The notes under the pieces: model-generated
What the model was told of the DNA's origin: nothing
The model's input: only the letters and a program-made list of their open reading frames with translations
Database searches by the model: none
Made by a program: the position numbers and the translations under genes
Assembly: GCA_947176505.1 (NCBI GenBank)
Contig: CAMWQW010000005.1
Span: 1-64,000 of the forward strand
DNA length: 64,000 bases
Source: an uncultured Lachnospiraceae bacterium
Lineage (GTDB): Bacteria > Bacillota > Clostridia > Lachnospirales > Lachnospiraceae
Direction of reading: 5' to 3'
Shown: in pieces, positions 1-64,000 of the stretch
Layout of the letters: every line of letters starts with the position of its first letter
Numbering within the stretch: position 1 is the stretch's first letter

Positions 1-159
1 CACCTACTTTGCACAGGCGAGAGAGTATGACCCACAGACCGGACGGTTCCATGCGAAGGATGTGCTAGCAGGCAATGGGGCAGTGCCGGTGACTTTGAAC
101 AGGTATACATACTGTCTGGGGAACCCGATGGGATTGGTGGATTTGGATGGGTTGACACC
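1..159 (+). repeat. Copy 1 of RHS core repeat (pairs with 2938-3096)
   Basis: These 159 bases align without gaps to 2938-3096 with only scattered substitutions. Both encode the end of the RHS-associated core, from TYFAQAREY to GLVDL(D/N)GLTP. Identity stops abruptly at the start of the variable toxin domain, as expected when RHS tips are exchanged by recombination within the core. Confidence 0.9.
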
Positions 160-865
160 GGAAGAAAAAGAGTACGCAGTGTACTATCTAAATAATATAG
201 ATGGTGCAAAAGTATTTGGACATAATGCATTGATGCTTGTTGACAATGAAGGAAATGGCAAGGTGTACAGCTACATGGGGGTAATTAATTCGGATAAACT
301 AACAGATTTTTTTGCACTGACACTAGATAGTGCAATGGGATATGCAGAATTGAATCCGGAACAAGTGGCAAAGTTTTTAGCAGATGGGGAAGTAAGCTTG
401 AATAAAAGTGAAATTGGAACAGGTCAAGTAATGGAAGGTACACACGATAATTACGACCGGGCATTGACAAAGCGCATTACGGAAGAAGAGTATTGGGTAT
501 TATATAACGAAATTGAAAGAGTGAAAAGGGAAGATGCGACGTACTCCATATATGTATATAACTGCGATACGGTGGCAGTCCGTACCATCAGTATGATAGA
601 TCCCCAGTTTAATGGTTATGCTACGGGTAATATGGCAGTTGATCTGTGGAACGGCATTCGTGGACCCAAAGACTGGATGATGAGAAACTTCACACCGGAT
701 GCCTCTTTTAATAGTATCAAAAAGCAGGCGTATGGTTGGGAAATGGTGTTTCTTGGAGATACAGAAGCAAAAGAGATCTTATTAAAAGATGTATATAGTT
801 TCCCGTCAAATATGTATGAAATGTTTTTTAATATAGTGGAGGATATCAGCACATGCATAGATTAG
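2..865 (+). CDS. RHS-family polymorphic toxin, C-terminal part (5' truncated by window)
   Basis: The reading frame is open from the window edge, so the gene starts upstream. The first 53 codons are the RHS-associated core signature (AREYDPQTGRF, NRYTYCLGNPMGLVDLDGLTP). RHS proteins are large secreted or surface shells that encase and deliver a C-terminal toxin. Here the tip is about 235 residues with lower GC than the core. It has GHNALMLV with its His codon at 221-223, then YNCDTVA with its Cys codon at 563-565. His first and NC later is the order found in circularly permuted papain-like folds (PPPDE and related families), so a peptidase, deamidase or acyl-bond hydrolase is suggested but not proven. 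The stop overlaps the next gene by 13 bases, which fits a toxin-immunity arrangement. The RHS call is firm; the toxin fold is inference. Confidence 0.85.
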   Translation, partial: TYFAQAREYDPQTGRFHAKDVLAGNGAVPVTLNRYTYCLGNPMGLVDLDGLTPEEKEYAVYYLNNIDGAKVFGHNALMLVDNEGNGKVYSYMGVINSDKLTDFFALTLDSAMGYAELNPEQVAKFLADGEVSLNKSEIGTGQVMEGTHDNYDRALTKRITEEEYWVLYNEIERVKREDATYSIYVYNCDTVAVRTISMIDPQFNGYATGNMAVDLWNGIRGPKDWMMRNFTPDASFNSIKKQAYGWEMVFLGDTEAKEILLKDVYSFPSNMYEMFFNIVEDISTCID

Positions 866-1749
866 AGAAAATCATGATACAGATTTTAGTTTGTTTTTCC
901 ATTGTTTTTTTACATGGATGCGGGTATGAGCCCGAATATTTCCCAAAGGAAGAACTGTCCGATCACAGGAGCCCAGTTTTGTTTTTATCTTCAAAGGAAA
1001 ATGATGAAAAATATTTTATCATGCTGGATCAGCCGGACAGTAAAGTTTATCTGGATTATGGTAAAATATGGGATTATGACCCGGAAGGACAGACTTTTCT
1101 TTTCAGCTTGAAAGATAGTGGGGAAGAAAAGATATATGAATATGATTTAACGAGTGGAAGTCATCGGTGTATTCTAGATACAGCGGATGTGGGACAACCG
1201 GCAGAACAGCCGGACGGGAATGAATTTAAAAGCATTTTCTACCATTTTTCGGATGAAAAGATCAGTGGCATGTATGGAGCAGATTTGTTCGTCTATGACA
1301 TGGGGGAGGACAGAGTCGTATACAGGGAGGAACTGCCGGAAGGGGACAATGGAGAAATATGTGCATGGATAGACCCGCAGACATATCTGTACAGACCTCG
1401 TTATGAAATCTTTGAGGTATGCCTTGATACAGGGGAAATGAGAAAACTGGAAAACGATTTGGCATTTGGTGTGGTTCTTTCTGCTGATAAGAAAATAGGG
1501 TGCAGCTATGGTGTTGAAGGAGAGTGGTGGTCTCCAATCCTTGTCTGGGACACCACAGACTATCGCATCAAACAATATAAGGAGGGGATTGTTACAGGTG
1601 CACGTATGCAGATTTCGGATGATAACAAATACATAATGTTTGCGCGGATTAACAAGGAAAATAATCAGGTATTGTGCATTGGGATTGAGGATGAGAGACT
1701 GTGTACAGTCTATGAGACGGATGACTATATTCTGGATCTGTTATGGTAA
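853..1749 (+). CDS. Lipoprotein, predicted beta-propeller; candidate immunity protein
   Basis: 298 residues. The N-terminus is a short signal peptide ending in a lipobox (FLHGCG), so the mature protein should be lipid-anchored outside the membrane. The rest has repeated YDL/VYD/VWDTTDY-type strands typical of WD40- or TolB-like propellers, but no catalytic motif was seen. It starts inside the RHS gene in another frame, so the two are translationally coupled. By position it is the best immunity candidate for the upstream toxin, although an extracytoplasmic location would be unusual if the toxin acts in the cytoplasm. No named family was recognised. Confidence 0.7.
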   Translation: MHRLEKIMIQILVCFSIVFLHGCGYEPEYFPKEELSDHRSPVLFLSSKENDEKYFIMLDQPDSKVYLDYGKIWDYDPEGQTFLFSLKDSGEEKIYEYDLTSGSHRCILDTADVGQPAEQPDGNEFKSIFYHFSDEKISGMYGADLFVYDMGEDRVVYREELPEGDNGEICAWIDPQTYLYRPRYEIFEVCLDTGEMRKLENDLAFGVVLSADKKIGCSYGVEGEWWSPILVWDTTDYRIKQYKEGIVTGARMQISDDNKYIMFARINKENNQVLCIGIEDERLCTVYETDDYILDLLW

Positions 1750-2071
1750 GCCGGTTGTTTTGATGACGCATATTTGGAATGGACGGGTCATAGTTACGAA
1801 GACGCCAAGGAGGAACTGATAGAGATGGCGGCTTTCTTGGGGAGTCAGCTGGTGGAGTATATGGGTGGAGAATGGTATCATGCCAAAACTGAATATTATG
1901 AAAGTTGTGCAATTAGGAATTGTAACTGCGAAAACATATGTGGTGGAAGCAATTGTCTTCGAGACTTGGTAGGAGGGTATACGAAGAATGGGATGGAATG
2001 GGTAAAACAGATTTATATAAAAATATATCGAAACAGGAGATAGTGATAAAGAGTCATCTCAAGTTAGAGAC
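1750..2071 (+). other. Inter-module debris with an 89-codon Cys-rich frame (1774-2043)
   Basis: This gap separates the lipoprotein from the second RHS core. One frame, possible TTG start at 1774, stop at 2041-2043, encodes a protein with CAIRNCNCENICGGSNC near its end. It is in frame with the lipoprotein gene and follows its stop directly, and no good ribosome binding site was seen. It is probably a remnant of another tip or immunity gene rather than a functional gene. RHS homology resumes at about 2072. Confidence 0.35.
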
Positions 2072-2122
2072 AGCCTCGGGACGACCACCATTAAGAGAGA
2101 CCGGACCGGCAGGGTTATAGCC

Positions 2123-3733
2123 GTGGCAAAAGACGGCACGCCCCTGCGTGACTACGCCTACAACCCCTTCAGCAACCGGGCACACATGAGGGACCACCAC
2201 AAAGGCAGCGCCACTGCCTATACTTACGATGCCGCAGACCGCCTCACCGCGTCAGAAGAGACAATACAACAGACAACACAAGGAGCCGTTATCAGAAGGA
2301 CCTATGAGTACGACCACAGGGGCAACCTGACAAAAGAACTGCAGGAAGGCATCCCTGTCCACAGCTACGCCTACAACGCCATGGACAGACTGGAAAGGAC
2401 ATGGAGTCACACACCCGAAGGCGCCATACAGACAGGAGCCACCTACCATTACAACGGACTTGGACAGCGTGTCGGAAAGAGCATGTACACAGGAGCGGCA
2501 AGGCGGCTCACAGGGACTATGGAACAGCCGGCAGACAGCATGACAGCCGCCGTCAGGGAAGACTACCTCCTCGACCTGACCAGACCCTACCATAACCTCC
2601 TGTCCGTCACAAGGAACGACGGCACCCCGGCACAGACCTTCTACTGGGACAGCAGCACCGCCGCCATGGAAGAAAACGGAACACTCCACTACTACCTGCA
2701 GGACGAAATGGGAAGCCCTGTCCGTGTCAGCGGCTATGACAGCACAGACACCATGACAGACGGAAACCATGACGCCACAACCGCCTACCTTATCTACGGC
2801 TACGACGAATTTGGCAACGACCTCGCCAACACCATCGGTAAAGAACTGGAAGAGGCAGGCATCCCGAACCCCTACACCGAACAGGGAGAAGGACAGCCCT
2901 TCGGGTACACAGGCTACCGTTACGATACACTGGGCGCCACCTACTTCGCACAGGCGAGAGAGTACAACCCACAGACGGGACGGTTCTGTGCGCAGGATGT
3001 GATAGCGGGCAATGGGGCAGTGCCTGTGACGTTGAACAGGTATGGGTACTGTTGGGGGAATCCGGTGGGATTGGTGGATTTGAATGGGTTGACACCATAT
3101 ATCATATATGATACGGAGGAACAAGGATTTGTAGAATATGTTGAAAAAGTGGAAATGGATAGATTAGAAAAACTATATGGGGAAGCACCTATTTTATGTC
3201 CTGTATCAACGATTGAAGATAGTGATGAGTTTAGCTTTGCTGACGTTTGGATGAATAAAATAGGATATGATGAAGATGGAAGAGAAGTAGATATAGATGA
3301 AATCTCGATTATTGCACACGGGGATAAGCAGGGAATATTTTTAAATGATGGTTATGTGGAAGCAAACTATTTAGAGGACTATCCTAAAAAGGTAAAAGTC
3401 ATAACAATTAGTTCATGCAACGCGGGCAATATAGGCAATGAATCAAATATAGCGAGAACATTTTTGAGGACACAGGAAGTAGAGGAAGTAATAGCATGGG
3501 ATGGTATTACAGGAGTAAGCTCATCCGGGTTATTTAAAGGCTGTAGTTTGTATTGGGATCAATCAGATTTCTATGATAATGAAGAAAAGATGCCAATAAA
3601 TATTTTAGGACATGAACTAAGAGTTTTTAAAAGACAACCGTTAGGGAAATTAGTGTATAAACTTGATGAAAACGGAGAAGAGATTGTAGAAGATGAAAAT
3701 GGGAAGAGAGTTTACTATGAATGTCCAAATTAA
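2123..3733 (+). CDS. Orphan RHS tip with caspase-like (clan CD) toxin domain
   Basis: 536 residues from a GTG at 2123. The frame is open back to 2021 and RHS homology (GTTTIKRDRTGRVIAVAKDG) begins before the GTG, with no convincing ribosome binding site, so this looks like a displaced 3' piece of an RHS gene. Residues 1-325 are YD-repeat core ending in GNPVGLVDLNGLTP. The remaining 210 residues are AT-rich and contain IIAHGDKQGIF (His codon 3317-3319) and ITISSCNAGN (Cys codon 3416-3418). His-Gly followed by a strand ending in Ser/Ala-Cys is the dyad layout of clan CD peptidases (caspase, CHAT, C80). It may be silent and serve as a donor that recombines with the full-length upstream RHS gene through the shared core. 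Confidence 0.8.
   Translation: MAKDGTPLRDYAYNPFSNRAHMRDHHKGSATAYTYDAADRLTASEETIQQTTQGAVIRRTYEYDHRGNLTKELQEGIPVHSYAYNAMDRLERTWSHTPEGAIQTGATYHYNGLGQRVGKSMYTGAARRLTGTMEQPADSMTAAVREDYLLDLTRPYHNLLSVTRNDGTPAQTFYWDSSTAAMEENGTLHYYLQDEMGSPVRVSGYDSTDTMTDGNHDATTAYLIYGYDEFGNDLANTIGKELEEAGIPNPYTEQGEGQPFGYTGYRYDTLGATYFAQAREYNPQTGRFCAQDVIAGNGAVPVTLNRYGYCWGNPVGLVDLNGLTPYIIYDTEEQGFVEYVEKVEMDRLEKLYGEAPILCPVSTIEDSDEFSFADVWMNKIGYDEDGREVDIDEISIIAHGDKQGIFLNDGYVEANYLEDYPKKVKVITISSCNAGNIGNESNIARTFLRTQEVEEVIAWDGITGVSSSGLFKGCSLYWDQSDFYDNEEKMPINILGHELRVFKRQPLGKLVYKLDENGEEIVEDENGKRVYYECPN
2938..3096 (+). repeat. Copy 2 of RHS core repeat (pairs with 1-159)
   Basis: Gap-free counterpart of 1-159 at a constant offset of 2937 bases. 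Recombination between the copies would delete or swap the first toxin with its lipoprotein. Confidence 0.9.
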
Positions 3734-4790
3734 AAAGTTTTTAAGCCTTGCAATTGTTGTAACAACTGTTTTACTGATTATTGTGAATGCAGTGCCTACT
3801 ACAAAAATAAAAAAAGTAGATACATCAAATATGTGTGATGAGATACCAGTAAAATTAGTAAGTCTCAATCCCTATATACCGACAAATGAAAATTTTGAAA
3901 TAGCGTATGTATTGGGTGATAAGGGTAATATTTATGTGCTGCGCTGTATTGATGGAAAGTATGATGTTGATTTATGGCAGCCTGAATTTTGGGACAGTGT
4001 TGAGATTACCGATTTATGTGTAGGATATCTTATGTCATACGCATTAGCGATAGACAAAAATGGGTGGATTTATATTTGGGATAAAGAGTATGAGGTCGGT
4101 AGCAGAACCACAATAGAAAGCAAGAAAGAGGAATGGAATATAAAACGGTTAGACAATATTCCAAAGGTGTCTGATATTTTTGCAACATATAATCAGTTTG
4201 TCATTGTAACGGAAACAGGGAATGCTTACAGATGGCATCCGAAAGAATGTCAATGTCCTGATATAGATGAAATGGAGCACATAGATGTAAAACTGCCCAT
4301 TTTAAAAGTTGTCGCTATAGAGAATGAATTACTCATTCTTGATCAGAGTCATGTGCTATGGAGTATAGAAAACGGGATTTCAAAGTGTCTGCAAAAAGAT
4401 GTATGCAATATCGTACAAGGATACAATGGCTTTGCGGCTCAAATGATGAATGGTGAAATATATGTACATCATATCCCTTTACTTGAAGAAGGCTATGAAA
4501 AAACAGTATTTGCAGATAAGTATGAGGCGTCAAAAATAGTATTTGATGGAAGTCCCTCTTTGCTGTCTGTAAGCGGCAAAGCGGCAGTAGTGTGTATGGA
4601 TGGAGACAAATTATATAGATGGGGAAGAAAGGGCAAAAGAGCATGGTTTGGCGTGTACGGGGGAAATGAAGAGGTCTATGAGGCTCCTGTTAAAATAAAC
4701 ATAGACAAGCCTCGATATTATACTCTTATAGGAAAAGATATGATTTATATAGATAGTCAAAATAATCTGTTTGTTATGATACAAGATTAA
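3717..4790 (+). CDS. Membrane-anchored RCC1/propeller-like protein; candidate immunity protein
   Basis: About 357 residues. The start at 3717 (MNVQIKKFLSL) lies within the end of the RHS frame and overlaps it by 17 bases; a longer frame from 3693 is less likely. Residues 5-25 form one hydrophobic segment, a signal anchor or uncleaved signal. The body has repeats of the RCC1 type (YALAIDKNGWIYIWD, FVIVTETGNAYRWH, AVVCMDGDKLYRWG), suggesting a seven-bladed propeller exported across the membrane. Like the lipoprotein at 853-1749 it directly follows an RHS tip, so the two propeller proteins may be functionally equivalent. A role as immunity protein is inferred from position only. Confidence 0.65.
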   Translation: MNVQIKKFLSLAIVVTTVLLIIVNAVPTTKIKKVDTSNMCDEIPVKLVSLNPYIPTNENFEIAYVLGDKGNIYVLRCIDGKYDVDLWQPEFWDSVEITDLCVGYLMSYALAIDKNGWIYIWDKEYEVGSRTTIESKKEEWNIKRLDNIPKVSDIFATYNQFVIVTETGNAYRWHPKECQCPDIDEMEHIDVKLPILKVVAIENELLILDQSHVLWSIENGISKCLQKDVCNIVQGYNGFAAQMMNGEIYVHHIPLLEEGYEKTVFADKYEASKIVFDGSPSLLSVSGKAAVVCMDGDKLYRWGRKGKRAWFGVYGGNEEVYEAPVKINIDKPRYYTLIGKDMIYIDSQNNLFVMIQD

Positions 4791-4883
4791 TCTCGGGATG
4801 CTGTAGATTAAGTATTGATATCCTTGTGAAAAAAGAGTCACCAATATTGGCAATATCACGCGTGTATGGAGGAATAAAGAGCT

Positions 4884-5612
4884 ATGAAAATAAAATTTAT
4901 AAGGTACATATTATATCTGATATACGTAGTGGGTGTAGCGTTCTTCTATATAAGGCATTACACAAACAGTAAATATAATGTCATACCGCGTGAATATGTT
5001 AAACAATATCTGGATGAAACATACAATATGGACTATGAATTTTTAGAAGAAAATTATTTAGTGAATAATTAGTATGTGCTGTATTAGATTTTTTTAGTGA
5101 ACAGATAAAAAAGGGAAAAGGACAGGATATTTTTAATGGTAGAAGAAAACGAGGAAGAGCTGACAAAATTGATAGAGACAATAGATATTGAGGAGTTGCC
5201 TCAAATTATTTATAGGTATGAAAGTAATGATGATATTCGGGTCTATTATAAAGATTTAGAAAATCCGGAAATTAATAAAGCATTTAAAGATTACGGATTA
5301 TTATCTATAAAGAGTGCATTAAATGGTAAAGGATATCTTAGGTTTACAATAAATTCCTGCCTATATACAGTATTATACGAGAAAAAGGATTATCTATTTG
5401 GCTTTTATGATAGTGACGATGATACACCGCGAGATATAAAGAGAGAAGTATGCGACTTAGAATATGGATAGGAGAATGGGGATGTCAAACATAATTACAA
5501 GACAGAAAAGATTATAGATAATTGGTGGTATTATGAGCGGAAAAGAACGGTTACGCCAATTTCTGCCAGACTGGGTGACTTAATAAGCTTTCAACCAAAA
5601 ACAATGGTATAA
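4884..5612 (+). pseudogene. Decayed small membrane-anchored protein gene
   Basis: Three pieces appear to come from one gene. A 62-codon frame at 4884-5072 has a ribosome binding site (GGAGG before it), a transmembrane segment (YILYLIYVVGVAFFY) and then a soluble start. A second frame at 5136-5471 (111 codons) is acidic and soluble. After its stop the same frame continues in coding style through 5612 (DNWWYYERKRTVTP). Between the first two, another frame (AVLDFFSEQIKKGKG) also looks coding. At least one frameshift and one nonsense change are implied. It may be the third immunity gene of the RHS locus. The alternative is two genuine small genes. Confidence 0.5.
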
Positions 5613-5687
5613 TTGTTCAGGTATGCGTATTGAGCATGTATAGCGATTCGACATAGGCATTAGACATTTTATCAACGTAGATTTACA

Positions 5688-5724
5688 ATATAGATGTTCC
5701 AAAGGAGGAGCGTCTATATTTTTT
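5688..5724 (+). terminator. Rho-independent terminator after RHS locus
   Basis: ATATAGATG (5688-5696) pairs with CGTCTATAT (5711-5719) with one G-T pair, and a run of T follows to 5724. Confidence 0.7.
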
Positions 5725-5802
5725 GTATGATGACTGAAGAAATGAGTCTGTGAATGATGAAGCATAAAAAATAAAGAGTTGGCAGCATGATGGAGAATTT
5801 GT

Positions 5803-6399
5803 ATGAAAAAAATATTTGTATGTATGGTTTTAGCAGTAATGCTGGCAGTTCTGACTGCCTGTGGAAATGAAGTAATAGAGGATAGAGAACAGAGAAACGA
5901 CAGCGCTGAGGTAGAATCTGAAGAAAATGCAAGGCAGACATTGGAAGATACCGAGGCAGATTTAGAAAGTGGGGAAGATGAGGCAATGGATACTGCAGCA
6001 GATTACGGATTAGAAGATATAAATGAGGAGGAAGATTATATGGATAACACAATGAAGATTACAGCCGGAGAAAATACATTTACAGCAACATTTGCAGATA
6101 ATTCTTCTGCCGAGGCATTGAAGGAACTTCTTGCCGAAGGACCGCTTACCATTAATATGAGCGATTATGCAAGCATGGAAAAAGTAGGACCGATTGGAAC
6201 AAGCCTTCCAAGGAACGATGAGCAGATTACGACAGGAGCTGGAGATATTATTCTGTATCAAGGAAATGCCCTTGCTATTTATTATGATACAAACTCATGG
6301 AATTTTACCAGAATTGGAAAAATCAATGATGTGACGCAGGCAGAACTCTTAGAGGTATTTGGGGACGGGGATGTAACAGTCGCATTTTCTTTGGATTAG
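5803..6399 (+). CDS. Lipoprotein with cyclophilin-like fold domain
   Basis: 198 residues. The signal peptide ends in a lipobox (LTACG), followed by an acidic low-complexity linker (about residues 22-80). Residues 82-195 match the cyclophilin-like fold family common in Firmicutes: MKITAGENTFTATFADN, TINMSDYASMEKVG, GDIILYQGNALAIYY and WNFTRIGKI. Members are usually secreted or lipid-anchored and often sit beside LysR/flavodoxin genes; the biochemical role is not established. No clear operon partner here. Confidence 0.8.
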   Translation: MKKIFVCMVLAVMLAVLTACGNEVIEDREQRNDSAEVESEENARQTLEDTEADLESGEDEAMDTAADYGLEDINEEEDYMDNTMKITAGENTFTATFADNSSAEALKELLAEGPLTINMSDYASMEKVGPIGTSLPRNDEQITTGAGDIILYQGNALAIYYDTNSWNFTRIGKINDVTQAELLEVFGDGDVTVAFSLD

Positions 6400-6474
6400 G
6401 TTTTGGTGCGGATTTTGAAACGTTAGAGAATGGCTTGTTTCTTAAAATCGTCAATATGACTTAGAAAATATCCA

Positions 6475-6818
6475 TTATTCAAGGGTTTCCAATGCCCCTA
6501 TGAACTTGTAATGGATAGTAAGTCGTTGAATTTTCTGCCCGTCTATCTCTACGGGTTCAGAAACAAGAATTTTTTCTATGAGTTGATTGATTATCTTAAA
6601 ATTGAGTTCTGTTATCTCTGCATAACCGCTTATCTGCTCCGTAAACGGGGTGATTGCGTTACCTCGGCTTTCCGTTTCTTCTCGTTCTGCTTTTTCTTTT
6701 CGTTGGCTACACGCTGTTTCGCCTGTTCCAATGCCTGCAATACTTTTTCTAAGTTTCTACTTGCGTCATTTTTGTTTTCAAAATCGCTACCAAAAGGTAA
6801 ACAATATTCAGTTTTCAT
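6475..6818 (-). pseudogene. Serine recombinase C-terminal remnant (DUF4368-like)
   Basis: On the minus strand the frame ending at 6475 reads GNAITPFTEQISGYAEITEL, then FKIINQLIEKILVSE and TIHYKFIGALETLE before its stop. This is the C-terminal pattern of large serine recombinases of clostridial mobilizable transposons. Upstream in another frame is a 62-residue piece with a Lys/Gln-rich coiled coil (EKVLQALEQAKQRVANEKKK). The catalytic N-terminus is absent and the pieces are out of frame, so this is a dead end of a transposon. The family assignment rests on pattern recall. Confidence 0.55.
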
Positions 6819-6857
6819 ATCATTTTTCTGTCTTGATTTTTTCCAACAAACAGGAAG

Positions 6858-7529
6858 TTATAGTAAATAACCTATAGCGATGAAAAGATAACTATACAAG
6901 CATTTCCTGTTTAATCTTAAATACATTACACCGCTAAGAACAGAAAATATCATAGTAGAAATTCCGTTCCATATTTCAAGTCCTACTCCTCTTGATACGA
7001 AATGAATCGCTCCCCATGTCATAGCCAATATAATACCGCCAAAAGGAATTGAACTTTCTTTTTTCAACAAGGTTTCAATCGCTTTTTGCCCATATATTAT
7101 GATTAGAATAACAAGCATTACTTCAAATATATAGTATAAATACTGCGCACAATATTGGAATACGGTTTTCCCCTGTGCTTCTCCAATGAACTTTAATGTA
7201 TGCCAATCAATGAAAGTCATAATTTTACAGCCAATGAAGCAAGCAAGTATTACTATCCAATTTTTCAAAGAAATCTTCTCCCTTTTGCTTCCCCTTTCTG
7301 GAAAATGATAATATTTCCTTGAAAAAAGCAGGAGAACACCAATGAAAAACGCCCACATAAAAACCATTATGATACAATGAATACTTCTTTGCTGCATTGT
7401 ATAATTCTGTATGTCTACATGCAGAAATATAACTTCAATTCCAAATATTGACAGCAATTCAAGCATAAATCCTCCAAATGAAAGTAAACTCAGCCATAAA
7501 TATTTTGTCCATTTTACTTCTTTAACCAT
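6858..7529 (-). CDS. CPBP-like integral membrane protein with degenerate active site
   Basis: 223 residues with about six to seven membrane segments. The last third, IPFGGIILAMTWGAIHF, resembles the third motif of CPBP intramembrane proteases (small residue pattern then His). Where active family members have EExxxR there is only QKAIETLLKK, so peptidase activity is doubtful. The ribosome binding site AAGGAG is placed well before the start. It lies 64 bases downstream of the Lnt-like gene on the same strand and is probably co-transcribed. Confidence 0.6.
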   Translation of the reverse strand: MVKEVKWTKYLWLSLLSFGGFMLELLSIFGIEVIFLHVDIQNYTMQQRSIHCIIMVFMWAFFIGVLLLFSRKYYHFPERGSKREKISLKNWIVILACFIGCKIMTFIDWHTLKFIGEAQGKTVFQYCAQYLYYIFEVMLVILIIIYGQKAIETLLKKESSIPFGGIILAMTWGAIHFVSRGVGLEIWNGISTMIFSVLSGVMYLRLNRKCLYSYLFIAIGYLL

Positions 7530-7593
7530 TATCTTCTCCTTATGAAATTCCGATTTTTCACTTTTTGCAACTTCCCGACAAATGGGAATTTAA

Positions 7594-9066
7594 CTACCTC
7601 TTAATTAATCGTTTAATTTTGGGAAGTATGAAACTCCCTAACAAATATAAATTACACAGATATACAAATAGATTTCCAATATACGAATAAAGAGTAAAGC
7701 GTCCTTTCATAGCAACCTGTGCTGATAATGTCTTTGTATCAGACTGAAAGTAATCGGTCTGTGCCAACACACATCCCTTAACATTTGAAACAATCGACAT
7801 TCCGTTATTTGTATGTCTGATTATATTACTTCCATTTTCAACACCACGCACAATCGCTGTCTTTGCAGCTAATAATGTCATTTCTTTCCAATCCGAAGCT
7901 GGAACAATTAGTATATCTACATTATTTCTACCTGCCTGCTGTATTTTAGACAAAAATGCCATATCAGAACATATAAACGGCGCAATTCTACCATATTCTG
8001 TATCAAAACTTTTTAGCATTCCATCTCCTTTTTGGCACAATTCTCCGATTGAACGTCCATGCTTAAAATATTCTGATATTAGTTCTCCTTGTGGATTAAA
8101 TGCTACCGTTTTATTTTCCTTTAAGTCCTCGTAAGGGGTTTTCACCAGTAATGAAACAATCAAATAAATTTCTTCCTGTTTTGCCATATCCGACGCTCGT
8201 TGCAAAAGCATATTTTCATCTTGTTTTAAAACCGCTCCATTCAGTTCAGACCAAAAAACAATCTTTGCACCTGCTTGTGCTTCCAATTCTGTTTTTAGGA
8301 AAAGTTGATCAGCTACTGATGATAGTTTATTGCTTGTATTGGTAATGTTTTCATCAGTAAATGTATTGGTATAAAATGTAGAATATACATCTGTATCATT
8401 ATTTAACAGCTCTGAAATCGGAACGGTTACTCCAGCGATCCTGACACTTTTATCTGAATTTCCTACAAAATGAAACATTACAATTCCATAAGCAAATACT
8501 AATCCGATTACAGAACAATATATGGTAATGTATTTTTTGATGTATTCTTTTTTGCTTTTATTGTTCCAAATCCATATAACTACTGCCGCCGTCCATGATA
8601 TTAAAAAGGTGATTCCGTAAATCCCTGTTACCGTTACTATTTGTAGCAGGTATAGATTTTGGTATTGTGTATATGCGTCAGACAACCCGCCCAATGCAGG
8701 GTATATCAGATAAATGATATACTCTATTGATACCATTATACTTGCAAAAATAACAGTATCTTGAAATTTCATTTTTGATTTTGACCAATAGATATATGGT
8801 AAAATTTTCAGAAAAGCTAACAAAAAAGCTACCACTATACATATTTTTATATCCATTCCGATGGCTTTTTCAAACTGGAAAACAAACCCGATGGCATATA
8901 TTGAGCCAATTATAAGATATACTTTTCGGGTATGATTGAGAGAAAGCATATGTAAAAACAAAATTGGATAAATCCATGCAAAGAACGGGATACACCATTC
9001 TCCATTGGACATTACATAAATTAAAAAAGTTAAGATTATAAAAACTGCAAATCGGCTATTTTTCAT
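7594..9066 (-). CDS. Apolipoprotein N-acyltransferase (Lnt)-like membrane nitrilase
   Basis: 490 residues: about six N-terminal transmembrane helices (to about 210), a nitrilase/CN-hydrolase domain (about 215-455) and a terminal helix, which is the Lnt layout. The nitrilase triad can be placed: E274 in FWSELNG, K335 in YFKHGRSIGE and C366 in APFICSDMAF. Lnt adds the third acyl chain to lipoproteins at the outer face of the membrane and is typical of Proteobacteria, while Firmicutes use other or divergent enzymes. Sequence conservation is low around the triad. Start supported by AAGGAG. The downstream CPBP-like gene is a likely operon partner. Confidence 0.75.
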   Translation of the reverse strand: MKNSRFAVFIILTFLIYVMSNGEWCIPFFAWIYPILFLHMLSLNHTRKVYLIIGSIYAIGFVFQFEKAIGMDIKICIVVAFLLAFLKILPYIYWSKSKMKFQDTVIFASIMVSIEYIIYLIYPALGGLSDAYTQYQNLYLLQIVTVTGIYGITFLISWTAAVVIWIWNNKSKKEYIKKYITIYCSVIGLVFAYGIVMFHFVGNSDKSVRIAGVTVPISELLNNDTDVYSTFYTNTFTDENITNTSNKLSSVADQLFLKTELEAQAGAKIVFWSELNGAVLKQDENMLLQRASDMAKQEEIYLIVSLLVKTPYEDLKENKTVAFNPQGELISEYFKHGRSIGELCQKGDGMLKSFDTEYGRIAPFICSDMAFLSKIQQAGRNNVDILIVPASDWKEMTLLAAKTAIVRGVENGSNIIRHTNNGMSIVSNVKGCVLAQTDYFQSDTKTLSAQVAMKGRFTLYSYIGNLFVYLCNLYLLGSFILPKIKRLIKR

Positions 9067-9167
9067 TGCTAAACTCCTTACTTACATTCTCTATAAACTT
9101 CAATTTGTAGAATTGTTCAATGTCATTATCTTACCACAAAGACATACACAGTTCCATTAAATTATGC

Positions 9168-9560
9168 TTAGTCTCCCTTTGCCTTATTATTAGCAATCAT
9201 CATCTGCCTTGTCAGCTTGTATATGTCGGGAAAGTCGGCAACAAGCGTGTCCAGTTTCCGCTTTGCTCTGTTCTCCAAACTGATAAATCAGATTGATTTC
9301 ATCAGCGTTAAAAGGTATCTGAAAATTTGCGCCCTTGCATAAACGCTCCACGTCCACACACTTAGGGAGATTTCTTGTCAGTTCGTAATTATCCCTCGCT
9401 GTGATTGTTCCATGACTGTCGGTCTGCCTTATCTCAACTTCACACTGGCTTTTCTGCTCCAGCACAAGCCACTGATAGTTATCATTTTTTTGGTAAATAC
9501 AGTCTGATGCGCATTGGAGTGTGTTCTGTTGCGGATATACTTGTCGGCGGTGCTGATATA
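9168..9560 (-). pseudogene. Frameshifted remnant of an unknown accessory gene
   Basis: Coding-like minus-strand text continues through at least two frames. One frame has IYQKNDNYQWLVLEQKSQ and DNYELTRNLPKCVDVE. It then jumps to a second frame, DTLVADFPDIYKLTRQ, ending at a stop at 9168. The style recalls small accessory proteins of integrative elements, but no family was identified. It sits between the Lnt-like operon and the end of the LysR gene. Confidence 0.4.
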
Positions 9561-9627
9561 TGGTTGTCTTCCGTTGATTGTCGGGAGATTGGATTGAGGA
9601 AGTCCCTTTTTTATTTGTATTTGTTTG

Positions 9628-10518
9628 TCACATCTCCGCACTATCCAGCATCTCTCGGCACTTAAGCAGGAATGTTTCGGAAGCCTTTGTGAATATCTGA
9701 TACTTTTTCCAGACAAGGTTCATACTGTCTTCCATCCGTGGCTCAAGGGGGCGGAAACAGAGGCTGCTTTTGCCGGAAACATTAATGATCTTATCAAGAC
9801 AGATGGCATATCCCATGCCTTCGTCCACCATGAGCGAGCCGTTGAAGAGGAGGTTATAGGTTGCCGCAATATTTAATTTATCTACACTGCAATGGAAAAG
9901 AGCAGGGAGATTTGAATCATGTATCATCTGTCTGGACAGGATAAGCGGTTTGTCCAGCAGGTCTTCCGGCGCAATGATTTCTTTTTCAGCCAGAGGGGAA
10001 TCCCGCCGCATTAAGACACCGAAGCTGTCCTTGTAGGGAATCCTCATATATTCATATTTTGAAGTATCAATTTCTCCAAATAAAAGACCAAAATCAATTA
10101 GTCCTTTATCCATGTCCTCTGTAACAGTGACCCTGTCCCCGCTCACAATATGGAAGTGAACCTGCGGGTATTCGTTTTGTATTTTCTGAGCCACCTTTGC
10201 CAGCAGTCTGACACCGTCTGTTTCCCCGGCACCGATTGTGATATCCCCGGCAACGGTTTCATCTGACAAAGAAATCTCATCTTCCGCTTTCTTCACAAGT
10301 TCCATGATCTCCTCTGCTCGTTTACGGAGGATCATTCCCTCTTCTGTCAAAGTTACACGGCGGTTTCCCCGGATAAACAGCTGTTTGCCCAATTCATCTT
10401 CCATTTCCTTAAGCTGTCTGGAAAGCGTAGGCTGCGAAAGATGCAAAGATTCGGCAGCCCCTGAAATGCTCTGTTCTCTCGTGACAGCAAGAAAATATTG
10501 TAAAACTCTGAGTTCCAT
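9628..10518 (-). CDS. LysR-family transcriptional regulator
   Basis: 296 residues from the ATG at 10518 (MELRVLQYFLAV); the longer frame to 10608 adds no family sequence. Residues 1-60 form the winged HTH (SISGAAESLHLSQPTLSRQL), followed by a linker helix and the two-lobed effector domain. Members are tetrameric activators or repressors that usually control a divergent operon. The region opposite the start, 10741-11141, holds only gene fragments, so its original target seems lost. A matching LysR box lies at 10645-10662. The effector is unknown. Confidence 0.92.
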   Translation of the reverse strand: MELRVLQYFLAVTREQSISGAAESLHLSQPTLSRQLKEMEDELGKQLFIRGNRRVTLTEEGMILRKRAEEIMELVKKAEDEISLSDETVAGDITIGAGETDGVRLLAKVAQKIQNEYPQVHFHIVSGDRVTVTEDMDKGLIDFGLLFGEIDTSKYEYMRIPYKDSFGVLMRRDSPLAEKEIIAPEDLLDKPLILSRQMIHDSNLPALFHCSVDKLNIAATYNLLFNGSLMVDEGMGYAICLDKIINVSGKSSLCFRPLEPRMEDSMNLVWKKYQIFTKASETFLLKCREMLDSAEM

Positions 10519-10644
10519 AGTAATCCCATGCCTTTCCGTAGTTGTGAAAATGCCATGTCTTTGGCATTTTTCAGTGTGGATTTGATGTATACAGCGTACC
10601 ACGGACAAATATAGCCGTCAAGCATGGAAACGCATTAAATATAA

Positions 10645-10662
10645 TTATTTGCTATCAAATAA
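10645..10662. promoter_or_regulatory. LysR-type box (T-N11-A dyad)
   Basis: TTATTTG and CAAATAA form a perfect 7-base inverted repeat around CTAT and contain the T-N11-A signature. It lies 127 bases upstream of lysR and before a TATAAT (10673-10678) directed at the decayed divergent genes. Confidence 0.65.
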
Positions 10663-10740
10663 CCTGTCTTGCTATAATCAAAGGCAGAAGGGTATATAGT
10701 GGTTTTTGCGAATATGATTCAGGTAGATGAAATGACATAA

Positions 10741-11141
10741 TGACTGAAATAAAGGAAAACAGAATGGGAATGGAGCCAATTCTGTCATTATTGTTAAAAA
10801 CAGCAATTCCGCTGGTATCGTGATACTGCTGTTTATAGGGGCATATCTTGCCGCTGGCAGGATAAGGAGAGTAAGTCTTACGGTGTTGATTTCTGATAGA
10901 TACTTTAATATGCTCGGTAACTATATTTATCTATACGGCATAAGTATTTGCTATGTGAATGAAAGCGCATTACAATATAAGCAGAAAGTGTGCAGTCATA
11001 CCTGCCAGTATACTTATTTTTACCTTTGCACCGGTCGGATGTGGTCACTCAGACCGTGATGTCAGCGTGACAGTGGCACCCCCGGTAAATGAAAATTTAA
11101 ATAGTAATGCATCGGAGCCGGTTGTTTCTGTACCTCTATGA
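10741..11141 (+). pseudogene. Decayed divergent operon (membrane fragment and truncated lipoprotein)
   Basis: Two fragments are visible. The first starts near 10741 (MTEIKENRMGMEPILSLL) and shifts into a hydrophobic frame (VILLFIGAYLAAGRIRR). The second, at 10959-11141, is the N-terminus of a lipoprotein (signal peptide, PVGCG lipobox, low-complexity tail) that stops after 60 codons. Such lipoproteins with flavodoxin or cyclophilin-like domains often lie opposite LysR genes, but the folded domain is missing here. Confidence 0.45.
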
Positions 11142-11210
11142 TAATGAAATTGCAATGGTTCTGATCAACAGTGTGGAGCAGTGATGATAAATAAGAAAAG
11201 AGATGGGACG

Positions 11211-11444
11211 ATGGGCAGTGAAAATAATGATGAGGCTATTATCCAGAATTTAGTGGATGCGGGCTGCGACAGGGACACCATTACAGCTTTTGTAGAGGAT
11301 ATCCATGAAGAAAAGATAGCAGAGGGGCTGAAACTGCTGGCAACACACAGGCGGTCTCTGCTGGATGACCTGCATAAAGAACAGAGACGGATAGACTGTC
11401 TCGATTATTTGATTTATAAAATGGAAAATGGTCAAAGGGAATGA
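11211..11444 (+). CDS. Small conserved helical protein upstream of DUF3737
   Basis: 77 residues from the ATG at 11211; starts at 11181 (GTG) or 11184 (ATG) would add ten or nine residues and cannot be excluded. The protein is predicted all-helical: AIIQNLVDAGCDRDTITAF, then KIAEGLKLLATHRRSLLDDL and HKEQRRIDCLDYLIYKM. I recall similar small proteins in Firmicutes next to DUF3737 or MerR genes, annotated as hypothetical. It is followed closely by the DUF3737 gene, so the two are probably an operon. No function can be assigned. Confidence 0.7.
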   Translation: MGSENNDEAIIQNLVDAGCDRDTITAFVEDIHEEKIAEGLKLLATHRRSLLDDLHKEQRRIDCLDYLIYKMENGQRE

Positions 11445-11467
11445 TAAAAATGGAAGGAGTTTATTTG

Positions 11468-12319
11468 ATGAAAACAATTGAAAACCAGATTTTTGACATG
11501 GAACGGGCTCTATATGCAAGCAGGAGTATCGCTCTGAAAGACTGTGCCTTTGACGGACCGGCGGACGGTGAGAGTGCCTTGAAGGAAAGTGAGGATATCC
11601 GTGTTTCAGGTTGTTTTTTTAATCTCAGATACCCGCTCTGGCATGACAACGGGCTTACCATCGCGAATTCGAAAATGACGGAGCTTTGCCGTGCGGCGCT
11701 GTGGTATTCCACAAACATTGAGATTACAGATACAAAACTTCATGGGATCAAGGCGCTGCGGGAATGCAGCAAGGTAAAAATGAGGGGATGCGATATTATT
11801 TCGCCGGAATTCGGGTGGTCAGTACAGGATATCAGGATGGAGGATTGTACGGTACAGAGTGAATATTTTATGATGCGTTCCGAGCGTTTGGACTTTAACA
11901 ATGTAGAACTGAAGGGGAAATATTCTTTCCAGTATATTCAGGATTCCGTGTTTGAGGGATGTACTTTCGATACGAAGGATGCCTTCTGGCATGCAAAAAA
12001 CGTAACAATCCGCAACAGCGTCGTAAAAGGGGAATACCTTGCATGGTATTGTGAAAACGTTACATTTGAAAACTGCAGAATCATAGGGACACAGCCCTTG
12101 TGTTATTGCAAGAACTTAAGGCTGATAAACTGTGAAATGGTTGATGCGGATTTGAGCTTTGAAAAATCAGATGTAGAGGCAACGATTACCACGCCGGTAG
12201 TGAGCATCAAAAATCCCTTGTCTGGACATATCCATGTACCATGTGTGGAGGAAATCATCCGTGATGATATGGATTCCAAGGCTGAAATCGTGGTACAGAA
12301 GCAGTGCTGCTGTGCATGA
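11468..12319 (+). CDS. DUF3737 family protein (right-handed beta-helix)
   Basis: 283 residues from the ATG at 11468, preceded by AAGGAG; a longer frame from 11441 overlaps the upstream gene. The sequence matches the DUF3737 family: KTIENQIFDMERALY at the start, then repeated short strands such as DIRVSGCFFNLRYPLWH, MRGCDIISPEFGWSV and VTFENCRIIGTQPLCYC. The strand periodicity is that of a pectate-lyase-like beta-helix. No secretion signal, so it is probably cytoplasmic. No enzymatic activity is known to me. The last residues are Cys-rich (KQCCCA). Confidence 0.9.
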   Translation: MKTIENQIFDMERALYASRSIALKDCAFDGPADGESALKESEDIRVSGCFFNLRYPLWHDNGLTIANSKMTELCRAALWYSTNIEITDTKLHGIKALRECSKVKMRGCDIISPEFGWSVQDIRMEDCTVQSEYFMMRSERLDFNNVELKGKYSFQYIQDSVFEGCTFDTKDAFWHAKNVTIRNSVVKGEYLAWYCENVTFENCRIIGTQPLCYCKNLRLINCEMVDADLSFEKSDVEATITTPVVSIKNPLSGHIHVPCVEEIIRDDMDSKAEIVVQKQCCCA

Positions 12320-12405
12320 TGAAAGGGACGGTAGGCACATTGACGGTGCAGAGAACTTTCACACAGGGTTTTAAAGCGTGGCTCCTGACCGGGCTTGGTT
12401 CTTCT

Positions 12406-12735
12406 GCCTGTGCCATATTTAGCGTCGTTTACAGTTTTCAGATAATCATTGGAATAGAGTTCAATAATCATGCTGCAATATTTATTATCATCTCCGACTA
12501 ATTCGGACGGAGCATTTCCGCGAGCATATGCAATAATTTCTTTGGCTAAGTTTTGTACGCTGCCCGAAGTGACATCTTCTCCTTTGTGTGAAGCCAACTT
12601 AAGAAACTTATCATCTGTTCTCATTTCTTCCGGAATTTGAGAATGCCAGTTATCCATGAATTCAGAGAAATGCTCTAAATTATGTTTCATGGCTTCGGTG
12701 TACTTTTCGATACTGCCAAATTGTTGAATAGCAAG
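12406..12735 (-). pseudogene. TipAS-type effector domain remnant of a MerR regulator
   Basis: Minus-strand text FGSIEKYTEAMKHNLEHF continues through EFMDNWHSQIPEEMRTDD and GSVQNLAKEIIAYARGN to KTVNDAKYGTG, the style of the C-terminal TipAS or antibiotic-binding half of MerR proteins. An in-frame stop lies just before it, and after KYGTG the frame drifts into unrelated sequence antisense to DUF3737. The HTH half is missing. It follows the tautomerase gene on the same strand. Confidence 0.5.
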
Positions 12736-12753
12736 TCATCGGCGCTATTGTTT

Positions 12754-12993
12754 TTAAAATCTTCTTGAAATAGTCGGCATTTGCTTGCTATGTGTCTGCA
12801 TATACTCTTCTTTTACTTTGTCAATGGTTTTTCCGCCAATGCCAAAGTTTTTGTCCGACACTTCCTTTATGGTGGTTACAAAAAATTCTTGTGGTATTTT
12901 CATAATTTCAGAAGATATTTCTGTTAATTGCTTTATCAGTTCCTCTTTTTGCGCATCTGATAAAACGCCGCTTTCTACTGTGATATAAGGCAT
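12754..12993 (-). CDS. 4-oxalocrotonate tautomerase family protein
   Basis: 79 residues. After Met removal the N-terminal Pro (MPYITVESG) is the catalytic base of the tautomerase superfamily, and the length matches the small 4-OT subunits that assemble as hexamers. FGIGGKTIDKVKEE is usual for the C-terminal half. A very good ribosome binding site (GGGAGG) precedes it. It lies 25 bases downstream of the MerR gene and is very likely under the same autoregulated promoter. The substrate is unknown. Confidence 0.88.
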   Translation of the reverse strand: MPYITVESGVLSDAQKEELIKQLTEISSEIMKIPQEFFVTTIKEVSDKNFGIGGKTIDKVKEEYMQTHSKQMPTISRRF

Positions 12994-13018
12994 TTCTTAT
13001 TTCCTCCCGTTTTCCTCT

Positions 13019-13438
13019 CTAATTTTCTCCATGGTTAAATAGCTTCCATTCTTCGCTATATGACATATTTTTATAGGACGGATCCGCTAAAAGCTTCTCG
13101 TAGAACATTAACTTTTTTTGTGTCAGATCAAATGCGTTCTGCAAATTAGCCATTTGTTTTTTAATATCCTCCATATGATTTTGAACCATAACAAAACGCT
13201 GTTCAAGGGTTTCTCCGCCTTGTATCAGCAGCGTAACATATTCCTTAATGGACTGAATAGGGATATTTGCCATACGCATACACTGTATCATCTTTATCCA
13301 TTCAATATCTTCGTCTGTATATTGTCTGTATTTTTGGCTGCTTCTGGCTATTTGGGGCAACAATTTTTCTTTTTCATAATATCTCAAGGTTGCTGTTGAT
13401 AACCCGGTTATTTTGGCGGCTTCCTTTGCTGAATACAT
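13019..13438 (-). CDS. MerR-family transcriptional regulator
   Basis: 139 residues. Residues 1-70 are the winged HTH (YSAKEAAKITGLSTATLRYY, then SSQKYRQYTDEDIEWIKMI), followed by a long dimerisation helix (about 85-120) and a short tail. No Cys-rich metal-binding loop, so a metal-responsive subtype is unlikely; it resembles the AdhR/NmlR-like and sugar-stress MerR proteins. The start is preceded by a textbook MerR promoter with a 19-base spacer (13460-13490), indicating autoregulation. Forms an operon with the tautomerase gene. Confidence 0.92.
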   Translation of the reverse strand: MYSAKEAAKITGLSTATLRYYEKEKLLPQIARSSQKYRQYTDEDIEWIKMIQCMRMANIPIQSIKEYVTLLIQGGETLEQRFVMVQNHMEDIKKQMANLQNAFDLTQKKLMFYEKLLADPSYKNMSYSEEWKLFNHGEN

Positions 13439-13459
13439 ATCAATCCACCTTTCTGTTTC

Positions 13460-13490
13460 ATCATAAACTATGAAGTGCGCTTCAAGTCAA
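13460..13490 (-). promoter_or_regulatory. MerR-type promoter/operator with 19-bp spacer
   Basis: On the minus strand, -35 TTGACT (13485-13490) and -10 TATGAT (13460-13465) are separated by exactly 19 bases. The spacer holds the dyad TGAAG-CGCA-CTTCA (13471-13484). Over-long spacers with a dyad are the hallmark of MerR-controlled promoters. Confidence 0.88.
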
Positions 13491-13660
13491 TAAAAATTAT
13501 ACTATTATCCGTTGCAGAGCCAAATTCAGCCTTATATCCATGTGTCTTTAGCAGAGCAAGGATTTCTTTCATCATGGCGGTTCCAATGCCAAATCCGCGA
13601 TATTCTCCCTATATTCTAGCATAATTTAGATGACACAGCGATGGATACTTCTCCGTGATA
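13468..13660 (-). pseudogene. GNAT acetyltransferase C-terminal fragment
   Basis: Minus-strand text GEYRGFGIGTAMMKEILALL followed by KTHGYKAEFG is motif A of GNAT acetyltransferases (R/Q-x-x-G-x-G/A acetyl-CoA loop). Upstream in the same frame YPSLCHLNYARI is followed by an in-frame stop. The 3' end runs into the MerR promoter. The N-terminal half is absent. Confidence 0.6.
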
Positions 13661-13802
13661 GATTGCGGTGTGCTGATTGCTTATAGAATCAGCAGCCACT
13701 ATTTAGATGATATGGATTGAGAAACAATTGCAAGAATTGAGAGAGTTTATTGGAAATAGATATACATTGTGGTATTTTAGAAAAGGAGGAGGAAAGCAGG
13801 TT

Positions 13803-14207
13803 ATGTGCGAATGTGTATTTTGTCATAAAGAAAAGATAATAACGGATTTTGTATATGAGGATGAGCTTGTGATGGCGTTTATGGATATGGAGCCGATTAA
13901 TGAAGGACATATATTATTGGTTCCGAGACAACATTATTTGGATGTTGATGAAATTCCGGATAATTTACTGGCACATTTGATGATTGTGTCGAAGAAAATT
14001 GTAGCAGCTTTAAAAGAAATATATCACCCAAATGGTTATAGCATTATGCAAAATGGCGGTGAATTTAATGATATAGGGCACTATCATCTGCATATTTTTC
14101 CGAGATATGCGGAAGATGGATTTGAATGGGCATATGGTAGTGAAGAAAAGGCTGTAAATTCTGAAATAGCAAAACGGATAAGAAAATGCATAGAAAGTAA
14201 TTTGTGA
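13803..14207 (+). CDS. HIT-family nucleotide hydrolase
   Basis: 134 residues from the ATG at 13803, which has a strong AGGAGG upstream; the longer frame from 13707 adds unrelated residues. The histidine triad HYHLHIFP is at residues 93-100 (His93, 95, 97). CVFC near the N-terminus and a histidine earlier in the chain could bind zinc, as in Hint/Fhit-like bacterial HIT proteins. The family hydrolyses nucleoside phosphoramidates or dinucleoside polyphosphates. It stands alone among gene fragments. Confidence 0.9.
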   Translation: MCECVFCHKEKIITDFVYEDELVMAFMDMEPINEGHILLVPRQHYLDVDEIPDNLLAHLMIVSKKIVAALKEIYHPNGYSIMQNGGEFNDIGHYHLHIFPRYAEDGFEWAYGSEEKAVNSEIAKRIRKCIESNL

Positions 14208-14309
14208 GGTAGAAGAGGATGAACGTGATATTAAAAGGGCGGATGATAACGATGCAAAGACAGTTGCAAACAGAATCATTTGTTTTACGAAGAAGTTAGA
14301 GGTGATGCT

Positions 14310-14735
14310 ATGTCTGTCTATTTTAACAAGAGGAATGCGAAGATTGCCAAAAGGACGTTTATGTGCCAGAGAGATGAGCTTACAATTCGGGGGACTGAGT
14401 ACCGACCAGAGGGGGAATGCCTGCCAATTGCTATTGTAAGTCATGGCTTTATGGCTTTTCAGGATACAGTCCGACAGTATGCTGTAGCGCTGGCAGAGAT
14501 GGGATATGTTTCATATTGTTTTGATTTTTGCGGCGGGTGTGTTATAAAAGGCAAAAGCGATGGTAACACAACGGAAATGTCTGTTTTAACAGAAGTGAAG
14601 GATTTAGAGGCTGTCATTCAGTATGCTCAAAGCATGGAATATAGCAATTCGAGAGAGATTGCTTTAATGGGCTGCAGTCAGGGAGGTTTTGTATCTGCTT
14701 CTTTCCGCGGGGAACCCGTAATTTTGAAGAGATAA
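14310..14735 (+). pseudogene. Alpha/beta hydrolase truncated after nucleophile
   Basis: 141 codons from the ATG at 14310. The fold is recognisable: IAIVSHGFMAFQDTVRQYA (HG oxyanion region), GYVSYCFDFCGGCVIKGKS, and the nucleophile elbow GCSQGGF with its Ser. Family members continue for another 100-120 residues carrying the Asp and His of the triad. Here the frame ends about ten residues after the elbow, so the product cannot be complete. The break lies next to the twin operator at 14751-14811 and may be a deletion junction. Confidence 0.75.
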
Positions 14736-14750
14736 ATTTTGCCTTATATA

Positions 14751-14811
14751 AAACCGGTGGTTTAATTCTTGACAATGACATTGTCCTTTTGTACAATTAA
14801 ACCATTGGTTT
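14751..14811 (+). promoter_or_regulatory. Consensus promoter flanked by twin AAACC-N3-GGTTT operators
   Basis: -35 TTGACA (14769-14774), a 17-base spacer and -10 TACAAT (14792-14797) form a near-consensus sigma-A promoter. AAACC-GGT-GGTTT (14751-14763) and AAACC-ATT-GGTTT (14799-14811) flank it, 48 bases apart centre to centre. The downstream site lies within a longer palindrome, 14796-14814. The layout suggests repression by a TetR-like dimer, but no such regulator is adjacent. Confidence 0.85.
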
Positions 14812-14834
14812 AATTATTGAAAGGTGGTATATAT

Positions 14835-15533
14835 ATGGGGATTTTTTCGGGAATTTTATGTTTCATTTGTTTTTGCTTGTTATCAGCAAAAGCAGCAAGC
14901 GCAAAACTACATTTAAAAAGGCTGGATAGAATACTGATTAAACTTCACAAGCCCGTCAGTGCATTTTTGATTATAACTTGTACTGTACATATTTTGTATG
15001 CTATTCCAATACTAAAAAACCGTGATTCGCTTGTGGTGATATCAGGAATTGCTAACGTAGTGCTTATGGTCGTGTTGATTTGCCTGTGTCATGTGATAAA
15101 AGATAGAAAGAAAAAGATGCTGTGGCATAGGATATTGACTATTCTTATGGCAATCGGTATCATAGGACATTTTACGGCATATATAATAGATTTCAACAAT
15201 TATCAGAAGAGTGTGGCAAATATACAATTTGCCGATATCGATTTGGAAAAAGTGGAAGATGGGACGTATAGGGGAGAGTTCGATGCAGGTTATATCTATG
15301 CCAAAGTAGAAGTTGAAATCAAAGATGGTGCGATTGTCTCGATTAGTCTTTTGGAACATAGGAATGAAAGGGGTAAACGCGCGGAAGACATTATTGATGA
15401 TGTAATATCAGAACAGAAAACTGATGTAGATGCGGTAAGTGGAGCTACCAACTCTAGCAATGTTATAAAAAAGGCGATTGAAAAGGCAATATCATCACTT
15501 TTCATGCAGTACAAGCCTTATCCGTTTTTATAA
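14835..15533 (+). CDS. Membrane protein with C-terminal FMN-binding domain
   Basis: 232 residues from the ATG at 14835 (AAAGGTGG upstream); the TTG at 14817 lies inside the ribosome binding site. About four transmembrane helices (residues 3-130) contain spaced histidines (H in KLHKPVSAF, TVHILYA, IIGHFTAY) suited to haem ligation as in ferric-reductase-like domains. Residues 135-225 are an FMN_bind domain with DAVSGATNSS, where the Thr carries covalently attached FMN in RnfG/NqrC-type proteins. It probably passes electrons across the membrane, perhaps to extracellular acceptors. Transcription is controlled by the twin-operator promoter. Confidence 0.85.
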   Translation: MGIFSGILCFICFCLLSAKAASAKLHLKRLDRILIKLHKPVSAFLIITCTVHILYAIPILKNRDSLVVISGIANVVLMVVLICLCHVIKDRKKKMLWHRILTILMAIGIIGHFTAYIIDFNNYQKSVANIQFADIDLEKVEDGTYRGEFDAGYIYAKVEVEIKDGAIVSISLLEHRNERGKRAEDIIDDVISEQKTDVDAVSGATNSSNVIKKAIEKAISSLFMQYKPYPFL

Positions 15534-15645
15534 TCTTTATATAGATACACCATTTAGCCCATGACAAATGCTAATTGCCGTTCATATATCTATATGTTAC
15601 AATGCATCTTGGAATGGAAGGAAAAAAGGTTGTTGAGGAATTGGT

Positions 15646-16635
15646 ATGAAGAACAAAATTTTGAGTAGATATTATCTGGTTGCTGTTCTCTGTGTTCTGT
15701 TTTTATCCGGTTATCCGCTTTTTATGGGGATGCGCGTTATCAAGGATATGTTTGTTGACGGAACTGTTTTGAAAGAAAATTATCCAAAGTACATTATTCC
15801 GTATACCCCAATCTGTATTGCTATTTTGGTGGGTGTGCTTATATTGCCGTTATGTATTAGGATGTTCAAGCGGTTCGCATTGCTTGGAGGTTCTGTAGCA
15901 GCCACCGTGGTGTTCTTCATTATCGAAACGCTGTTTGAAAAGAAAGTTGTGGTTACGACAGCGGAAACGGTTACAAAGCTTGAAGACTGGCAAATGTTTA
16001 TGTGCTATACGCCGCCTGATGGATGGGGAGAAACCGTAACTACATATAAAACACAAACAGCAGCCGATATTTTGATGGGTGACTATCACCCCGCTTTTAA
16101 GTTGCATTTTTACATTATTTCTGTCGTACTGATTCTTTCGATACTAAATTGTCTCTATGGATTTGGGCAAGTGATAAAGACCGGAGAGAAACAACGCCTA
16201 AACTCGTTGATTTTGCAGTCGATTTGCTCCTTGGCGTTTCTTGGACTCTGTATTCTTGCTTGCTTTACCGCTTTCTGGCGGGATGGAAGTATTCAGGTGT
16301 CGCCGTTGTCCGCTTCTTTGATGGCAGTATTCTTCATTCTTCTGGGTGTGACTGTCGGTATTTTTACAGGCTCATTTCTTTTGGGTAAGAGCAAATTTGT
16401 TTCAATAAAGATTCCGGCGATTGTATCCTTAATCATGACACTTCTTATGTATGTCGGTGAAATGATTCTGCTGCATGGACACTTATATAGCTTTGGCATA
16501 GGATTCCTATTTGACAGCATACCCGGAATTGTCCTTGCGCCCATCGATGTGCTGGTTATTATCGTGTCGGGCTGTGTGACTGCTTTGGTATGTGTATTGC
16601 TCAATCGAAAGTATGAGAAAGGTATATTTGAGTGA
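15646..16635 (+). CDS. Polytopic membrane protein of unknown function
   Basis: 329 residues with about eight membrane helices. A soluble loop at residues 90-145 carries KVVVTTAETVTKLEDW and MCYTPPDGWGETV and is probably external. No transporter or enzyme motif was recognised. The start follows a GAGGAA-type ribosome binding site. It stands alone; about 110 bases separate it from the FMN-binding gene, and the decayed mobile element begins 35 bases downstream. Confidence 0.7.
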   Translation: MKNKILSRYYLVAVLCVLFLSGYPLFMGMRVIKDMFVDGTVLKENYPKYIIPYTPICIAILVGVLILPLCIRMFKRFALLGGSVAATVVFFIIETLFEKKVVVTTAETVTKLEDWQMFMCYTPPDGWGETVTTYKTQTAADILMGDYHPAFKLHFYIISVVLILSILNCLYGFGQVIKTGEKQRLNSLILQSICSLAFLGLCILACFTAFWRDGSIQVSPLSASLMAVFFILLGVTVGIFTGSFLLGKSKFVSIKIPAIVSLIMTLLMYVGEMILLHGHLYSFGIGFLFDSIPGIVLAPIDVLVIIVSGCVTALVCVLLNRKYEKGIFE

Positions 16636-16670
16636 TACAAATTTAAGAGCACTGCGACAGCCACAAGACG

Positions 16671-16710
16671 TTCAAGGAAAATTCCCTTAAATTAACATTT
16701 CATAAACAAA
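16671..16710 (+). repeat. 40-bp repeat A, candidate attachment site (pairs with 20306-20345)
   Basis: Repeat A and repeat B are both 40 bases. The first 13 bases and the last 21 bases are identical in the two copies; only the 6 bases between differ (CCCTTA here, TTCCAC in B). Conserved arms around a variable 6-base centre resemble tyrosine-recombinase cores with coupling sequences. Confidence 0.65.
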
Positions 16711-17028
16711 TGTTAAACAGGGAAAAGAAAGTGGCTTGAAATCTTGAAAATAGCGATTTTACAAGGGTTTAAGACACTTTTGATTTTGGAGAAAAGTATC
16801 ATAACTTATCGCAGAATGGTGTAGTTTGAAGAAAAATTGGTGTCAAAATGGTGTACAAATCAGACTGATAAAATAACGTATTTGTGCGAAAAAACGATAT
16901 AAAATTATTGTTCGCAGGAAGTGCAATCCATTAAGGAAGAATTATCTGATATAAAGACGGATATACAAATGTTGGTTGCTTTTTTAGCAAAACCATACAA
17001 ACAGAGGAAGCAAATGGAGGATTGAAAA
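16711..17028 (+). other. Mobile-element debris with integrase-tail-like sequence
   Basis: No intact gene. 16835-16855 matches the last codons of the integrase remnant (20252-20272) in 20 of 21 positions. Just before tnpV one frame reads VQSIKEELSDIKTDIQML to a stop at about 17025, a coiled-coil tail of a lost accessory gene. Confidence 0.5.
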
Positions 17029-17241
17029 ATGTACGAAGAAAAATCAATATTTGAACAAATGGGCGGAACTTAAACAGAAATAGATGAAGAAGCTAATGAA
17101 ATGTTGGATAGAATAATACAGCAGTATTTAAAAAGGAATAAGCCGGAAAAGACAGATTCCACAATGGAAATGTGGCAGATTCGGGAGCATGCTAAGATGA
17201 TGGCGGAGGAAGTGGTCTTTCGTGAAATCATCTATGTTTGA
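17029..17241 (+). pseudogene. tnpV: TnpV remnant with nonsense codon and internal deletion
   Basis: The start MYEEKSIFEQMGGT is the usual N-terminus of TnpV, a small protein of clostridial Tn4451-type mobilizable transposons. The next codon is TAA where the family has Tyr. After it the same frame goes on with TEIDEEANEMLDRIIQQYL and ends MWQIREHAKMMAEEVVFREI, the family's C-terminus. About the middle third is deleted. Confidence 0.75.
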
Positions 17242-17355
17242 GCATAAAATTTGCCGTTGTTCTGTGCTTGCATGATTACCAGTGATAATGAAATATAGAC
17301 AAGTGGACGGAATGATTTGAAGGTAGCACGGGGATACGGAGATTATATTGATGAG

Positions 17356-17413
17356 AAAGTATGTCAAAAAGTGATGCTAAATGAAAAAGTGACGTTAAAA
17401 AGTGACATACTTT
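17356..17413. repeat. Iteron-like cluster with inverted repeat
   Basis: AAAAAGTGA occurs three times (17366, 17384, 17397), and AAAGTATGTC (17356-17365) is mirrored by GACATACTTT (17404-17413). The first 19 bases recur exactly at 19071-19089, so copies flank the AlbA_2 gene. It may be a replication-protein or regulator binding region of the mobile element. Confidence 0.6.
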
Positions 17414-17442
17414 TTCAAAATATTGATGTAAAGAAATAGAAT

Positions 17443-17491
17443 TCCATTGATATTCGCGGATAAATTAGGTACAATTTCAAATATCAATGGA
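17443..17491 (+). promoter_or_regulatory. Promoter overlapped by 12-bp inverted repeat
   Basis: TCCATTGATATT (17443-17454) and AATATCAATGGA (17480-17491) are perfect inverted repeats. They overlap -35 TTGATA (17448-17453) and lie next to -10 TACAAT (17470-17475), spacer 16. A dimeric regulator bound here should control the gene at 17507, possibly its own product. Confidence 0.75.
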
Positions 17492-17506
17492 TAGAAGGTG
17501 ACGATA

Positions 17507-18898
17507 TTGGCATTAGTAAATATTGGTTCTGAAACAGAGCAAATTGAATATAAAAAGAGTATTGGTGAGTTAAAGGAAGCAATGTTTTCTATTGTTGCTA
17601 TTTTGAATAAGCACCAGAAGGGTGAGTTGTATTTTGGTGTGAAAAATAATGGAACTGTAATCGGGCAGGAAATTAATGATGAATCTTTGCGAAAAGTAAG
17701 TCAGGCAATCGGAAATCATATTAAACCCACCATTTATCCAGAGATAAAAATACAGCAATTTGGTGATAGAGAGGCTATCTTAGTACGCTTTGAGGGCAGC
17801 AGATGCCCATATCTTGCTTATAATGTTCCAAGAATAAGAGTAGCAGACGAAGATCTTGTTATGGATCAGGATACTTATGATGCTATGATTCGCAAACGTG
17901 ATAATGTTGATTATTCATGGGAGAAGAGAGTATCTAAGTACATAATTGGTGACGTGAAAGAAGATGCTTTTTTGGAGTATCTGAGTAAGGCAAAAGAAGC
18001 CGGACGAATTGATTTTGAAGACACTGATGTGAAAACTGTTTTGGATAAATTGGAACTGATAGAGGGAAACTATCTTTTAAATGCGGGTGCTGCTCTTTTC
18101 TGTGATTGTGGTATTGTCAATGAATTGCAGATTGCGAAATTTGCGTCTGATGAGCGTCTGACATTTACAGACATACGCAGATACAGCGGTTCTGTTATGG
18201 AATTAAAGAAAAAAGCGGAGCAATATATTATTGATGCTATGGATTGGCGTGTCGAGTTTGGAAATTTAACCAGAAGAGAAATACCGGAAATTCCATTAGA
18301 TGCAATCAGGGAGGCGATTACAAATTCTTTTGGTCATAGAATGTTCGACAGTGGTCAGAGCAATGAAATTACTATTTTTAAAAATAGGATTGAGATATAT
18401 AATCCGGGTGCTTTTCCAGCAAATAAAACACCGGAAAGTTATGTGTCGGGAAATCAAAGACCCATTCGTAGAAATCCATTGATTGCCCGTACATTATATT
18501 ATTCTAAAGATATGGAAAGCTTTGCAACCGGATTAAAGCGTATTAAGGATACTTGTGATAAAGCAGGATGCAGGGTGGAGTTTGAAACACCAGATGATGG
18601 TTTTGTTGTTGTATTTTATCGGCATGGTACTCAAAAATTGAGCGGTACCGCTCAAAAAACCGCTCAAAAAGAAGAAAAGACCGCTCAAAAAATCACTCAA
18701 AAAGAAGAAAGAATCAATGCGCTACTTGAATATTGCAAAGAACCGAAAGACAGGGATGAAATGATGAAGTTTCTTGGTATAAAGCACAGAACCACATTCC
18801 GAAGCGATTATCTGAATCCATTATTGGATGAGGGAAAAATTGCAATGACAATACCTGATAAGCCGCGAAGCAAGAATCAAAAATTTTATTCGGTTTAA
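17507..18898 (+). CDS. AlbA_2/Schlafen-like DNA-binding protein with ATP-binding-like domain
   Basis: 463 residues from a TTG at 17507, correctly spaced from AGAAGGTG; a GTG at 17498 falls in that site. Residues 5-115 are an AlbA_2 domain (ETEQIEYKKS, AILNKHQKGELYFGVKNNG). Residues about 260-365 resemble the GHKL-like half of COG2865 proteins (AIREAITNSFGHRMF, RIEIYNPGAFP). Near 375-400 is a TAQK repeat linker, then a C-terminal winged helix. Such proteins act as transcription regulators or defence factors. It lies between copies of a 19-bp repeat inside a decayed element. Confidence 0.85.
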   Translation: MALVNIGSETEQIEYKKSIGELKEAMFSIVAILNKHQKGELYFGVKNNGTVIGQEINDESLRKVSQAIGNHIKPTIYPEIKIQQFGDREAILVRFEGSRCPYLAYNVPRIRVADEDLVMDQDTYDAMIRKRDNVDYSWEKRVSKYIIGDVKEDAFLEYLSKAKEAGRIDFEDTDVKTVLDKLELIEGNYLLNAGAALFCDCGIVNELQIAKFASDERLTFTDIRRYSGSVMELKKKAEQYIIDAMDWRVEFGNLTRREIPEIPLDAIREAITNSFGHRMFDSGQSNEITIFKNRIEIYNPGAFPANKTPESYVSGNQRPIRRNPLIARTLYYSKDMESFATGLKRIKDTCDKAGCRVEFETPDDGFVVVFYRHGTQKLSGTAQKTAQKEEKTAQKITQKEERINALLEYCKEPKDRDEMMKFLGIKHRTTFRSDYLNPLLDEGKIAMTIPDKPRSKNQKFYSV

Positions 18899-19070
18899 CT
18901 CTCATGAAATATTGGGTTTGGCATTGGTGGATTCTGCAATGAATTTTAGGCAGTATTTCTTTCTCTAATGCCCTTAGATTATCCATGCTTATTTTCTTAA
19001 AACTCTAAATACTGTTATGTTTGAAAACATTGAATGTTTCGGTGGGGATGTTTTTAAATTGTCTGCTGAA

Positions 19071-19091
19071 AAAGTATGTCAAAAAGTGACG
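19071..19091 (+). repeat. Second copy of 19-bp repeat (pairs with 17356-17374)
   Basis: The first 19 bases are identical to 17356-17374 and lie just before the hairpin cluster. Confidence 0.8.
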
Positions 19092-19113
19092 TCATTTATA
19101 TAAAAAGGGGTTT

Positions 19114-19187
19114 CAGGGGACTTTTCCCCTGTCCAGAGGCACTTGTATTACAAAGTGCGTATCTGACCAAATTCCCGTAGGGAATTT
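19114..19187. other. Three consecutive hairpins; candidate oriT or replication origin relic
   Basis: CAGGGGA-CTTT-TCCCCTG (19114-19131), GCACTT-N8-AAGTGC (19139-19158) and AAATTCCC-GTA-GGGAATTT (19169-19187) follow each other. The middle hairpin ends in AAGTGCG, resembling the AAGTGCG element beside the dyad in MobQ-type oriT sites. No relaxase gene is present, so this would be an orphan site. Confidence 0.4.
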
Positions 19188-19239
19188 GAGCGCTTGGAGA
19201 CTTTAGAAATCGGAGAGAAGTATGTCTCTTTTGATCTGT

Positions 19240-19734
19240 TTATAACTGCAATTCATTTTTAACGATTTTCTCCATAAAATCCGTAAACGAAGATGCAACA
19301 GCCTCGCATTCTGCAAATTCCGGTTCGGCTCCATGTATAACGGAACCATCTTTTATAGAGATAGCGTAATAAGAATAGCCCCCTTTCACTGACATAACGA
19401 TGGGTAGATGATTATCCCAAAATTTCTTTATTTCATTTTCCCACTCGGTATCACCTTTAGCACTTTCAAGACTGATTAATTCCCATTCATTCCACTGAAA
19501 CGCTCCGATCTCCTGCATATTAAAATCTTCTGAACATAAGAACCACATTGTTTCGTCAGCGCTTATCATCTGCTTAATGTTTTTGGCAAATTCTAACCAT
19601 TGTTTGGGAATATTTGTATATCTGCTTGTTATTGCTTCTGGAAGAGAAACGTTTTGCATTTCATTTACTTCAATATTCCAACCGTGTTCTTTCATGTAAG
19701 CCATAAAAGTATTTATCAATTTTTTTACCTCCAT
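19240..19734 (-). CDS. SMI1/KNR4 (SUKH)-family protein, putative immunity protein
   Basis: 164 residues. The pattern IPKQWLEFAKNIKQ at residues 42-55, WFLCSEDFN, WNEWELISLESA, then FWDNHLPIVMSVKGGYSYYA and FTDFMEKIVKN at the end is typical of SUKH proteins, which neutralise nuclease and other polymorphic toxins in the cytoplasm. No toxin gene is adjacent, so it is an orphan, possibly carried by the decayed element. A purine-rich GAGG sequence precedes the start. Confidence 0.75.
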   Translation of the reverse strand: MEVKKLINTFMAYMKEHGWNIEVNEMQNVSLPEAITSRYTNIPKQWLEFAKNIKQMISADETMWFLCSEDFNMQEIGAFQWNEWELISLESAKGDTEWENEIKKFWDNHLPIVMSVKGGYSYYAISIKDGSVIHGAEPEFAECEAVASSFTDFMEKIVKNELQL

Positions 19735-19877
19735 AGTATTTTGAACTCGCTAATTTTACACAAAGTTATTTTATCATAAATAATCCTTCGTGTCATTTAT
19801 TGGTAAAAATATAAGAAAAGGACACTTAGAATATGCCCTTTCCAGATATACGCTTTTAAATTTTTTTATTTCTGACA

Positions 19878-20273
19878 TGATGGAAAGAAAATCAATGAAT
19901 TTCACGAGCCAAAGACAGAAAAGCCCCAGAGGGATTTGAAGACTTGGTATTTGTTACTACAAGGAATGCTCCTGTCAGTCAGAATGATACGGATCTGGTT
20001 ATGAAGGTTATTTCAGACCGGATAGCCAAAGAACACGAAAAATTTAAACCATTAACGCTGCACACGCTTAGACATACATTTGCAACAAGATGCATTGAGC
20101 GTGGCATGAACCCTAAAACGGTGCAGGTTATCTTAGGACATTCGAGTGTCAATATCACAATGAATCTGTACTGCCATGTGACGGAAGACACGCTCATATC
20201 TGAAATGAGTAAATTTGAAGCAGACGAATCTGAAAAAGGTGTCAATCGTCGAATTGGTGTCAAAGTGGTGTAA
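19878..20273 (+). pseudogene. Tyrosine integrase, truncated and frameshifted
   Basis: A first fragment, DGKKINEFHEPKTEK, is the beta-sheet segment before the active site. The frame then shifts (about 19915-19925) to PEGFEDLVFVTTRNAP and the catalytic end: HTLRHTFATR (H-x-x-R), LGHSS and MNLYCHV with the nucleophilic Tyr. The protein ends RRIGVKVV. The N-terminal arm- and core-binding domains are missing, so it should be inactive. The stop is 32 bases before the 40-bp repeat B, the usual place of int next to an element end. Confidence 0.8.
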
Positions 20274-20305
20274 TTTCTAAAAATCAACTCAATAAATCTT
20301 TATTT

Positions 20306-20345
20306 TTCAAGGAAAATTTTCCACAATTAACATTTCATAAACAAA
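20306..20345 (+). repeat. 40-bp repeat B, candidate attachment site (pairs with 16671-16710)
   Basis: Arms of 13 and 21 bases are identical to repeat A; the central 6 bases are TTCCAC. It lies directly after the integrase remnant and would be the right end of the element. Confidence 0.65.
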
Positions 20346-20418
20346 AATCAAATATTTCAACAACAATCTATCTCTATCCTGTATCTATAACAAAAATAGA
20401 GAAAGGAAGAGTTTAAAC

Positions 20419-20688
20419 ATGGCAAAATCAAAACTAGTGAAGGCAAATAAAAAAATTGCAGAAGGAGTAGTGGAAGGCTACAAGAAAATTGAGGAAGGAG
20501 CAGTGGGAGGTTTCGGTAGGATTGCCGATAAGTTCGTAGATAATTTTCTGACGAAAGATGGCGAATCCGTAGAAGAGGCAAAAGTGCGACTGGCAGAAGA
20601 GCAGAAAGAAAGAGAAGTAAAAAGTGAAGCAGAGCGTGAGGAACGTGAGCAGAAGCAGAAAGCAAGAAAGGTAGGGCTTGATTCATGA
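20419..20688 (+). CDS. Small charged helical protein
   Basis: 89 residues, ribosome binding site AAAGGAAGAG before the start. The N-terminal 50 residues have an amphipathic repeat (KANKKIAEGVVEGYKKIEEG, AVGGFGRIADKFVDNFL), and the remainder is a Glu/Lys/Arg-rich coiled coil. No signal or membrane segment. The gene overlaps the next by four bases (ATGA), so both are translated together. I recall similar proteins in Lachnospiraceae without known function. Confidence 0.75.
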   Translation: MAKSKLVKANKKIAEGVVEGYKKIEEGAVGGFGRIADKFVDNFLTKDGESVEEAKVRLAEEQKEREVKSEAEREEREQKQKARKVGLDS

Positions 20689-21053
20689 AAAAGAGTACGT
20701 TTGTTGCAATGATTTTGGGAACTATCGGAGGAATTTTGTTCGCGTTGGGAATGTGCATGACAATGATACCGGAGTGGAATGCATTCCGACCGGGAGTCAT
20801 TATGGGAGTGAGTGGTGCGGTTGTACTGCTGATTATGGTAATGGTATGGCGTAAGATGGAAAATAAAGCGCCAATCAAACTGTCAGGTAAAACAATCGGC
20901 GCAACACTGATTGGTATTGCCGGAGCGCTGCTGTTAGGTGTTGGCATGTGTATGACGATGGTGTGGAGTCATATGATTATGGGTATCATTATCGGAATTG
21001 TGGGAATCGTAGTGTTTCTTTGCCTGATTCCGTTTATAAAAGGGTTAAAGTAG
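20685..21053 (+). CDS. Four-helix membrane protein with internal duplication
   Basis: 122 residues and about four membrane helices arranged as two related halves: GGILFALGMCMTMIPEW in the first and GALLLGVGMCMTMVWSH in the second, each followed by a Gly-rich helix. The GMCMTM motif is conserved in both halves. The function is unknown. It is translationally coupled to the charged protein upstream, which may be its cytoplasmic partner. Confidence 0.75.
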   Translation: MKKSTFVAMILGTIGGILFALGMCMTMIPEWNAFRPGVIMGVSGAVVLLIMVMVWRKMENKAPIKLSGKTIGATLIGIAGALLLGVGMCMTMVWSHMIMGIIIGIVGIVVFLCLIPFIKGLK

Positions 21054-21189
21054 AAGCGACGCTTGTTCACAATTTGGACACAAATCGCAAACAAAATACA
21101 AACAAAATTATGATACAGTGACTATATTTAAGGCGTAAAGTGGATAGATATCTTATTGTATTCGTCGTTATATATTAAGGAGATGTCCG

Positions 21190-22128
21190 ATGGATTTAGA
21201 GAATACGAAGGAAGGATTTATACGAAAAAGCATGAAAATAGTCAGGAGAGTTTTCTTTCTGCCGCCTATTCCTACCCTGTTGATTTCGATTCCGTCCTAT
21301 GCACTTGTCATCTATGCGCTTACAGAGAAAAACGCAGAACCGGCAATTGCCTATGCTTCGTATTTGCTGTCTGCCTATGCATTAATTATTACAATCACTG
21401 GGACTGTGGGCATACTTCGTTTTGCTCAGCGGGGAATAGCAGAACATCCGCTCGTAAGAAGAATGCTGGATATTCCGCTGGTAGAAAGGTATCTGAGAGA
21501 AGACACATTCCGGGCAGAGACTGCTCTGTATCAGGGCTTTTTGATTAATCTTCTATATGTGGGAATAAAAATGTTTGCGGGAGTTCTTTACAAATCTGTG
21601 TGGTTTATAACGTTGGCATTTTATTATATCCTTCTGGCTGTCATGCGTGCCTCACTGTTGCATTATGTGAGGAATGTCAAGAAAGATAAAGCTTCTGAAT
21701 GGCGTAGATACCGCTTATGCGGGATGCTCCTGATGTTTATGAATGTTGCGCTGGCAGGCATTATCGTCCTTGTAGTACATCAGAACAGCGGATTTGAATA
21801 TCCCGGAATGCTAATATATGTTATGGCGATGTACGCATTTTATGCGACAATTACAGCAGTCAGAAATGTGGTAAAATTCAGTAGATACGGAAGCCCGGTT
21901 CTGCCCGCGGCGAAAGTGATTAATCTGACGGCGGCATTGGTATCTATGCTATCATTAGAAACTGCTATGTTGTCGCGGTTCGGAGCTGCCGATGATCCTA
22001 TTTTCCGGCAGATTATGACTGCTTCTACGGGGGCAGGCATTAGCATGATTGTACTTGGGATGGCAGTCTTTATGATTGTGCGGTCTACAAAACAGTTGAA
22101 ACGGATAAAGCAGGAAAAGGAGATGTGA
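21190..22128 (+). CDS. Polytopic membrane protein upstream of two-component genes
   Basis: 312 residues with about eight membrane helices and short loops; a basic tail (KQLKRIKQEKEM) lies in the cytoplasm. No conserved catalytic motif was recognised. A purine-rich AAGGAGATG precedes the start. The response regulator begins three bases after its stop, so it belongs to the same operon and may be the sensor's accessory or target membrane protein. Confidence 0.75.
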   Translation: MDLENTKEGFIRKSMKIVRRVFFLPPIPTLLISIPSYALVIYALTEKNAEPAIAYASYLLSAYALIITITGTVGILRFAQRGIAEHPLVRRMLDIPLVERYLREDTFRAETALYQGFLINLLYVGIKMFAGVLYKSVWFITLAFYYILLAVMRASLLHYVRNVKKDKASEWRRYRLCGMLLMFMNVALAGIIVLVVHQNSGFEYPGMLIYVMAMYAFYATITAVRNVVKFSRYGSPVLPAAKVINLTAALVSMLSLETAMLSRFGAADDPIFRQIMTASTGAGISMIVLGMAVFMIVRSTKQLKRIKQEKEM

Positions 22129-22131
22129 CGC

Positions 22132-22803
22132 ATGATAAATATTCTTGTAGTGGAAGACGATATAAAGTTGAACCAAATCGTTTGCACTTACTTAAATGAC
22201 AGCGGATTTCATGCGAAAGGGTGTCTGAATGCAAAAGATGCCTATGACGAGATGTATAATAATCTCTATGAGCTGATTATTTCTGATATTATGATGCCGG
22301 AGATTGATGGATTCGAGTTTGCACGGTCGGTCAGACAGGTAAACAAAACGATTCCGATTCTGTTCATGTCAGCGAAAGATGACCTGCTCTCGAAACAGAA
22401 GGGATTCAAGCTTGGAATTGATGACTACATGGTAAAGCCCATTGAACTGGATGAACTTCTGCTGCGGGTTAAGGCGATTCTGCGCAGGGTGAATATTGAA
22501 ATGGAGAGGAAAATAACCGTTGGGAATCTGGTGCTGGACGCAGACGGCATGAGTGCGGAAATTGACGGGGAGGAAGTAAGTCTTACCACAAGGGAATTTA
22601 ATATTATTTACAAGCTATTGTCATATCCGAAAAAGACATTTTCAAGGGCGCAGCTCATGGACGAATTCTGGGGTGTAGAAAGCGATACGAGCCTGCGGGC
22701 AGTGGATGTGTATGTGACAAAATTACGGGATAAACTCTCAGCCTGTGACGGATTTCAGATTGTGACGGTGAGGGGATTAGGATATAAGGCGGTGTTGCAA
22801 TGA
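22132..22803 (+). CDS. OmpR/PhoB-family response regulator
   Basis: 223 residues. Receiver domain with acidic pocket (VVEDD), phospho-acceptor D52 (ISDIMMPEIDG) and K102 (MVKPIELDELL), followed by a winged-helix DNA-binding domain (LTTREFNIIYKLL, VDVYVTKLRDKL, VRGLGYKAVL). The histidine kinase gene overlaps its end by four bases. It probably regulates this five-gene cluster or envelope genes; the stimulus is unknown. Confidence 0.95.
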   Translation: MINILVVEDDIKLNQIVCTYLNDSGFHAKGCLNAKDAYDEMYNNLYELIISDIMMPEIDGFEFARSVRQVNKTIPILFMSAKDDLLSKQKGFKLGIDDYMVKPIELDELLLRVKAILRRVNIEMERKITVGNLVLDADGMSAEIDGEEVSLTTREFNIIYKLLSYPKKTFSRAQLMDEFWGVESDTSLRAVDVYVTKLRDKLSACDGFQIVTVRGLGYKAVLQ

Positions 22804-23867
22804 AGGTTAAAGAAAATTTATTTCCGCCGTCCCTATTTGCTATTTATTTAGGTATATTGCTCTTAATGTCCGGAATCCATACCGGACTGATTGTATTTAT
22901 GGATACTGTCCACTGGAATGAACTGGCGCAGACAATCCTTCCTATGGTTTATTGGGGAATAGTGGCGATGGGGCTTACCTTGTTTACGAGACAGAAAATG
23001 CGGAGTACCTATGAAGAACCTCTGCATAAAATGGCGGAAGCAACAAGGAAAGTATCGGAAGGAGATTTTTCCGTATATGTTCCGACCATACATGCAGCGG
23101 ATAAGTTGGATTATCTGGATGTCATGATTATGGATTTCAATAAAATGGTAGAGGAGCTGGGCAGCATCGAGACATTGAAAACAGATTTTGTTTCCAATGT
23201 GTCCCATGAGATGAAGACGCCCATTGCTATTATCAAAAACTATGCACAGCTTCTGCAGGCAGGGCAGCCGTCCGATCAGCAGAGGAAGGAATATGCAAAA
23301 GGGATTGAAGAGGCGGCTTCAAGGCTCTCTTCCCTGATCAGCAACATTCTGAAACTGAATAAGCTGGAGCACCAGAGAATCATACCGGAGATAGAGGCTT
23401 ATGATGTGTGCAGACAGTTGTGTGAGAGTGTGTTCTTGTTCGAGGATGCAATGGAGGAAAAAGAGATTGAGCTGGAGGCAGATATGGAAGATGCGGCGAT
23501 GATAGAAGCGGATCCAAGCTTGATGGAGCTGGTCTGGAATAATCTGATTTCCAACGCGGTGAAGTTTACGGAACGGGAAGGCAGTATTGTCATCCGGCAG
23601 ACATCGGACGAAAACAACGTTATGGTATCAGTATCGGATACCGGATGCGGTATTGCGAAAGAGAATATAAACCATATTTTTGATAAATTTTATCAGGGAG
23701 ATACCTCCCATGCCACGGAAGGAAACGGACTTGGACTTGCGCTGGTAAAGAGGGTGTTGGAGCTGATGGGTGGGGAAATTCTGGTCACCAGCGAAGAAGG
23801 AAAGGGAAGTACTTTTCTTGTGACGCTGCCTGTGGCAGGGCATAGTCTTGGAACAGGAGGAAAGTAA
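22800..23867 (+). CDS. Sensor histidine kinase
   Basis: 355 residues. Two transmembrane helices (about 10-33 and 45-63) with only a very short external loop, so it probably senses within the membrane or through a partner. HAMP about 64-118. The phospho-accepting His136 is in VSHEMKTPIAII; the ATP lid motifs are WNNLISNAVKFTE, DTGCGIAKENI and GNGLGLALVKRVLELMGG. Coupled to the response regulator upstream. Short-loop kinases of this kind are often linked to peptide-antibiotic sensing. Confidence 0.95.
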   Translation: MKVKENLFPPSLFAIYLGILLLMSGIHTGLIVFMDTVHWNELAQTILPMVYWGIVAMGLTLFTRQKMRSTYEEPLHKMAEATRKVSEGDFSVYVPTIHAADKLDYLDVMIMDFNKMVEELGSIETLKTDFVSNVSHEMKTPIAIIKNYAQLLQAGQPSDQQRKEYAKGIEEAASRLSSLISNILKLNKLEHQRIIPEIEAYDVCRQLCESVFLFEDAMEEKEIELEADMEDAAMIEADPSLMELVWNNLISNAVKFTEREGSIVIRQTSDENNVMVSVSDTGCGIAKENINHIFDKFYQGDTSHATEGNGLGLALVKRVLELMGGEILVTSEEGKGSTFLVTLPVAGHSLGTGGK

Positions 23868-23871
23868 TGGA

Positions 23872-24444
23872 ATGGATGATAATGAAAGAAATGTATTTCC
23901 GGAAAAGGTGCAAAGAAATTATGTGGGATATGAGTATAAAGAAATCGTAGTGGATAGTAATATGGCTGCGTTACTGCTGGACGGATATGAGAATTTCGGA
24001 TGGGAAGTGAATGAAAGCTTACCGGAGAGCAGTATAGGGGGGAAAACGAGCATCAGCGGCAGGACGGTGATACGGCTGAAGCGTGACCGTAAAATCCTTA
24101 ATAAAGCAGAGCTTACCAGATTGCAGAGAAATTTTGAGGCGTGTGTTTCGCAAATACAGATGCTGGAGGCAAGGAAAACGTCTGTTGCAACTGCTTATGC
24201 TATAATCGTTGGTGTGGTCGGAACAGCATTTATAGCGGGCTCTACTTTTGCAGTGACGGCACAGCCGCCTCATATTATTTTGTGCATTGCTCTTGCAGTT
24301 CCGGGATTTCTTGGATGGACATTTCCGTATTTTCTTTATAAGAAGATTGCAGGCAAGCAGACGGAAAAGATTACGCCGTTAATCGAGGCAAAATACGATG
24401 AGATTTATGAGTTGTGCGAAAAGGGAAATAAATTACTGTATTGA
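23872..24444 (+). CDS. Membrane protein of unknown function in two-component operon
   Basis: 190 residues from the ATG at 23872 (GGAGG 12 bases before); an upstream TTG at 23848 overlaps the kinase gene more deeply. The N-terminal 75 residues are soluble (NYVGYEYKEIVVDSNMAALL, RTVIRLKRDRKI), followed by a coiled-coil helix, two membrane helices (about 110-132 and 137-156) and a short helical tail. No family was recognised. Probably co-transcribed with the two-component genes. Confidence 0.75.
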   Translation: MDDNERNVFPEKVQRNYVGYEYKEIVVDSNMAALLLDGYENFGWEVNESLPESSIGGKTSISGRTVIRLKRDRKILNKAELTRLQRNFEACVSQIQMLEARKTSVATAYAIIVGVVGTAFIAGSTFAVTAQPPHIILCIALAVPGFLGWTFPYFLYKKIAGKQTEKITPLIEAKYDEIYELCEKGNKLLY

Positions 24445-24535
24445 CACTGGAAAGGGTCAAGAATATGCGCAGTAGACAGGAGAGAGCTTTTCCCCAATCA
24501 GGGGTTAATAAATATGAACAAATGGAGGAAAAATC

Positions 24536-25144
24536 ATGAAAGTTGATGCAAAATTAATGAAGTGGACAAGGGAGCCTAAGCAGTATACTGTCACGGAGGA
24601 AAGGGTAGAGATGATTACTGAACCATTTACGGATTTATGGCAGAGAACATACTATCATTTCCGCAATGACAATGCGCCTGTGTTACAGATGAGCACAGAC
24701 GAGAAGTACTTTTCCTTTGTGGTAAAGACTGAATTTGATACGAAAGTGCGTTATGACCAGAGTGGAATTGTAATGTATCTGAATAGTGACAACTGGCTTA
24801 AGGCGTCCATGGAATATGAAAATGAACAGACACAACGCTTGGGTAGTGTCGTGACAAACAACGGATATTCTGATTGGGCTTCGGTGGATGTTGATGCCTC
24901 AATTAAGTCTATGTGGTTCCGCTTTAGCCGCAGGGAAAATGATTTCTGTATTGAGAACTCTGCAGACGGGCAGGACTTTAAGCAAATGCGCATCTGCCAT
25001 ATGTTTAATGCAGAAGATACTATTCAATTTGGGATTTATGCGTGCAGTGCGGAAGACTCTTCCTTTAAGGCATCATTTACGGATATGGAGCTCACAGAGT
25101 GCAGGTGGCTTCCACATGACGGGCAGGCACCGGATGAAGACTGA
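24536..25144 (+). CDS. DUF1349 family protein (concanavalin-like fold)
   Basis: 202 residues. The pattern TDLWQRTYYHFRNDNAPVL, FSFVVKTEFDTKVRYDQSG, WLKASMEYENEQTQRLG and VVTNNGYSDWAS is diagnostic of DUF1349, a family of about 200-residue concanavalin A-like proteins that includes yeast Ree1 relatives. No secretion signal. The start has GGAGGAAAAA. It is convergent with the AraC-type gene, separated by a stem-loop at 25211-25236. Catalytic activity has not been established for the family. Confidence 0.9.
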   Translation: MKVDAKLMKWTREPKQYTVTEERVEMITEPFTDLWQRTYYHFRNDNAPVLQMSTDEKYFSFVVKTEFDTKVRYDQSGIVMYLNSDNWLKASMEYENEQTQRLGSVVTNNGYSDWASVDVDASIKSMWFRFSRRENDFCIENSADGQDFKQMRICHMFNAEDTIQFGIYACSAEDSSFKASFTDMELTECRWLPHDGQAPDED

Positions 25145-25210
25145 GAGAATTAACGGAACAAGGTGAGAAGGCAGAAAGATTTTTACCGTATCACATGCAA
25201 GGAACACTTA

Positions 25211-25236
25211 GACGATATCAAAATATTAATATCGTC
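25211..25236. terminator. Stem-loop between convergent genes
   Basis: GACGATAT (25211-25218) and ATATCGTC (25229-25236) pair perfectly around a 10-base loop. No strong T-run follows on either strand, so termination is possible but not certain. Confidence 0.5.
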
Positions 25237-25263
25237 CAAATGTTCATGCTGTCTTCTGCTTTA

Positions 25264-26235
25264 TTACATTACTTTCCGAACCGGTCTGACAAATTTCCAG
25301 AACCGTTCCGGGTCATGATAGAAGTAAAAGATTCTGCCGGGAGCTGTGTCGAGACAGTAACCGGCGGAATCATAATCGTATGCTTTCATGGCAGCCTCGA
25401 TTTTTTCTTCCACACATTGGTTTTCTTTCTCGAAGTCAAAGGGACCGTGCTCAAAGACGAGATATTCGCTTTCGGGTACGTCGATTAAAAGCATTTGCGG
25501 TGGAACGTCGCCGTCATAATCAAGCGGAAGGCGTACGCCATAGCACTCTGCAAGGGGGATTCCCCAACTACAGATTCTGCCGGTAGGTTCATTGATATAT
25601 GCCATAATCTGACCGCTTCCGCTGTTTGCGTCATCGCCGCCCATATCGTCCAATTTGCCTTTGATGCTGTCAAGCAGACCGCAAATCGTTTCGTAGTCTT
25701 GTCCCGGAATGAGATTTTGTTTTTGCCAGAAATCCCAGTACCCGATACTTTCGTAGTTTTTAATATGCAGAAATTTATGTGCCGGAATCGTTACAAAATA
25801 AGTTTTAATTTCTTGGCTGGTGTTTTTCATATTAATTGCTCCTATTTCTGATAAGTAACAGTCGAAAGGCTTTATGATAGTCCGAAGCACAACAGGTTCC
25901 GGGTGCCTGCGGTACTCGCTGGGGGTAATGCCATAGGCTTCTTTAAAAGCACGCGTGAAGGCTTCATGTGAAGAAAATCCGTACCGTAAAGCAATATCCA
26001 GTATCCCGTCGTCGGTATCTCTGAGTTCTTTCAGCGCAAAGGCTAATCTTCGATACCGCAGATAATCCCTGAATTGCATTCCGGAAATTTCTTTGAATTT
26101 TTTGGAAATATAGAATTCGGAGTAGCCGGATTCCTTGGAAAGATAACTTAACGACAGCGATTCGCTATCATGCTTTTTGATATGCAGGTCTATTTCGCAA
26201 ATCATATCTTGTATCCGCCGCTGCCATTCATACAT
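25264..26235 (-). CDS. AraC-family regulator with GyrI-like effector domain
   Basis: 323 residues. Residues 10-110 hold the two AraC HTH motifs (LSLSYLSKESGYSEFYISKK and ILDIALRYGFSSHEAFTRAF, then YGITPSEYRR). The remaining 200 residues are a SRPBCC-unrelated GyrI-like/AraC effector-binding domain (YFVTIPAHKFLHIKNYES, YLVFEHGPFDF) that binds small hydrophobic molecules in relatives such as Rob and BmrR. The target is unknown; the convergent DUF1349 gene is a neighbour, not an obvious target. Confidence 0.9.
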   Translation of the reverse strand: MYEWQRRIQDMICEIDLHIKKHDSESLSLSYLSKESGYSEFYISKKFKEISGMQFRDYLRYRRLAFALKELRDTDDGILDIALRYGFSSHEAFTRAFKEAYGITPSEYRRHPEPVVLRTIIKPFDCYLSEIGAINMKNTSQEIKTYFVTIPAHKFLHIKNYESIGYWDFWQKQNLIPGQDYETICGLLDSIKGKLDDMGGDDANSGSGQIMAYINEPTGRICSWGIPLAECYGVRLPLDYDGDVPPQMLLIDVPESEYLVFEHGPFDFEKENQCVEEKIEAAMKAYDYDSAGYCLDTAPGRIFYFYHDPERFWKFVRPVRKVM

Positions 26236-26425
26236 TTTTGTAACCCCGCCAATTCATGTTTTATTTTTTGAGCCAGCTCAATTTCTTCAACTGTTCTGTA
26301 CTTATTATACAGAATTAAGAAGGAATTTACTTGATTTTATTTGTGGAAAATGTGGTTCCAATATAGATAATAATTGAAAAGAGGCAATAAAAGCGTTACA
26401 GTTTATTTTAGGAGGCGGTGAAAAC

Positions 26426-27088
26426 ATGGCAAAAATCTTAGTCGTAGAAGACGAAAAAAATATGCAGGATATTATCGCTGCATATATGCAAAAAGGCGGG
26501 CATACATGTCTGACCGCAGACGATGGGGTAGAGGCATTGATGATTCTTAAGAATAGTCCGGTGGATTTGATGATATTAGACATTATGATGCCACATATAG
26601 ATGGTTTTTCCGTTTGTAAAATGGCAAGAGAAATGAGCAATATGCCGATTGTCATGCTGACTGCCAAGAGCGAGGAGAGTGATAAACTGAGGGGATATGA
26701 GTATGGCGCCGATGACTATATGACCAAGCCTTTCAGTCCTAAAGTCCTGCTGGCAAAGGTCAATGCCTTGCTCCGCCGCGTATCCTCTGAACCGGCAGAC
26801 ACATTAAATGCAGGGGATGTTACGGTTGTGCCATCTTCCCATCAGGTTTATGTTGAGGGAGAAGAAGTTGCGCTTACGCATAAGGAGTATGAGCTGCTTT
26901 GTTTCTTCATGGCTAATCCCGAACAGGTTTTTACCCGTGAGCAGTTACTTAACAGGGTTTGGGGATATGATTTTGAGGGAACTTCCCGCACGATAGACAC
27001 GCATATCAAGACTTTACGACAGAAGTTGGGTAGTGAAGGAAGACATATCGTCACGCTCATTCGTTCCGGATATAAATTTGAAAGGTAG
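26426..27088 (+). CDS. OmpR-family response regulator
   Basis: 220 residues. Receiver with VVEDE, phospho-acceptor D52 in ILDIMMPHIDG and KPFSPKVLL, then a winged-helix domain (LTHKEYELLCFFM, RTIDTHIKTLRQKLG). A strong AGGAGG lies before the start. It is followed by its kinase after eight bases. The ABC exporter genes beginning at 28310 lie downstream past a terminator and are a plausible regulon. Confidence 0.95.
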   Translation: MAKILVVEDEKNMQDIIAAYMQKGGHTCLTADDGVEALMILKNSPVDLMILDIMMPHIDGFSVCKMAREMSNMPIVMLTAKSEESDKLRGYEYGADDYMTKPFSPKVLLAKVNALLRRVSSEPADTLNAGDVTVVPSSHQVYVEGEEVALTHKEYELLCFFMANPEQVFTREQLLNRVWGYDFEGTSRTIDTHIKTLRQKLGSEGRHIVTLIRSGYKFER

Positions 27089-27096
27089 GGGTTAGA

Positions 27097-28173
27097 ATGA
27101 AATTATCTGATAGTTTTATGCTTCGAACTGTCCGTAAGAAAATATTGTTCATTTCAAAACTGGCAGGCTTTCTGCTGATCTTTTCCTATGTAGTTTCAGT
27201 GAATTTGGAGATTGATTCCGACGTTTCACATTTTATGTGGATACTTTTTGTGATTGCTATTGTCCTGACTGTTGACTTTTTAATGGGATATTTCATTTCA
27301 AGACCTGTTTCAAAGCTAAGCCGGACCGCACACAGGATGGCAAATTTGGATTTTTCAGAACTTTGTGATATTTCATCGGATGATGAATTCGGGGAATTGT
27401 CGGCAAGTCTGAATGTGATGTCTGACAATTTGCAGCAGGCGTTTTCCAAATTGGAGGCGGCAAATGTGCAGCTTGAGAAAGATGTGGAGATGGAGCGGCG
27501 GTTATTAGCTGAGCGCAAAGAACTTGCGGATGCTCTTTCCCATGAAATGAAAACGCCGCTTGGAGTTATCCGTGCCTATGCCGAGGGTATGCAGGATGAA
27601 ACTGATGAGAGCAAAAAGCAGAAATATTCGGAGATTATAATAGCGGAGACAGACAAGATGAGTCGTCTGATTACCACTTTGTTAGATTTATCCGCTCTGG
27701 AAAGCGGTGCGTCAGCGCTTACCTATGAAAGGTTTGACTTTGTGGAATTTCTGGAAACAATTGCCGGACGGCTTTTGATCGATGTGCCGGAAGCCTGTTA
27801 TGAATTACAGTACGAACTGCCGGAACAAAGTGTTTATGTTTATACGGATATAGCCCGTATGGAGCAGGTTTTGAACAACCTTATTGTCAATGCAGCAAAG
27901 AATGTATCGGTAAACGGCATTATAAAATTATCATTAGTTGAACAAGGCGGTATGCTGCACTTTGCTGTTTTTAATCAGGGCACTTGTATACCGCAGGAGA
28001 AACTCTCTAAAGTCTGGGAGAAGTTTTATCGTGATAACAATACAAAATATAACGGTTCAGGATTAGGTCTTGCCATTGTCGCGCAGGTTTTGTCCATGCA
28101 GAATTTAGAGTATGGCGCAAGAAATTTGCCGGATGGCGTCGAGTTTTTCTTCTCTATCCCCACAGTACAATAA
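27097..28173 (+). CDS. Sensor histidine kinase
   Basis: 358 residues. Two membrane helices (about 18-36 and 47-68) enclose a short loop, then HAMP (69-120) and a coiled coil. His149 lies in ALSHEMKTPLGVI; ATP-binding motifs are NNLIVNAAKNVS, the reduced G-box FNQGTCIPQEKL and GSGLGLAIVAQVL. The G1 box has FNQGT instead of the common DTG, a mild deviation. Operon with the response regulator; a clear terminator follows at 28212. Confidence 0.93.
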   Translation: MKLSDSFMLRTVRKKILFISKLAGFLLIFSYVVSVNLEIDSDVSHFMWILFVIAIVLTVDFLMGYFISRPVSKLSRTAHRMANLDFSELCDISSDDEFGELSASLNVMSDNLQQAFSKLEAANVQLEKDVEMERRLLAERKELADALSHEMKTPLGVIRAYAEGMQDETDESKKQKYSEIIIAETDKMSRLITTLLDLSALESGASALTYERFDFVEFLETIAGRLLIDVPEACYELQYELPEQSVYVYTDIARMEQVLNNLIVNAAKNVSVNGIIKLSLVEQGGMLHFAVFNQGTCIPQEKLSKVWEKFYRDNNTKYNGSGLGLAIVAQVLSMQNLEYGARNLPDGVEFFFSIPTVQ

Positions 28174-28211
28174 AAGAACATCTAACGCCGAGTCCGCGCA
28201 GCGGATCTCGT

Positions 28212-28234
28212 AAACGAGCTATGCTCGTTTTTTT
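28212..28234 (+). terminator. Rho-independent terminator
   Basis: AAACGAGC (28212-28219) pairs with GCTCGTTT (28223-28230) around TAT, followed by T to 28234. It separates the two-component pair from the ABC operon. Confidence 0.88.
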
Positions 28235-28309
28235 CACCGCAATTTCACACCACCACCACCTCAATTTCACTCCGCGCTTATATGATAACAGCATATAGGA
28301 GGTGAATGT

Positions 28310-28462
28310 ATGTTTTTAGGAATCGAATGGTATTGGTGGATTGTGATTGCAGCGGTGCTTGTAATTTCTATTCCACTGAAAGTAAAGTTTATGAAGTGGT
28401 GGAGTAAACGTGAACAGGATAAGAAAAAGGTACGGTACGAAAGATGGGGTGATGAAGAGTGA
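28310..28462 (+). CDS. 50-residue single-pass membrane protein
   Basis: Starts at the ATG at 28310 after AGGAGGTGAA. The N-terminus is a tryptophan-rich membrane helix (LGIEWYWWIVIAAVLVI), followed by a very basic cytoplasmic tail (KWWSKREQDKKKVRYERW). The stop overlaps the ATPase start by four bases, so it is translated with the ABC transporter and may be a small accessory subunit. It is too short for most automatic annotation. Confidence 0.8.
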   Translation: MFLGIEWYWWIVIAAVLVISIPLKVKFMKWWSKREQDKKKVRYERWGDEE

Positions 28463-29307
28463 TTGAGGTTAAGAATTTGACTTATTCATATGGCAAGGAT
28501 AAGCAGGCGTTGCACGGGCTGAATTTTACGGTGCAAGACGGAGAAATTTTTGGATTTTTGGGTCCGAACGGAGCGGGGAAGTCGACAACGCAAAAGATAC
28601 TGACAGGAATTTTGAAAGGACATGGGGGAAAGGTATCGTTGCTCGGACAGGATATTTCGACCGCACACACACAGAGTTTTTTTCAAAAGATAGGCGTCCT
28701 TTTTGAATATCCTTATTTGTATGCAAATTTAAGCGCAGTGGACAATCTGAAATATTTTTCATCGTTCTATCCGAAAGCACAGTTGCGTGATGTGAATGAG
28801 TTATTGGAAGAATTGGAATTTAAGAGAGATTTTTTGAAAAAGCCGGTTTCTTCTTACTCGAAAGGTATGCGGCAGCGGGTGAGTATGGCGAGAGCTTTAA
28901 TCAGTAACCCGAAGCTGCTGTTTTTGGACGAGCCGACGAGCGGACTTGATCCTACAGGCGCAGTTTTATTTCGAAGAATTATTGAACAGGAGCGTAGGAA
29001 GGGGACGACAGTATTCCTGACGACTCACAATATGCTGGATGCCGACCTGCTTTGCGATCGAGTGGCTTTCCTGTCCGGAGGAAATATTGTTGCACTGGAT
29101 ACTCCGCGGAATCTGAAAGAACAAAACAGCAGTAAGCGCATCGTGATTACCTATTTGCATCAGAGGAAAAGGGAAGAAAGAACTCTGGATGCATCGGAAT
29201 TGGAAACGGGTATTCCTTTTTTGCATGATGAAATTCTCAGTATCCATTCACAGGAGCCCACATTAGAGGATATGTTTATCCGATATACGGGCAAAGGGCT
29301 GAGCTAA
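28459..29307 (+). CDS. ABC transporter ATP-binding protein
   Basis: 282 residues, GTG start overlapping the small membrane protein. Walker A GPNGAGKST (about 36-44), Q-loop region, signature YSKGMRQRVSMARAL and Walker B LFLDEPTSGLDP, with the H-loop in FLTTHNM. The C-terminal 60 residues are the extension typical of single-subunit drug or peptide exporters. It is followed by two different ABC-2-type permease genes, so the transporter is probably a heterodimeric exporter. The substrate is unknown. Confidence 0.95.
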   Translation: MIEVKNLTYSYGKDKQALHGLNFTVQDGEIFGFLGPNGAGKSTTQKILTGILKGHGGKVSLLGQDISTAHTQSFFQKIGVLFEYPYLYANLSAVDNLKYFSSFYPKAQLRDVNELLEELEFKRDFLKKPVSSYSKGMRQRVSMARALISNPKLLFLDEPTSGLDPTGAVLFRRIIEQERRKGTTVFLTTHNMLDADLLCDRVAFLSGGNIVALDTPRNLKEQNSSKRIVITYLHQRKREERTLDASELETGIPFLHDEILSIHSQEPTLEDMFIRYTGKGLS

Positions 29308-29335
29308 TAGGCGTATGCAGGAGGAGGTTAGAGTG

Positions 29336-30328
29336 ATGAAAAGTTTTTGTTCTTTGTTTAAAAAGGATCTCAAACTCTTGGTATCGGGAAAGTTTTTCCT
29401 CATGTCGATAGGGTTTCTCTTTCTTTATACATTGTATGTGAATTTGGGGTATGTCAGGATTATGGACGCCGGGATTTATAATGTATATCTATATGACCCG
29501 GTGGGAACACAGAAGACAATTTCTCCGTCAGTGCATAAGATTTCCACGAAGGAAGAGTTCGATGGTGCACTGCTTAACGATACAAACAGCGTAGGTATTG
29601 ACGTCGGTACAGGCGAGCCAGAGCTGGTATTTTACAGGGGAGCGGAAGGTATGGACAGACACCGGGCTGATTACGCGTCAGCGCTCATGTATCCGTCAGA
29701 AAGCCTCCATGCCGAGGTTATTGGCTGCAATACACCGGAGCAAAAGGCACGTAAGGAAATTACATGTGAACTATTGTTTTTTGAGATTGCGGCTGTCGGT
29801 TTTCTTGGAATTGCCTCCGTGTTGTTTAAAGAAAAGGGGATGGGTGTCATTCGAGTCCATGCCGTGCTGCCAATACGAAGAAATCTGTTTCTTCTATCCA
29901 AGCTGACCGTTTTTTTGCTGTCTGATCTTGTTTTTGCCGTTCTGCTTACGGCGCTTAATGTCGGATTGGCAGATATGGCAGCTATATTGCCCGCAGTACT
30001 GCTTCAAACGATGATTTTGTCAGTTATTATGGCGCTGACGGGATTAATTTGCGCTTTATTGTTAAAGGATTTTCGCCAGTTTACGTTGCTGTATCTATTG
30101 ATTACCATATTTGCTGCGACACCGGTTTTTATGGCTGCCAATACGACGGTAAAGCCGGAATGGATTCGTTACCATCCGTTTTACCATATTTATATGGGAT
30201 TGAAAAATGCGTACTTTGGAATGCCGGTAGATAATCTGCTTTATTATGCGGGCTGTATGGCGGCAATCATGGCGTTGTTTGCGGGGGCATGGTATGTATT
30301 TCACAGAGAGGTAGAAAAGGAGGGGTAA
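29336..30328 (+). CDS. ABC-2-type permease subunit 1
   Basis: 330 residues from the ATG at 29336, which is properly spaced from GGAGGAGG; the frame from 29315 begins inside that site. One N-terminal helix (about 18-38), an external domain of about 110 residues (YLYDPVGTQKT to MYPSESLHAEV), then six helices (about 145-325). The same architecture is found in the second permease. Together with the ATPase it forms an exporter of the ABC-2 superfamily. Confidence 0.88.
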   Translation: MKSFCSLFKKDLKLLVSGKFFLMSIGFLFLYTLYVNLGYVRIMDAGIYNVYLYDPVGTQKTISPSVHKISTKEEFDGALLNDTNSVGIDVGTGEPELVFYRGAEGMDRHRADYASALMYPSESLHAEVIGCNTPEQKARKEITCELLFFEIAAVGFLGIASVLFKEKGMGVIRVHAVLPIRRNLFLLSKLTVFLLSDLVFAVLLTALNVGLADMAAILPAVLLQTMILSVIMALTGLICALLLKDFRQFTLLYLLITIFAATPVFMAANTTVKPEWIRYHPFYHIYMGLKNAYFGMPVDNLLYYAGCMAAIMALFAGAWYVFHREVEKEG

Positions 30329-30334
30329 GGAGGC

Positions 30335-31348
30335 ATGAGAGGTTTACGGTATCAACTAAAAAGTATATTACATGACAAGTTCTGTCTGATGACTTTCCTT
30401 CTGCCGATTGCGGTTGCGGCAGCTTTGAATTTTGCCGGCAGTATCGATTTTTCTTCTTTGGATGAACCATTGTGTTTTGGCGTTTTGAAAGAAGACTTAT
30501 CCGTACAGACTATCGAATGGCTGGAACGATACGGAACAGTTACAACTTATACAACGTCAGAAGAGCTGACAGAGGCAATTAATGAACCGTCAACGAATCT
30601 GATTGGTGTGAGGGCAGACGGAGACGGTATTCAAACGCTTGTGTCCGGTGACGAATTGGATATTTTTCGTCAAACCGCCGATACGCTCCCGATTCTGTAC
30701 GCACAACGTGACATTGCTTCGCAGGAGACAATTCAGGTTTTAGAACGTCCTGATGTAATGGCGGGTTTTCAAGATTTGTTTATTGCTGTCACGCTTATCG
30801 TGGCTATGTTTATGGGGTGCACGTTTAATGCGATGAACATTATCTCCGAGAAAGAGGACGGCGTGGCTTTTGTCAACGAGATTTTACCGATGACGCACAG
30901 AGAATATTTGATACAAAAGATGATTGTCGGATTCATATGCGGTAGTTTGTCAGCGTTTGTCACGGCATGTATATGCTTCCCGCTGTCTGTGCAAAATGCA
31001 GTTCTAATGCTGCTGCTCATTGTACTTTCGGCATTTGCAGCCGCCTTAATTGGTTTGTTTATCGGTAAGATTTCAAGCGGATTGATGGTCGGTGTGACAT
31101 ATATTAAAATCGTAATGCTGCTGTTTATGGCAGTACCGATTGTCAGTTTCCTTGTGAAGGTTAGCAACCCGTTCCTTGCGGCAATGTTCTATCTTGTTCC
31201 TTCACAGGCAGCTTTCGAGGGGATTATGGATTTATCGGCAGGCAGAAGAACGGTGCCGATAACAGATATTCTGATTATTTTGGTGCACTGTGTGATTTTG
31301 GTGTCGGCGTATTTGCTTACTTCTAGGTGGAAAAAGAAGAATATCTGA
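30335..31348 (+). CDS. ABC-2-type permease subunit 2
   Basis: 337 residues, six bases after subunit 1. The N-terminal helix (CLMTFLLPIAVAAALNFAG) is followed by an external domain with LCFGVLKEDLSVQTIEWLE and TSEELTEAINEPSTNLIG, a periplasmic-binding-like segment seen in ABC-2 permeases, then six helices. MNIISEKEDGVAFVNEILP is the cytoplasmic coupling region. The operon ends at the stem-loop 31401-31448. Confidence 0.88.
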   Translation: MRGLRYQLKSILHDKFCLMTFLLPIAVAAALNFAGSIDFSSLDEPLCFGVLKEDLSVQTIEWLERYGTVTTYTTSEELTEAINEPSTNLIGVRADGDGIQTLVSGDELDIFRQTADTLPILYAQRDIASQETIQVLERPDVMAGFQDLFIAVTLIVAMFMGCTFNAMNIISEKEDGVAFVNEILPMTHREYLIQKMIVGFICGSLSAFVTACICFPLSVQNAVLMLLLIVLSAFAAALIGLFIGKISSGLMVGVTYIKIVMLLFMAVPIVSFLVKVSNPFLAAMFYLVPSQAAFEGIMDLSAGRRTVPITDILIILVHCVILVSAYLLTSRWKKKNI

Positions 31349-31400
31349 TATATAATGCGGCAGTTTTTATAATATAAATTGATTGAGAAATGTGTGCAGA

Positions 31401-31448
31401 TATACTAAAATAAACGCAGGCTTAACAGCTTGCGTTTATTTTAGTATA
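31401..31448. terminator. 18-bp perfect inverted repeat, likely bidirectional terminator
   Basis: Bases 31401-31418 are the exact reverse complement of 31431-31448, with a 12-base loop. The T-rich right arm suits termination of the ABC operon. It ends just before the ribosome binding site of the esterase gene, so it could also act on that transcript. Confidence 0.8.
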
Positions 31449-31461
31449 GGGGGAAACGATT

Positions 31462-33021
31462 ATGACCAAAACATTTTGCTTCGATGATGTTCCGGTGCTT
31501 GAAACGACCGGAGGAAAACTGAAAGGATATTTTTACAACGGGGAATATATTTTTAAGGGAGTGCCATATGCTTATGCGGATAGATTTCAGATGCCGAAGG
31601 AAACCAAATGGGACGGGGTAAAAGAAGCAAATTCCTATGGATTTGTATGTCCGCTTATGAAGAAAGATACTCCCTGCGCAGAATTGTTGGTGCCACACCG
31701 CTATTGGCCGCAGGATGAACATTGCCAGAATCTGAATATCTGGACCAAGAGTCTGGATGGCGGAAAGAAAATGCCTGTTGTTGTGTGGCTGCACGGAGGA
31801 GGATACTTTGCGGGTTCTTCAATCGAGCAGGCTGCCTACGACGGATTTAATATGTGTATGAATGGGGACGTAGTAGTCGTGTCTATTAATCATCGTCTGA
31901 ACATTCTCGGATATCTGGATTTATCTTTGTTTGGTGAGAAATACAAGAATTCAGGCAATGCAGGTCACGCGGATATGGTTGCGGCGCTTAAATGGATTCA
32001 CGACAATATTACATTATTTGGCGGTGATCCTGATAATGTAACAATTTTCGGGCAATCAGGCGGCGGGATGAAAGTTGCGGATTTGATGCAGATTGCAGAG
32101 GCGGATGGACTCTTCCACAGAGGACTTATCATGAGTGGTGTAAATGATGCGCTGCATATGCCGCCATGTACGGGAGATGGAAGGGAAATTGTCACGGAGA
32201 TTTTGAAGGAACTTGATATCCCTGAAAATGAGGTGGAAAAACTAGAATCGGTTCCGTACTATGAACTTGTGAGGGCATATATGAAAATCAGTCCGGCAAT
32301 TGCAAAGCGGGGAGGGTATATTGGCGGCGGTCCGCTCGTCAACGATTATTACAAAGGAAATCCGCTTGATTATGGATTCAGGGAGCATGCATTTGGGATT
32401 CCGCTTATGGTGGGAAGTGTATTCGGCGAGTTTGCATTTATGCCAGTGCCGTATGATAAGAATGTGCTGACCGAAGAGCAGATGAAAGAGGTTATCAAGC
32501 CTGTATACGGAGAACATACCGAAGAGATGATGGAGCTGTTTCGAGAGACTTTTCCCGGGAAAAATCCGACAGATCTGCTTTTCATTGACCGCGTGATGAG
32601 ACAGCCTTCAAAGCGTCTTGCCAGACTACATGCTGAAAAATGTAATATAGGCACTTATCTGTACGAATTTACGTTGGAGTTTCCTATATATCATGAGAAA
32701 ATTGCATGGCACTGCTCCGATATTCCGTTCTTTTTCCATAATACGGAGCTGGTGGAAGTGTGCCAGATTCCCGGCGTTAGAGAGAGGCTGGAGACACAGA
32801 TATTTGAGGCATTTATGTCATTTGCGAAGGACGGAAAGCCGCAATGTGTTACATTACCTGCTTGGGAGCCTGTGACACAAGATATGGAACCGACTATGAT
32901 TTTCGACAGAGAGTGCGAGCTGCGCTATCAGTTTGACGACAGACTATATGAGAGAATCGACAGCATCCTACCGCCGTTTGATATGATGAAAATGACAGAG
33001 GAGCAGAATGTCCAGCATTAA
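31462..33021 (+). CDS. Type B carboxylesterase
   Basis: 519 residues. Family signature positions: EHCQNLNIWTK, the oxyanion hole HGGGYFAGSS starting at residue 111, and the nucleophile elbow FGQSGGG with Ser199. The C-terminal His of the triad is probably in WHCSDIPFFFHN. No signal peptide, so cytoplasmic. These enzymes hydrolyse aromatic or aliphatic esters such as p-nitrobenzyl esters; the natural substrate is unknown. The start is preceded by GGGGGAAA. The exonuclease gene follows 26 bases later. Confidence 0.93.
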   Translation: MTKTFCFDDVPVLETTGGKLKGYFYNGEYIFKGVPYAYADRFQMPKETKWDGVKEANSYGFVCPLMKKDTPCAELLVPHRYWPQDEHCQNLNIWTKSLDGGKKMPVVVWLHGGGYFAGSSIEQAAYDGFNMCMNGDVVVVSINHRLNILGYLDLSLFGEKYKNSGNAGHADMVAALKWIHDNITLFGGDPDNVTIFGQSGGGMKVADLMQIAEADGLFHRGLIMSGVNDALHMPPCTGDGREIVTEILKELDIPENEVEKLESVPYYELVRAYMKISPAIAKRGGYIGGGPLVNDYYKGNPLDYGFREHAFGIPLMVGSVFGEFAFMPVPYDKNVLTEEQMKEVIKPVYGEHTEEMMELFRETFPGKNPTDLLFIDRVMRQPSKRLARLHAEKCNIGTYLYEFTLEFPIYHEKIAWHCSDIPFFFHNTELVEVCQIPGVRERLETQIFEAFMSFAKDGKPQCVTLPAWEPVTQDMEPTMIFDRECELRYQFDDRLYERIDSILPPFDMMKMTEEQNVQH

Positions 33022-33047
33022 ATGCAGCCGTCGTATGGAGGAAAGGT

Positions 33048-33908
33048 ATGGATAAACTCTTAATCATTGATGGCAGCAATCTGCTGTTTCAGATGTTTTA
33101 TGGAATGCCGGCAAGAATTGTGAACGGTGAGGGCAAAGCTATTCAGGGAACGCTCGGTTTTGTAGGAGCCATGCTCAAAATTATTCGCAGGACGGAGCCT
33201 TCCCATATTATTGCGGTGTTTGACGGAGAGCATGAGAATAAGCGGTGTGAGCTTAATCCGGAATACAAAGCCAACAGAGCCGACTATAGTCAGGTAAGTG
33301 AGGAAGAGAACCCTTTTTCACAGTTACCGGATGTATATGATGCATTACGTTTTCTTGGGATAAAATACATAGAAACGACAGACTGTGAAGCGGATGATCT
33401 AATCGCAAGTTATGCCATGTCATTCGGACAGGATGCGGAAGTGATTATTTCATCGTTCGACAGTGATTTTTTCCAACTGATTTCGGACAAGATATCCATA
33501 CTCCGATATCGTGGTGAAAAAACCATGATTTGTACACCGGAATTTATCGCAGATAAATATGGTATTGCACCACGGCAATATGCCGATTTCAAATCGCTCG
33601 TAGGAGATTATGCGGATAATATTAAAGGCGCGGAAAAAGTCGGACCGAAGACAGCGGCGGCACTGCTTGGTGAGTTTATGACTTTGGAAAATATTCTTAT
33701 GCACATTGAAGATATTAAGAAACCTTCTATACAAGGGTCCATTAAGCGAAACGCTGACAGGCTTAAGGTAAATTATCAAATGATAAAGCTGGGAAAAACG
33801 GAGGCGTTACCATATGGCAAGCAGGAGTTGGATTATTGTTATGACGGCATTACAACGAGCGAAGTACTGAAAGGGATTGGACTGAAAGGAAAGGGTAGAA
33901 ATACATAA
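33048..33908 (+). CDS. 5'-3' exonuclease / flap endonuclease (Pol I N-terminal type)
   Basis: 286 residues, the usual size of stand-alone 5'-3' exonucleases. Metal-binding acidic residues are recognisable in LLIIDGSNLLF, IAVFDGEH, ETTDCEADDLIASYA and IISSFDSDFFQLI, and the helix-hairpin-helix in DNIKGAEKVGPKTAAALL. It removes RNA primers and flaps and substitutes for the Pol I domain. The stop overlaps the methyltransferase start by one base (TAATG). Confidence 0.93.
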   Translation: MDKLLIIDGSNLLFQMFYGMPARIVNGEGKAIQGTLGFVGAMLKIIRRTEPSHIIAVFDGEHENKRCELNPEYKANRADYSQVSEEENPFSQLPDVYDALRFLGIKYIETTDCEADDLIASYAMSFGQDAEVIISSFDSDFFQLISDKISILRYRGEKTMICTPEFIADKYGIAPRQYADFKSLVGDYADNIKGAEKVGPKTAAALLGEFMTLENILMHIEDIKKPSIQGSIKRNADRLKVNYQMIKLGKTEALPYGKQELDYCYDGITTSEVLKGIGLKGKGRNT

Positions 33909-34678
33909 TGGAAAATGATGAAATTATAAAGACAAACAAGACATATTGGAACGACCATGCGGATTTATGGTTCGGAACGACGGCGCTTCCGGAGTACGGT
34001 GTCCTGTTTCCGACGGAGGACGATTTGCACCTGTTCGGAGATGTGACGGATAAGAGGATGTTGGAAATCTGCTGCGGAAGCGGACATTCGCTGAAATACC
34101 ACGCCGAGCGGGGCGCAGGAGAGCTATGGGGCGTTGATTTATCATGCAAGCAGCTTGAAAATGCGCAAAAGCTACTGAGTGAGAGCGGATATTTTGCGAA
34201 ACTGCTGTGTGCAAAGATGGAAGAGGAAATCGACGTTCCGAAAGAGTACTTTGACTATGTATATTCCATCTACGGAATCGGATGGACGACTGATTTGCAG
34301 GGAACATTCGACAAGATTGCGTCATACCTGAAAAAGGACGGTATTTTTATATTCAGTTGGCACCATACTTTGAACTACTGTATTGCATGGTCATGTGATG
34401 AAAGAAAGGATGTTTTTGAGAATGATAAGCTTGTTTTGACGAAAAGTTATTATGACGAATCATACTTTAAAATGCCGGTACATGACAGTGAGATTATTCT
34501 TTGCAACAGGAAAATATCGACGTATATCAATGCCTTGGCAAAAGCGGGATTTGCCATTGAGCGGCTTATTGAGGAGACGGACGAGCAAACGTTATATGCG
34601 CAGGGAGAAACTGACCCTAAGGCTAAGAAAGCGAAAATGATGCCGATTTCATTTTGTATCAAAGCAAGGAAAATGTAA
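33908..34678 (+). CDS. Class I SAM-dependent methyltransferase
   Basis: 256 residues. Motif I is MLEICCGSGHSLKYHAERGA (residues 54-73), followed by LWGVDLSCKQLENAQKLL (motif II) and DYVYSIYGIGWTTDL (motif IV). Family methyltransf_11/25-like; the acceptor cannot be told from sequence. The gene is coupled to the exonuclease. The promoter of the leader-controlled MutS2-like gene lies immediately after its stop. Confidence 0.9.
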   Translation: MENDEIIKTNKTYWNDHADLWFGTTALPEYGVLFPTEDDLHLFGDVTDKRMLEICCGSGHSLKYHAERGAGELWGVDLSCKQLENAQKLLSESGYFAKLLCAKMEEEIDVPKEYFDYVYSIYGIGWTTDLQGTFDKIASYLKKDGIFIFSWHHTLNYCIAWSCDERKDVFENDKLVLTKSYYDESYFKMPVHDSEIILCNRKISTYINALAKAGFAIERLIEETDEQTLYAQGETDPKAKKAKMMPISFCIKARKM

Positions 34679-34685
34679 TAGGTAC

Positions 34686-34714
34686 TTGCTTCAAAATACA
34701 TGATGATGTATAAT
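34686..34714 (+). promoter_or_regulatory. Sigma-A promoter of attenuated mutS2-like gene
   Basis: -35 TTGCTT (34686-34691), 17-base spacer, -10 TATAAT (34709-34714). It drives a leader of about 400 nucleotides. Confidence 0.85.
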
Positions 34715-34740
34715 GAATAAAAATTTTAGGAGGATTTTGC

Positions 34741-34779
34741 ATGTTAAGTGTTATTGTAATGGAGAAAATTGCAAAGTAA
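34741..34779 (+). CDS. 12-residue leader peptide MLSVIVMEKIAK
   Basis: A good AGGAGG (34729-34734) is placed seven bases before the ATG. The 12-codon frame ends in TAA and is followed by several inverted repeats: ATTGCAA/TTGCAAT overlaps its stop, and ATTGACA/TGTCAAT follows. Downstream lie two terminators. This is the architecture of ribosome-stalling leaders before antibiotic-resistance genes, where stalling on the leader alters RNA pairing and allows read-through. The peptide itself was not recognised from a known leader family. Confidence 0.75.
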   Translation: MLSVIVMEKIAK

Positions 34780-34904
34780 ATATTGCAATGGCGGCTTTTA
34801 GTTTTAGGCTGGGAGTCTGCCCGTTTATTGACAGCATATGTTGTCAATAGTTTCGCCTTACAATTGCTTAATATTGTGGTAACTATATTTTTCGTAATGA
34901 TATG

Positions 34905-34931
34905 AGCATGACTGTACGGTCATGCTTTTTT
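34905..34931 (+). terminator. Attenuator terminator 1
   Basis: AGCATGAC (34905-34912) pairs with GTCATGCT (34919-34926), followed by six to seven T. It lies between the leader peptide and the gene it precedes, so it must be bypassed for expression. Confidence 0.88.
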
Positions 34932-34959
34932 GTTGCCGAACGGTAATCATATAGAAATG

Positions 34960-35006
34960 AAAAGACCATGGTATCTTAATGCACTTAGGGTACGCATGGT
35001 CTTTTT
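34960..35006 (+). terminator. Attenuator terminator 2
   Basis: AAAAGACCATG (34960-34970) and CATGGTCTTTT (34995-35005) pair perfectly and the loop can extend the stem through GTA/TAC. A T-run is part of the right arm. A second barrier before the MutS2-like gene. Confidence 0.82.
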
Positions 35007-35116
35007 GTATTATAAGGCGGCACTATCTGACTTATATCCTGCCAGTATATGTTTTTGTGTGGAAACATGGATGAAAGCGATAAAATAGCGCGAGTTCGTA
35101 GAAGGAGATATGATAA

Positions 35117-37021
35117 ATGAATATTGAGAAACAAATTGAATTTGATAAAGTCAAAGCTATATGGGCTGACTTAGCGGTTACCGATTGGGCAAAAGAAAAA
35201 ATCATGGAAACTTCCTTAATTTTTTCAGAAAATGAGTTAAGAAAACAGTTAAGGGATACAACGAATGCGAGATGTCTGATTGAGAAACTCGGTACACCGC
35301 CTTTACAAAATATTTCTGAGATGAAGGAGATTCTGCTGATTGCACAAAAGGGTGACTGCCTGACGCCGTATCAACTGGAGCGGGTAGAAAAAGTCTTGGT
35401 GGCAATAAAACGTTTGAAAGATTACTTGGAAAAAGGCAAGACATACAATAATTCTCTGGCTTACTATGAAGAAAATCTGGATGCAGTAAATGAATTACGA
35501 GAAGAGATATGCGTGAAAATCAGAAATGGCGCTGTGGATGATCACGCATCAAAAGAGCTATGGCAGATACGAAATCAAATCATAAAATGTGAGGAACAGA
35601 TGAAGCAGAAGGCGGAACAAGTCATGCGTTCAAACAAGGAGTGTATGTCGGATAACTACTGTACGCTTAGAAACGGGCGAGTATGTATTCCTGTGAAAAA
35701 GGAATATAAACTTAAGATATCCGGTAGCGTCATTGACAAATCTTCTACAGGAAGCACACTTTTCATCGAGCCGGCAGGCGCAGCAAAGCATTATGAGGAA
35801 CTGCAATTACTTAAAATAAGTGAAGAAAACGAAGTGTATCGTATCTTATATACTTTATCGGCAATGGTAACGGCGTCATCCCTAGCGCTTCATGAAAATT
35901 TGTTGATGATTGAAAAGTTGGATTTTATATTGTCAAAAGGCAAACTGAGTATTGATATGGATGCAACAGAGCCGGCTATCAACACGGAGCGTAGGATTAT
36001 ATTTTCGGACGCAAGGCATCCTTTGATGGATAGAAATATCGCAGTGCCATTACAATTTGACATCGGCAGGAAGGTACGCGGTATTATCATAACCGGACCT
36101 AATACGGGAGGGAAAACGGTAGCTATTAAAACCGTTATGCTAAATTGTATCATGGCACAGTGCGGCTTACATGTTACATGCAAAAACGCAGATATTTGCA
36201 TGAACAGCGCCTACCTATGCGACATAGGAGACGGGCAGAATCTGTCTGAAAATCTCTCGACGTTTTCTGCACATATCACGAATGTGCTGGAAGTGATAAG
36301 CGAAGTGAACAAGGACAGCTTTGTTATTTTGGACGAACTGGGTTCAGGAACGGACCCTACGGAGGGAATGGGGATTGCAATCGCGATATTAGAGGAGCTT
36401 AGAAAAAGCGGTGCGATTTTCCTAGTGACAACTCATTATCCGGAAGTCAAAGAATATGCGGATAAGGAGGAGGATATCGTCAATGCGAGAATGACTTTTG
36501 ATAAGGAAACATTAAGCCCCACATATCAGATGGTAATCGGTGAAGCGGGCGAAAGCTGCGCATTCTATATCGCAGACAGGCTGGGGATGCCAAGCGAAAT
36601 GTTGAAGGTGGCAATTTGTGCCGCATATGGCGAAGACGCAGTGGACTCTTATCAATTTAGAAATGCAGAGCGTACTATTGTGAAGAGAAATACGCCGAAG
36701 ATTTCAAAAACAAAAAAGACAAAGAGTAGTGCAGACTTTAGTACAAAGTATAGAATAGGAGACAGCGTAATGGTTTATCCGGAGAAAAAAATCGGAATAG
36801 TGTGCGCTCCGATTAATGAAAAAGGCGTATTGCGAGTACAGCTTCCGAATAAGAAGATATGGATTAATCATAAGCGGGTTAAGCTTCATGTGGCGGCGAC
36901 GGAGCTCTATCCGGAGGATTATGATTTCTCGATTATATTTGAGACTGTCGAAAATCGTAAAAAGCGGCATGATATGCAGAGAAAATATACGGATGATGTG
37001 GTGGTGGAATCAACGGAGTAA
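35117..37021 (+). CDS. MutS2-like ATPase without Smr domain
   Basis: 634 residues, ribosome binding site AGAAGGAGAT. Residues 1-290 are the MutS2-type lever and clamp helices; the ATPase carries Walker A GPNTGGKT (327-334), STFSAHITN (381-389), Walker B ILDELGSGTDP (404-414) and TTH (438-440). Residues about 550-600 resemble the KOW-like segment of MutS2. Full MutS2 is near 780 residues and ends in an Smr nuclease domain, which is absent here. MutS2 (RqcU) in Bacillus splits collided ribosomes. Together with the leader and attenuators this suggests an induced ribosome-rescue or antibiotic-tolerance factor rather than mismatch repair. That role is inference. Confidence 0.88.
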   Translation: MNIEKQIEFDKVKAIWADLAVTDWAKEKIMETSLIFSENELRKQLRDTTNARCLIEKLGTPPLQNISEMKEILLIAQKGDCLTPYQLERVEKVLVAIKRLKDYLEKGKTYNNSLAYYEENLDAVNELREEICVKIRNGAVDDHASKELWQIRNQIIKCEEQMKQKAEQVMRSNKECMSDNYCTLRNGRVCIPVKKEYKLKISGSVIDKSSTGSTLFIEPAGAAKHYEELQLLKISEENEVYRILYTLSAMVTASSLALHENLLMIEKLDFILSKGKLSIDMDATEPAINTERRIIFSDARHPLMDRNIAVPLQFDIGRKVRGIIITGPNTGGKTVAIKTVMLNCIMAQCGLHVTCKNADICMNSAYLCDIGDGQNLSENLSTFSAHITNVLEVISEVNKDSFVILDELGSGTDPTEGMGIAIAILEELRKSGAIFLVTTHYPEVKEYADKEEDIVNARMTFDKETLSPTYQMVIGEAGESCAFYIADRLGMPSEMLKVAICAAYGEDAVDSYQFRNAERTIVKRNTPKISKTKKTKSSADFSTKYRIGDSVMVYPEKKIGIVCAPINEKGVLRVQLPNKKIWINHKRVKLHVAATELYPEDYDFSIIFETVENRKKRHDMQRKYTDDVVVESTE

Positions 37022-37097
37022 AAATGGTTAGAAACGAAGGTTTCAAATTCAGCATAGATTATGCCGCATCGACACAAAATTTTAAGAGTAAGTTCTA

Positions 37098-37220
37098 TTG
37101 ACTTTCCATTTTGTGCTTGCTAGAATAAAAGCACAAAGAAAGTTTACCACTGACCGATATGTGGTATATAAAGGGTCGGGTTGAAAGTATAGTCCTTCGC
37201 CGTAAGGTGGGGGACTTTTT
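37098..37220 (+). promoter_or_regulatory. Promoter and structured leader before LytTR regulator gene
   Basis: -35 TTGACT (37098-37103), 17-base spacer, -10 TAGAAT (37121-37126). The 5' leader is about 180 nucleotides and contains AGTCC (37191-37195) pairing with GGACT (37212-37216) followed by TTTTT, with CCTT/AAGG inside, a terminator-like structure ahead of the gene at 37314. No known riboswitch class was recognised. Confidence 0.6.
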
Positions 37221-37313
37221 CTATCATGAGAGGTAATTGGCTTTTTCGTCAATTAATACTGAAACCGGATACGAAAGCCGGAATAAAAATGTATGAAGAA
37301 ATGAGATGATACC

Positions 37314-38033
37314 ATGCTGCATATAGCAGTCTGTGATGACGATACGAAGGCGGTACAAACACATAAGCAAATTGCAGAGGAATGTTTAAGACAGTGTGGG
37401 AGCATTGGTGAGATCAATGCCTATACTGACAGTGAAAATCTGCTCTATGATATTGCCGAGGATAAATTTTACTTTGATTTGATACTGTTAGATATAGAGA
37501 TGCCCGGCAGCAGCGGTATGGAGCTGGCGGATAAAATCAAACCTTATCTTCCGAATGCAAAGATTATCTTTATCACTTCCCATATTGAATATGCCATAGA
37601 CGCATTTGAGCTGGCGGTATTCCGCTATGTACCGAAAAATGATATAGGGAAGAGACTCCCGGCAGCGATACAAGATGCCATCAAACTGATTCTGATTGAA
37701 GATGGCAAGACCTATACGATTCAGACTAACAGCCGACTTGAGAAAATTCCTTATAAGGAGATTTACTATATTGAGCGTGACGGAAAGAATGCCAGTATTA
37801 CCGCTGACAGTGGGATATCAAAGGTACGCAAGAGTCTGGGGCAGGTTTACGAAGAGTTGGGAGCGGAGGAATTTATTTATATCGATAGAGGCTGTATCGT
37901 CAACATAATACATATTATGCAGGTCAGGGACGGTATGGCAATCTTGAAAAACGGTGCATCGCTTCCGATTAGCCGTTCCCATTTGCAAGAAGTAAAAGAG
38001 CGTATTAATATTTATTGGGGGACACATATATGA
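37314..38033 (+). CDS. AgrA/VirR-type response regulator (LytTR DNA-binding)
   Basis: 239 residues. Receiver with CDDD pocket and phospho-acceptor D60 (ILLDIEMPGSSG), then a LytTR domain (about 138-235: IPYKEIYYIERDGKNASI, FIYIDRGCIVNIIHI, LPISRSHLQEVKERI). LytTR regulators bind direct repeats and control bacteriocin, virulence and quorum-sensing genes. The kinase gene overlaps the stop by four bases. No agrB/agrD genes are present in the window. Confidence 0.95.
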   Translation: MLHIAVCDDDTKAVQTHKQIAEECLRQCGSIGEINAYTDSENLLYDIAEDKFYFDLILLDIEMPGSSGMELADKIKPYLPNAKIIFITSHIEYAIDAFELAVFRYVPKNDIGKRLPAAIQDAIKLILIEDGKTYTIQTNSRLEKIPYKEIYYIERDGKNASITADSGISKVRKSLGQVYEELGAEEFIYIDRGCIVNIIHIMQVRDGMAILKNGASLPISRSHLQEVKERINIYWGTHI

Positions 38034-39313
38034 CACTTGTTTTAGTATCCGATATTTTGAGAGCCGGCTTGCGTGTCATAGTATGTATGTGCCTCATTTC
38101 GCGGCTGCTTCAGGTTAAGCAGCCTGATAAGAAAAGTATTGCGGCGGGACTTGCAGGTGTGTTTGCCATTACTGTGGCGATGTTTCTGACAGGTTCATCG
38201 GAGTTCTACAGGGCGGCATTAGAAGTGGTTTGGATTGCGGTATGCAGTAACCGTTTGCTCGGAGCGGATATGAGAATGGGGCTGTTTGTCAGCATATACT
38301 ATGAGATTGCGGTTTCTTTCTGGACATTTCTAATTATGGCTGGGATGGGGATTGTATTTCACTCATCTGCCTTTCTTAATGAGGAAACGATGGACGGACA
38401 AGCCGCCGTCTGGCTGCTCCATATCCTGCTGTTTGTCGGAATGCTATATTTATTAAAAAATCAAGATATAGCAAGGCGAGAGGCGTTCCGCTTTGCGTCC
38501 GCGGTTTCGGCAGCAGGTTTGATTGCTGTCATCACTTTGTCCGAGCAGACCGTACTTGTGATTTCGGATGATACACTTAGTACATGGACGATCTTGTCGG
38601 TGGTGCTGATGATGTCTGTTCTGGTATTCAATATGAACCGTCAGTACGAAAGTGAAAAGGAATTGGCTAAGCTGAAGTCCGAGCAGGCTGAGCTTCTAGA
38701 GCGGGATTACACCACACTTAACAATGCCTACGCGGTGAATGCAAAGCTGTTCCATGATTTTCACAACCATATCGGTGCACTGCGACAGTTTCTTACCCAC
38801 GAAAAGTACGCGGAGGCGGTACGCTATCTGGATGAATTGCAGGAGCCTGTTCGGGAAATGACGGACACGGTCTGGACGGGTGATGAGACGGTGGACTATT
38901 TGATTAACAGTAAAGCCGCGTTAGCGGCGAAAGGCAGAATACAGTTGCAGGCGCAAGTAGAATTTCCCCGGCATACCAATATCCGAAGTGCCGATTTATG
39001 TGCGATACTGGGTAATCTTTTGGATAACGCATTGGAGGCAGCAGGACAAGTGCCGGAACCGGAAGCACGGTTTGTGAGACTTACCATTCGCCGGATTAAT
39101 CAAATGCTGGTGATTAAGGTGGAGAACAGTTTTGCGGCTTCACTTATACAGGAAGGCGGAGAACTGAAAACAACGAAGACGGAAGGCGGGCTGCACGGAT
39201 GGGGCTTGAAAAGCGCCCGGACCGCAGCACAAAAATATGACGGTATGATGCAGACTAGCTGTACCGGAAATACGTTTCGGGCGGTTGCTACGTTGTGCTT
39301 TGACGGGGTATGA
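38030..39313 (+). CDS. AgrC-type GHKL sensor histidine kinase
   Basis: 427 residues from the ATG at 38030 (GGGGG eight bases before; ATGA overlap with the regulator gene). Six membrane helices occupy residues 1-205. The phospho-accepting site is H242 in LFHDFHNHIGALRQF; GHKL ATPase motifs are ILGNLLDNALEAA and GWGLKSARTAAQKY. HPK10-type kinases of this form sense peptides at the membrane. Its 3' end overlaps the oppositely oriented kinase gene by 26 bases. Confidence 0.93.
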   Translation: MTLVLVSDILRAGLRVIVCMCLISRLLQVKQPDKKSIAAGLAGVFAITVAMFLTGSSEFYRAALEVVWIAVCSNRLLGADMRMGLFVSIYYEIAVSFWTFLIMAGMGIVFHSSAFLNEETMDGQAAVWLLHILLFVGMLYLLKNQDIARREAFRFASAVSAAGLIAVITLSEQTVLVISDDTLSTWTILSVVLMMSVLVFNMNRQYESEKELAKLKSEQAELLERDYTTLNNAYAVNAKLFHDFHNHIGALRQFLTHEKYAEAVRYLDELQEPVREMTDTVWTGDETVDYLINSKAALAAKGRIQLQAQVEFPRHTNIRSADLCAILGNLLDNALEAAGQVPEPEARFVRLTIRRINQMLVIKVENSFAASLIQEGGELKTTKTEGGLHGWGLKSARTAAQKYDGMMQTSCTGNTFRAVATLCFDGV

Positions 39314-40685
39314 TTAGCATGACTTTAAATCCGCCGTATTCGCTATGGTCTATGATCACTTTTCCATTATGTCCGTTTATAATCTGCTTCACGATAAGCA
39401 GTCCTAAACCGTGCCGCTGTTCGCTAGTATTTGTATCGCAGATCATATAATGTGGAGTGTTGTTTAGTATGTCTATTTGTTCGTCGGAAGCTCCTATGCC
39501 GTTATCTTCAATGCAAATTCTGCAAGTATAGTTATCCTCATCAACAGACGCGTAAATCACGCATCCGTTCTCATTATGGTTTATGCTGTTCTGGATAAGG
39601 TTTGATATGGCTCGTTTCAGTAAATCTGTATCAGCGTTAATGTAACAGACAGACAGGGTATCGGCAGCTTTCCATTCAATTGGAAAGCTATCGTCGATTT
39701 CCATGTTCATAAAATCCACAATAACCTGCCGGACAATGGAGATTGCATTTTCTTGTTTCAGTGTCAGCGGCTGCATATCATATTCAAGCTTGGAGGCAAG
39801 ATTTAAGTCGTTAATCAAATCTTTCATGCGCTTACTTTGTTTTACAATAGCAGCAGCTTTTTTTCGTTGAATTTCTGACAGATTCTTTGAATTTTCCAAC
39901 TGTTCTGCGTAGCTCATAACCATTGACAACGGCGTTCTGACATCATGAGAAACACCCGCTATCCAGTTTGCCCTTGCAGTTTCTTTTTTACGTAATTGTT
40001 CTGCCTGCTTTTGTAATATTTCAGATGTTTTATTGATTTTTTCTGCTAATTCGGTAAGCACGCCTTTTTCTTTGATACAAACAGGACTGCCGCTTGATAA
40101 ATTTTGTATCCCGTTTGTGATCGGCTTAATGGAGTGCAGCAATTTTGAATTAGCGGCAGCATATATTAGAAAAATCAAGACGGTATTGACAGCTAGGATA
40201 ATAATTATGTTCTTGGGTAAATTTGCGATAAAATCATAATCCCAGCTTGCTCTTGTATGTTTCCAAAAACTATCTTTGGGATAGCCTAAGACCAGTAATC
40301 CGTTTGGAGATTCTCCTGTAAATGTGGGATATCCGTCCACATAACCGCGTGTCAGATTGGCTATATCTGACAATGTATATCGCATAGGGATATTGTCAGG
40401 CACATTATTAGTCTGCCATGTAACTTTACGTGTATCATCATCTATAAGGACAGCCCAAACATTTTGCTCCTTTAGTTTAGCCGCGATATCATCTGGTAAA
40501 AAAAAGCCCGTATCTGTTAATTGCAATGCGTCTGCCGTCTGCTGTGCCATATCCCACGGAGAAAACGCTGGTGTATTTTTTACAAAGACAATCGCGTAAA
40601 ATGTAACATTTATAATAACAAGGAAAATGATACTTAACATCATGATTCCTACAAAGCGGCGTATTAGTTTTGAAATACTTTTCAT
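39288..40685 (-). CDS. Sensor histidine kinase (NisK/CprK-like)
   Basis: 465 residues: transmembrane helices about 12-36 and 163-185 enclosing a 125-residue external sensor domain, HAMP, and H247 in GVSHDVRTPLSMVM. ATP-binding motifs: NLIQNSINHNENGC, IEDNGIGASDEQI and RHGLGLLIVKQIINGHNG. The long external domain and neighbourhood match lantibiotic-responsive kinases. It follows the response regulator on the minus strand after 39 bases, and the LanFEG-type operon is divergent. Confidence 0.93.
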   Translation of the reverse strand: MKSISKLIRRFVGIMMLSIIFLVIINVTFYAIVFVKNTPAFSPWDMAQQTADALQLTDTGFFLPDDIAAKLKEQNVWAVLIDDDTRKVTWQTNNVPDNIPMRYTLSDIANLTRGYVDGYPTFTGESPNGLLVLGYPKDSFWKHTRASWDYDFIANLPKNIIIILAVNTVLIFLIYAAANSKLLHSIKPITNGIQNLSSGSPVCIKEKGVLTELAEKINKTSEILQKQAEQLRKKETARANWIAGVSHDVRTPLSMVMSYAEQLENSKNLSEIQRKKAAAIVKQSKRMKDLINDLNLASKLEYDMQPLTLKQENAISIVRQVIVDFMNMEIDDSFPIEWKAADTLSVCYINADTDLLKRAISNLIQNSINHNENGCVIYASVDEDNYTCRICIEDNGIGASDEQIDILNNTPHYMICDTNTSEQRHGLGLLIVKQIINGHNGKVIIDHSEYGGFKVMLIIPRQSTT

Positions 40686-40724
40686 GCTAACCTCCGTGGT
40701 TTCAATTGATAAAATCTTCTTACG

Positions 40725-41429
40725 TTATTTCCCCTCTACAATCAACTTGTAACCTAATCCTTTGATTGTAACCAGCGAAACAGGCTGTGAGGGATTTAAC
40801 TCTATTTTTTCTCTGATACGGCGTATGTGCGCCATTAAGGAATTTTCATATCCAAAGGGATTATCACCCCATGCGGCTTCGCACAAAGCGTCAATCGTTA
40901 CAATACGCCCTGCATTGCGATATAGAACGGATAATAAATCATGTTCCTTTGCTGTTAACGGAATATGTTCACCATTTTTTAAAACCTCAGCGCGCGAAAA
41001 ATCAATCCGACTGTTATGCAATTGTACGAGAGGATTTTCGTCTTTGTAGCATCTCCGTAAAATTGCCATAACACGGAACAAAAGCTCTTTTGACGAAAAT
41101 GGTTTTATCATGTAATCATCAGCTCCCAGACCAAAGCCCTTAAACTTATCGTCATCTTCGCCACGGGCAGTAAGGAAAAGAACAGGATAGCTGCCATTCT
41201 TTTTTAACTGCTCCATTAAATCAAAGCCATTCCCATCTGGGAGCATTACGTCAAGTATTGCTAATTCCGGACGGAATTTTTCAGCTTCTTCGAGGGCTTC
41301 TTTCACGCTTTTTGCAGTTTTGACATTTTGAAATCCGTATTCAGTCAGAACAGAAAAAACTATATTTAAAAGCTCCGGCTCATCATCAACAAGCAGTATA
41401 CGCTTATTCAGCAGATATTCATCATTCAT
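40725..41429 (-). CDS. OmpR-family response regulator (NisR/CprR-like)
   Basis: 234 residues with an unusual eight-residue N-terminal extension before RILLVDDE. Phospho-acceptor D60 in ILDVMLPDGNGF, K in KPFSSKELLF, then the winged-helix domain (LTAKEHDLLSVLY, SLMAHIRRIREKI, IKGLGYKLIV). It is divergent from the transporter at 41577, and tandem 11-base repeats in between (41497-41518) are a likely binding site. First gene of the operon with the kinase. Confidence 0.95.
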   Translation of the reverse strand: MNDEYLLNKRILLVDDEPELLNIVFSVLTEYGFQNVKTAKSVKEALEEAEKFRPELAILDVMLPDGNGFDLMEQLKKNGSYPVLFLTARGEDDDKFKGFGLGADDYMIKPFSSKELLFRVMAILRRCYKDENPLVQLHNSRIDFSRAEVLKNGEHIPLTAKEHDLLSVLYRNAGRIVTIDALCEAAWGDNPFGYENSLMAHIRRIREKIELNPSQPVSLVTIKGLGYKLIVEGK

Positions 41430-41496
41430 AGTGCAATCTCCTTTCCCAGCAATATCATATCACAGAATCGTGAAATTTTTTTAGAATTCCTGAAAA

Positions 41497-41518
41497 TGTA
41501 AAGTAGATGTAAGGTAGA
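41497..41518 (+). promoter_or_regulatory. Tandem 11-bp repeats, likely response-regulator site
   Basis: TGTAAAGTAGA (41497-41507) and TGTAAGGTAGA (41508-41518) differ at one base. Direct repeats with 11-base spacing fit head-to-tail binding by an OmpR-type dimer upstream of the LanFEG-like operon. Confidence 0.75.
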
Positions 41519-41576
41519 GAGAATGTTATCACAAGGTCGGACTGGTATCGTGTAATCTATGAAAGGAGATGTTTAT

Positions 41577-42359
41577 ATGGACTATATTATTACAACAAAG
41601 CAGTTGACAAAAAAATACAAATCCTTTGTCGCTGTTAATGACGTTTCATTGCACATTCGGAAAGGTAGTATATACGGCTTCCTTGGTCCGAACGGAGCGG
41701 GAAAATCTACTACGATGAAAATGCTTTTAGGATTAACCGCCCCAACAAAAGGCAGTTTTGCAATCGACGGAAAACAATTTCCGAACGACCGTCTTTCTAT
41801 TTTGAAAGAAGTAGGTTCTTTTATCGAATCGCCTTCTTTTTATGCAAATTTGACAGGCGAAGAAAATCTCGATATTATCCGCCGTATTTTGGGGCTTCCT
41901 AAAAGTTCCGTTGAGGACGCATTGGAGCTTGTCGGGCTTTCCGAATTTGGAGGGCGCCTTGCCAAAAAATACTCATTGGGTATGAAGCAGCGGTTAGGAC
42001 TTGCCGGAGCGCTGCTTGGCAGACCGCCTATTTTGATTTTGGATGAACCTACCAATGGACTTGATCCGTCCGGCATACATGAAATACGGAATTTGATTAA
42101 ATCCCTGCCTGAACGCTACGATTGTACAGTTCTTATTTCTTCGCATATGCTGTCTGAAATCGAGTTAATGGCAGACGACATAGGAATACTGAATCATGGT
42201 CATCTGTTGTTTGAAGGCAGCTTAGATGAATTACGGCAGAACGCATTACAGTCTGGATTTGCTGCGGATGATAAAATTGACAACGTTAATTTGGAAGATA
42301 TGTTTCTGTCTATGATTGAGAAAGACAATGTATGCAGAAAGCAGAGGGCAAAGCTATGA
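41577..42359 (+). CDS. Lantibiotic-immunity ABC transporter ATPase (LanF/CprA-like)
   Basis: 260 residues from the ATG at 41577 (AAAGGAGA before it). Walker A GPNGAGKST, LanF-type Q-loop region SFIESPSFYANLTGEENL, signature YSLGMKQRLGLAGAL, Walker B ILILDEPTNGLDP, and SSHMLSEIE. The Glu in the Q-loop region of LanF/BcrA proteins is present. It energises removal of lantibiotics or bacitracin from the membrane. Overlaps the first permease by four bases (ATGA). Confidence 0.95.
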   Translation: MDYIITTKQLTKKYKSFVAVNDVSLHIRKGSIYGFLGPNGAGKSTTMKMLLGLTAPTKGSFAIDGKQFPNDRLSILKEVGSFIESPSFYANLTGEENLDIIRRILGLPKSSVEDALELVGLSEFGGRLAKKYSLGMKQRLGLAGALLGRPPILILDEPTNGLDPSGIHEIRNLIKSLPERYDCTVLISSHMLSEIELMADDIGILNHGHLLFEGSLDELRQNALQSGFAADDKIDNVNLEDMFLSMIEKDNVCRKQRAKL

Positions 42360-43081
42360 GTACATTAACAATTGAGCTTAGAAAAGAGAAACGTACAGGG
42401 GTTATTCTGTTAATGCTTATGGTTGGTATTTTAGGGGCGATATACGCCTTTGTCTTTTTCCTTGTGCGGAAGGATGCTCTTTTAAATCTGCCGTTAGCTC
42501 CCATGGATGTGCTTCTTACGCAAGTATACGGTATGATTATGGTTCTGAATATGTTTGGGGTCATAGTTGCTGCCTGCATGATCTACAATATGGAATTTAG
42601 GGGAAGTGCCGTTAAAAAAATGTATATGCTCCCTATGAGTGTTCCTGTTATGTACTTTTGCAAATTTCTGATTTTGACCATAATGCTCCTTACTGCAATA
42701 GGTTTTCAGAACTTGGCGCTTACTAAAATTGGTCTGACAGATTTGCCGCAGGATACATTTGAGTTTAGAACGTTGCTGTCTTTTGCCGGATATTCATTTA
42801 TAACGTCAATGCCTGTATTATCTTTTATGACTTTTATATCTTCCCGGTTTTCCAATATGTGGGTTCCTCTTGGTATCGGCGTTGCGGGTTTTTTAAGTGG
42901 TATGGCGCTTACTGCATCGAATATCTCATGGCTCTGCGTGCACCCTTTTGTGGTCATGTTAAAACCTGCTGTTGCAATGAGAGCACAGCCGGATATTACT
43001 GTTGTTATTTTCTCACTGATTGAAACGGCTCTTTTCCTTTTTGCCGGATTGTGGGCTGCTAAATATCTGCGCTACGAATAG
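42356..43081 (+). CDS. Lantibiotic-immunity ABC permease (LanE/CprB-like)
   Basis: 241 residues from the ATG at 42356. Six membrane helices, with the opening LTIELRKEKRTGVIL and IYNMEFRGSAVKKMYMLPMS after the second helix, the pattern of MutE/EpiE permeases. It pairs with the second permease 12 bases downstream to form the heterodimeric membrane part. Start coupled to the ATPase stop. Confidence 0.92.
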   Translation: MSTLTIELRKEKRTGVILLMLMVGILGAIYAFVFFLVRKDALLNLPLAPMDVLLTQVYGMIMVLNMFGVIVAACMIYNMEFRGSAVKKMYMLPMSVPVMYFCKFLILTIMLLTAIGFQNLALTKIGLTDLPQDTFEFRTLLSFAGYSFITSMPVLSFMTFISSRFSNMWVPLGIGVAGFLSGMALTASNISWLCVHPFVVMLKPAVAMRAQPDITVVIFSLIETALFLFAGLWAAKYLRYE

Positions 43082-43093
43082 GAGGTATACGAT

Positions 43094-43858
43094 ATGAGTT
43101 TTTTAGAATTACTGGGAATTGAGTTTATAAAGGTAAAGCGAGGTAAAATGATACCGTTGATTTTCATAGCACCGCTGTTAGTCGTCTCTTCCGGCGTGGC
43201 AAACCTGCAAAGTTATTTTTCGCCGGAATATACAAATGCGTGGGCGGCTATGTTTATTCAGAGCGCATTAGTTTATGCTTATTATCTGCTGCCGCTTAGT
43301 ATGATTGTTGTGTGTGTGATGATTGTAGGACGGGAAACAGGAAATAACGGGATTTTGAAAATGTTAGCCCTGCCTGTCAGCCGCTATGCCCTCTCGGCGG
43401 CAAAATTTTGTGTGCTGCTGTTCTATCTGTTTATGGAAATGGTTGTATTTCTTGTTGTCTTTGTGATAACAGGATTGATTGCAACGAGAGGCACAGGGAT
43501 TACAGAAACATTACCGATTATGTATTTGGTTAAGTGGTGTGCCGGTTTGTTTCTTACCATGCTTCCCGGCTTGGCTGTAATGTGGGCGATTACGGTGCTA
43601 TTTGAAAAATCTCTGCTATCCGTCGGCTTAAATCTTCTACTTGTTATCCCCGGCGTATTAGTGGCAAATACACCGCTCTGGATTGCTTATCCTTACTGCT
43701 ACAGCGGTTATTTGGTTTCCTGTTCCCTGCACGACTTTACAGCAGAGGGGGCTAGCGCTAGCTTTAATCTGTTCCCGTTTTTGCCATGTGCAATTCTGAT
43801 TTTTGCGCTGGTACTTACAATCGCAGTAACACGTTTTGGAAAAAAAGAAATGAGGTAA
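43094..43858 (+). CDS. Lantibiotic-immunity ABC permease (LanG/CprC-like)
   Basis: 254 residues with six membrane helices. LGIEFIKVKRGKMIPLI at the start and GRETGNNGILKMLALPVS are typical of MutG/EpiG permeases. AGGAGG precedes the ATG. It completes the LanFEG set. A small GC-rich dyad (TGCGGA-CATT-TCCGCA, 43882-43897) after the gene may end the transcript, although no T-run follows directly. Confidence 0.92.
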   Translation: MSFLELLGIEFIKVKRGKMIPLIFIAPLLVVSSGVANLQSYFSPEYTNAWAAMFIQSALVYAYYLLPLSMIVVCVMIVGRETGNNGILKMLALPVSRYALSAAKFCVLLFYLFMEMVVFLVVFVITGLIATRGTGITETLPIMYLVKWCAGLFLTMLPGLAVMWAITVLFEKSLLSVGLNLLLVIPGVLVANTPLWIAYPYCYSGYLVSCSLHDFTAEGASASFNLFPFLPCAILIFALVLTIAVTRFGKKEMR

Positions 43859-43964
43859 TTCGTGGTCAAAAACCTACCGTTTGCGGACATTTCCGCATGT
43901 ACTTCATTTTTTCGTTATGATATAAACACAGTAAATCAACGGACTTATGAAGGAGGAAATCATT

Positions 43965-44141
43965 ATGCGTCATATTTGTATTCGTGGTATTTTAGCTTTG
44001 GTCTGGGTAGCAGCGGCTATCGTCTGCGGTGTGTCCGGCAACATGGAAACGACCGCTATATATGTCATTATGAGCGGCGTGTTCCTATATTCGGCTTATT
44101 CAGCATGGAATAAGGTAAAGACCGGCGGAGGAGACAAATAA
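43965..44141 (+). CDS. Small two-helix membrane protein
   Basis: 58 residues from the ATG at 43965, preceded by AAGGAGGAAA; the frame from 43947 starts inside that site. Two membrane helices (about 7-26 and 31-50) with a short polar tail (NKVKTGGGDK). It stands two bases before an ABC ATPase gene and is likely its operon partner. No family recognised. Confidence 0.75.
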   Translation: MRHICIRGILALVWVAAAIVCGVSGNMETTAIYVIMSGVFLYSAYSAWNKVKTGGGDK

Positions 44142-44142
44142 G

Positions 44143-44877
44143 ATGGGCGATAATCTTTTGACTATAAAAAGTCTTAGCGCGTGGTACAGCAAGGAGAAGA
44201 AAGTATTGTCCGATTTTTCCATAGAGCTTAAGCAAAATGAAGTAGTGGGACTGATCGGACTAAACGGCGCAGGAAAAACAACGTTCATAAAGACCCTGTC
44301 CGGTCTGCATGAGACATTCCGGGCGGAGGAAGTTCGATTGCATGGCTGCGCTGTGAAATTTCGGGATAAAAAATTTAAAATCAGCCGCTATACTGTATTT
44401 GCTGAGGATAATTCTTTTCAGTATTTCACGTTCCGGGAGTATTTGTCATATGTGTTTGCAGCATACGGTCGGGAGCTGCCGGATATAGCGGCGCTGATAC
44501 AAGGATTTCACTTTGAAGAATACACCGATGTACTTATGAAAGATTTGTCAATGGGAAACCGGAAGAAAGTTTTCCTGATTACGGCGTTTGCATTAAAACC
44601 GGAACTGCTTTTGCTGGATGAGCCGGTAAACGGTCTGGATTTCCAGAGTACGGAATTTCTATATCAATTGATTGCCGGATATAAAGCGTACGGGACAGTT
44701 CTTTTCTCTTCACATATTCTGGAAAGTATCACGTTGACATCTGACCGGGTACTGGTGTTGGAGGACGGACATATTCGACAGAATTTTGAAGGCAGCCAGA
44801 TAAATACCATGAACATTAGGGCAGCGCTTAGTTATGAGGACGGTGCGGCAGATGAAGGAGATGAACCAAATGTATAA
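44143..44877 (+). CDS. ABC transporter ATPase with atypical signature
   Basis: 244 residues. Walker A GLNGAGKTT and Walker B LLLLDEPVNGLD are intact, as is SSHILESI. The signature is LSMGNRKKVFLITAF, where LSGGQ-type Gly and Gln are replaced by MGNR, as in some bacteriocin-immunity-type ATPases. Overlaps the large permease gene by eight bases. Confidence 0.9.
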   Translation: MGDNLLTIKSLSAWYSKEKKVLSDFSIELKQNEVVGLIGLNGAGKTTFIKTLSGLHETFRAEEVRLHGCAVKFRDKKFKISRYTVFAEDNSFQYFTFREYLSYVFAAYGRELPDIAALIQGFHFEEYTDVLMKDLSMGNRKKVFLITAFALKPELLLLDEPVNGLDFQSTEFLYQLIAGYKAYGTVLFSSHILESITLTSDRVLVLEDGHIRQNFEGSQINTMNIRAALSYEDGAADEGDEPNV

Positions 44878-46096
44878 GATGTTTGCCAGAAAGCTGTTTG
44901 GCGTAAAAATGGAAAAGGTGAAAAAAGCGTTGTTTATATGGCTGATTATGTTTTGGGGACTGTATCTTGCGGATCTTGACATACAGATTGCACCGCTCAT
45001 CCTGTATCTTATGGTCAGCACCGTTACTGTCGGAGTGATGTGGCAGGCTCTATCATCAGAGGAAAATGTCGAAAACATGAAAAATATGTTTATGATGCCT
45101 TTTGCTGAAAAGCATTTTATTTTCTCTTATGTGTCCGCGCTGGGAATTTATACGCTTCTCACGAAAACTATGGGACTTATGGCGGTAGCGCTTGCTGTTT
45201 CCGCGTGGGGCGGTACAGAAATTTGGGGATGCATTCTTTGTACGGTTAACGCAATTCTTATGACTGCATGTACTTATGCTGCAAGAAAGTATCGGGGTTT
45301 GTGCATTGTCTGGGGTGGTGCCATTGCCACATCTATTTTCCGGTTATGGAATAGTACTGTTTTTCTTCCTATGTTGGTGGGGAATGGCTTAATGGCTGGT
45401 GTAATATTAGCACATGTTGATGCATATGCATTCTATTTATGGGGCGGCAAGGGTAACCGCGTTGTGAAAAGCAGCAAACGTCCTTCCGTATGGCGTTATC
45501 TGTTTCGCTATTTAATAGCGCACAAAAACTATCTGATGAACACGGCAGTCATGTGGCTGGTCGCATGTGTGCTGCCTGTCTTTCTAGGGCAGATAGAAGG
45601 CGTGTTCGTTATGCCGATTGGTTTTGCGATTCTTTCACTAAATACGCCAATCTGCATTTTACTATCCTGTGATCCGGATTTAGAGAGGGCTGTTCGTTTC
45701 CTGCCCGGTCAGAAGACGGCTTTCTGCGTGCCGTACTGCATATTTATTTTTCTGTGTAATATGGCTGGGAATCTGATTTTCCTTGGCAGTTGGTATCTTA
45801 TCAACGGTGAATTTCAGGCGAACGGTATGAACAGTATGAGCGTATACGTGATTTTAACGGCTGTTTTCTTTGCTATGCAAAGTGCCGTCGGTTCAGTGCT
45901 TATGGAGTGGTTTTATCCTATCAGGGGATGGAAGATAGAGAGCGATTTGTGGCATCATCCGCGGAAATATATTGTTCCTGCAGTAATGCTTTTGCTTGCA
46001 GGTGCTGTGGGAACGATTCCAAAGGTAGTGCCGGTGTTGACAATTGTGTTGATGATTGAGGCTGCGATTTTACTAATACAATGCAGGAGGTGCTAG
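44870..46096 (+). CDS. Large ABC permease-like membrane protein
   Basis: 408 residues from the ATG at 44870, nine bases after AAGGAG; internal Met codons at 44861 and earlier are alternatives. About ten to twelve membrane helices. No soluble domain or known motif, but its size and coupling to the ATPase identify it as the transporter's membrane component. Substrate unknown; the adjacent LanFEG-like operon suggests peptide-related export or immunity. Confidence 0.8.
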   Translation: MYKMFARKLFGVKMEKVKKALFIWLIMFWGLYLADLDIQIAPLILYLMVSTVTVGVMWQALSSEENVENMKNMFMMPFAEKHFIFSYVSALGIYTLLTKTMGLMAVALAVSAWGGTEIWGCILCTVNAILMTACTYAARKYRGLCIVWGGAIATSIFRLWNSTVFLPMLVGNGLMAGVILAHVDAYAFYLWGGKGNRVVKSSKRPSVWRYLFRYLIAHKNYLMNTAVMWLVACVLPVFLGQIEGVFVMPIGFAILSLNTPICILLSCDPDLERAVRFLPGQKTAFCVPYCIFIFLCNMAGNLIFLGSWYLINGEFQANGMNSMSVYVILTAVFFAMQSAVGSVLMEWFYPIRGWKIESDLWHHPRKYIVPAVMLLLAGAVGTIPKVVPVLTIVLMIEAAILLIQCRRC

Positions 46097-46243
46097 ATGA
46101 AAAGAACAGGAAAATGTCCTAAATGTGGTTCTTTTAATATTGTTCGGATTCCGGACAATCAGTTCCTAGATAGGCAAGTTGCTATACTTACGCTTTTTTA
46201 TGTGATAAGATATGAAATTAAGGGAAGGCGGAGTAAATCATGA
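46097..46243 (+). pseudogene. Truncated zinc-ribbon protein
   Basis: The 48-codon frame starts MKRTGKCPKCGSFNIVRIPD, the N-terminus of a small zinc-ribbon protein whose second Cys pair normally follows near residue 50. After IPDNQF the sequence changes to unrelated codons without any Cys. It overlaps the GNAT start by four bases, so translation may still couple to it. Confidence 0.55.
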
Positions 46244-47007
46244 CAAATAAAGAGATATTACAAATTGCAATGGAACAGTCTGCACTGGATATCAATTGTA
46301 AGGCAGATGACTTTCTTCGAAATCATCATGTGATCGTCAAGTCCGGCGTGGGACAGGGAGCGCGGAAATACTATAAGGAGCCGATTGCATGTAACCTTGT
46401 TTCTTATGGAAATAATATTGTAGCGTCTGTTCGGGATGAATATCGGGACATTGTTGAAGAGTACATAGGAAAATTTGAATTTTATCATTGCTTTGAGACG
46501 CCGAACATGCACTGGCTCAATGAGAGACTGCTCACAAAAGGACAGAAGATATGCTTTATGGCGGAGTATTACCTTCCGGATGTCAAGAAACTCCAAGCGC
46601 TGTCTTGTGATTATGAAATGAAGATGTTGGGACAGCCTGATTTTGTAAATTTGTACAAACCGGAATGGAGCAATGCGCTTTGTGAAGACAGAAAAGAGCT
46701 TGACGTGTTAGGGATTGGAGCATACGACAGAGGTAAATTAATCGGATTTGCCGCCTGTTCAGCCGATTGTGATACTATGTGGCAGATTGGTATCGATGTA
46801 CTGCCGGAATATAGGAGACGCGGAGTGGCGGCGGCGCTGACAAGCAGCCTAGCAGTGGAAATATTACGGAGGGGGAAAGTACCGTTCTATTGTTCCGCAT
46901 GGTCTAACATCAAATCCGTGCGGAATGCGGTCAAGAGCGGCTTTATTCCGGCATGGGTGGAAATGACGGCGAAGCCGGAGAATATTGTCAACGAAATGAA
47001 CAAGTGA
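46240..47007 (+). CDS. GNAT-family N-acetyltransferase
   Basis: 255 residues. The C-terminal half is the GNAT fold: [20 protein letters not shown], the acetyl-CoA loop [19 protein letters not shown] and [20 protein letters not shown]. The N-terminal 110 residues ([23 protein letters not shown]) form an extra domain as in the DUF-like GNAT proteins of Firmicutes. The acceptor is unknown. AAGGCGGAG-type ribosome binding site. Confidence 0.9.
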
Positions 47008-47021
47008 GAATGGAGAAGGTT

Positions 47022-47405
47022 ATGCGTATAGAACATATTGCTATGTATGTAAATGAATTAGAGGCAGTAAGAGACTTTTTTATCAAATATTTTAACGCGT
47101 CAGCGAATGACGGCTATCATAATCAGACGACAGGTTTTCGTTCGTATTTTATGACTTTTGACGATGGTGCAAGGCTGGAAATTATGAATAAGCCGGATAT
47201 GAACGATGACCAGAAAGCATTATACCGTACCGGATATACTCACCTTGCCTTCAGCGTGGGCAGCAGGGAAGCGGTAGATGAACTTACAGACAGATTGAAT
47301 GAGGACGGCTTTCAGGTTACGAGCGGTCCCAGAACGACGGGTGACGGATATTATGAGAGCTGTATTGTCGGGATTGAAGGGAATCTGATTGAGATTACGT
47401 TGTAA
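47022..47405 (+). CDS. VOC-family (glyoxalase-like) protein
   Basis: 127 residues from the ATG at 47022 ([20 protein letters not shown]); the frame from 46953 overlaps the GNAT gene and adds unrelated residues. Candidate metal ligands are H5 (RIEHIAMYV), the Glu in ARLEIMNK, the His in GYTHLAFSV and the C-terminal Glu in EGNLIEITL. Isomerase, dioxygenase or resistance-protein activity is possible. It is 14 bases after the GNAT gene, a likely operon. Confidence 0.9.
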
Positions 47406-47476
47406 AGGAAGAGCGTTGTAGATAACCGCAAGGATTGGATCGAAATGTTAACAAAAAAGAGTAGGGAGTGGTTTTG

Positions 47477-48262
47477 ATGCAGAGAATCAATTATTTTGTA
47501 GAAGGGTTACAAGGCGCCGGGAAATCGACTTTTGTCCGGAGGCTTGCTGAATATTTGAAAGATTATGAGGTGTTTAGGGAGGGCGATTATTCTCCCGTGG
47601 AATTGGCATGGTGCGCCTATGTTACGATGGAGCAGTACGATGACATACTGGCGGTTTACCCGTCGCTGCGTGAGGAGATTGAAGCAAAGACCGTCACGGA
47701 GAAGGAGCATAGGATTATCTGCTATACGCAGATTTTAACGGAGATTCCGGGGTTTCATAAGAATCTGGAGAAATATGAGATTTATAACGGCAAGCTTGAC
47801 AGAGAACCTTTTGAAAAAGTGATTTTTGAGCGCTTCAGCAAGTGGAAGGGTGAAGGGCAGATTTTTGAATGTTCTATCTTCCAGAACATCATTGAAAATC
47901 AAATGCTGTATTTTATGATGACAGATGACGAGATTTTGTCTTTCTATAGCAAATTGGAAAAGATTTTGTCAGATCAGCCATTCAAAATTATTTACTTAGA
48001 TGTGGAAGATATTTCGGGAGCGATTGACGTAATCAGAAAAGAGCGCGCTGATGATGACGGCAATGAGTTATGGTTTCCGATGATGATAAAATATTTGGAA
48101 GAGTCGCCCGGCGGAAGAAAACATGTGCTTACAGGATTAGAGGGTCTGCTTGCGCATTTAGAACAGAGAAGAGACTTGGAGCGGCGGATTATAGGCGAGG
48201 TTTTTAAGGAAAAAGCGGTCATGTTAAGGGCGAAAGATTATGAATTGGGGGATATTCTATAG
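47477..48262 (+). CDS. P-loop kinase-like NTPase
   Basis: 261 residues from the ATG at 47477. Walker A is EGLQGAGKSTFVRRLAEYL at residues 9-27; FECSIFQN and IIYLDVEDISG are the later strands of a kinase-like P-loop fold. This looks like the deoxynucleoside or AAA-type kinase group annotated as hypothetical in Firmicutes. The substrate cannot be stated. It may belong to the GNAT-VOC operon, 71 bases upstream. Confidence 0.8.
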   Translation: MQRINYFVEGLQGAGKSTFVRRLAEYLKDYEVFREGDYSPVELAWCAYVTMEQYDDILAVYPSLREEIEAKTVTEKEHRIICYTQILTEIPGFHKNLEKYEIYNGKLDREPFEKVIFERFSKWKGEGQIFECSIFQNIIENQMLYFMMTDDEILSFYSKLEKILSDQPFKIIYLDVEDISGAIDVIRKERADDDGNELWFPMMIKYLEESPGGRKHVLTGLEGLLAHLEQRRDLERRIIGEVFKEKAVMLRAKDYELGDIL

Positions 48263-48456
48263 CAATATTAAACAGACGCCAAAAGTAATCGGGGCGCTTA
48301 TAACAACACGCGATATACATGCTAATTCTTGATTACGAAAGAAGGAAAAGCACAGTTGCGTGCTGCAGGTATTTTATATATAATGATGTCAATTTAACTT
48401 GCGTTTATATATAAAGTTCACAACATCATGATGAAAAGAAAGGAACAAGGATTCCT

Positions 48457-48927
48457 ATGGGCGAGCGGCATATGATGGAACAACTAACAAATAATATGCT
48501 TTTGTATCATGGCAGTTATTGTGCGGTGCATATGCCGGATTTGAAGCAATGTGCAAAACATAAGGACTTCGGACATAGAAAAGCAAGAACATTTATGAAT
48601 GAAGTTGAGAAATTAAAGGGCAAGGATATCATTGGTGGAAAAATTGCAAATGATAATACAAATGCGACGATAACCACTTATATGGCTGTAGAAAAGACGA
48701 TAACTGAACAAACAAAGAAAAATGCGATAGATTTACTTGTGACAATGGTGGTGGACGAACTCGCTGAGGAATTAAACTTAAGTCCAACTAAACTACTGCC
48801 TCAATTTGTAACATCGCAAACGGGTAAACTGTTGTATGATGAAGAATCAAAGTTGTGGTGGAGCGGACCGTCTGACATTGCAGAAATGTACAAAGCCGAA
48901 ATAGCAAATCGAAACGATGAATCCTAG
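48457..48927 (+). CDS. DUF3990-derived protein fused to antitoxin-like domain
   Basis: 156 residues. MLLYHGSYCAVHMPDLKQC followed by KDFGH is the DUF3990 opening (YHGS...DFGKGFY), and KGKDIIGGKIANDNTNATI its later motif, but the roughly 80 residues that normally lie between are missing. DUF3990 proteins resemble ADP-ribosyltransferases and sit in two- or three-gene modules. The C-terminal 75 residues (LLVTMVVDELAEELNLSPTK to LYDEESKLWWSGPS) look like the small partner protein of such modules. An internal deletion therefore seems to have fused toxin-like and partner pieces in frame; activity is doubtful. Confidence 0.55.
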   Translation: MGERHMMEQLTNNMLLYHGSYCAVHMPDLKQCAKHKDFGHRKARTFMNEVEKLKGKDIIGGKIANDNTNATITTYMAVEKTITEQTKKNAIDLLVTMVVDELAEELNLSPTKLLPQFVTSQTGKLLYDEESKLWWSGPSDIAEMYKAEIANRNDES

Positions 48928-48973
48928 CTGAAAAACGATAAGAAAAATAGTGACAAGAAAAATAGAAATAGTC

Positions 48974-49004
48974 TTGACTCCTACGCAGCGTAATAGTTTA
49001 TGGT
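48974..49004 (+). promoter_or_regulatory. MerR-type promoter/operator with 19-bp spacer
   Basis: -35 TTGACT (48974-48979) and -10 TATGGT (48999-49004) are 19 bases apart. The spacer carries the dyad TACGC-A-GCGTA (48982-48992). It drives the MerR/TipAS gene, indicating autoregulation. Confidence 0.88.
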
Positions 49005-49028
49005 GTACTTACACGGGAGGAAATGACA

Positions 49029-49757
49029 ATGATGACAGTAAATGAAGTCAGCAAATTGACCGGAGTGAGTATACGCGCTCTGCAATATTATGACAAAATC
49101 GGACTGCTTAGACCGACAGGGTACACAGAGTCCGGTTATCGGCTGTATGACGATACAGCTTTGGAAACGCTGCAACAGATTTTGCTGTTCCGCGAGTTGG
49201 AATTTCCGCTAAAAGAAATTAAAGAAATTATATCAAGACCAGATTTCGACAGGAAGAAGGCGCTGGAGCAGCAAATTAAGCTGCTTACCATGAAGAAAGA
49301 ACGTCTGGAAAATTTAATAAGTTTTGCCCGTGAAATACAGATTAAAGGAGTAATGACAATGGATTTTTCAGTATTTGACACAAAGAAGCTTGATGAGTAT
49401 GCTATGCAGGCGAAAGAACAGTGGGGTAAAACCGTCGAGTACAAAGAGTTTGAGCAAAAAAGCGCAGGAAGAAGCAAGGAAGAGGAGAAAGCCGTTGCGA
49501 AAAAGTTTATGCAGATATTTGCAGATTTCGGAAATCTGAAGGACAGTGCGCCGGAATCCGATGCGGTACAACAGCAGGTAAAAGGACTGCAGGATTATAT
49601 CACGCAGCATTACTATCAATGTTCTGATGAGATTCTGTATAGCCTTGGTCAGATGTATGCTTGCGATGGGGAATTCACTGAGAATATCGACCGTGCCGGT
49701 GGCGAAGGAACGGCGAAATTCGTAACGGAAGCGATTCGGATTTATTGTGCAAAATAA
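49029..49757 (+). CDS. MerR-family regulator with TipAS antibiotic-binding domain
   Basis: 242 residues from the ATG at 49029; ATGs at 49023 and 49032 are alternatives, but 49029 has the best spacing to GGGAGG. Residues 1-70 are the MerR winged helix (VNEVSKLTGVSIRALQYYD, SGYRLYDDTALETL), then a dimerisation helix and, from about 110, a TipAS domain (EQWGKTVEYKEF, LGQMYACDGEFTENIDRAGG, FVTEAIRIYC). TipAS domains bind thiopeptides, albicidin and other drugs and switch the promoter on. No resistance gene is directly coupled; the CPBP gene follows after a terminator. Confidence 0.92.
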   Translation: MMTVNEVSKLTGVSIRALQYYDKIGLLRPTGYTESGYRLYDDTALETLQQILLFRELEFPLKEIKEIISRPDFDRKKALEQQIKLLTMKKERLENLISFAREIQIKGVMTMDFSVFDTKKLDEYAMQAKEQWGKTVEYKEFEQKSAGRSKEEEKAVAKKFMQIFADFGNLKDSAPESDAVQQQVKGLQDYITQHYYQCSDEILYSLGQMYACDGEFTENIDRAGGEGTAKFVTEAIRIYCAK

Positions 49758-49773
49758 TTGCTTCGTGTGTAAT

Positions 49774-49813
49774 GTATTTATCACAAAGGCAATAAAGCCT
49801 TTGTGATAAATAC
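49774..49813. terminator. 17-bp perfect hairpin, bidirectional terminator candidate
   Basis: Bases 49774-49790 are the exact reverse complement of 49797-49813, with loop AATAAA. The long hairpin lies 16 bases after the MerR gene. AT-rich outer pairs can supply the U-tract. Confidence 0.85.
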
Positions 49814-49866
49814 AAATGAAATATAGAACGGAATTTATTCTAATTTCGTGAAAGGAATTTGTATTA

Positions 49867-50652
49867 ATGAAGAATATAGTGAAAGCGTTGCTTTGTTTTG
49901 TACTGTACTTTGTAATCCAGTTTGCAGTGCAAATAGTGTTTATGGGAATCGGCGCGGCGTCGGGGATTCAGGATCAGAACGGTCTGATAGATTTTAGCAT
50001 GAATCATCTTCTGCTTATAACGCTTACAGCAAATGTGGTTACGCTGTTGCTATTTCTGCTCTTTAACAAGATTCGTAAAAAGAGCATAAAAGAAGAGTGG
50101 AGCATGACGTCAGTCAAAATCAAACTGTATGTATATCCGTCGTTGGCGGCATTCTTACTTTCATTTGCATGGGCGTTTGTCACATTTGATTTGTCTTTTG
50201 CAAATGCGGAGCAGATACATAAAAGCGTAAACTTCTACTCAGATATGGTTCCGGGGCTGGGAATGGCAATGATGATTTTGGCGCTGCTACTGGCACAACC
50301 GGTCATAGAGGAAGTGTTATGCCGCGGAATGATGCTTAACCAAATAAGAAAAAGTTTTCCGGATTGGGCTGCTATTGTAATCAGCGCAGTTATCTTCGGG
50401 CTGTCACATTTGATGGCGGGTGGTATTGTGCTTGTGTTGGGAGCGGCATTGATGGGTGTTCTATTCGGAATTGTTTTTGTTAAGACGAAATCTTTGTATG
50501 CGGCTGTAGCAGCACATGCCTTTGCAAACCTTCCGGATTTTGTTATGGCGTTTCTACCGGAGATTTCATTCGGGGTCCGGATTGTGCTTGCGGTCGTGGC
50601 AGCGGTAGCAGCGATTGCGATTATGGTCTGGTTTTGCAGAAAGGAACAGTAA
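49867..50652 (+). CDS. CPBP-family intramembrane metalloprotease
   Basis: 261 residues, about eight membrane helices. Active-site motifs are complete: EEVLCRGMML (EExxxR), FGLSHLMAGG (FxxxH) and the later AAVAAHAFANLPD (HxxxN/B). Related proteins (Abi2/Rce1-like) process membrane peptides and protect against self-made bacteriocins. It is convergent with the XRE gene downstream. The start follows GAAAGGAATTTG. Confidence 0.92.
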   Translation: MKNIVKALLCFVLYFVIQFAVQIVFMGIGAASGIQDQNGLIDFSMNHLLLITLTANVVTLLLFLLFNKIRKKSIKEEWSMTSVKIKLYVYPSLAAFLLSFAWAFVTFDLSFANAEQIHKSVNFYSDMVPGLGMAMMILALLLAQPVIEEVLCRGMMLNQIRKSFPDWAAIVISAVIFGLSHLMAGGIVLVLGAALMGVLFGIVFVKTKSLYAAVAAHAFANLPDFVMAFLPEISFGVRIVLAVVAAVAAIAIMVWFCRKEQ

Positions 50653-50708
50653 AGAGTAAAATAACGGTTGTCAATCTGACGCAGGACATGCGGAATGAAT
50701 GGGTTGAA

Positions 50709-51062
50709 CTATGACTTCTTGCTAAGATGCTTTAAGTATTCGAGATATCTGAGGAGTTCTTTTCTTTCGTGGGGATTGAGCACTTGGATATCATACATTA
50801 TATCGTGCAAAGTGATGTTTTCCAGATATGGGTTTTTGAGATTTGTGCTGCCGAGATAGCCGGAATCCGCGCCTAAGAGGTAATCGGTACTTACTTGATA
50901 ATATTTTGCTAAGGCAGCAACGACCCATGTCGGTATATCGCGGCGACCGTTTTCATAGTTGGAATAGGTCTGTTGGGAAACACCCAGATAACTGGCAACT
51001 GTCTTTTGCTTTATTTTACGATCTTCCCGTAAATCTTGTATCAATTCGCGCAATTCTTTCAT
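50709..51062 (-). CDS. XRE-family regulator, paralogue 1
   Basis: 117 residues from the ATG at 51062. HTH_3 at residues 3-60 (KIKQKTVASYLGVSQQTYSN, IPTWVVAALAKYYQVSTDYL), followed by GADSGYLGSTNL and a short acidic C-terminal helix with NPHERKELLRYLEYLKHL. It is about 70 percent identical by eye to the neighbour at 51153-51506, so the two arose by duplication. Confidence 0.92.
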   Translation of the reverse strand: MKELRELIQDLREDRKIKQKTVASYLGVSQQTYSNYENGRRDIPTWVVAALAKYYQVSTDYLLGADSGYLGSTNLKNPYLENITLHDIMYDIQVLNPHERKELLRYLEYLKHLSKKS

Positions 51063-51152
51063 AATATGCACCCCCATGTATGTCGGATATAGCTGAAAAT
51101 GTTACCCGAAGTGTTACAAGTAAAGGCAACATTCAGACTACCGAAGATAGAA

Positions 51153-51506
51153 TTATTTTGAAGGTTCGATGCTTTTCAAATAGCGTATATATTTGACTAA
51201 ATCTTTTCGCTCATTTCGCTTCAACTGCTGGATATCGTACATTACATCATGCATTGTGATGTTTTCCAGATAGAGCTTCTTTAGATTCGTGCTGCCGAGA
51301 TATCCGGTCTCTGCGCCAAGAAGATAGTCTGTGCTGACTTTATAGTATTTTGCTAAAGCAGTGACTACCCATGTAGGAATTTCGCGATATCCGTTTTCAT
51401 AGTTTGAATAGGTTTGCTGGGAGACGCCCAGATAGTCGGCGATTGTTTTTTGCTTTATGTCACGATCTTCTCGTAATTCTCGTATTTTCTCGCGCAGTTC
51501 TTTCAT
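51153..51506 (-). CDS. XRE-family regulator, paralogue 2
   Basis: 117 residues from the ATG at 51506; upstream Met at 51557 adds a low-complexity Asn-rich tail. HTH_3 as in paralogue 1 (DIKQKTIADYLGVSQQTYSN), GAETGYLGSTNL and a C-terminal helix with KRNERKDLVKYIRYLKSI. Divergent from the CPBP gene at 51787 with a 280-base control region between, so it probably represses that gene and itself. Confidence 0.92.
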   Translation of the reverse strand: MKELREKIRELREDRDIKQKTIADYLGVSQQTYSNYENGYREIPTWVVTALAKYYKVSTDYLLGAETGYLGSTNLKKLYLENITMHDVMYDIQQLKRNERKDLVKYIRYLKSIEPSK

Positions 51507-51786
51507 ATCAGATACCTCGTCAATGTATGTAATGTTGTTGTTTGTATTATTCCACAACGAATGATTGTATACACAAAAGAGTGCGATATGTAGTTAATAA
51601 TTTGTATCACAATATACTGTTGTGAAGTGAGGGTTAATACTTCAAAACTGTTGATAATCCGCTTTTGAGATTGTAAGTGAATGAAACCTGTCATAGCAAT
51701 AGTCGGGATATATTTGCAAAGGAGAATACATTGGTTTATAATTGTATAGTCATAGAAAATAATGGAAAATATGAGGAGAATATAGT

Positions 51787-52764
51787 ATGGATTTACAATT
51801 AGCAAAGCCGGAAGCAGTTATTAAAGCGCAAGAGAAGCATAAAGGTATGAACTGGTTTCTGGAGATATTGGTTTTCATTGCAGTTTTTCTTGTCGGAGGA
51901 ATTGCACAGATTTTATGTATGCTGCCTATAGAGATGCTGTTGCTTTCGCAGAACGAGATGTATCAGACAGCGTTAGAAGCCGGAGACGTAGAAGGAGCGA
52001 CAGCGGCGGCAATGCAGATAGCGGCTTCGGACCTTTACATGGTTGCATCACTGGCTGCCACGATTGGTATGACGGCGGTTACGATTGCTTTTTGCAGATT
52101 TATACAGAAGCGTAGGCTGGAAGCAATCGGATTTACAAAGCAGAGGGCAGGGAAGGACTATCTGATTGGATTCGGCATGGGTTTTGTACTTTTTTCCGCA
52201 GCAGTTCTTCTGTGTGTTTTGACAGGTGCATTAAAAATTGATGGATTTTCAGGCACATTTAATATCGGAATATTTGTATTTTTTACGATTGGATTTATGC
52301 TTCAGGGAATGAGCGAGGAAGTAATCTGCCGCGGATATCTGATGGTGTCGATTGGCAGACGGTATTCCATGTGGGTGGCGATATTATCAAATTCGCTGAT
52401 ATTTGCATCGCTTCATTTGTTTAATAACGGAATCAGCGTTTTGGCGTTTATTAATCTGGCGCTCTACGGTATATTTGCATCTCTGTATTTTATAGAAAGA
52501 GGAAATATATGGGGAGTTGCTGCATTCCACAGTGTCTGGAATCTTGTTCAGGGTAATTTCTGGGGGCTGAGGGTAAGCGGTATGACTGCGGAGTGTTCCG
52601 TATTCAGAAGTACTCTGGCGGATAACAGAGATATTATAAATGGCGGCGCTTTCGGACCGGAGGGCGGTCTTGCGGTAACGATTGTGCTGGCGGTGGGAAT
52701 TGTTGTTTTGCTTAAGAGAATACAGGATAGGAAGCAGGATAATGTCGATTCATCGGTTCGCTGA
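51787..52764 (+). CDS. CPBP-family intramembrane metalloprotease
   Basis: 325 residues with eight to nine membrane helices. Motifs EEVICRGYLM, ASLHLFNNG and AAFHSVWN (the second and third histidine-containing motifs) are all present. It is divergent from XRE paralogue 2. The loop at about 255-285 (GMTAECSVFRSTL, DNRDIINGGAFGPEGG) is external. Probably involved in membrane peptide processing or bacteriocin self-protection; the substrate is unknown. Confidence 0.92.
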   Translation: MDLQLAKPEAVIKAQEKHKGMNWFLEILVFIAVFLVGGIAQILCMLPIEMLLLSQNEMYQTALEAGDVEGATAAAMQIAASDLYMVASLAATIGMTAVTIAFCRFIQKRRLEAIGFTKQRAGKDYLIGFGMGFVLFSAAVLLCVLTGALKIDGFSGTFNIGIFVFFTIGFMLQGMSEEVICRGYLMVSIGRRYSMWVAILSNSLIFASLHLFNNGISVLAFINLALYGIFASLYFIERGNIWGVAAFHSVWNLVQGNFWGLRVSGMTAECSVFRSTLADNRDIINGGAFGPEGGLAVTIVLAVGIVVLLKRIQDRKQDNVDSSVR

Positions 52765-52779
52765 GTTGTCAGTACCGAA

Positions 52780-52809
52780 TTGACAGGCGGCAATAGACTG
52801 TGGTATCTT
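52780..52809 (+). promoter_or_regulatory. Promoter of erm leader transcript
   Basis: -35 TTGACA (52780-52785), 18-base spacer, -10 TATCTT (52804-52809). A better -10 (TATAAT, 52813-52818) lies slightly further and may be used with an imperfect -35. Confidence 0.6.
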
Positions 52810-52849
52810 TATTATAATTTATAAGAAAAACAGAAAGGTGGCTTTACGA

Positions 52850-52900
52850 GTGTTTTCTACATTTATTCGCATTGCTCGCATCCGCATACAGGGGCGATAA
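52850..52900 (+). CDS. 16-residue erm leader peptide MFSTFIRIARIRIQGR
   Basis: GTG start eight bases after AGGTGG (52836-52841), TAA at 52898-52900. The peptide has the repeated Arg-hydrophobic-Arg pattern (RIARIRI) seen in RLR-type leaders that stall ribosomes carrying macrolides or ketolides. Its codons can pair with bases downstream (see 52861-52953), which makes it part of the RNA switch. Confidence 0.72.
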   Translation: MFSTFIRIARIRIQGR

Positions 52901-52953
52901 GAAAGTAGTTGAATAGTCTCATGTGAATGGGCTTTTTTTGCGTGCGAATAAAT
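52861..52953 (+). promoter_or_regulatory. Long-range pairing and T-run in erm leader
   Basis: ATTTATTCGCA inside the leader peptide gene (52861-52871) is perfectly complementary to TGCGAATAAAT (52943-52953). A T7 run lies between (52933-52939). A stalled ribosome on the leader would block this pairing and permit an alternative fold, as in translational or transcriptional attenuation of erm genes. Confidence 0.6.
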
Positions 52954-53029
52954 AGAGACATGATGCGCTTGTCAACCGTGTGTGACAGGGCGTGTTTAAG
53001 TTGTCTGCCTTATGATATATTTGGATTTT

Positions 53030-53072
53030 AAGCAGGGAAATTCCATTCTTGTGGAGCGTTACCTGCTTTTTT
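53030..53072 (+). terminator. Attenuator terminator before erm
   Basis: AAGCAGG (53030-53036) pairs with CCTGCTT (53062-53068), followed by T to 53072. It lies 75 bases before the erm start codon. Confidence 0.75.
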
Positions 53073-53146
53073 ATTGCCTTTTTCAATGACAGACCATGCG
53101 GATTTTTAAAGAAGCTGCAATCGACAGAACATGAAGGAGGCACACA

Positions 53147-53953
53147 ATGCAGAGAGAAAGAAGACAAGCGAAAGCTGATTATAGAAAGCATTTATCTGAT
53201 TCACAGAATTTTATTACAAGCAAAAAACTGCTTAGCAGAATAGTGGGATTGAGCAATATTGACAAAAATGATACGGTTGTCGAAATTGGAACAGGAAAAG
53301 GACACCTGACAGAGACACTATGTAAGAAAGCGGGAAGCGTGTATTCAGTGGAGATTGACAGGAGGATGTATGAGAACGCCAAAACGCGTCTGGCGAAGTA
53401 CTCCAATTTGAAGTTGATTTGCGGGGATTTTCTTAATTATAGACTGCCTGTAAAAGACGATTACAAAGTGTTTGCCAATATTCCTTATTTTATCACCACA
53501 CAGATTATCGACAAATTGACAAACGGGACAAAGGCGCCTACGGATATTTGGCTGATTATGGAGAAAGGAGCGGCAAAGAGGTTTATGGGAAGCCCGAAGG
53601 AAACGGAGAAATCCCTGCTTCTCAAGGTGAATTGGGAGATGAAAATCAGGTATCATTTTCGCAGAGAGGATTTTCACCCCGCGCCGTCGGTGGATTCCGT
53701 ATTAGTGCATTTCAGGAAAAAAGAGACGCCGGACCTCAGCAGAAATGAATATGATGCTTTCCGCAAGTTCATCGACCACGCGATGAAGTACGCCATCTGT
53801 GGGAAAAGAGGACTGTTGACCAAGAGACAGGTAGCGGTTGCGCTCAAGCAGGCAGGACTGCCACACGCCCATGAAGACGGTCTTACTCTGTATGTGCAGT
53901 GGCTTTGCTTATTTCGATGTTACCAAAAGTTACAGAGGGTATCAGGCGGCTGA
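53147..53953 (+). CDS. erm: 23S rRNA adenine-N6 (A2058) methyltransferase, Erm family
   Basis: 268 residues, start after AAGGAGG. The Erm/KsgA fold is clear: SDSQNFITSKKLLSRIV, SAM-binding EIGTGKGHLT (about 46-55), VYSVEIDRRMYENAK, ICGDFLNYRLP, catalytic NIPYFITTQI (111-120) and FHPAPSVDSVLVHF. Dimethylation of A2058 gives resistance to macrolides, lincosamides and streptogramin B. It is most reminiscent of clostridial Erm(Q)-like proteins, not Erm(B). The C-terminus has an unusual tail (LYVQWLCLFRCYQKLQRVSGG). Expression should depend on the leader. Confidence 0.93.
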   Translation: MQRERRQAKADYRKHLSDSQNFITSKKLLSRIVGLSNIDKNDTVVEIGTGKGHLTETLCKKAGSVYSVEIDRRMYENAKTRLAKYSNLKLICGDFLNYRLPVKDDYKVFANIPYFITTQIIDKLTNGTKAPTDIWLIMEKGAAKRFMGSPKETEKSLLLKVNWEMKIRYHFRREDFHPAPSVDSVLVHFRKKETPDLSRNEYDAFRKFIDHAMKYAICGKRGLLTKRQVAVALKQAGLPHAHEDGLTLYVQWLCLFRCYQKLQRVSGG

Positions 53954-53993
53954 AAAATGAGTTGAAAAAATAATTTTCGCAATATATAATTAA

Positions 53994-54005
53994 TGTTATA
54001 TAACA
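53994..54005. promoter_or_regulatory. Palindrome TGTTATATAACA, candidate TetR operator
   Basis: A perfect 12-base palindrome 23 bases before the TetR start, within an AT-rich promoter region that also repeats TTATATAA. Consistent with autorepression. Confidence 0.55.
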
Positions 54006-54028
54006 ATGATTATATAAAGGAGAAGACT

Positions 54029-54601
54029 ATGCCGCCTAAAGCAAAAATTACTAAAGATATGATTATCGATGCCGCTTTTGAGATTGCACGAACCGAAGGT
54101 GCAGAGAATATCAATGCGCGGACAGTTGCGTATAAGCTGGGATGCTCTACACAGCCGGTTATGTATCATTTTGCAACGATTGAAGATATGAAAAAAGCCG
54201 TATATGCTAAAGCAGATCAGTTCCATACGGAGTATTTAATGAATATTGATAAGCAGCAGAATGGGATTATGCTCGGAATCGGTTTGAATTATATTCGATT
54301 TGCGATTAAGGAGCCGCATCTGTTCCGCCTTCTGTTTCAATCTGGCTTTGCTATTGAGAGCAGCTTGCTTGAAATGATAGATTCTGAGGAACTTACACCT
54401 ATTTTATCCGCGATGCAAGGGGCAATGGGGATGAACATGGGACAGACGAAAGAGGTTTTTCTGACAATTGCTATGTTTGCCCATGGTTATGCAAGTATCA
54501 TTGCTAACAATTCATTAGAGTACGATGAAGATATTGTGGCTTCGCATCTTGAAAGAGCATATCGGGGAGCCGTATTGGCGGTGCAGGAGGAGGTAAAATG
54601 A
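54029..54601 (+). CDS. TetR/AcrR-family regulator
   Basis: 190 residues from the ATG at 54029 (AAAGGAGAAG upstream); a TTG-initiated longer frame to 53993 is unlikely. HTH at residues 8-55 (TKDMIIDAAFEIARTEGAEN, RTVAYKLGCSTQPVMYHF). The ligand-binding part resembles the TetR_C_33/WHG domain (IKEPHLFRLLFQS). Overlaps the CPBP gene by four bases, so regulator and target are co-translated. Confidence 0.92.
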   Translation: MPPKAKITKDMIIDAAFEIARTEGAENINARTVAYKLGCSTQPVMYHFATIEDMKKAVYAKADQFHTEYLMNIDKQQNGIMLGIGLNYIRFAIKEPHLFRLLFQSGFAIESSLLEMIDSEELTPILSAMQGAMGMNMGQTKEVFLTIAMFAHGYASIIANNSLEYDEDIVASHLERAYRGAVLAVQEEVK

Positions 54602-55320
54602 AAAAAATATATGAGAAGAATGAGCTTACTTTTTCATTGATATGGATTGGTGTCTATGTTGTTTTGTTCAGCGTTGCAGACAGTATTTCACTTGACTTGG
54701 GAACCGCTAAAATCATCACGGTTCCAGTGTGTTTGTTTATGACGATTTTTCTTGCAGTCTGGATTGTCAAAAATGGGCTGAGCAGGAAATATGGTCTGTG
54801 TAAAATGAGGATTGATTACAAAAGGTATTTGTATTTCCTACCGTTAGTAGTGATTGCATCAACTAATCTCTGGTGTGGAGTCAGCTTGCATCTATCCATT
54901 TTTGAAACAATATTATATGTTATCAGCATGATATGCGTAGGATTTATTGAGGAAGTTATTTTCAGAGGTTTTTTGTTTCAGGCATTATGTAGGGAAAATG
55001 TAAAACGGGCGATCGTCATTTCAAGCATTACTTTTGGCATCGGTCATATTGTAAATCTTCTGAACGGCGCGGAACTGATTCCGACTTTATTGCAGATATG
55101 TTATGCAATTGCAATCGGATTCCTGTTTACGGTCATTTTTTATCAATCGGAGAGTCTGATTCCATGTATCGTTACGCATAGCCTGATTAACTCACTGAGC
55201 GTTGTTGCAGGTGACGGGACAGAGGCACTAAATATTGTGACAGCCATTGTATTAACAGTAATTTCGGGTTCCTACGCAATATGGCTCCTAAGTAACCGGG
55301 TTAAGGGTGGGAAGAATTAA
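54598..55320 (+). CDS. CPBP-family intramembrane metalloprotease
   Basis: 240 residues, eight membrane helices. EEVIFRGFLF, FGIGHIVNLLNG and the third motif HSLINSLS are intact. It is translated with the TetR gene. Its end overlaps the convergent PadR-like gene by 20 bases. Third complete CPBP protease of the window. Confidence 0.92.
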   Translation: MKKIYEKNELTFSLIWIGVYVVLFSVADSISLDLGTAKIITVPVCLFMTIFLAVWIVKNGLSRKYGLCKMRIDYKRYLYFLPLVVIASTNLWCGVSLHLSIFETILYVISMICVGFIEEVIFRGFLFQALCRENVKRAIVISSITFGIGHIVNLLNGAELIPTLLQICYAIAIGFLFTVIFYQSESLIPCIVTHSLINSLSVVAGDGTEALNIVTAIVLTVISGSYAIWLLSNRVKGGKN

Positions 55321-55840
55321 AATGTTCTTTTAATGTTGTAATCCAATTTTCAATTGCCTGCGTAAGAAGAAACTGCTGCTGTAAGACTGCTTTACCTGTT
55401 TCGGGAATATCAGAGCGGTTTTCTTTTGCGCGGAGATTTTCTTCCTGATATGTTTTCAATTGTTTTATATTATTTTCAATTTCTGTCAGGCATATTTGCT
55501 GCTTTTCCGGCGGCAGACTGTCCAGATTCACGATGACTGCATTAAAATCCAGATATATGTTGACGGATTTTGTGGCAATTTCAAACATCAGTTTTTCAAA
55601 TTCTTTTTCGCCCTCACCGGTCAAAGAGTATACTGCCTTTTCCGGCATTTTTCCTTCTTTTTCTATATGGCTTATGATGAGTCCTTTTTCTTCCAGTTGA
55701 ATGACTTTTTTATAGATAGAAGGTGTGCTGATTTTGACCCACTTTGATATATTGCGATATTCCACCAGTTTTTGGATATCATAAGCACTTAATGATTCTT
55801 TTTTCAACATTCCCAATACGATCAGGTCTATAGTAGCCAT
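55301..55840 (-). CDS. PadR-family transcriptional regulator
   Basis: 179 residues from the ATG at 55840, with AAAAGGAGA before it. Residues 1-85 are the PadR winged helix (LIVLGMLKKESLSAYDIQKL, STPSIYKKVIQLEEKGLI, AVYSLTGEGEKEF), followed by the C-terminal coiled coil (PPEKQQICLTEIENNIKQL) for dimerisation. PadR proteins repress drug-efflux genes; the divergent MATE gene and the twin operators between them fit this. Confidence 0.93.
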   Translation of the reverse strand: MATIDLIVLGMLKKESLSAYDIQKLVEYRNISKWVKISTPSIYKKVIQLEEKGLIISHIEKEGKMPEKAVYSLTGEGEKEFEKLMFEIATKSVNIYLDFNAVIVNLDSLPPEKQQICLTEIENNIKQLKTYQEENLRAKENRSDIPETGKAVLQQQFLLTQAIENWITTLKEHFNSSHP

Positions 55841-55871
55841 AAAATCTCCTTTTAGTTGTTGTTGACATATA

Positions 55872-55922
55872 CTATAAATTATAGTAGTATGTTTTTTGAG
55901 TTGCAACTACTATAAATTATAG
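55872..55922. promoter_or_regulatory. Twin PadR operators in divergent promoter
   Basis: CTATAA-A-TTATAG occurs twice (55872-55884 and 55910-55922). For padR, -35 TTGCAA (55901-55906, read on the minus strand) is 17 bases from -10 TATAAT inside the first site. The same TTGCAA lies at the centre of AGTTGCAACT and may serve the MATE gene in the other direction. Confidence 0.85.
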
Positions 55923-55963
55923 CACTATAAAAGAGACTGTATACACGGGAAGGAAATTAAAAA

Positions 55964-57319
55964 ATGAATGAGAAAAATAAAAAAATAGAACTGCTTAGAA
56001 GTGCGCCAATACCCAGAGCGCTTCTGGCGTTGGGGCTTCCGACAATGGTTGGTATGTTGATTAATGCGCTGTATAATCTGGCGGATACATACTTTGTTGG
56101 CGGACTCGGAACAGAGCAAATGGGTGCAATCACAGTGGCATATCCTCTTGGACAGGTAGTTGTAGGCTTGGGACTGCTGTTTGGAAATGGTGCGGCGGCG
56201 TATCTTTCAAGACTTTTGGGAAAGGGAGATAAAGAAACTGCCAATAAAGTAGCGAGCACAGCTCTGTACAGCAGTGTTTTCAGTGGGGCGATTGTGATAC
56301 TTTGCTCCGTTATTTTCCTAAAACCAATACTCAGACAGTTAGGAGCGATTGACAGTGTTATGCCATACGCGCTGACGTATACGAGCATCTATATCGTTTT
56401 TTCCATATTTAATGTGTTCAATGTTACCATGAACAATATTGTATCCAGTGAAGGTGCAGCGAAAACAGCCATGTGTGCGCTGATGGCAGGTGCGGTATTG
56501 AATGTCATATTAGACCCGCTCTGTATCTATGGTCTTGAGCTTGGCGTTGCCGGGGCGGCTATTGCCACGGCTGTTTCACAGGTTGTCTCGACCGTGGTCT
56601 ATCTTTGCTATATTTTTAGGAAAAAGAGCATGTTTCATTTTCATATAAAGGAATGCTGTTATACGAAAGAGATTATGTCTGAGATTTTAAAGATTGGGAT
56701 TCCGACCTTGCTATTTCAGGCTTTGACAAGTGTCTCCGTGGCGATGATCAATGATGCGGCAACGGAATACGGCGGTTCAGCGCTTGCCGCGATGGGACCG
56801 GTCACAAAAATTATGTCTATGGGGAGTCTGGTGGTGTTTGGATTTTTGAAAGGATTTCAGCCGATTGCCGGATTCAGCTATGGTTCGAGAAAGTATGACC
56901 GTTTGAATGAAGCCATCAGAATATCTGTTATCTGGTCAACGATATTTTGCGTGATTTTCGGCTTGGCGGCTGCCGTATTCTCCACGGGAATTATGTCGTG
57001 GTTTACCCGAAATGATACGGAGATGATTCGTATCGGTCAGACAGCGCTTAGGGCAAATGGGATTTCTTTTATGGTGTTCGGATTTCATACGGTGTATTCT
57101 TTTCTCTTTCTTGTAATGGGAAAAGCAAAAGAGGGGTGTATTCTTGGAGCCTGCCGACAAGGGATATGCTTTGTTCCTGTGATTTTGCTTCTTCCGCGGA
57201 TTTGGGGATTGCAAGGGGTCCTTTATGCACAGCCCAGCGCAGACGTATTGACGGCGGCTGTTACTGTGATTATGGCGTGGAGGCTGCGCGAGGAGTTGAA
57301 GGCAGCATCCAATTCTTAA
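55964..57319 (+). CDS. MATE-family multidrug efflux transporter
   Basis: 451 residues, twelve membrane helices in two related halves. N-terminal LGLPTMVGMLINALYNLADT and the internal second half beginning ILKIGIPTLLFQALTSVSVA are typical of DinF/NorM-like MATE proteins; ATVDTYFVG-like DTYFVGGLG is present. It exports cationic drugs in exchange for Na+ or H+. Controlled by the divergent PadR regulator through the twin sites. A terminator follows at 57345. Confidence 0.94.
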   Translation: MNEKNKKIELLRSAPIPRALLALGLPTMVGMLINALYNLADTYFVGGLGTEQMGAITVAYPLGQVVVGLGLLFGNGAAAYLSRLLGKGDKETANKVASTALYSSVFSGAIVILCSVIFLKPILRQLGAIDSVMPYALTYTSIYIVFSIFNVFNVTMNNIVSSEGAAKTAMCALMAGAVLNVILDPLCIYGLELGVAGAAIATAVSQVVSTVVYLCYIFRKKSMFHFHIKECCYTKEIMSEILKIGIPTLLFQALTSVSVAMINDAATEYGGSALAAMGPVTKIMSMGSLVVFGFLKGFQPIAGFSYGSRKYDRLNEAIRISVIWSTIFCVIFGLAAAVFSTGIMSWFTRNDTEMIRIGQTALRANGISFMVFGFHTVYSFLFLVMGKAKEGCILGACRQGICFVPVILLLPRIWGLQGVLYAQPSADVLTAAVTVIMAWRLREELKAASNS

Positions 57320-57344
57320 GGAGGGAATCGGGAACATAATAATG

Positions 57345-57381
57345 AAACGTATACTATAAAAGGATTACGAAGTATACGTTT
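57345..57381. terminator. 11-bp hairpin between convergent genes
   Basis: AAACGTATACT (57345-57355) and AGTATACGTTT (57371-57381) pair perfectly with a 15-base loop; T on one end and A on the other permit termination in both directions. Confidence 0.78.
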
Positions 57382-57393
57382 TGCTGAAAATTA

Positions 57394-58372
57394 CTATCGG
57401 TTGCAATCAAAAACCAATTCGATAGCTATTTCTCTTGCCTTAGCGCTGGACACATTTTTATCCTCCGTTTCGCCCAAATACACACAAAAGTAAATCCTTT
57501 TATCAGCGCTATCGGCAAACCCCGTAAACCATGAATCAACGACAATGCCACTTGCTTTTCCCATTCCTGTCTTTCCGTAAATGGAAATATCTGCATCACT
57601 TTCTTCTGTTAGCAGCATAACCTGCTTTAACCGGTTTATTGTTTCTTCGGAATAATCTGTTTGCTCACCGAAGATGCGTTCCATTACCTCTGTTTGTTCT
57701 TTTGGCGAAATCAGCAATGACGATTCAATCCAGAAGCCGGTTAAAGCAGGATTGTTATTATTTGTATTCAGATGTCCCTCCCAATCGGAAATATTACAAT
57801 TACCATACTGAAGTTTGGCTAATTCTTCCTGCATCATATCTGTACCTATTTCATCAACTATCTCTCGAAAGTACCAGACGCAGGAGGCGTGAAATGCATC
57901 GGAAAAATCGATGTCCTTATTCCAGTCCTCATTCCAGAAAATTTCACCACTCCATGTACGAGTAGAATCGTCCGGCTTGATTATTCCGTTTTCCAAGGCA
58001 ATCAAAGAAGAAATTATTTTAAAAGTAGAACATGGAGAACGCTGAGTGAGTGCTAATTCTTGATTATATATCTGATAACAATTTTCGATTGGATCATAAA
58101 TAACAGCAGCGCCGTTTATTCCGTCAAAATAATCTGACCAATCCACATCGATGATAGCCGGTTCGGCAATTTCTTCTTGAATTTCATCAGTTACTATTTC
58201 TGCTATTTGTGGAATTTCCTCTGGTGATGGTTCTTCTGCTTGAGCTATCTTTTCTGGCGCCTGTGTTTCTGCCTGTTGAGTTTCCTCTGTCGATTGAACA
58301 GCCCGTCAAGGCTGCCAGAGCAAATATTAAAACAAGGCTGAAGATTTTATATAATATATCTATTCTTTTCAT
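57394..58372 (-). pseudogene. Class D beta-lactamase, frameshifted after the lipobox
   Basis: The catalytic part (57394-58146) has every class D motif, numbered from the GTG at 58146: S40-T-F-K43, S88-C-V90, YGN (114-116) and KTG (192-194). The N-terminus in another frame (ATG at 58372, MKRIDILYKIFSLVLIFALA) is a lipoprotein signal with LTGC. The intact frame between reads QSTEETQQAETQAPEKIAQ, so one base change near 58295-58298, immediately after the Cys codon, splits the gene. Firmicutes class D enzymes of the CDD type have this lipoprotein layout. A functional internal start is possible but would leave the enzyme in the cytoplasm. Confidence 0.8.
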
Positions 58373-58527
58373 CTTATACCTCATACCAGCGTCAGTGGAT
58401 TTGCAATCAGTGGTTAAAAACACTTTTTCAACAATCTTTCAATATGTATTATCTGATTTAGCTACAGAGATGGATTCCCTTGGAGACATTTCTGTTATTA
58501 TATCACTATCCCATTTATATTTCTATT

Positions 58528-58556
58528 ACATCTGAACAGGGCGTATGTTCAGATGT
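58528..58556. other. 11-bp perfect inverted repeat upstream of beta-lactamase
   Basis: ACATCTGAACA (58528-58538) and TGTTCAGATGT (58546-58556) surround GGGCGTA. It lies between the divergent beta-lactamase and nucleotidyltransferase genes; operator or terminator. It does not match the usual BlaI/MecI consensus. Confidence 0.6.
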
Positions 58557-58652
58557 TTGCGGTAAAGAATTACCGGCGGAACTGTTGGAGTTGACGTTTG
58601 GATGAAAACGATGTTAAATACAAAATAAAGACACAAAAGTGCAGGAGGTATT

Positions 58653-59690
58653 TTGATTGTGGATTTTGTAAAACTTCTGGATTCGAATGATTATCAGTTT
58701 CTAAGAACGAATCCGAGACTTGGAAACCGTATTATTCTTATGGGTATTGGCGGGAGTTATGCTTACGGAACCAATAATGAGAACAGTGATATTGATTTTA
58801 GGGGAATTACATTAAATTTACCGTCGGACTTGCTTGGATTGACGCAATTTGAACAGTATGAAGACGAAAACACGGATACGGTTATTTACGCTTTTAATAA
58901 AATTGTAAAACTTCTTTTGGAATGCAATCCTAATACGATCGAACTGCTGGGACTGGATGAGGATCAGTACTTGATAAGAACGACATTAGGGCAGGAATTA
59001 TTGAATCATAAGAATCTGTTTCTATCCAAAAGAGCGGCGAAGTCTTTTGGCGGATATGCGAGCGCGCAGCTTCGGAGACTGCAAAATGCCGTTGCCAGAG
59101 ACCATATGCCGCAACAGGAACGAGAACAGCATATTTATAATTCTGTCAAAAATGCATTGGAAGATTTCAGGCGGAAGAATGAGATGTTTGATAAAGGCAG
59201 TATAAATATTTACATCGATGAGTCTGATAACCCGGATTATAAGACAGAAATATTCGTTGATGCTCAGTACAAGCATTTACCGCTGAGGGATTATGAAAAT
59301 ATGCTGGGCACTATGAATAATGTTATCAGAGAATATGATAAGATTGGCAAACGCAACAAAAAGAAGGATGATAACCATTTAAATAAACACGCGATGCATT
59401 TGATTCGATTATTTATGATGGCAATTGATATTTTAGAAAAAAATGAAATAAGAACTCGGAGAACGGATGATTTGGAATTGCTTAAGAGCATCAGGCGCGG
59501 AGACTTTCAGAAAGAAGATAAAACCTTTTCACAGGATTTTTACGATATATTATCCGAATATGAGGTTCGACTGGAGCAGGCAACAAAACATACGTCTCTG
59601 CCGGACAATCCGGATATGGAGAGAGTAGAGGAATTTGTTGAATATGTAAATAGAAAAGCGATAGAGGGTGATTTTGGTGAGAGATATTAA
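58653..59690 (+). CDS. RlaP-like nucleotidyltransferase 1 (COG3541 type)
   Basis: 345 residues. Start either TTG 58653 or GTG 58659 after AGGAGG; the second has better spacing. The polymerase-beta-like active site is GIGGSYAYGTNNENSDIDFRG-type (GGS then SDID), followed by VIYAFNKIVKLLLECNPNTI. The helical C-terminus with DNHLNKHAMHLIRLFMM is typical of the family. COG3541 (RlaP) proteins are linked by gene context to RNA repair with ligases and helicases. It overlaps the second nucleotidyltransferase gene. Confidence 0.85.
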   Translation: MIVDFVKLLDSNDYQFLRTNPRLGNRIILMGIGGSYAYGTNNENSDIDFRGITLNLPSDLLGLTQFEQYEDENTDTVIYAFNKIVKLLLECNPNTIELLGLDEDQYLIRTTLGQELLNHKNLFLSKRAAKSFGGYASAQLRRLQNAVARDHMPQQEREQHIYNSVKNALEDFRRKNEMFDKGSINIYIDESDNPDYKTEIFVDAQYKHLPLRDYENMLGTMNNVIREYDKIGKRNKKKDDNHLNKHAMHLIRLFMMAIDILEKNEIRTRRTDDLELLKSIRRGDFQKEDKTFSQDFYDILSEYEVRLEQATKHTSLPDNPDMERVEEFVEYVNRKAIEGDFGERY

Positions 59691-60438
59691 AGCGGAAATA
59701 GTAAGTAAGCTTGCAGCGATAGAAGAGAAAGAAAAAGTTAAAATTCTCTATGCGGTTGAGTCAGGTAGCAGAGCATGGGGTGTGGCATCGCCGGATAGCG
59801 ATTATGATGTGAGATTTATCTATGTAAGGACAAAGGAAGATTATTTAAGTGTTCAAGAGAAAAGAGACGTTATTGAATGGCAGCTTGATGATGTATTAGA
59901 TATTAACGGATGGGATTTGAAAAAAACACTTGTTCAGTTTCACAAAGGAAACGCAACTCTTTTTGAGTGGGCAAATTCGCCGATTATCTACAGGATCACG
60001 GATGAATGGAGAGACATTTATGAAAGCTGTAAGCAGTATTTCTCTGAGAAAACAGCGCTTTATCATTATTATGGAACTGCCAATAGTACTTTTAAGCAAT
60101 ATTTGCAAAGCGAAGAGGTTAAGTATAAAAAGTACGTTTATGCGCTTAGACCACTTTTGGCGTGCAAGTATATTGAGGATCAGCACAGGGTACCACCGGT
60201 AATGTTTGATAATTTGCTTAGACAGAGTCTTCCCAAAGAATTATCAATGGAAATAGAGAAGATGCTTGAGATTAAAACTAAGGGTGACGAAATAGACTTG
60301 AATCCGAAAATGCCGGTGATTCAAAAGTTTATAGAAGATGAGATTGCCAGATATGAGCGGATTTTAAAGAGTATGCCGGATGATAGAAATCCGGAATGGG
60401 GAACTTTGGATAACGTGTTTTTGAGGATTTTGATGTGA
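59677..60438 (+). CDS. RlaP-like nucleotidyltransferase 2 (YcgL/COG3541 type)
   Basis: 253 residues from the GTG at 59677, eight bases after GAGGG. Active site VESGSRAWGVASPDSDYDVRF (residues about 26-46; GS and DSDYD), then VIEWQLDDVLDINGWDLKK and ALRPLLACKYIED, the family pattern. It overlaps nucleotidyltransferase 1 by 14 bases, so the two are co-translated and may act as a heteromer. Distinct subtype from gene 1. Confidence 0.88.
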   Translation: MRDIKAEIVSKLAAIEEKEKVKILYAVESGSRAWGVASPDSDYDVRFIYVRTKEDYLSVQEKRDVIEWQLDDVLDINGWDLKKTLVQFHKGNATLFEWANSPIIYRITDEWRDIYESCKQYFSEKTALYHYYGTANSTFKQYLQSEEVKYKKYVYALRPLLACKYIEDQHRVPPVMFDNLLRQSLPKELSMEIEKMLEIKTKGDEIDLNPKMPVIQKFIEDEIARYERILKSMPDDRNPEWGTLDNVFLRILM

Positions 60439-60596
60439 AATGCAGGCAATTAAGATGAAAGATTATGAATGGGTGTATGCTATTTTTTTATTAGGAAAAT
60501 GAATCTATGTATGGTAACATGATAGAAGTAGTTCCAAAGTGTATAAATTATTATTAAAGATAAATCGCGCGTAATAGACGAAAGTGTAAAGATGTC

Positions 60597-63572
60597 ATGA
60601 ATCAAAGTATTATTAATGAACTTTCTAGTGGGTATGAAACAGCATATATAGACGGCAGTGTGGCTTCTAATATATCTTACAGACCTCAATTTGTCTCAAA
60701 TAATTACAAAGAAGGTAAAAAAGTCTTGTCCTCTATTGAGGATGAACTTTTGGTATGCGATTGTTTTCAGATTAGCGTTGCATTTATTACTATGGGCGGA
60801 ATTACGCCTCTTTTGCAGACGTTAAAAGAGTTAGAGAAACGGGAGATCCCGGGTGAAATTCTTACCACAAATTATTTAAGCTTCAGCGAGCCGGAAGCAT
60901 TAGAGAAACTGCATGGTTTAAAAAATATCACATTGAAAATGTATGATGCGGAAGCAGCAGATGCTGATTTTCACACAAAGGGATATATTTTCAAGAAAGA
61001 AGAGATTTACCGTATTATCATAGGCAGTTCCAATATGACAGGTGCCGCGCTCACCAGCAATAAGGAATGGAACACGAAGATTGTTTCTACAAAGCAGGGT
61101 GAAGTTGCAGGGGAAGTGATAGAGGAGTTTTCACAGCTATGGAAATCAGTTCACACGCTGGAATATGATGATTTCTTTGAAGATTATCAAGCGCGTTATC
61201 GGATTATAAAAAAACAGCGGGAAATAGCGAAGCAGGAATTAATACCGTCTATAGAAAAATACAGGTTAAAACCTAATGAGATGCAGATTGGATTTATTGG
61301 GAATCTGCGAAAAATTATAGCTTCCGGAGAGGAGCGGGCACTGCTCATATCTGCTACAGGTACGGGAAAGACATATGCTTCTGCATTTGCCATGCGTGAA
61401 CTCGGGTTTAAACGGGTGATGTTTCTTGTACACAGAGGACAACTGGCACGGCAGACAAAGAGGTCCTATGAGAAGGTATTTGGGAATAATGTTTCTATGG
61501 GGCTTGTCGGTGCCGGATATCACGATTACGATAAAGATTATGTGTTTGCAACGGTTCAGACTTTAAATAAAGATGAACATCTTACTCATTATAAACCGGA
61601 GGATTTTGATTGCATTATTTTGGATGAAGCACATCATAGTTCTGCGAATTCCTATCGCAAGATTATGAGTTACTTTGAGCCAAAGTTATGGCTCGGTATG
61701 ACGGCGACTCCAGATAAACGTGATGACCATGAAGAAGGCAGAAATATTTATGAGATTTTTCATCATCAGATTGCCTATGAGATCAGGCTGCAACAGGCGA
61801 TGGAGCAAAATCTTCTTTGCCCGTTTCATTATTTTGGGATCAGCGACCTTTCTATGGTGAAAGATATAATGGGTAAAACAACAAAACTGCCGGCGAGAGA
61901 TTTTAGACAGCTCGTCTGCGAGGAGCGTGTAAAGCACATCGTTGGACAAGCGGAGTATTATGGATATAGCGGTGAGCGTGTGAAAGGTTTGGTGTTTTGC
62001 AGCCGCATTGATGAATCCAAAGAATTGTCTGACAAGTTTAATGCGCTGGGATATCGGACGGTTTCTCTGAACGGTGATGCATCGGAGGAAGAGCGGATAG
62101 ATGCCTTTGAGAGACTGGCAATGGATGAGAGCGATGCTACGGAAGAACGACAGCCGCTGGATTATATTTTTTCAGTTGAGATTCTAAATGAGGGTGTGGA
62201 TATCGTAGAGGTTAATCAGGTTATTATGTTACGCCCGACAGAGTCGCCGATTGTATTTATCCAGCAGTTAGGCAGGGGATTGCGTAAAGCAGAAGGAAAG
62301 GAATATGTTGTAGTTTTAGATTTTATCGGCAATTATACGAATAATTTTATGATTCCGGTTGCCTTGTCGGGAGACCGTACCTACAATGCGGATACTATCA
62401 GAAAATATGTAATTAGCGGAAACAGTACGATACCGGGAGTGTCTACCATACATTTTGATGAAGTGGCAAAAGACAAAATTTTCAAATCTATCGATAAAAT
62501 TCGTGGGATTCGGACGATTATAAAAGACAGCTATGTCTCTCTTAGAAACAGACTTGGGCGGATTCCATTTTTGTTAGATTTTTATGAGAACGGAGAAGTT
62601 GATCCGCTTGTTATTATAAAAGAATATAAGACTTACTATGCATTTCTTGAAGTAATGGAAAAGGACACCTATACATGCTCTTTAATGGAGCAGGAAAAGC
62701 TGACTTTAGAGTATTTGTCAAAAACAATTTTAAGTGGTGCACGTCCGTATGAATTGGAAATTTTGAAGGCAGTTTTGATGAACGAGCATGTTTCCGTCGA
62801 GAGGCTGCAGGAGGATTTTAAGAATAAATATGACTATGATTTCAAATTACAATATATTGAAAACGCAATTGATGTATTGCAAGGACATTTTGTCAGTAAA
62901 GAGGAGGAATACCAGAAGTTTTGTCATATAGATGTATTGGATTATGATGAAAGAAGAAGCTTAAGCAGAATGAGAAGCTTTGCCAATTGTCTCAAACATA
63001 AAGAATTTTATGAGCAAATCGATGATATTGTATCGGTAGGATTGAAGCGATACACGGACAAGTATATGGCGAAGGGAGGCGCTGAAACTCCTTTTGTCAT
63101 ATATGAGAAATATTCCAGAAGAGATGTAAGTCTTCTCATGAATTGTGGAAAGGATTTATCATCGACCATGTATGGAATGAAACGAATAGGTGATGATGTC
63201 TTCATTTTTGTTACATATCATAAGGAACAAGCCGGTGATGATAAGAATTATGTAGAAGGCAAGCCTGATTATGCGGATGTGTTTGATGATAATATGATTT
63301 TTCGCTGGGACTCGCAGATTGGTAAGGGAGTTGACAGTTCTTATATGCAGGGTGTGATGACTGCGAAGCGGAAGCATTTGTTTGTCAAAAAGAGTGATGC
63401 CGAAAGCAATTTCTATTATATGGGACAGTTTGATATTGTGGATGTCAAAGAGGCAGAAAAGGAAAATAATAGAGGGAAGAAAGAGGTTATTTCAAAAGTG
63501 CGGGTAAAGATGCATCAACCAGTAAGAGATGATTTACTTCGTTATCTGCAAAGCGGAATCATGGAGGATTAG
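60597..63572 (+). CDS. PLD nuclease - DEAD/DEAH helicase - DUF3427 protein
   Basis: 991 residues. Residues 40-190 are a phospholipase D-type nuclease domain (H126-x-K128 in FHTKGYIF, IIIGSSNMTGAAL). The SF2 helicase has ATGTGKT (253-259), DEAHH (343-347), MTATPDKRD and the C-terminal motif QQLGRGLRKAEGKEYVVVLD. The last third is DUF3427 (EKYSRRDVSLLM, SSTMYGMKRIGDDVFIFVTY). This architecture is common in defence islands and resembles type I/III restriction-like ATPases. No ribosome binding site of note precedes the ATG. The Nudix gene follows directly. Confidence 0.92.
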   Translation: MNQSIINELSSGYETAYIDGSVASNISYRPQFVSNNYKEGKKVLSSIEDELLVCDCFQISVAFITMGGITPLLQTLKELEKREIPGEILTTNYLSFSEPEALEKLHGLKNITLKMYDAEAADADFHTKGYIFKKEEIYRIIIGSSNMTGAALTSNKEWNTKIVSTKQGEVAGEVIEEFSQLWKSVHTLEYDDFFEDYQARYRIIKKQREIAKQELIPSIEKYRLKPNEMQIGFIGNLRKIIASGEERALLISATGTGKTYASAFAMRELGFKRVMFLVHRGQLARQTKRSYEKVFGNNVSMGLVGAGYHDYDKDYVFATVQTLNKDEHLTHYKPEDFDCIILDEAHHSSANSYRKIMSYFEPKLWLGMTATPDKRDDHEEGRNIYEIFHHQIAYEIRLQQAMEQNLLCPFHYFGISDLSMVKDIMGKTTKLPARDFRQLVCEERVKHIVGQAEYYGYSGERVKGLVFCSRIDESKELSDKFNALGYRTVSLNGDASEEERIDAFERLAMDESDATEERQPLDYIFSVEILNEGVDIVEVNQVIMLRPTESPIVFIQQLGRGLRKAEGKEYVVVLDFIGNYTNNFMIPVALSGDRTYNADTIRKYVISGNSTIPGVSTIHFDEVAKDKIFKSIDKIRGIRTIIKDSYVSLRNRLGRIPFLLDFYENGEVDPLVIIKEYKTYYAFLEVMEKDTYTCSLMEQEKLTLEYLSKTILSGARPYELEILKAVLMNEHVSVERLQEDFKNKYDYDFKLQYIENAIDVLQGHFVSKEEEYQKFCHIDVLDYDERRSLSRMRSFANCLKHKEFYEQIDDIVSVGLKRYTDKYMAKGGAETPFVIYEKYSRRDVSLLMNCGKDLSSTMYGMKRIGDDVFIFVTYHKEQAGDDKNYVEGKPDYADVFDDNMIFRWDSQIGKGVDSSYMQGVMTAKRKHLFVKKSDAESNFYYMGQFDIVDVKEAEKENNRGKKEVISKVRVKMHQPVRDDLLRYLQSGIMED

Positions 63573-63573
63573 T

Positions 63574-63975
63574 ATGAAAACAATACGTGTAGTGGCGGCA
63601 GTTATCTGTGATGATATGGAGAAACCTACGAAGATATTTGCGACAGCCAGAGGATACGGGGAGTTCAAAGGGCAGTGGGAGTTTCCGGGCGGCAAGATTG
63701 AAGCAGGAGAATCTCCAGAGAATGCGCTCGTCAGAGAAATCAGGGAAGAACTGGATACTGATATTGAAGTGGGCATTTTGATACATACCATAGAATATGA
63801 TTATCCGACATTCCATCTTTCGATGGACTGCTTTTTGGCGAAAGTGAATGCGGGCGAACTGGTACTCAAGGAAGCAGAAGCCGCCAGATGGCTTACGAAG
63901 AACGAGCTATATGATGTGCAGTGGCTGCCGGCAGATTTGTCATTAATCGAGATGCTAGAGGAGCGGATGGGATAA
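63574..63975 (+). CDS. Nudix hydrolase (MutT-like)
   Basis: 133 residues from the ATG at 63574, preceded by GGAGG; the longer frame to 63529 overlaps the helicase gene. The Nudix box G-x5-E-x7-REUxEExGU is visible in GKIEAGESPENALVREIREE (about 37-56), and QWEFPGGKIE is typical of 8-oxo-dGTP diphosphatases. DUF3427 helicases are recurrently followed by or fused to a MutT domain. Probably sanitises or cleaves a nucleotide for the same system. Confidence 0.93.
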   Translation: MKTIRVVAAVICDDMEKPTKIFATARGYGEFKGQWEFPGGKIEAGESPENALVREIREELDTDIEVGILIHTIEYDYPTFHLSMDCFLAKVNAGELVLKEAEAARWLTKNELYDVQWLPADLSLIEMLEERMG

Positions 63976-64000
63976 ACGAAATATGAGAAACAGTTAACAA

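Follow-up and report, generated by a model that had tools for sequence, protein, structure and literature searches.

A conserved leader peptide and two attenuators precede an Smr-less MutS2 paralogue in a Lachnospiraceae bacterium and suggest a ribosome-sensing switch

Analysis of the window (the whole stretch of DNA studied, 64,000 nucleotides from an uncultured Lachnospiraceae bacterium) confirmed that a promoter, a 12-codon leader frame and two terminators are followed, all on the forward strand, by a gene coding for a 634-amino-acid MutS2 paralogue that lacks Smr. The sigma-70-type promoter (TTGCTT-17-TATAAT, 34686..34714) comprises TTGCTT at 34686-34691, a 17-nt spacer and TATAAT at 34709-34714; it was absent from the automated scan list because its -35 element is weak (3/6), and the same promoter site in many relatives reads TTGAC together with TATAAT or TACAAT. 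The Shine-Dalgarno sequence of the leader, AGGAGG (34728..34733), is mostly retained in alignments A1 and A2, and the leader ORF (34741..34779) starts with ATG at 34741, encodes MLSVIVMEKIAK in 12 codons and ends with TAA at 34777-34779. The elements listed in an earlier note on this DNA, namely the promoter, the 12-codon frame, AGGAGG, both repeat pairs, the two terminators and the downstream gene, were all recovered in the sequence and its fold. A methyltransferase gene located directly upstream (33908-34678) was not counted; it did not group with the methyltransferase found in the operon of relatives.

The leader fold energies corresponded to z scores of -5.0 and -6.5, and no shuffled sequence folded equally well. 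In the fold, leader codons 1-8 (34741..34763) form the 5' strand of a long-range helix, P1, whose 3' strand CCTTACAATTGCTTAATAT is found at 34856..34874 and which surrounds three inner hairpins: hairpin A (ATTGCAA/TTGCAAT, 34768..34789), spanning the leader stop codon, hairpin B (34790..34823) and hairpin C (ATTGACA/TGTCAAT, 34825..34850), several pairs of which show two-sided changes in relatives. The earlier note had taken ATTGCAA/TTGCAAT and ATTGACA/TGTCAAT for competing hairpins, a view that the fold contradicts since both stand side by side within one domain. According to the folding model, the true competitors would be P1, which joins codons 1-8 to a strand some 110 nt further downstream, and an antiterminator reusing that strand; this predicted element (34866..34907) is composed of GCTTAATATTGTGG and a stretch ending ATATGAGC and overlaps the 5' arm of the intrinsic terminator T1. 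T1 (attenuator 1, 34904..34931) consists of a hairpin at 34904-34927 and a U run, while T2 (attenuator 2, GACCATGG..CATGGTCTTTTT, about 34960..35006) was missing from the automated terminator scan because of its long loop, is clear in the fold and occurs as the same element in many relatives. Counts obtained with a simple T1 finder were discarded because in some leaders the finder had taken inner hairpins for T1.

P1 was backed by covariation across 82 leaders. In the column-wise test its pairing was observed in 87.7% of cells, against 30.6-46.5% when slid, with 29 double-change cells and a covariation score of 0.120 (0.018-0.043 when slid), in an alignment (A3) fitted to a model that already contained part of P1. 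The support for P1 comes from this test and not from a duplex test that compared the leader codons with shuffled downstream DNA and gave a weak result (median z -1.2 over 105 leaders; z below -2 in 28, and 16 better than all 60 shuffles). Equilibrium folding of 48 of the 105 leaders, picked for a canonical 3' strand and T1, indicated that masking of nucleotides 1-30 increases antiterminator pairing from a mean of 0.13 to one of 0.63, values above 0.5 being reached by 38 of the 48 leaders when masked and by four when free. For the window itself the modelled antiterminator pairing was average (0.62) and trapping of the T1 arm (0.57) was below the mean of 0.72. The analysis recovered the layout of a drug-sensing attenuator, in which a helix and an antiterminator exclude each other upstream of an intrinsic terminator; the helix is supported by covariation and the antiterminator predicted by folding. 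Searches against Rfam gave no match in the window, and three matches at E 1-4.4 were all far below their gathering scores.

The earlier note had proposed that the same leader be sought before homologues and had named lack of conservation of the 12-codon frame as an argument against its own reading; the frame proved to be conserved, the leader being found at 72 of 79 related loci, with six of the seven misses at contig ends. Among 105 leaders, at least four of which are repeats because some genomes occur in both collections, the start codon was ATG in 91, TTG in 13 and GTG in one, and lengths varied from 6 to 14 codons with the frame maintained. Codon 4 varied chiefly at the third base (entropy 0.63, 0.23 and 1.58 for the three positions), Leu2 (99/105) and Val4 (91/105) were nearly fixed, Ile or Val was common at codon 5, and positions 3 and 5 varied, leaving no constant stall motif. 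A frame of the form ML[SINTR][VAI] was also found in 20 of 23 gene-bearing loci lacking a model-called leader (none on the reverse strand, 0.8 in shuffles), although the pattern was partly widened after these 23 loci had been viewed and 12 of them fit the expression fixed earlier. One locus (L020) carries the gene with no leader within 1.5 kb, and no ML[SINTR][VAI] frame was found at a locus of 33% identity that was excluded from the 23 (L158). A conserved short upstream ORF hence lies near the promoter, and its conservation suggests that it is translated. That the RNA is instead a riboswitch or a protein-binding element in which the short ORF is incidental appears extremely improbable: the three-hairpin domain does bear conserved bases, but starts are confined to ATG, TTG or GTG, length changes are in frame, codon 4 drifts at its third base, and the peptide start persists in most loci without a model match.

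Leaders of the Smr-less MutS2 gene served as the training set for two models, R1 and R2. Model R2, built without the gene itself, detected 49 places in 45 of 397 genomes from this family; of these places, 40 precede an Smr-less MutS2 gene, seven an ABC exporter or GNAT, and two are contig ends. The genes downstream of the 47 readable model matches coded for the MutS2 paralogue, an ABC exporter, a GNAT or a methyltransferase. According to the model, genomes G131, G136, G349 and G381 each have a leader in front of two different operons, and G321 does so according to the model and the peptide motif. In its own genome the window copy was the only one found by the leader model; the next match (E 0.25), which sits in an open frame, was taken as chance. 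None of eight partner proteins reached the cut-off of an NCBIfam family (best 25 of 188 for the ABC ATPase and best 25 of 33 for the methyltransferase), and a search of plasmid DNA gave no match.

Smr-less MutS2 genes from other families were preceded by a short upstream frame at 19 of 19 loci as against none of nine full-length MutS2 loci, using an expression chosen post hoc; a terminator was present at 19 and two terminators at 15 of the 19 loci, compared with three and two of the nine full-length loci. The ML[SINTR][VAI] pattern fails outside the family, being found at 3 of 21 class-wide Smr-less loci (one of which, L175, is of the same family) and at 1 of 8 full-length loci, and the upstream peptides of other families differ (MSV.., MSVSYLA, MTTGVLN). 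These peptides bear on the proposal that the leader is an amino-acid attenuator sensing scarce charged Val, Ile or Leu tRNA, with the gene answering starvation-stalled ribosomes. The near-fixed Leu2 and Val4 and the frequent Ile or Val at codon 5 would suit such a device, and starvation likewise stalls ribosomes, but the motif is located at codons 1-5, the leaders contain no single-residue run (the short forms MLSVVR and MLSVVK hold two Val only) and the 47 readable model matches precede no biosynthesis genes. Reiterated codons with matching biosynthetic genes, as in leu/ilv-type leaders, were thus not found among them, and we regard this proposal as improbable.

The product of the gene (35117..37021) matched TIGR01069 with 528 bits (cut-off 400) over positions 3-507 only of the 790 of the profile, and MutS_V (36083..36613) was the sole domain above the Pfam cut-off. 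Walker A (GPNTGGKT) and the Walker B DE were invariant in 43 sequences, while Smr (PF01713) was absent from the window protein and was detected in the full MutS2 that the same genome also encodes, which served as positive control; the description of the gene as a MutS2 homologue with its ATPase motifs intact and Smr missing is thereby upheld. In an HHalign comparison with four full-length sequences, a candidate KOW/SH3-like domain (36743..36892) remotely matched the MSSS/KOW region of complete MutS2 (probability 77, E 2e-5); it has no Pfam match and shows five strands of moderate pLDDT in the AlphaFold model. Alignment and HHalign placed a conserved C-terminal tail LYPEDYDFSIIFETVENRKKRHDMQRKY (36902..36991) at the position of Smr, and Bacilli homologues have a related tail. 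Culturable bacteria carrying the gene include Eubacterium uniforme ATCC 35992 and Parablautia muri. The MutS-type ATPase model of KamC, the lysine 5,6-aminomutase reactivase ATPase (NF052383, 508 positions), gave 212.8 bits with the window protein, under its cut-off of 300. The best matches of solved structure were MutS2 proteins, including B. subtilis MutS2 on the collided disome (7qv3), and identity to the aligned B. subtilis structures was 28-35%. The window protein resembles B. subtilis MutS2 in its core/lever, clamp, ABC ATPase with intact Walker motifs and candidate KOW-like domain, and differs from it in lacking Smr and the long coiled-coil linker, in its new conserved tail and in being an accessory paralogue beside a full MutS2, under a leader and terminators. 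In B. subtilis, Smr aids the recruitment of MutS2. The lack of this recruitment-aiding domain in the window protein was counted against the reading favoured below.

Passages of PMC10897456 report that deletion of mutS2 renders B. subtilis hypersensitive to chloramphenicol, tetracycline and erythromycin, that the ATPase is essential and that Smr and KOW mutants are mild on erythromycin. These ribosome data, together with the leader type and partners that suggest translation inhibitors, make it very improbable that the paralogue acts on DNA (anti-recombination or repair) and is merely stress-induced; membership of the MutS family and the DNA role assigned to MutS2 in earlier literature (PMC3200294) would favour such a function, while the protein carries no Smr and no Pfam domain except MutS_V above cut-off. 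A drug-sensing leader might also control a protein that protects or modifies the ribosome, dislodging the drug like ARE ABC-F proteins, rather than splitting it. The missing Smr, the new tail, the ABC-type ATPase and a leader of the kind described for cplR and msrD (passages of PMC10201436 and PMC10314930) are in keeping with protection, but the nearest solved relatives are disome-splitting MutS2 proteins and ABC_tran, of which ARE ABC-F proteins have two domains, gave no match in the window protein; we hold this alternative to be rather doubtful.

We consider it likely that the accessory MutS2 paralogue acts on drug-stalled ribosomes and is under the control of a ribosome-sensing transcription attenuator. 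Conservation, covariation and recurrence in several families lend strong support to the logic put forward in the earlier note, a translated leader and attenuation with a gene behind, and a switch can be proposed on what the sequences establish: conserved leader, P1, terminators, link to the gene and domain make-up. Without stress the ribosome would complete the short leader, leaving codons 1-8 free to pair with 34856-34874; P1 would lock the antiterminator strand away so that T1 forms, with T2 as backup. A ribosome arrested by a translation inhibitor within the first few codons, on ML[SI]V.., would block P1, and the freed strand would pair, as modelled, with the 5' arm of T1 so that RNA polymerase passes T1, the terminator whose read-through this mechanism explains, on its way into the gene. 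The product, with its core, clamp and ATPase regions, candidate KOW-like domain and new tail and without Smr, would bind stalled ribosomes and, at the expense of ATP, split them or clear them away, which would confer tolerance. In relatives this switch would also drive the ABC exporter, GNAT or methyltransferase. We infer that the leader is translated, that ribosomes stall on it, that a drug induces the gene and that the product acts on ribosomes. The attenuator would sense translation stress, probably antibiotic, and switch on a ribosome-rescue or protection ATPase; drug induction and a rescue or resistance role would fit, by analogy, the MutS2 family data and the recurrent partners. The drug class is not readable from the sequence, and no single class could be fitted because the peptide is constant at no one stall motif.

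Comparison with known systems showed that the leader shares a very short uORF and an intrinsic terminator with those of cplR and msrD, the uORF of cplR being likewise held in a hairpin, while its peptide is ML[SI]V.. as against MR[I/M] in cplR, MIN in vmlR and MYLIFM in msrD (passages of PMC10201436 and PMC10314930; vmlR as cited there); it differs from cplR and msrD in its two terminators, its long-range helix around three hairpins and its MutS2-type product. As in E. coli toiL-topAI, the uORF pairs far downstream; in toiL, stalling by several drug classes frees the strand, and a toxin-antitoxin operon is regulated through its translation and Rho termination (passages of PMC12121999), whereas here an intrinsic terminator precedes a rescue-factor candidate.

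The earlier note knew of no leader-controlled MutS2, and none was found in the open-access literature among the matches listed; the text of an attenuator survey (PMC2965389) contains no 'mutS'. The recurrence of the paired leader and Smr-less MutS2 in many relatives suggests a drug-response system for which no description was found. More tentatively, and with somewhat less than even confidence, Smr-less MutS2 may represent a third family of inducible ribosome-protection or rescue resistance ATPases beside the TetM-type GTPases and ARE ABC-Fs. Such a family would span Clostridia and Bacilli and would typically have a drug-sensing leader of its own; in Lachnospiraceae it would form part of a leader-defined regulon with the ABC exporter, GNAT and methyltransferase. 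The locus links two live topics, MutS2 collision rescue and drug-sensing leader peptides, and, if the proposal is true, gut Firmicutes possess an inducible tolerance factor that has gone unrecognised. The leader offers a ready-made reporter for the sensed signal, and the Smr-less architecture is a natural experiment on which domains of MutS2 are required for action on stalled ribosomes. The leader model is itself a search tool, having uncovered an ABC exporter and acetyltransferases that resemble further members of the response.

Direct reading of the sequence confirmed the layout described for 34686-37021 in the earlier note, namely promoter, leader frame, hairpins, terminators and gene. The promoter (TTGCTT-17-TATAAT) starts at 34686, the Shine-Dalgarno sequence AGGAGG lies upstream of the leader ATG, and the leader ORF reads ATG TTA AGT GTT ATT GTA ATG GAG AAA ATT GCA AAG TAA. 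Three hairpins (A, B and C) precede the intrinsic terminator T1 (34904-34931), a second terminator, T2, spans about 34960-35006 and the 634-aa frame of the Smr-less gene extends from 35117 to 37021. The free RNA gave much better folds than its shuffled versions, with z scores of -5.0 (34714-34935) and -6.5 (34714-35020). Just upstream, a stand-alone 5'-3' exonuclease of the PolA N-terminal type (33048-33908) overlaps a SAM methyltransferase (33908-34678), the pair probably forming a transcript separate from that of the Smr-less gene. A strong terminator-like hairpin (37191-37216) was located ahead of a LytTR response regulator at 37314.

The deduced protein scored 528 bits with the TIGR01069 mutS2 profile (cut-off 400), covering profile positions 3-507 of 790 only, and MutS_V was its sole Pfam domain over the cut-off, in agreement with the earlier description of a MutS2 homologue without Smr. 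A separate full MutS2 (791 aa; MutS_V, MSSS and Smr) is encoded in the same genome. Walker A and Walker B were invariant in an alignment of 43 sequences, one being the genome's own full MutS2, which confirms the ATPase motifs as intact. A KOW-like C-terminal stretch was remotely similar to the KOW/MSSS region in four full MutS2 (probability 77 and E 2e-5 with HHalign; the query comprised those Smr-less sequences, 34 of 42, where the motif could be located), and is followed by a conserved tail, LYPxDYDFSIIFDTVENRK.., occupying the place of Smr. The nine full-length MutS2 grouped as a single clade (100/100) in a 52-sequence tree, with the 43 Smr-less copies across that branch.

The AlphaFold model of the protein (mean pLDDT 73.6) had MutS2 entries as its top solved structure matches, the first being the integrative YABR-MUTS2 model 9a5o and the next 7qv3 (E 6.5e-38), which shows B. 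subtilis MutS2 bound to a collided disome; Thermotoga MutS2 (9kce) matched with a target-normalised TM of 0.87. A role of the paralogue in DNA transactions is the less likely reading. According to PMC10897456, B. subtilis MutS2 splits disomes in an ATP-driven manner, its deletion causes hypersensitivity to chloramphenicol, tetracycline and erythromycin and not to carbenicillin, and a Walker B mutant reproduces the deletion phenotype while Smr and KOW mutants are modestly sensitive only. On the strength of these phenotypes and of disome splitting, a MutS2 copy without Smr would plausibly still be functional, and a drug-induced extra dose of it would make sense.

Relatives were taken from genome contigs as the best 80 of 128 confirmed; L029 begins within the gene, leaving 79. 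A ribosome-binding site and its short frame were found upstream in 72 of these 79, and hence the leader, whose lack of conservation the earlier note had named as grounds for rejection, is conserved before homologues. Of the seven loci without it, six run into a contig edge and one (L020) has none in 1.5 kb. Whole-genome matches brought the total to 105 leaders (at least four being repeats from genomes common to both collections), with 6-14 codons and ATG (91), TTG (13) or GTG (1) as start. Leucine occupied codon 2 in 99 and valine codon 4 in 91 of the 105, counts biased towards the peptide patterns by which most leaders were selected; two later covariance-model matches (L141 and L146) begin MTSIV. 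Codon 4 varied chiefly at its third base. Together, start codons, lengths, the conserved residues and this third-base drift are signs that the leader is translated and that its first four or five residues matter. Positions 3 and 5 were variable, and therefore the drug sensed cannot be read from the peptide; sensing of amino-acid starvation by the leader is considered less likely.

The minimum-energy fold has leader codons 1-8 paired to 34856-34874; this helix, P1, surrounds hairpins A, B and C. In a structure-guided alignment of 82 leaders, which favours P1 because the model used for fitting already contained part of that helix, P1 cells were paired in 87.7% vs 30.6-46.5% when slid by 1-3 columns, with a covariation score of 0.120 vs 0.018-0.043 and double changes in 9 of 18 pairs (29 cells in total). 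A ribosome near codon 5 was imitated by masking nucleotides 1-30 in those leaders (48 of 105) that have both a canonical 3' strand and T1. The predicted antiterminator strand then reached a mean pairing of 0.63, up from 0.13, and the T1 5' arm was trapped at 0.72 instead of 0.33; the masked values of the window itself were 0.62 and 0.57. Equilibrium folding thus suggests, rather than proves, that a ribosome on the leader could shift the nascent RNA from P1 to the antiterminator. The model would account for read-through at T1 and not at T2, which would form a second barrier. The Rfam scan of the window returned no family at gathering score, and a riboswitch is the less likely interpretation of this RNA. 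In toiL, uORF stalling can release a distant strand, with a tylosin stall suggested at Val5 (PMC12121999); the cplR and msrD leaders are the nearest regulatory precedents (PMC10201436, PMC10314930). Leader attenuators and MutS2 ribosome rescue are separately known, and no subfamily of Smr-less MutS2 that carries leaders of its own was found in the open-access literature searched; nor was a leader-controlled MutS2, of which the earlier note likewise knew no example.

A covariance model of 36 leaders built with no use of the gene (R1) matched 33 of 299 Lachnospiraceae genomes, and one of 82 leaders (R2) matched 45 of 397 at 49 places. The next large frame was the Smr-less gene at 35 places (in L089 the contig stops after the first codons of the gene, and in L146 the gene is split over two frames). 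The Smr-less gene was preceded by an ABC ATPase-permease-permease trio at three places, by a GNAT at one and by a methyltransferase at one; the others comprised four ABC trios with no Smr-less gene in the stretch read (one interrupted by a contig end), a truncated ABC gene, two GNATs alone and two contig edges. Four genomes (G131, G136, G349 and G381) carry two leaders ahead of different operons, and in G321 the model leader precedes an ABC trio while the Smr-less gene lies elsewhere with the frame MLIVSEHGA. Class-wide, R2 matched two of 391 genomes, both Lachnospiraceae.

The Smr-less gene was detected in 62 of 299 family genomes (E <= 1e-100; one, G084, at 33% identity) and is therefore an accessory gene. 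Upstream DNA was taken for 25 gene places with no model match, of which L157, where the contig leaves 108 nt, and L158 in G084, which has no ML[SINTR][VAI] frame upstream, were set aside. An ML[SINTR][VAI] frame occurred within 850 nt upstream in 20 of the remaining 23 (at least one, L173 = L078, duplicating a known genome), the pattern having been partly widened after viewing these loci and the earlier fixed pattern fitting 12. Controls gave 0 on the reverse strand, 0.8 in shuffles and 4 of 148 window tiles, the true leader included.

MutS2-type matches were present in 227 of 245 Clostridia genomes and, from best matches only, included 19 Smr-less copies (610-717 aa) in ten other families; for 16 of these copies the genome has another MutS2-type match. 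At least one upstream terminator was found in 19/19 Smr-less vs 3/9 full-length loci, and two or more in 15/19 vs 2/9, with median fold z of -4.8 vs -1.5. All 19 have a short upstream frame (e.g. MSVLSVKVINN, MSVSYLA, MLEVVLNK, MSVVSI), a pattern written after reading these loci and found in 0/9 full-length loci and 25/380 shuffles. A Smr-less MutS2 whose tail is related was also present in six Bacilli-related records (L204-L209: Cytobacillus, two Paenibacillus, two near-identical unverified contigs labelled Enterococcus phage and one labelled Listeria phage), together with at least one terminator and short frames (MLGVVLN, MSVNVLN, MTTGVLN, MSVVGI, MSVAGI); the unverified phage-labelled contigs may be host DNA. 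In the first three as listed, GTTCTTAAC of the frame is exactly complementary to the downstream GTTAAGAAC.

Among genome-contig loci, L030, L033, L046 and L084 have the ABC trio after the leader and ahead of the Smr-less gene; its ATPase was nearest to DrrA among the matches listed, below the DrrA cut-off, and one permease is ABC2_membrane_6 (PF06182). With or without the paralogue, the exporter trio stands behind the leader in these four and in L118, L138, L140, L142, L144 and L148, and may be regarded as a candidate second drug-response operon. In L117 (G131), L116 (G166), L113, L047, L071 and L082 the leader is immediately followed by a GNAT acetyltransferase, either by itself or ahead of the paralogue; none of four tested (L015, L071, L106 = L116, L117) reached a named-family cut-off. 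One family of class I SAM methyltransferases (235-268 aa) was observed before or after the paralogue in L061, L064, L066, L068, L070, L072 and L074 and in L011, L015, L018, L023 and L025.
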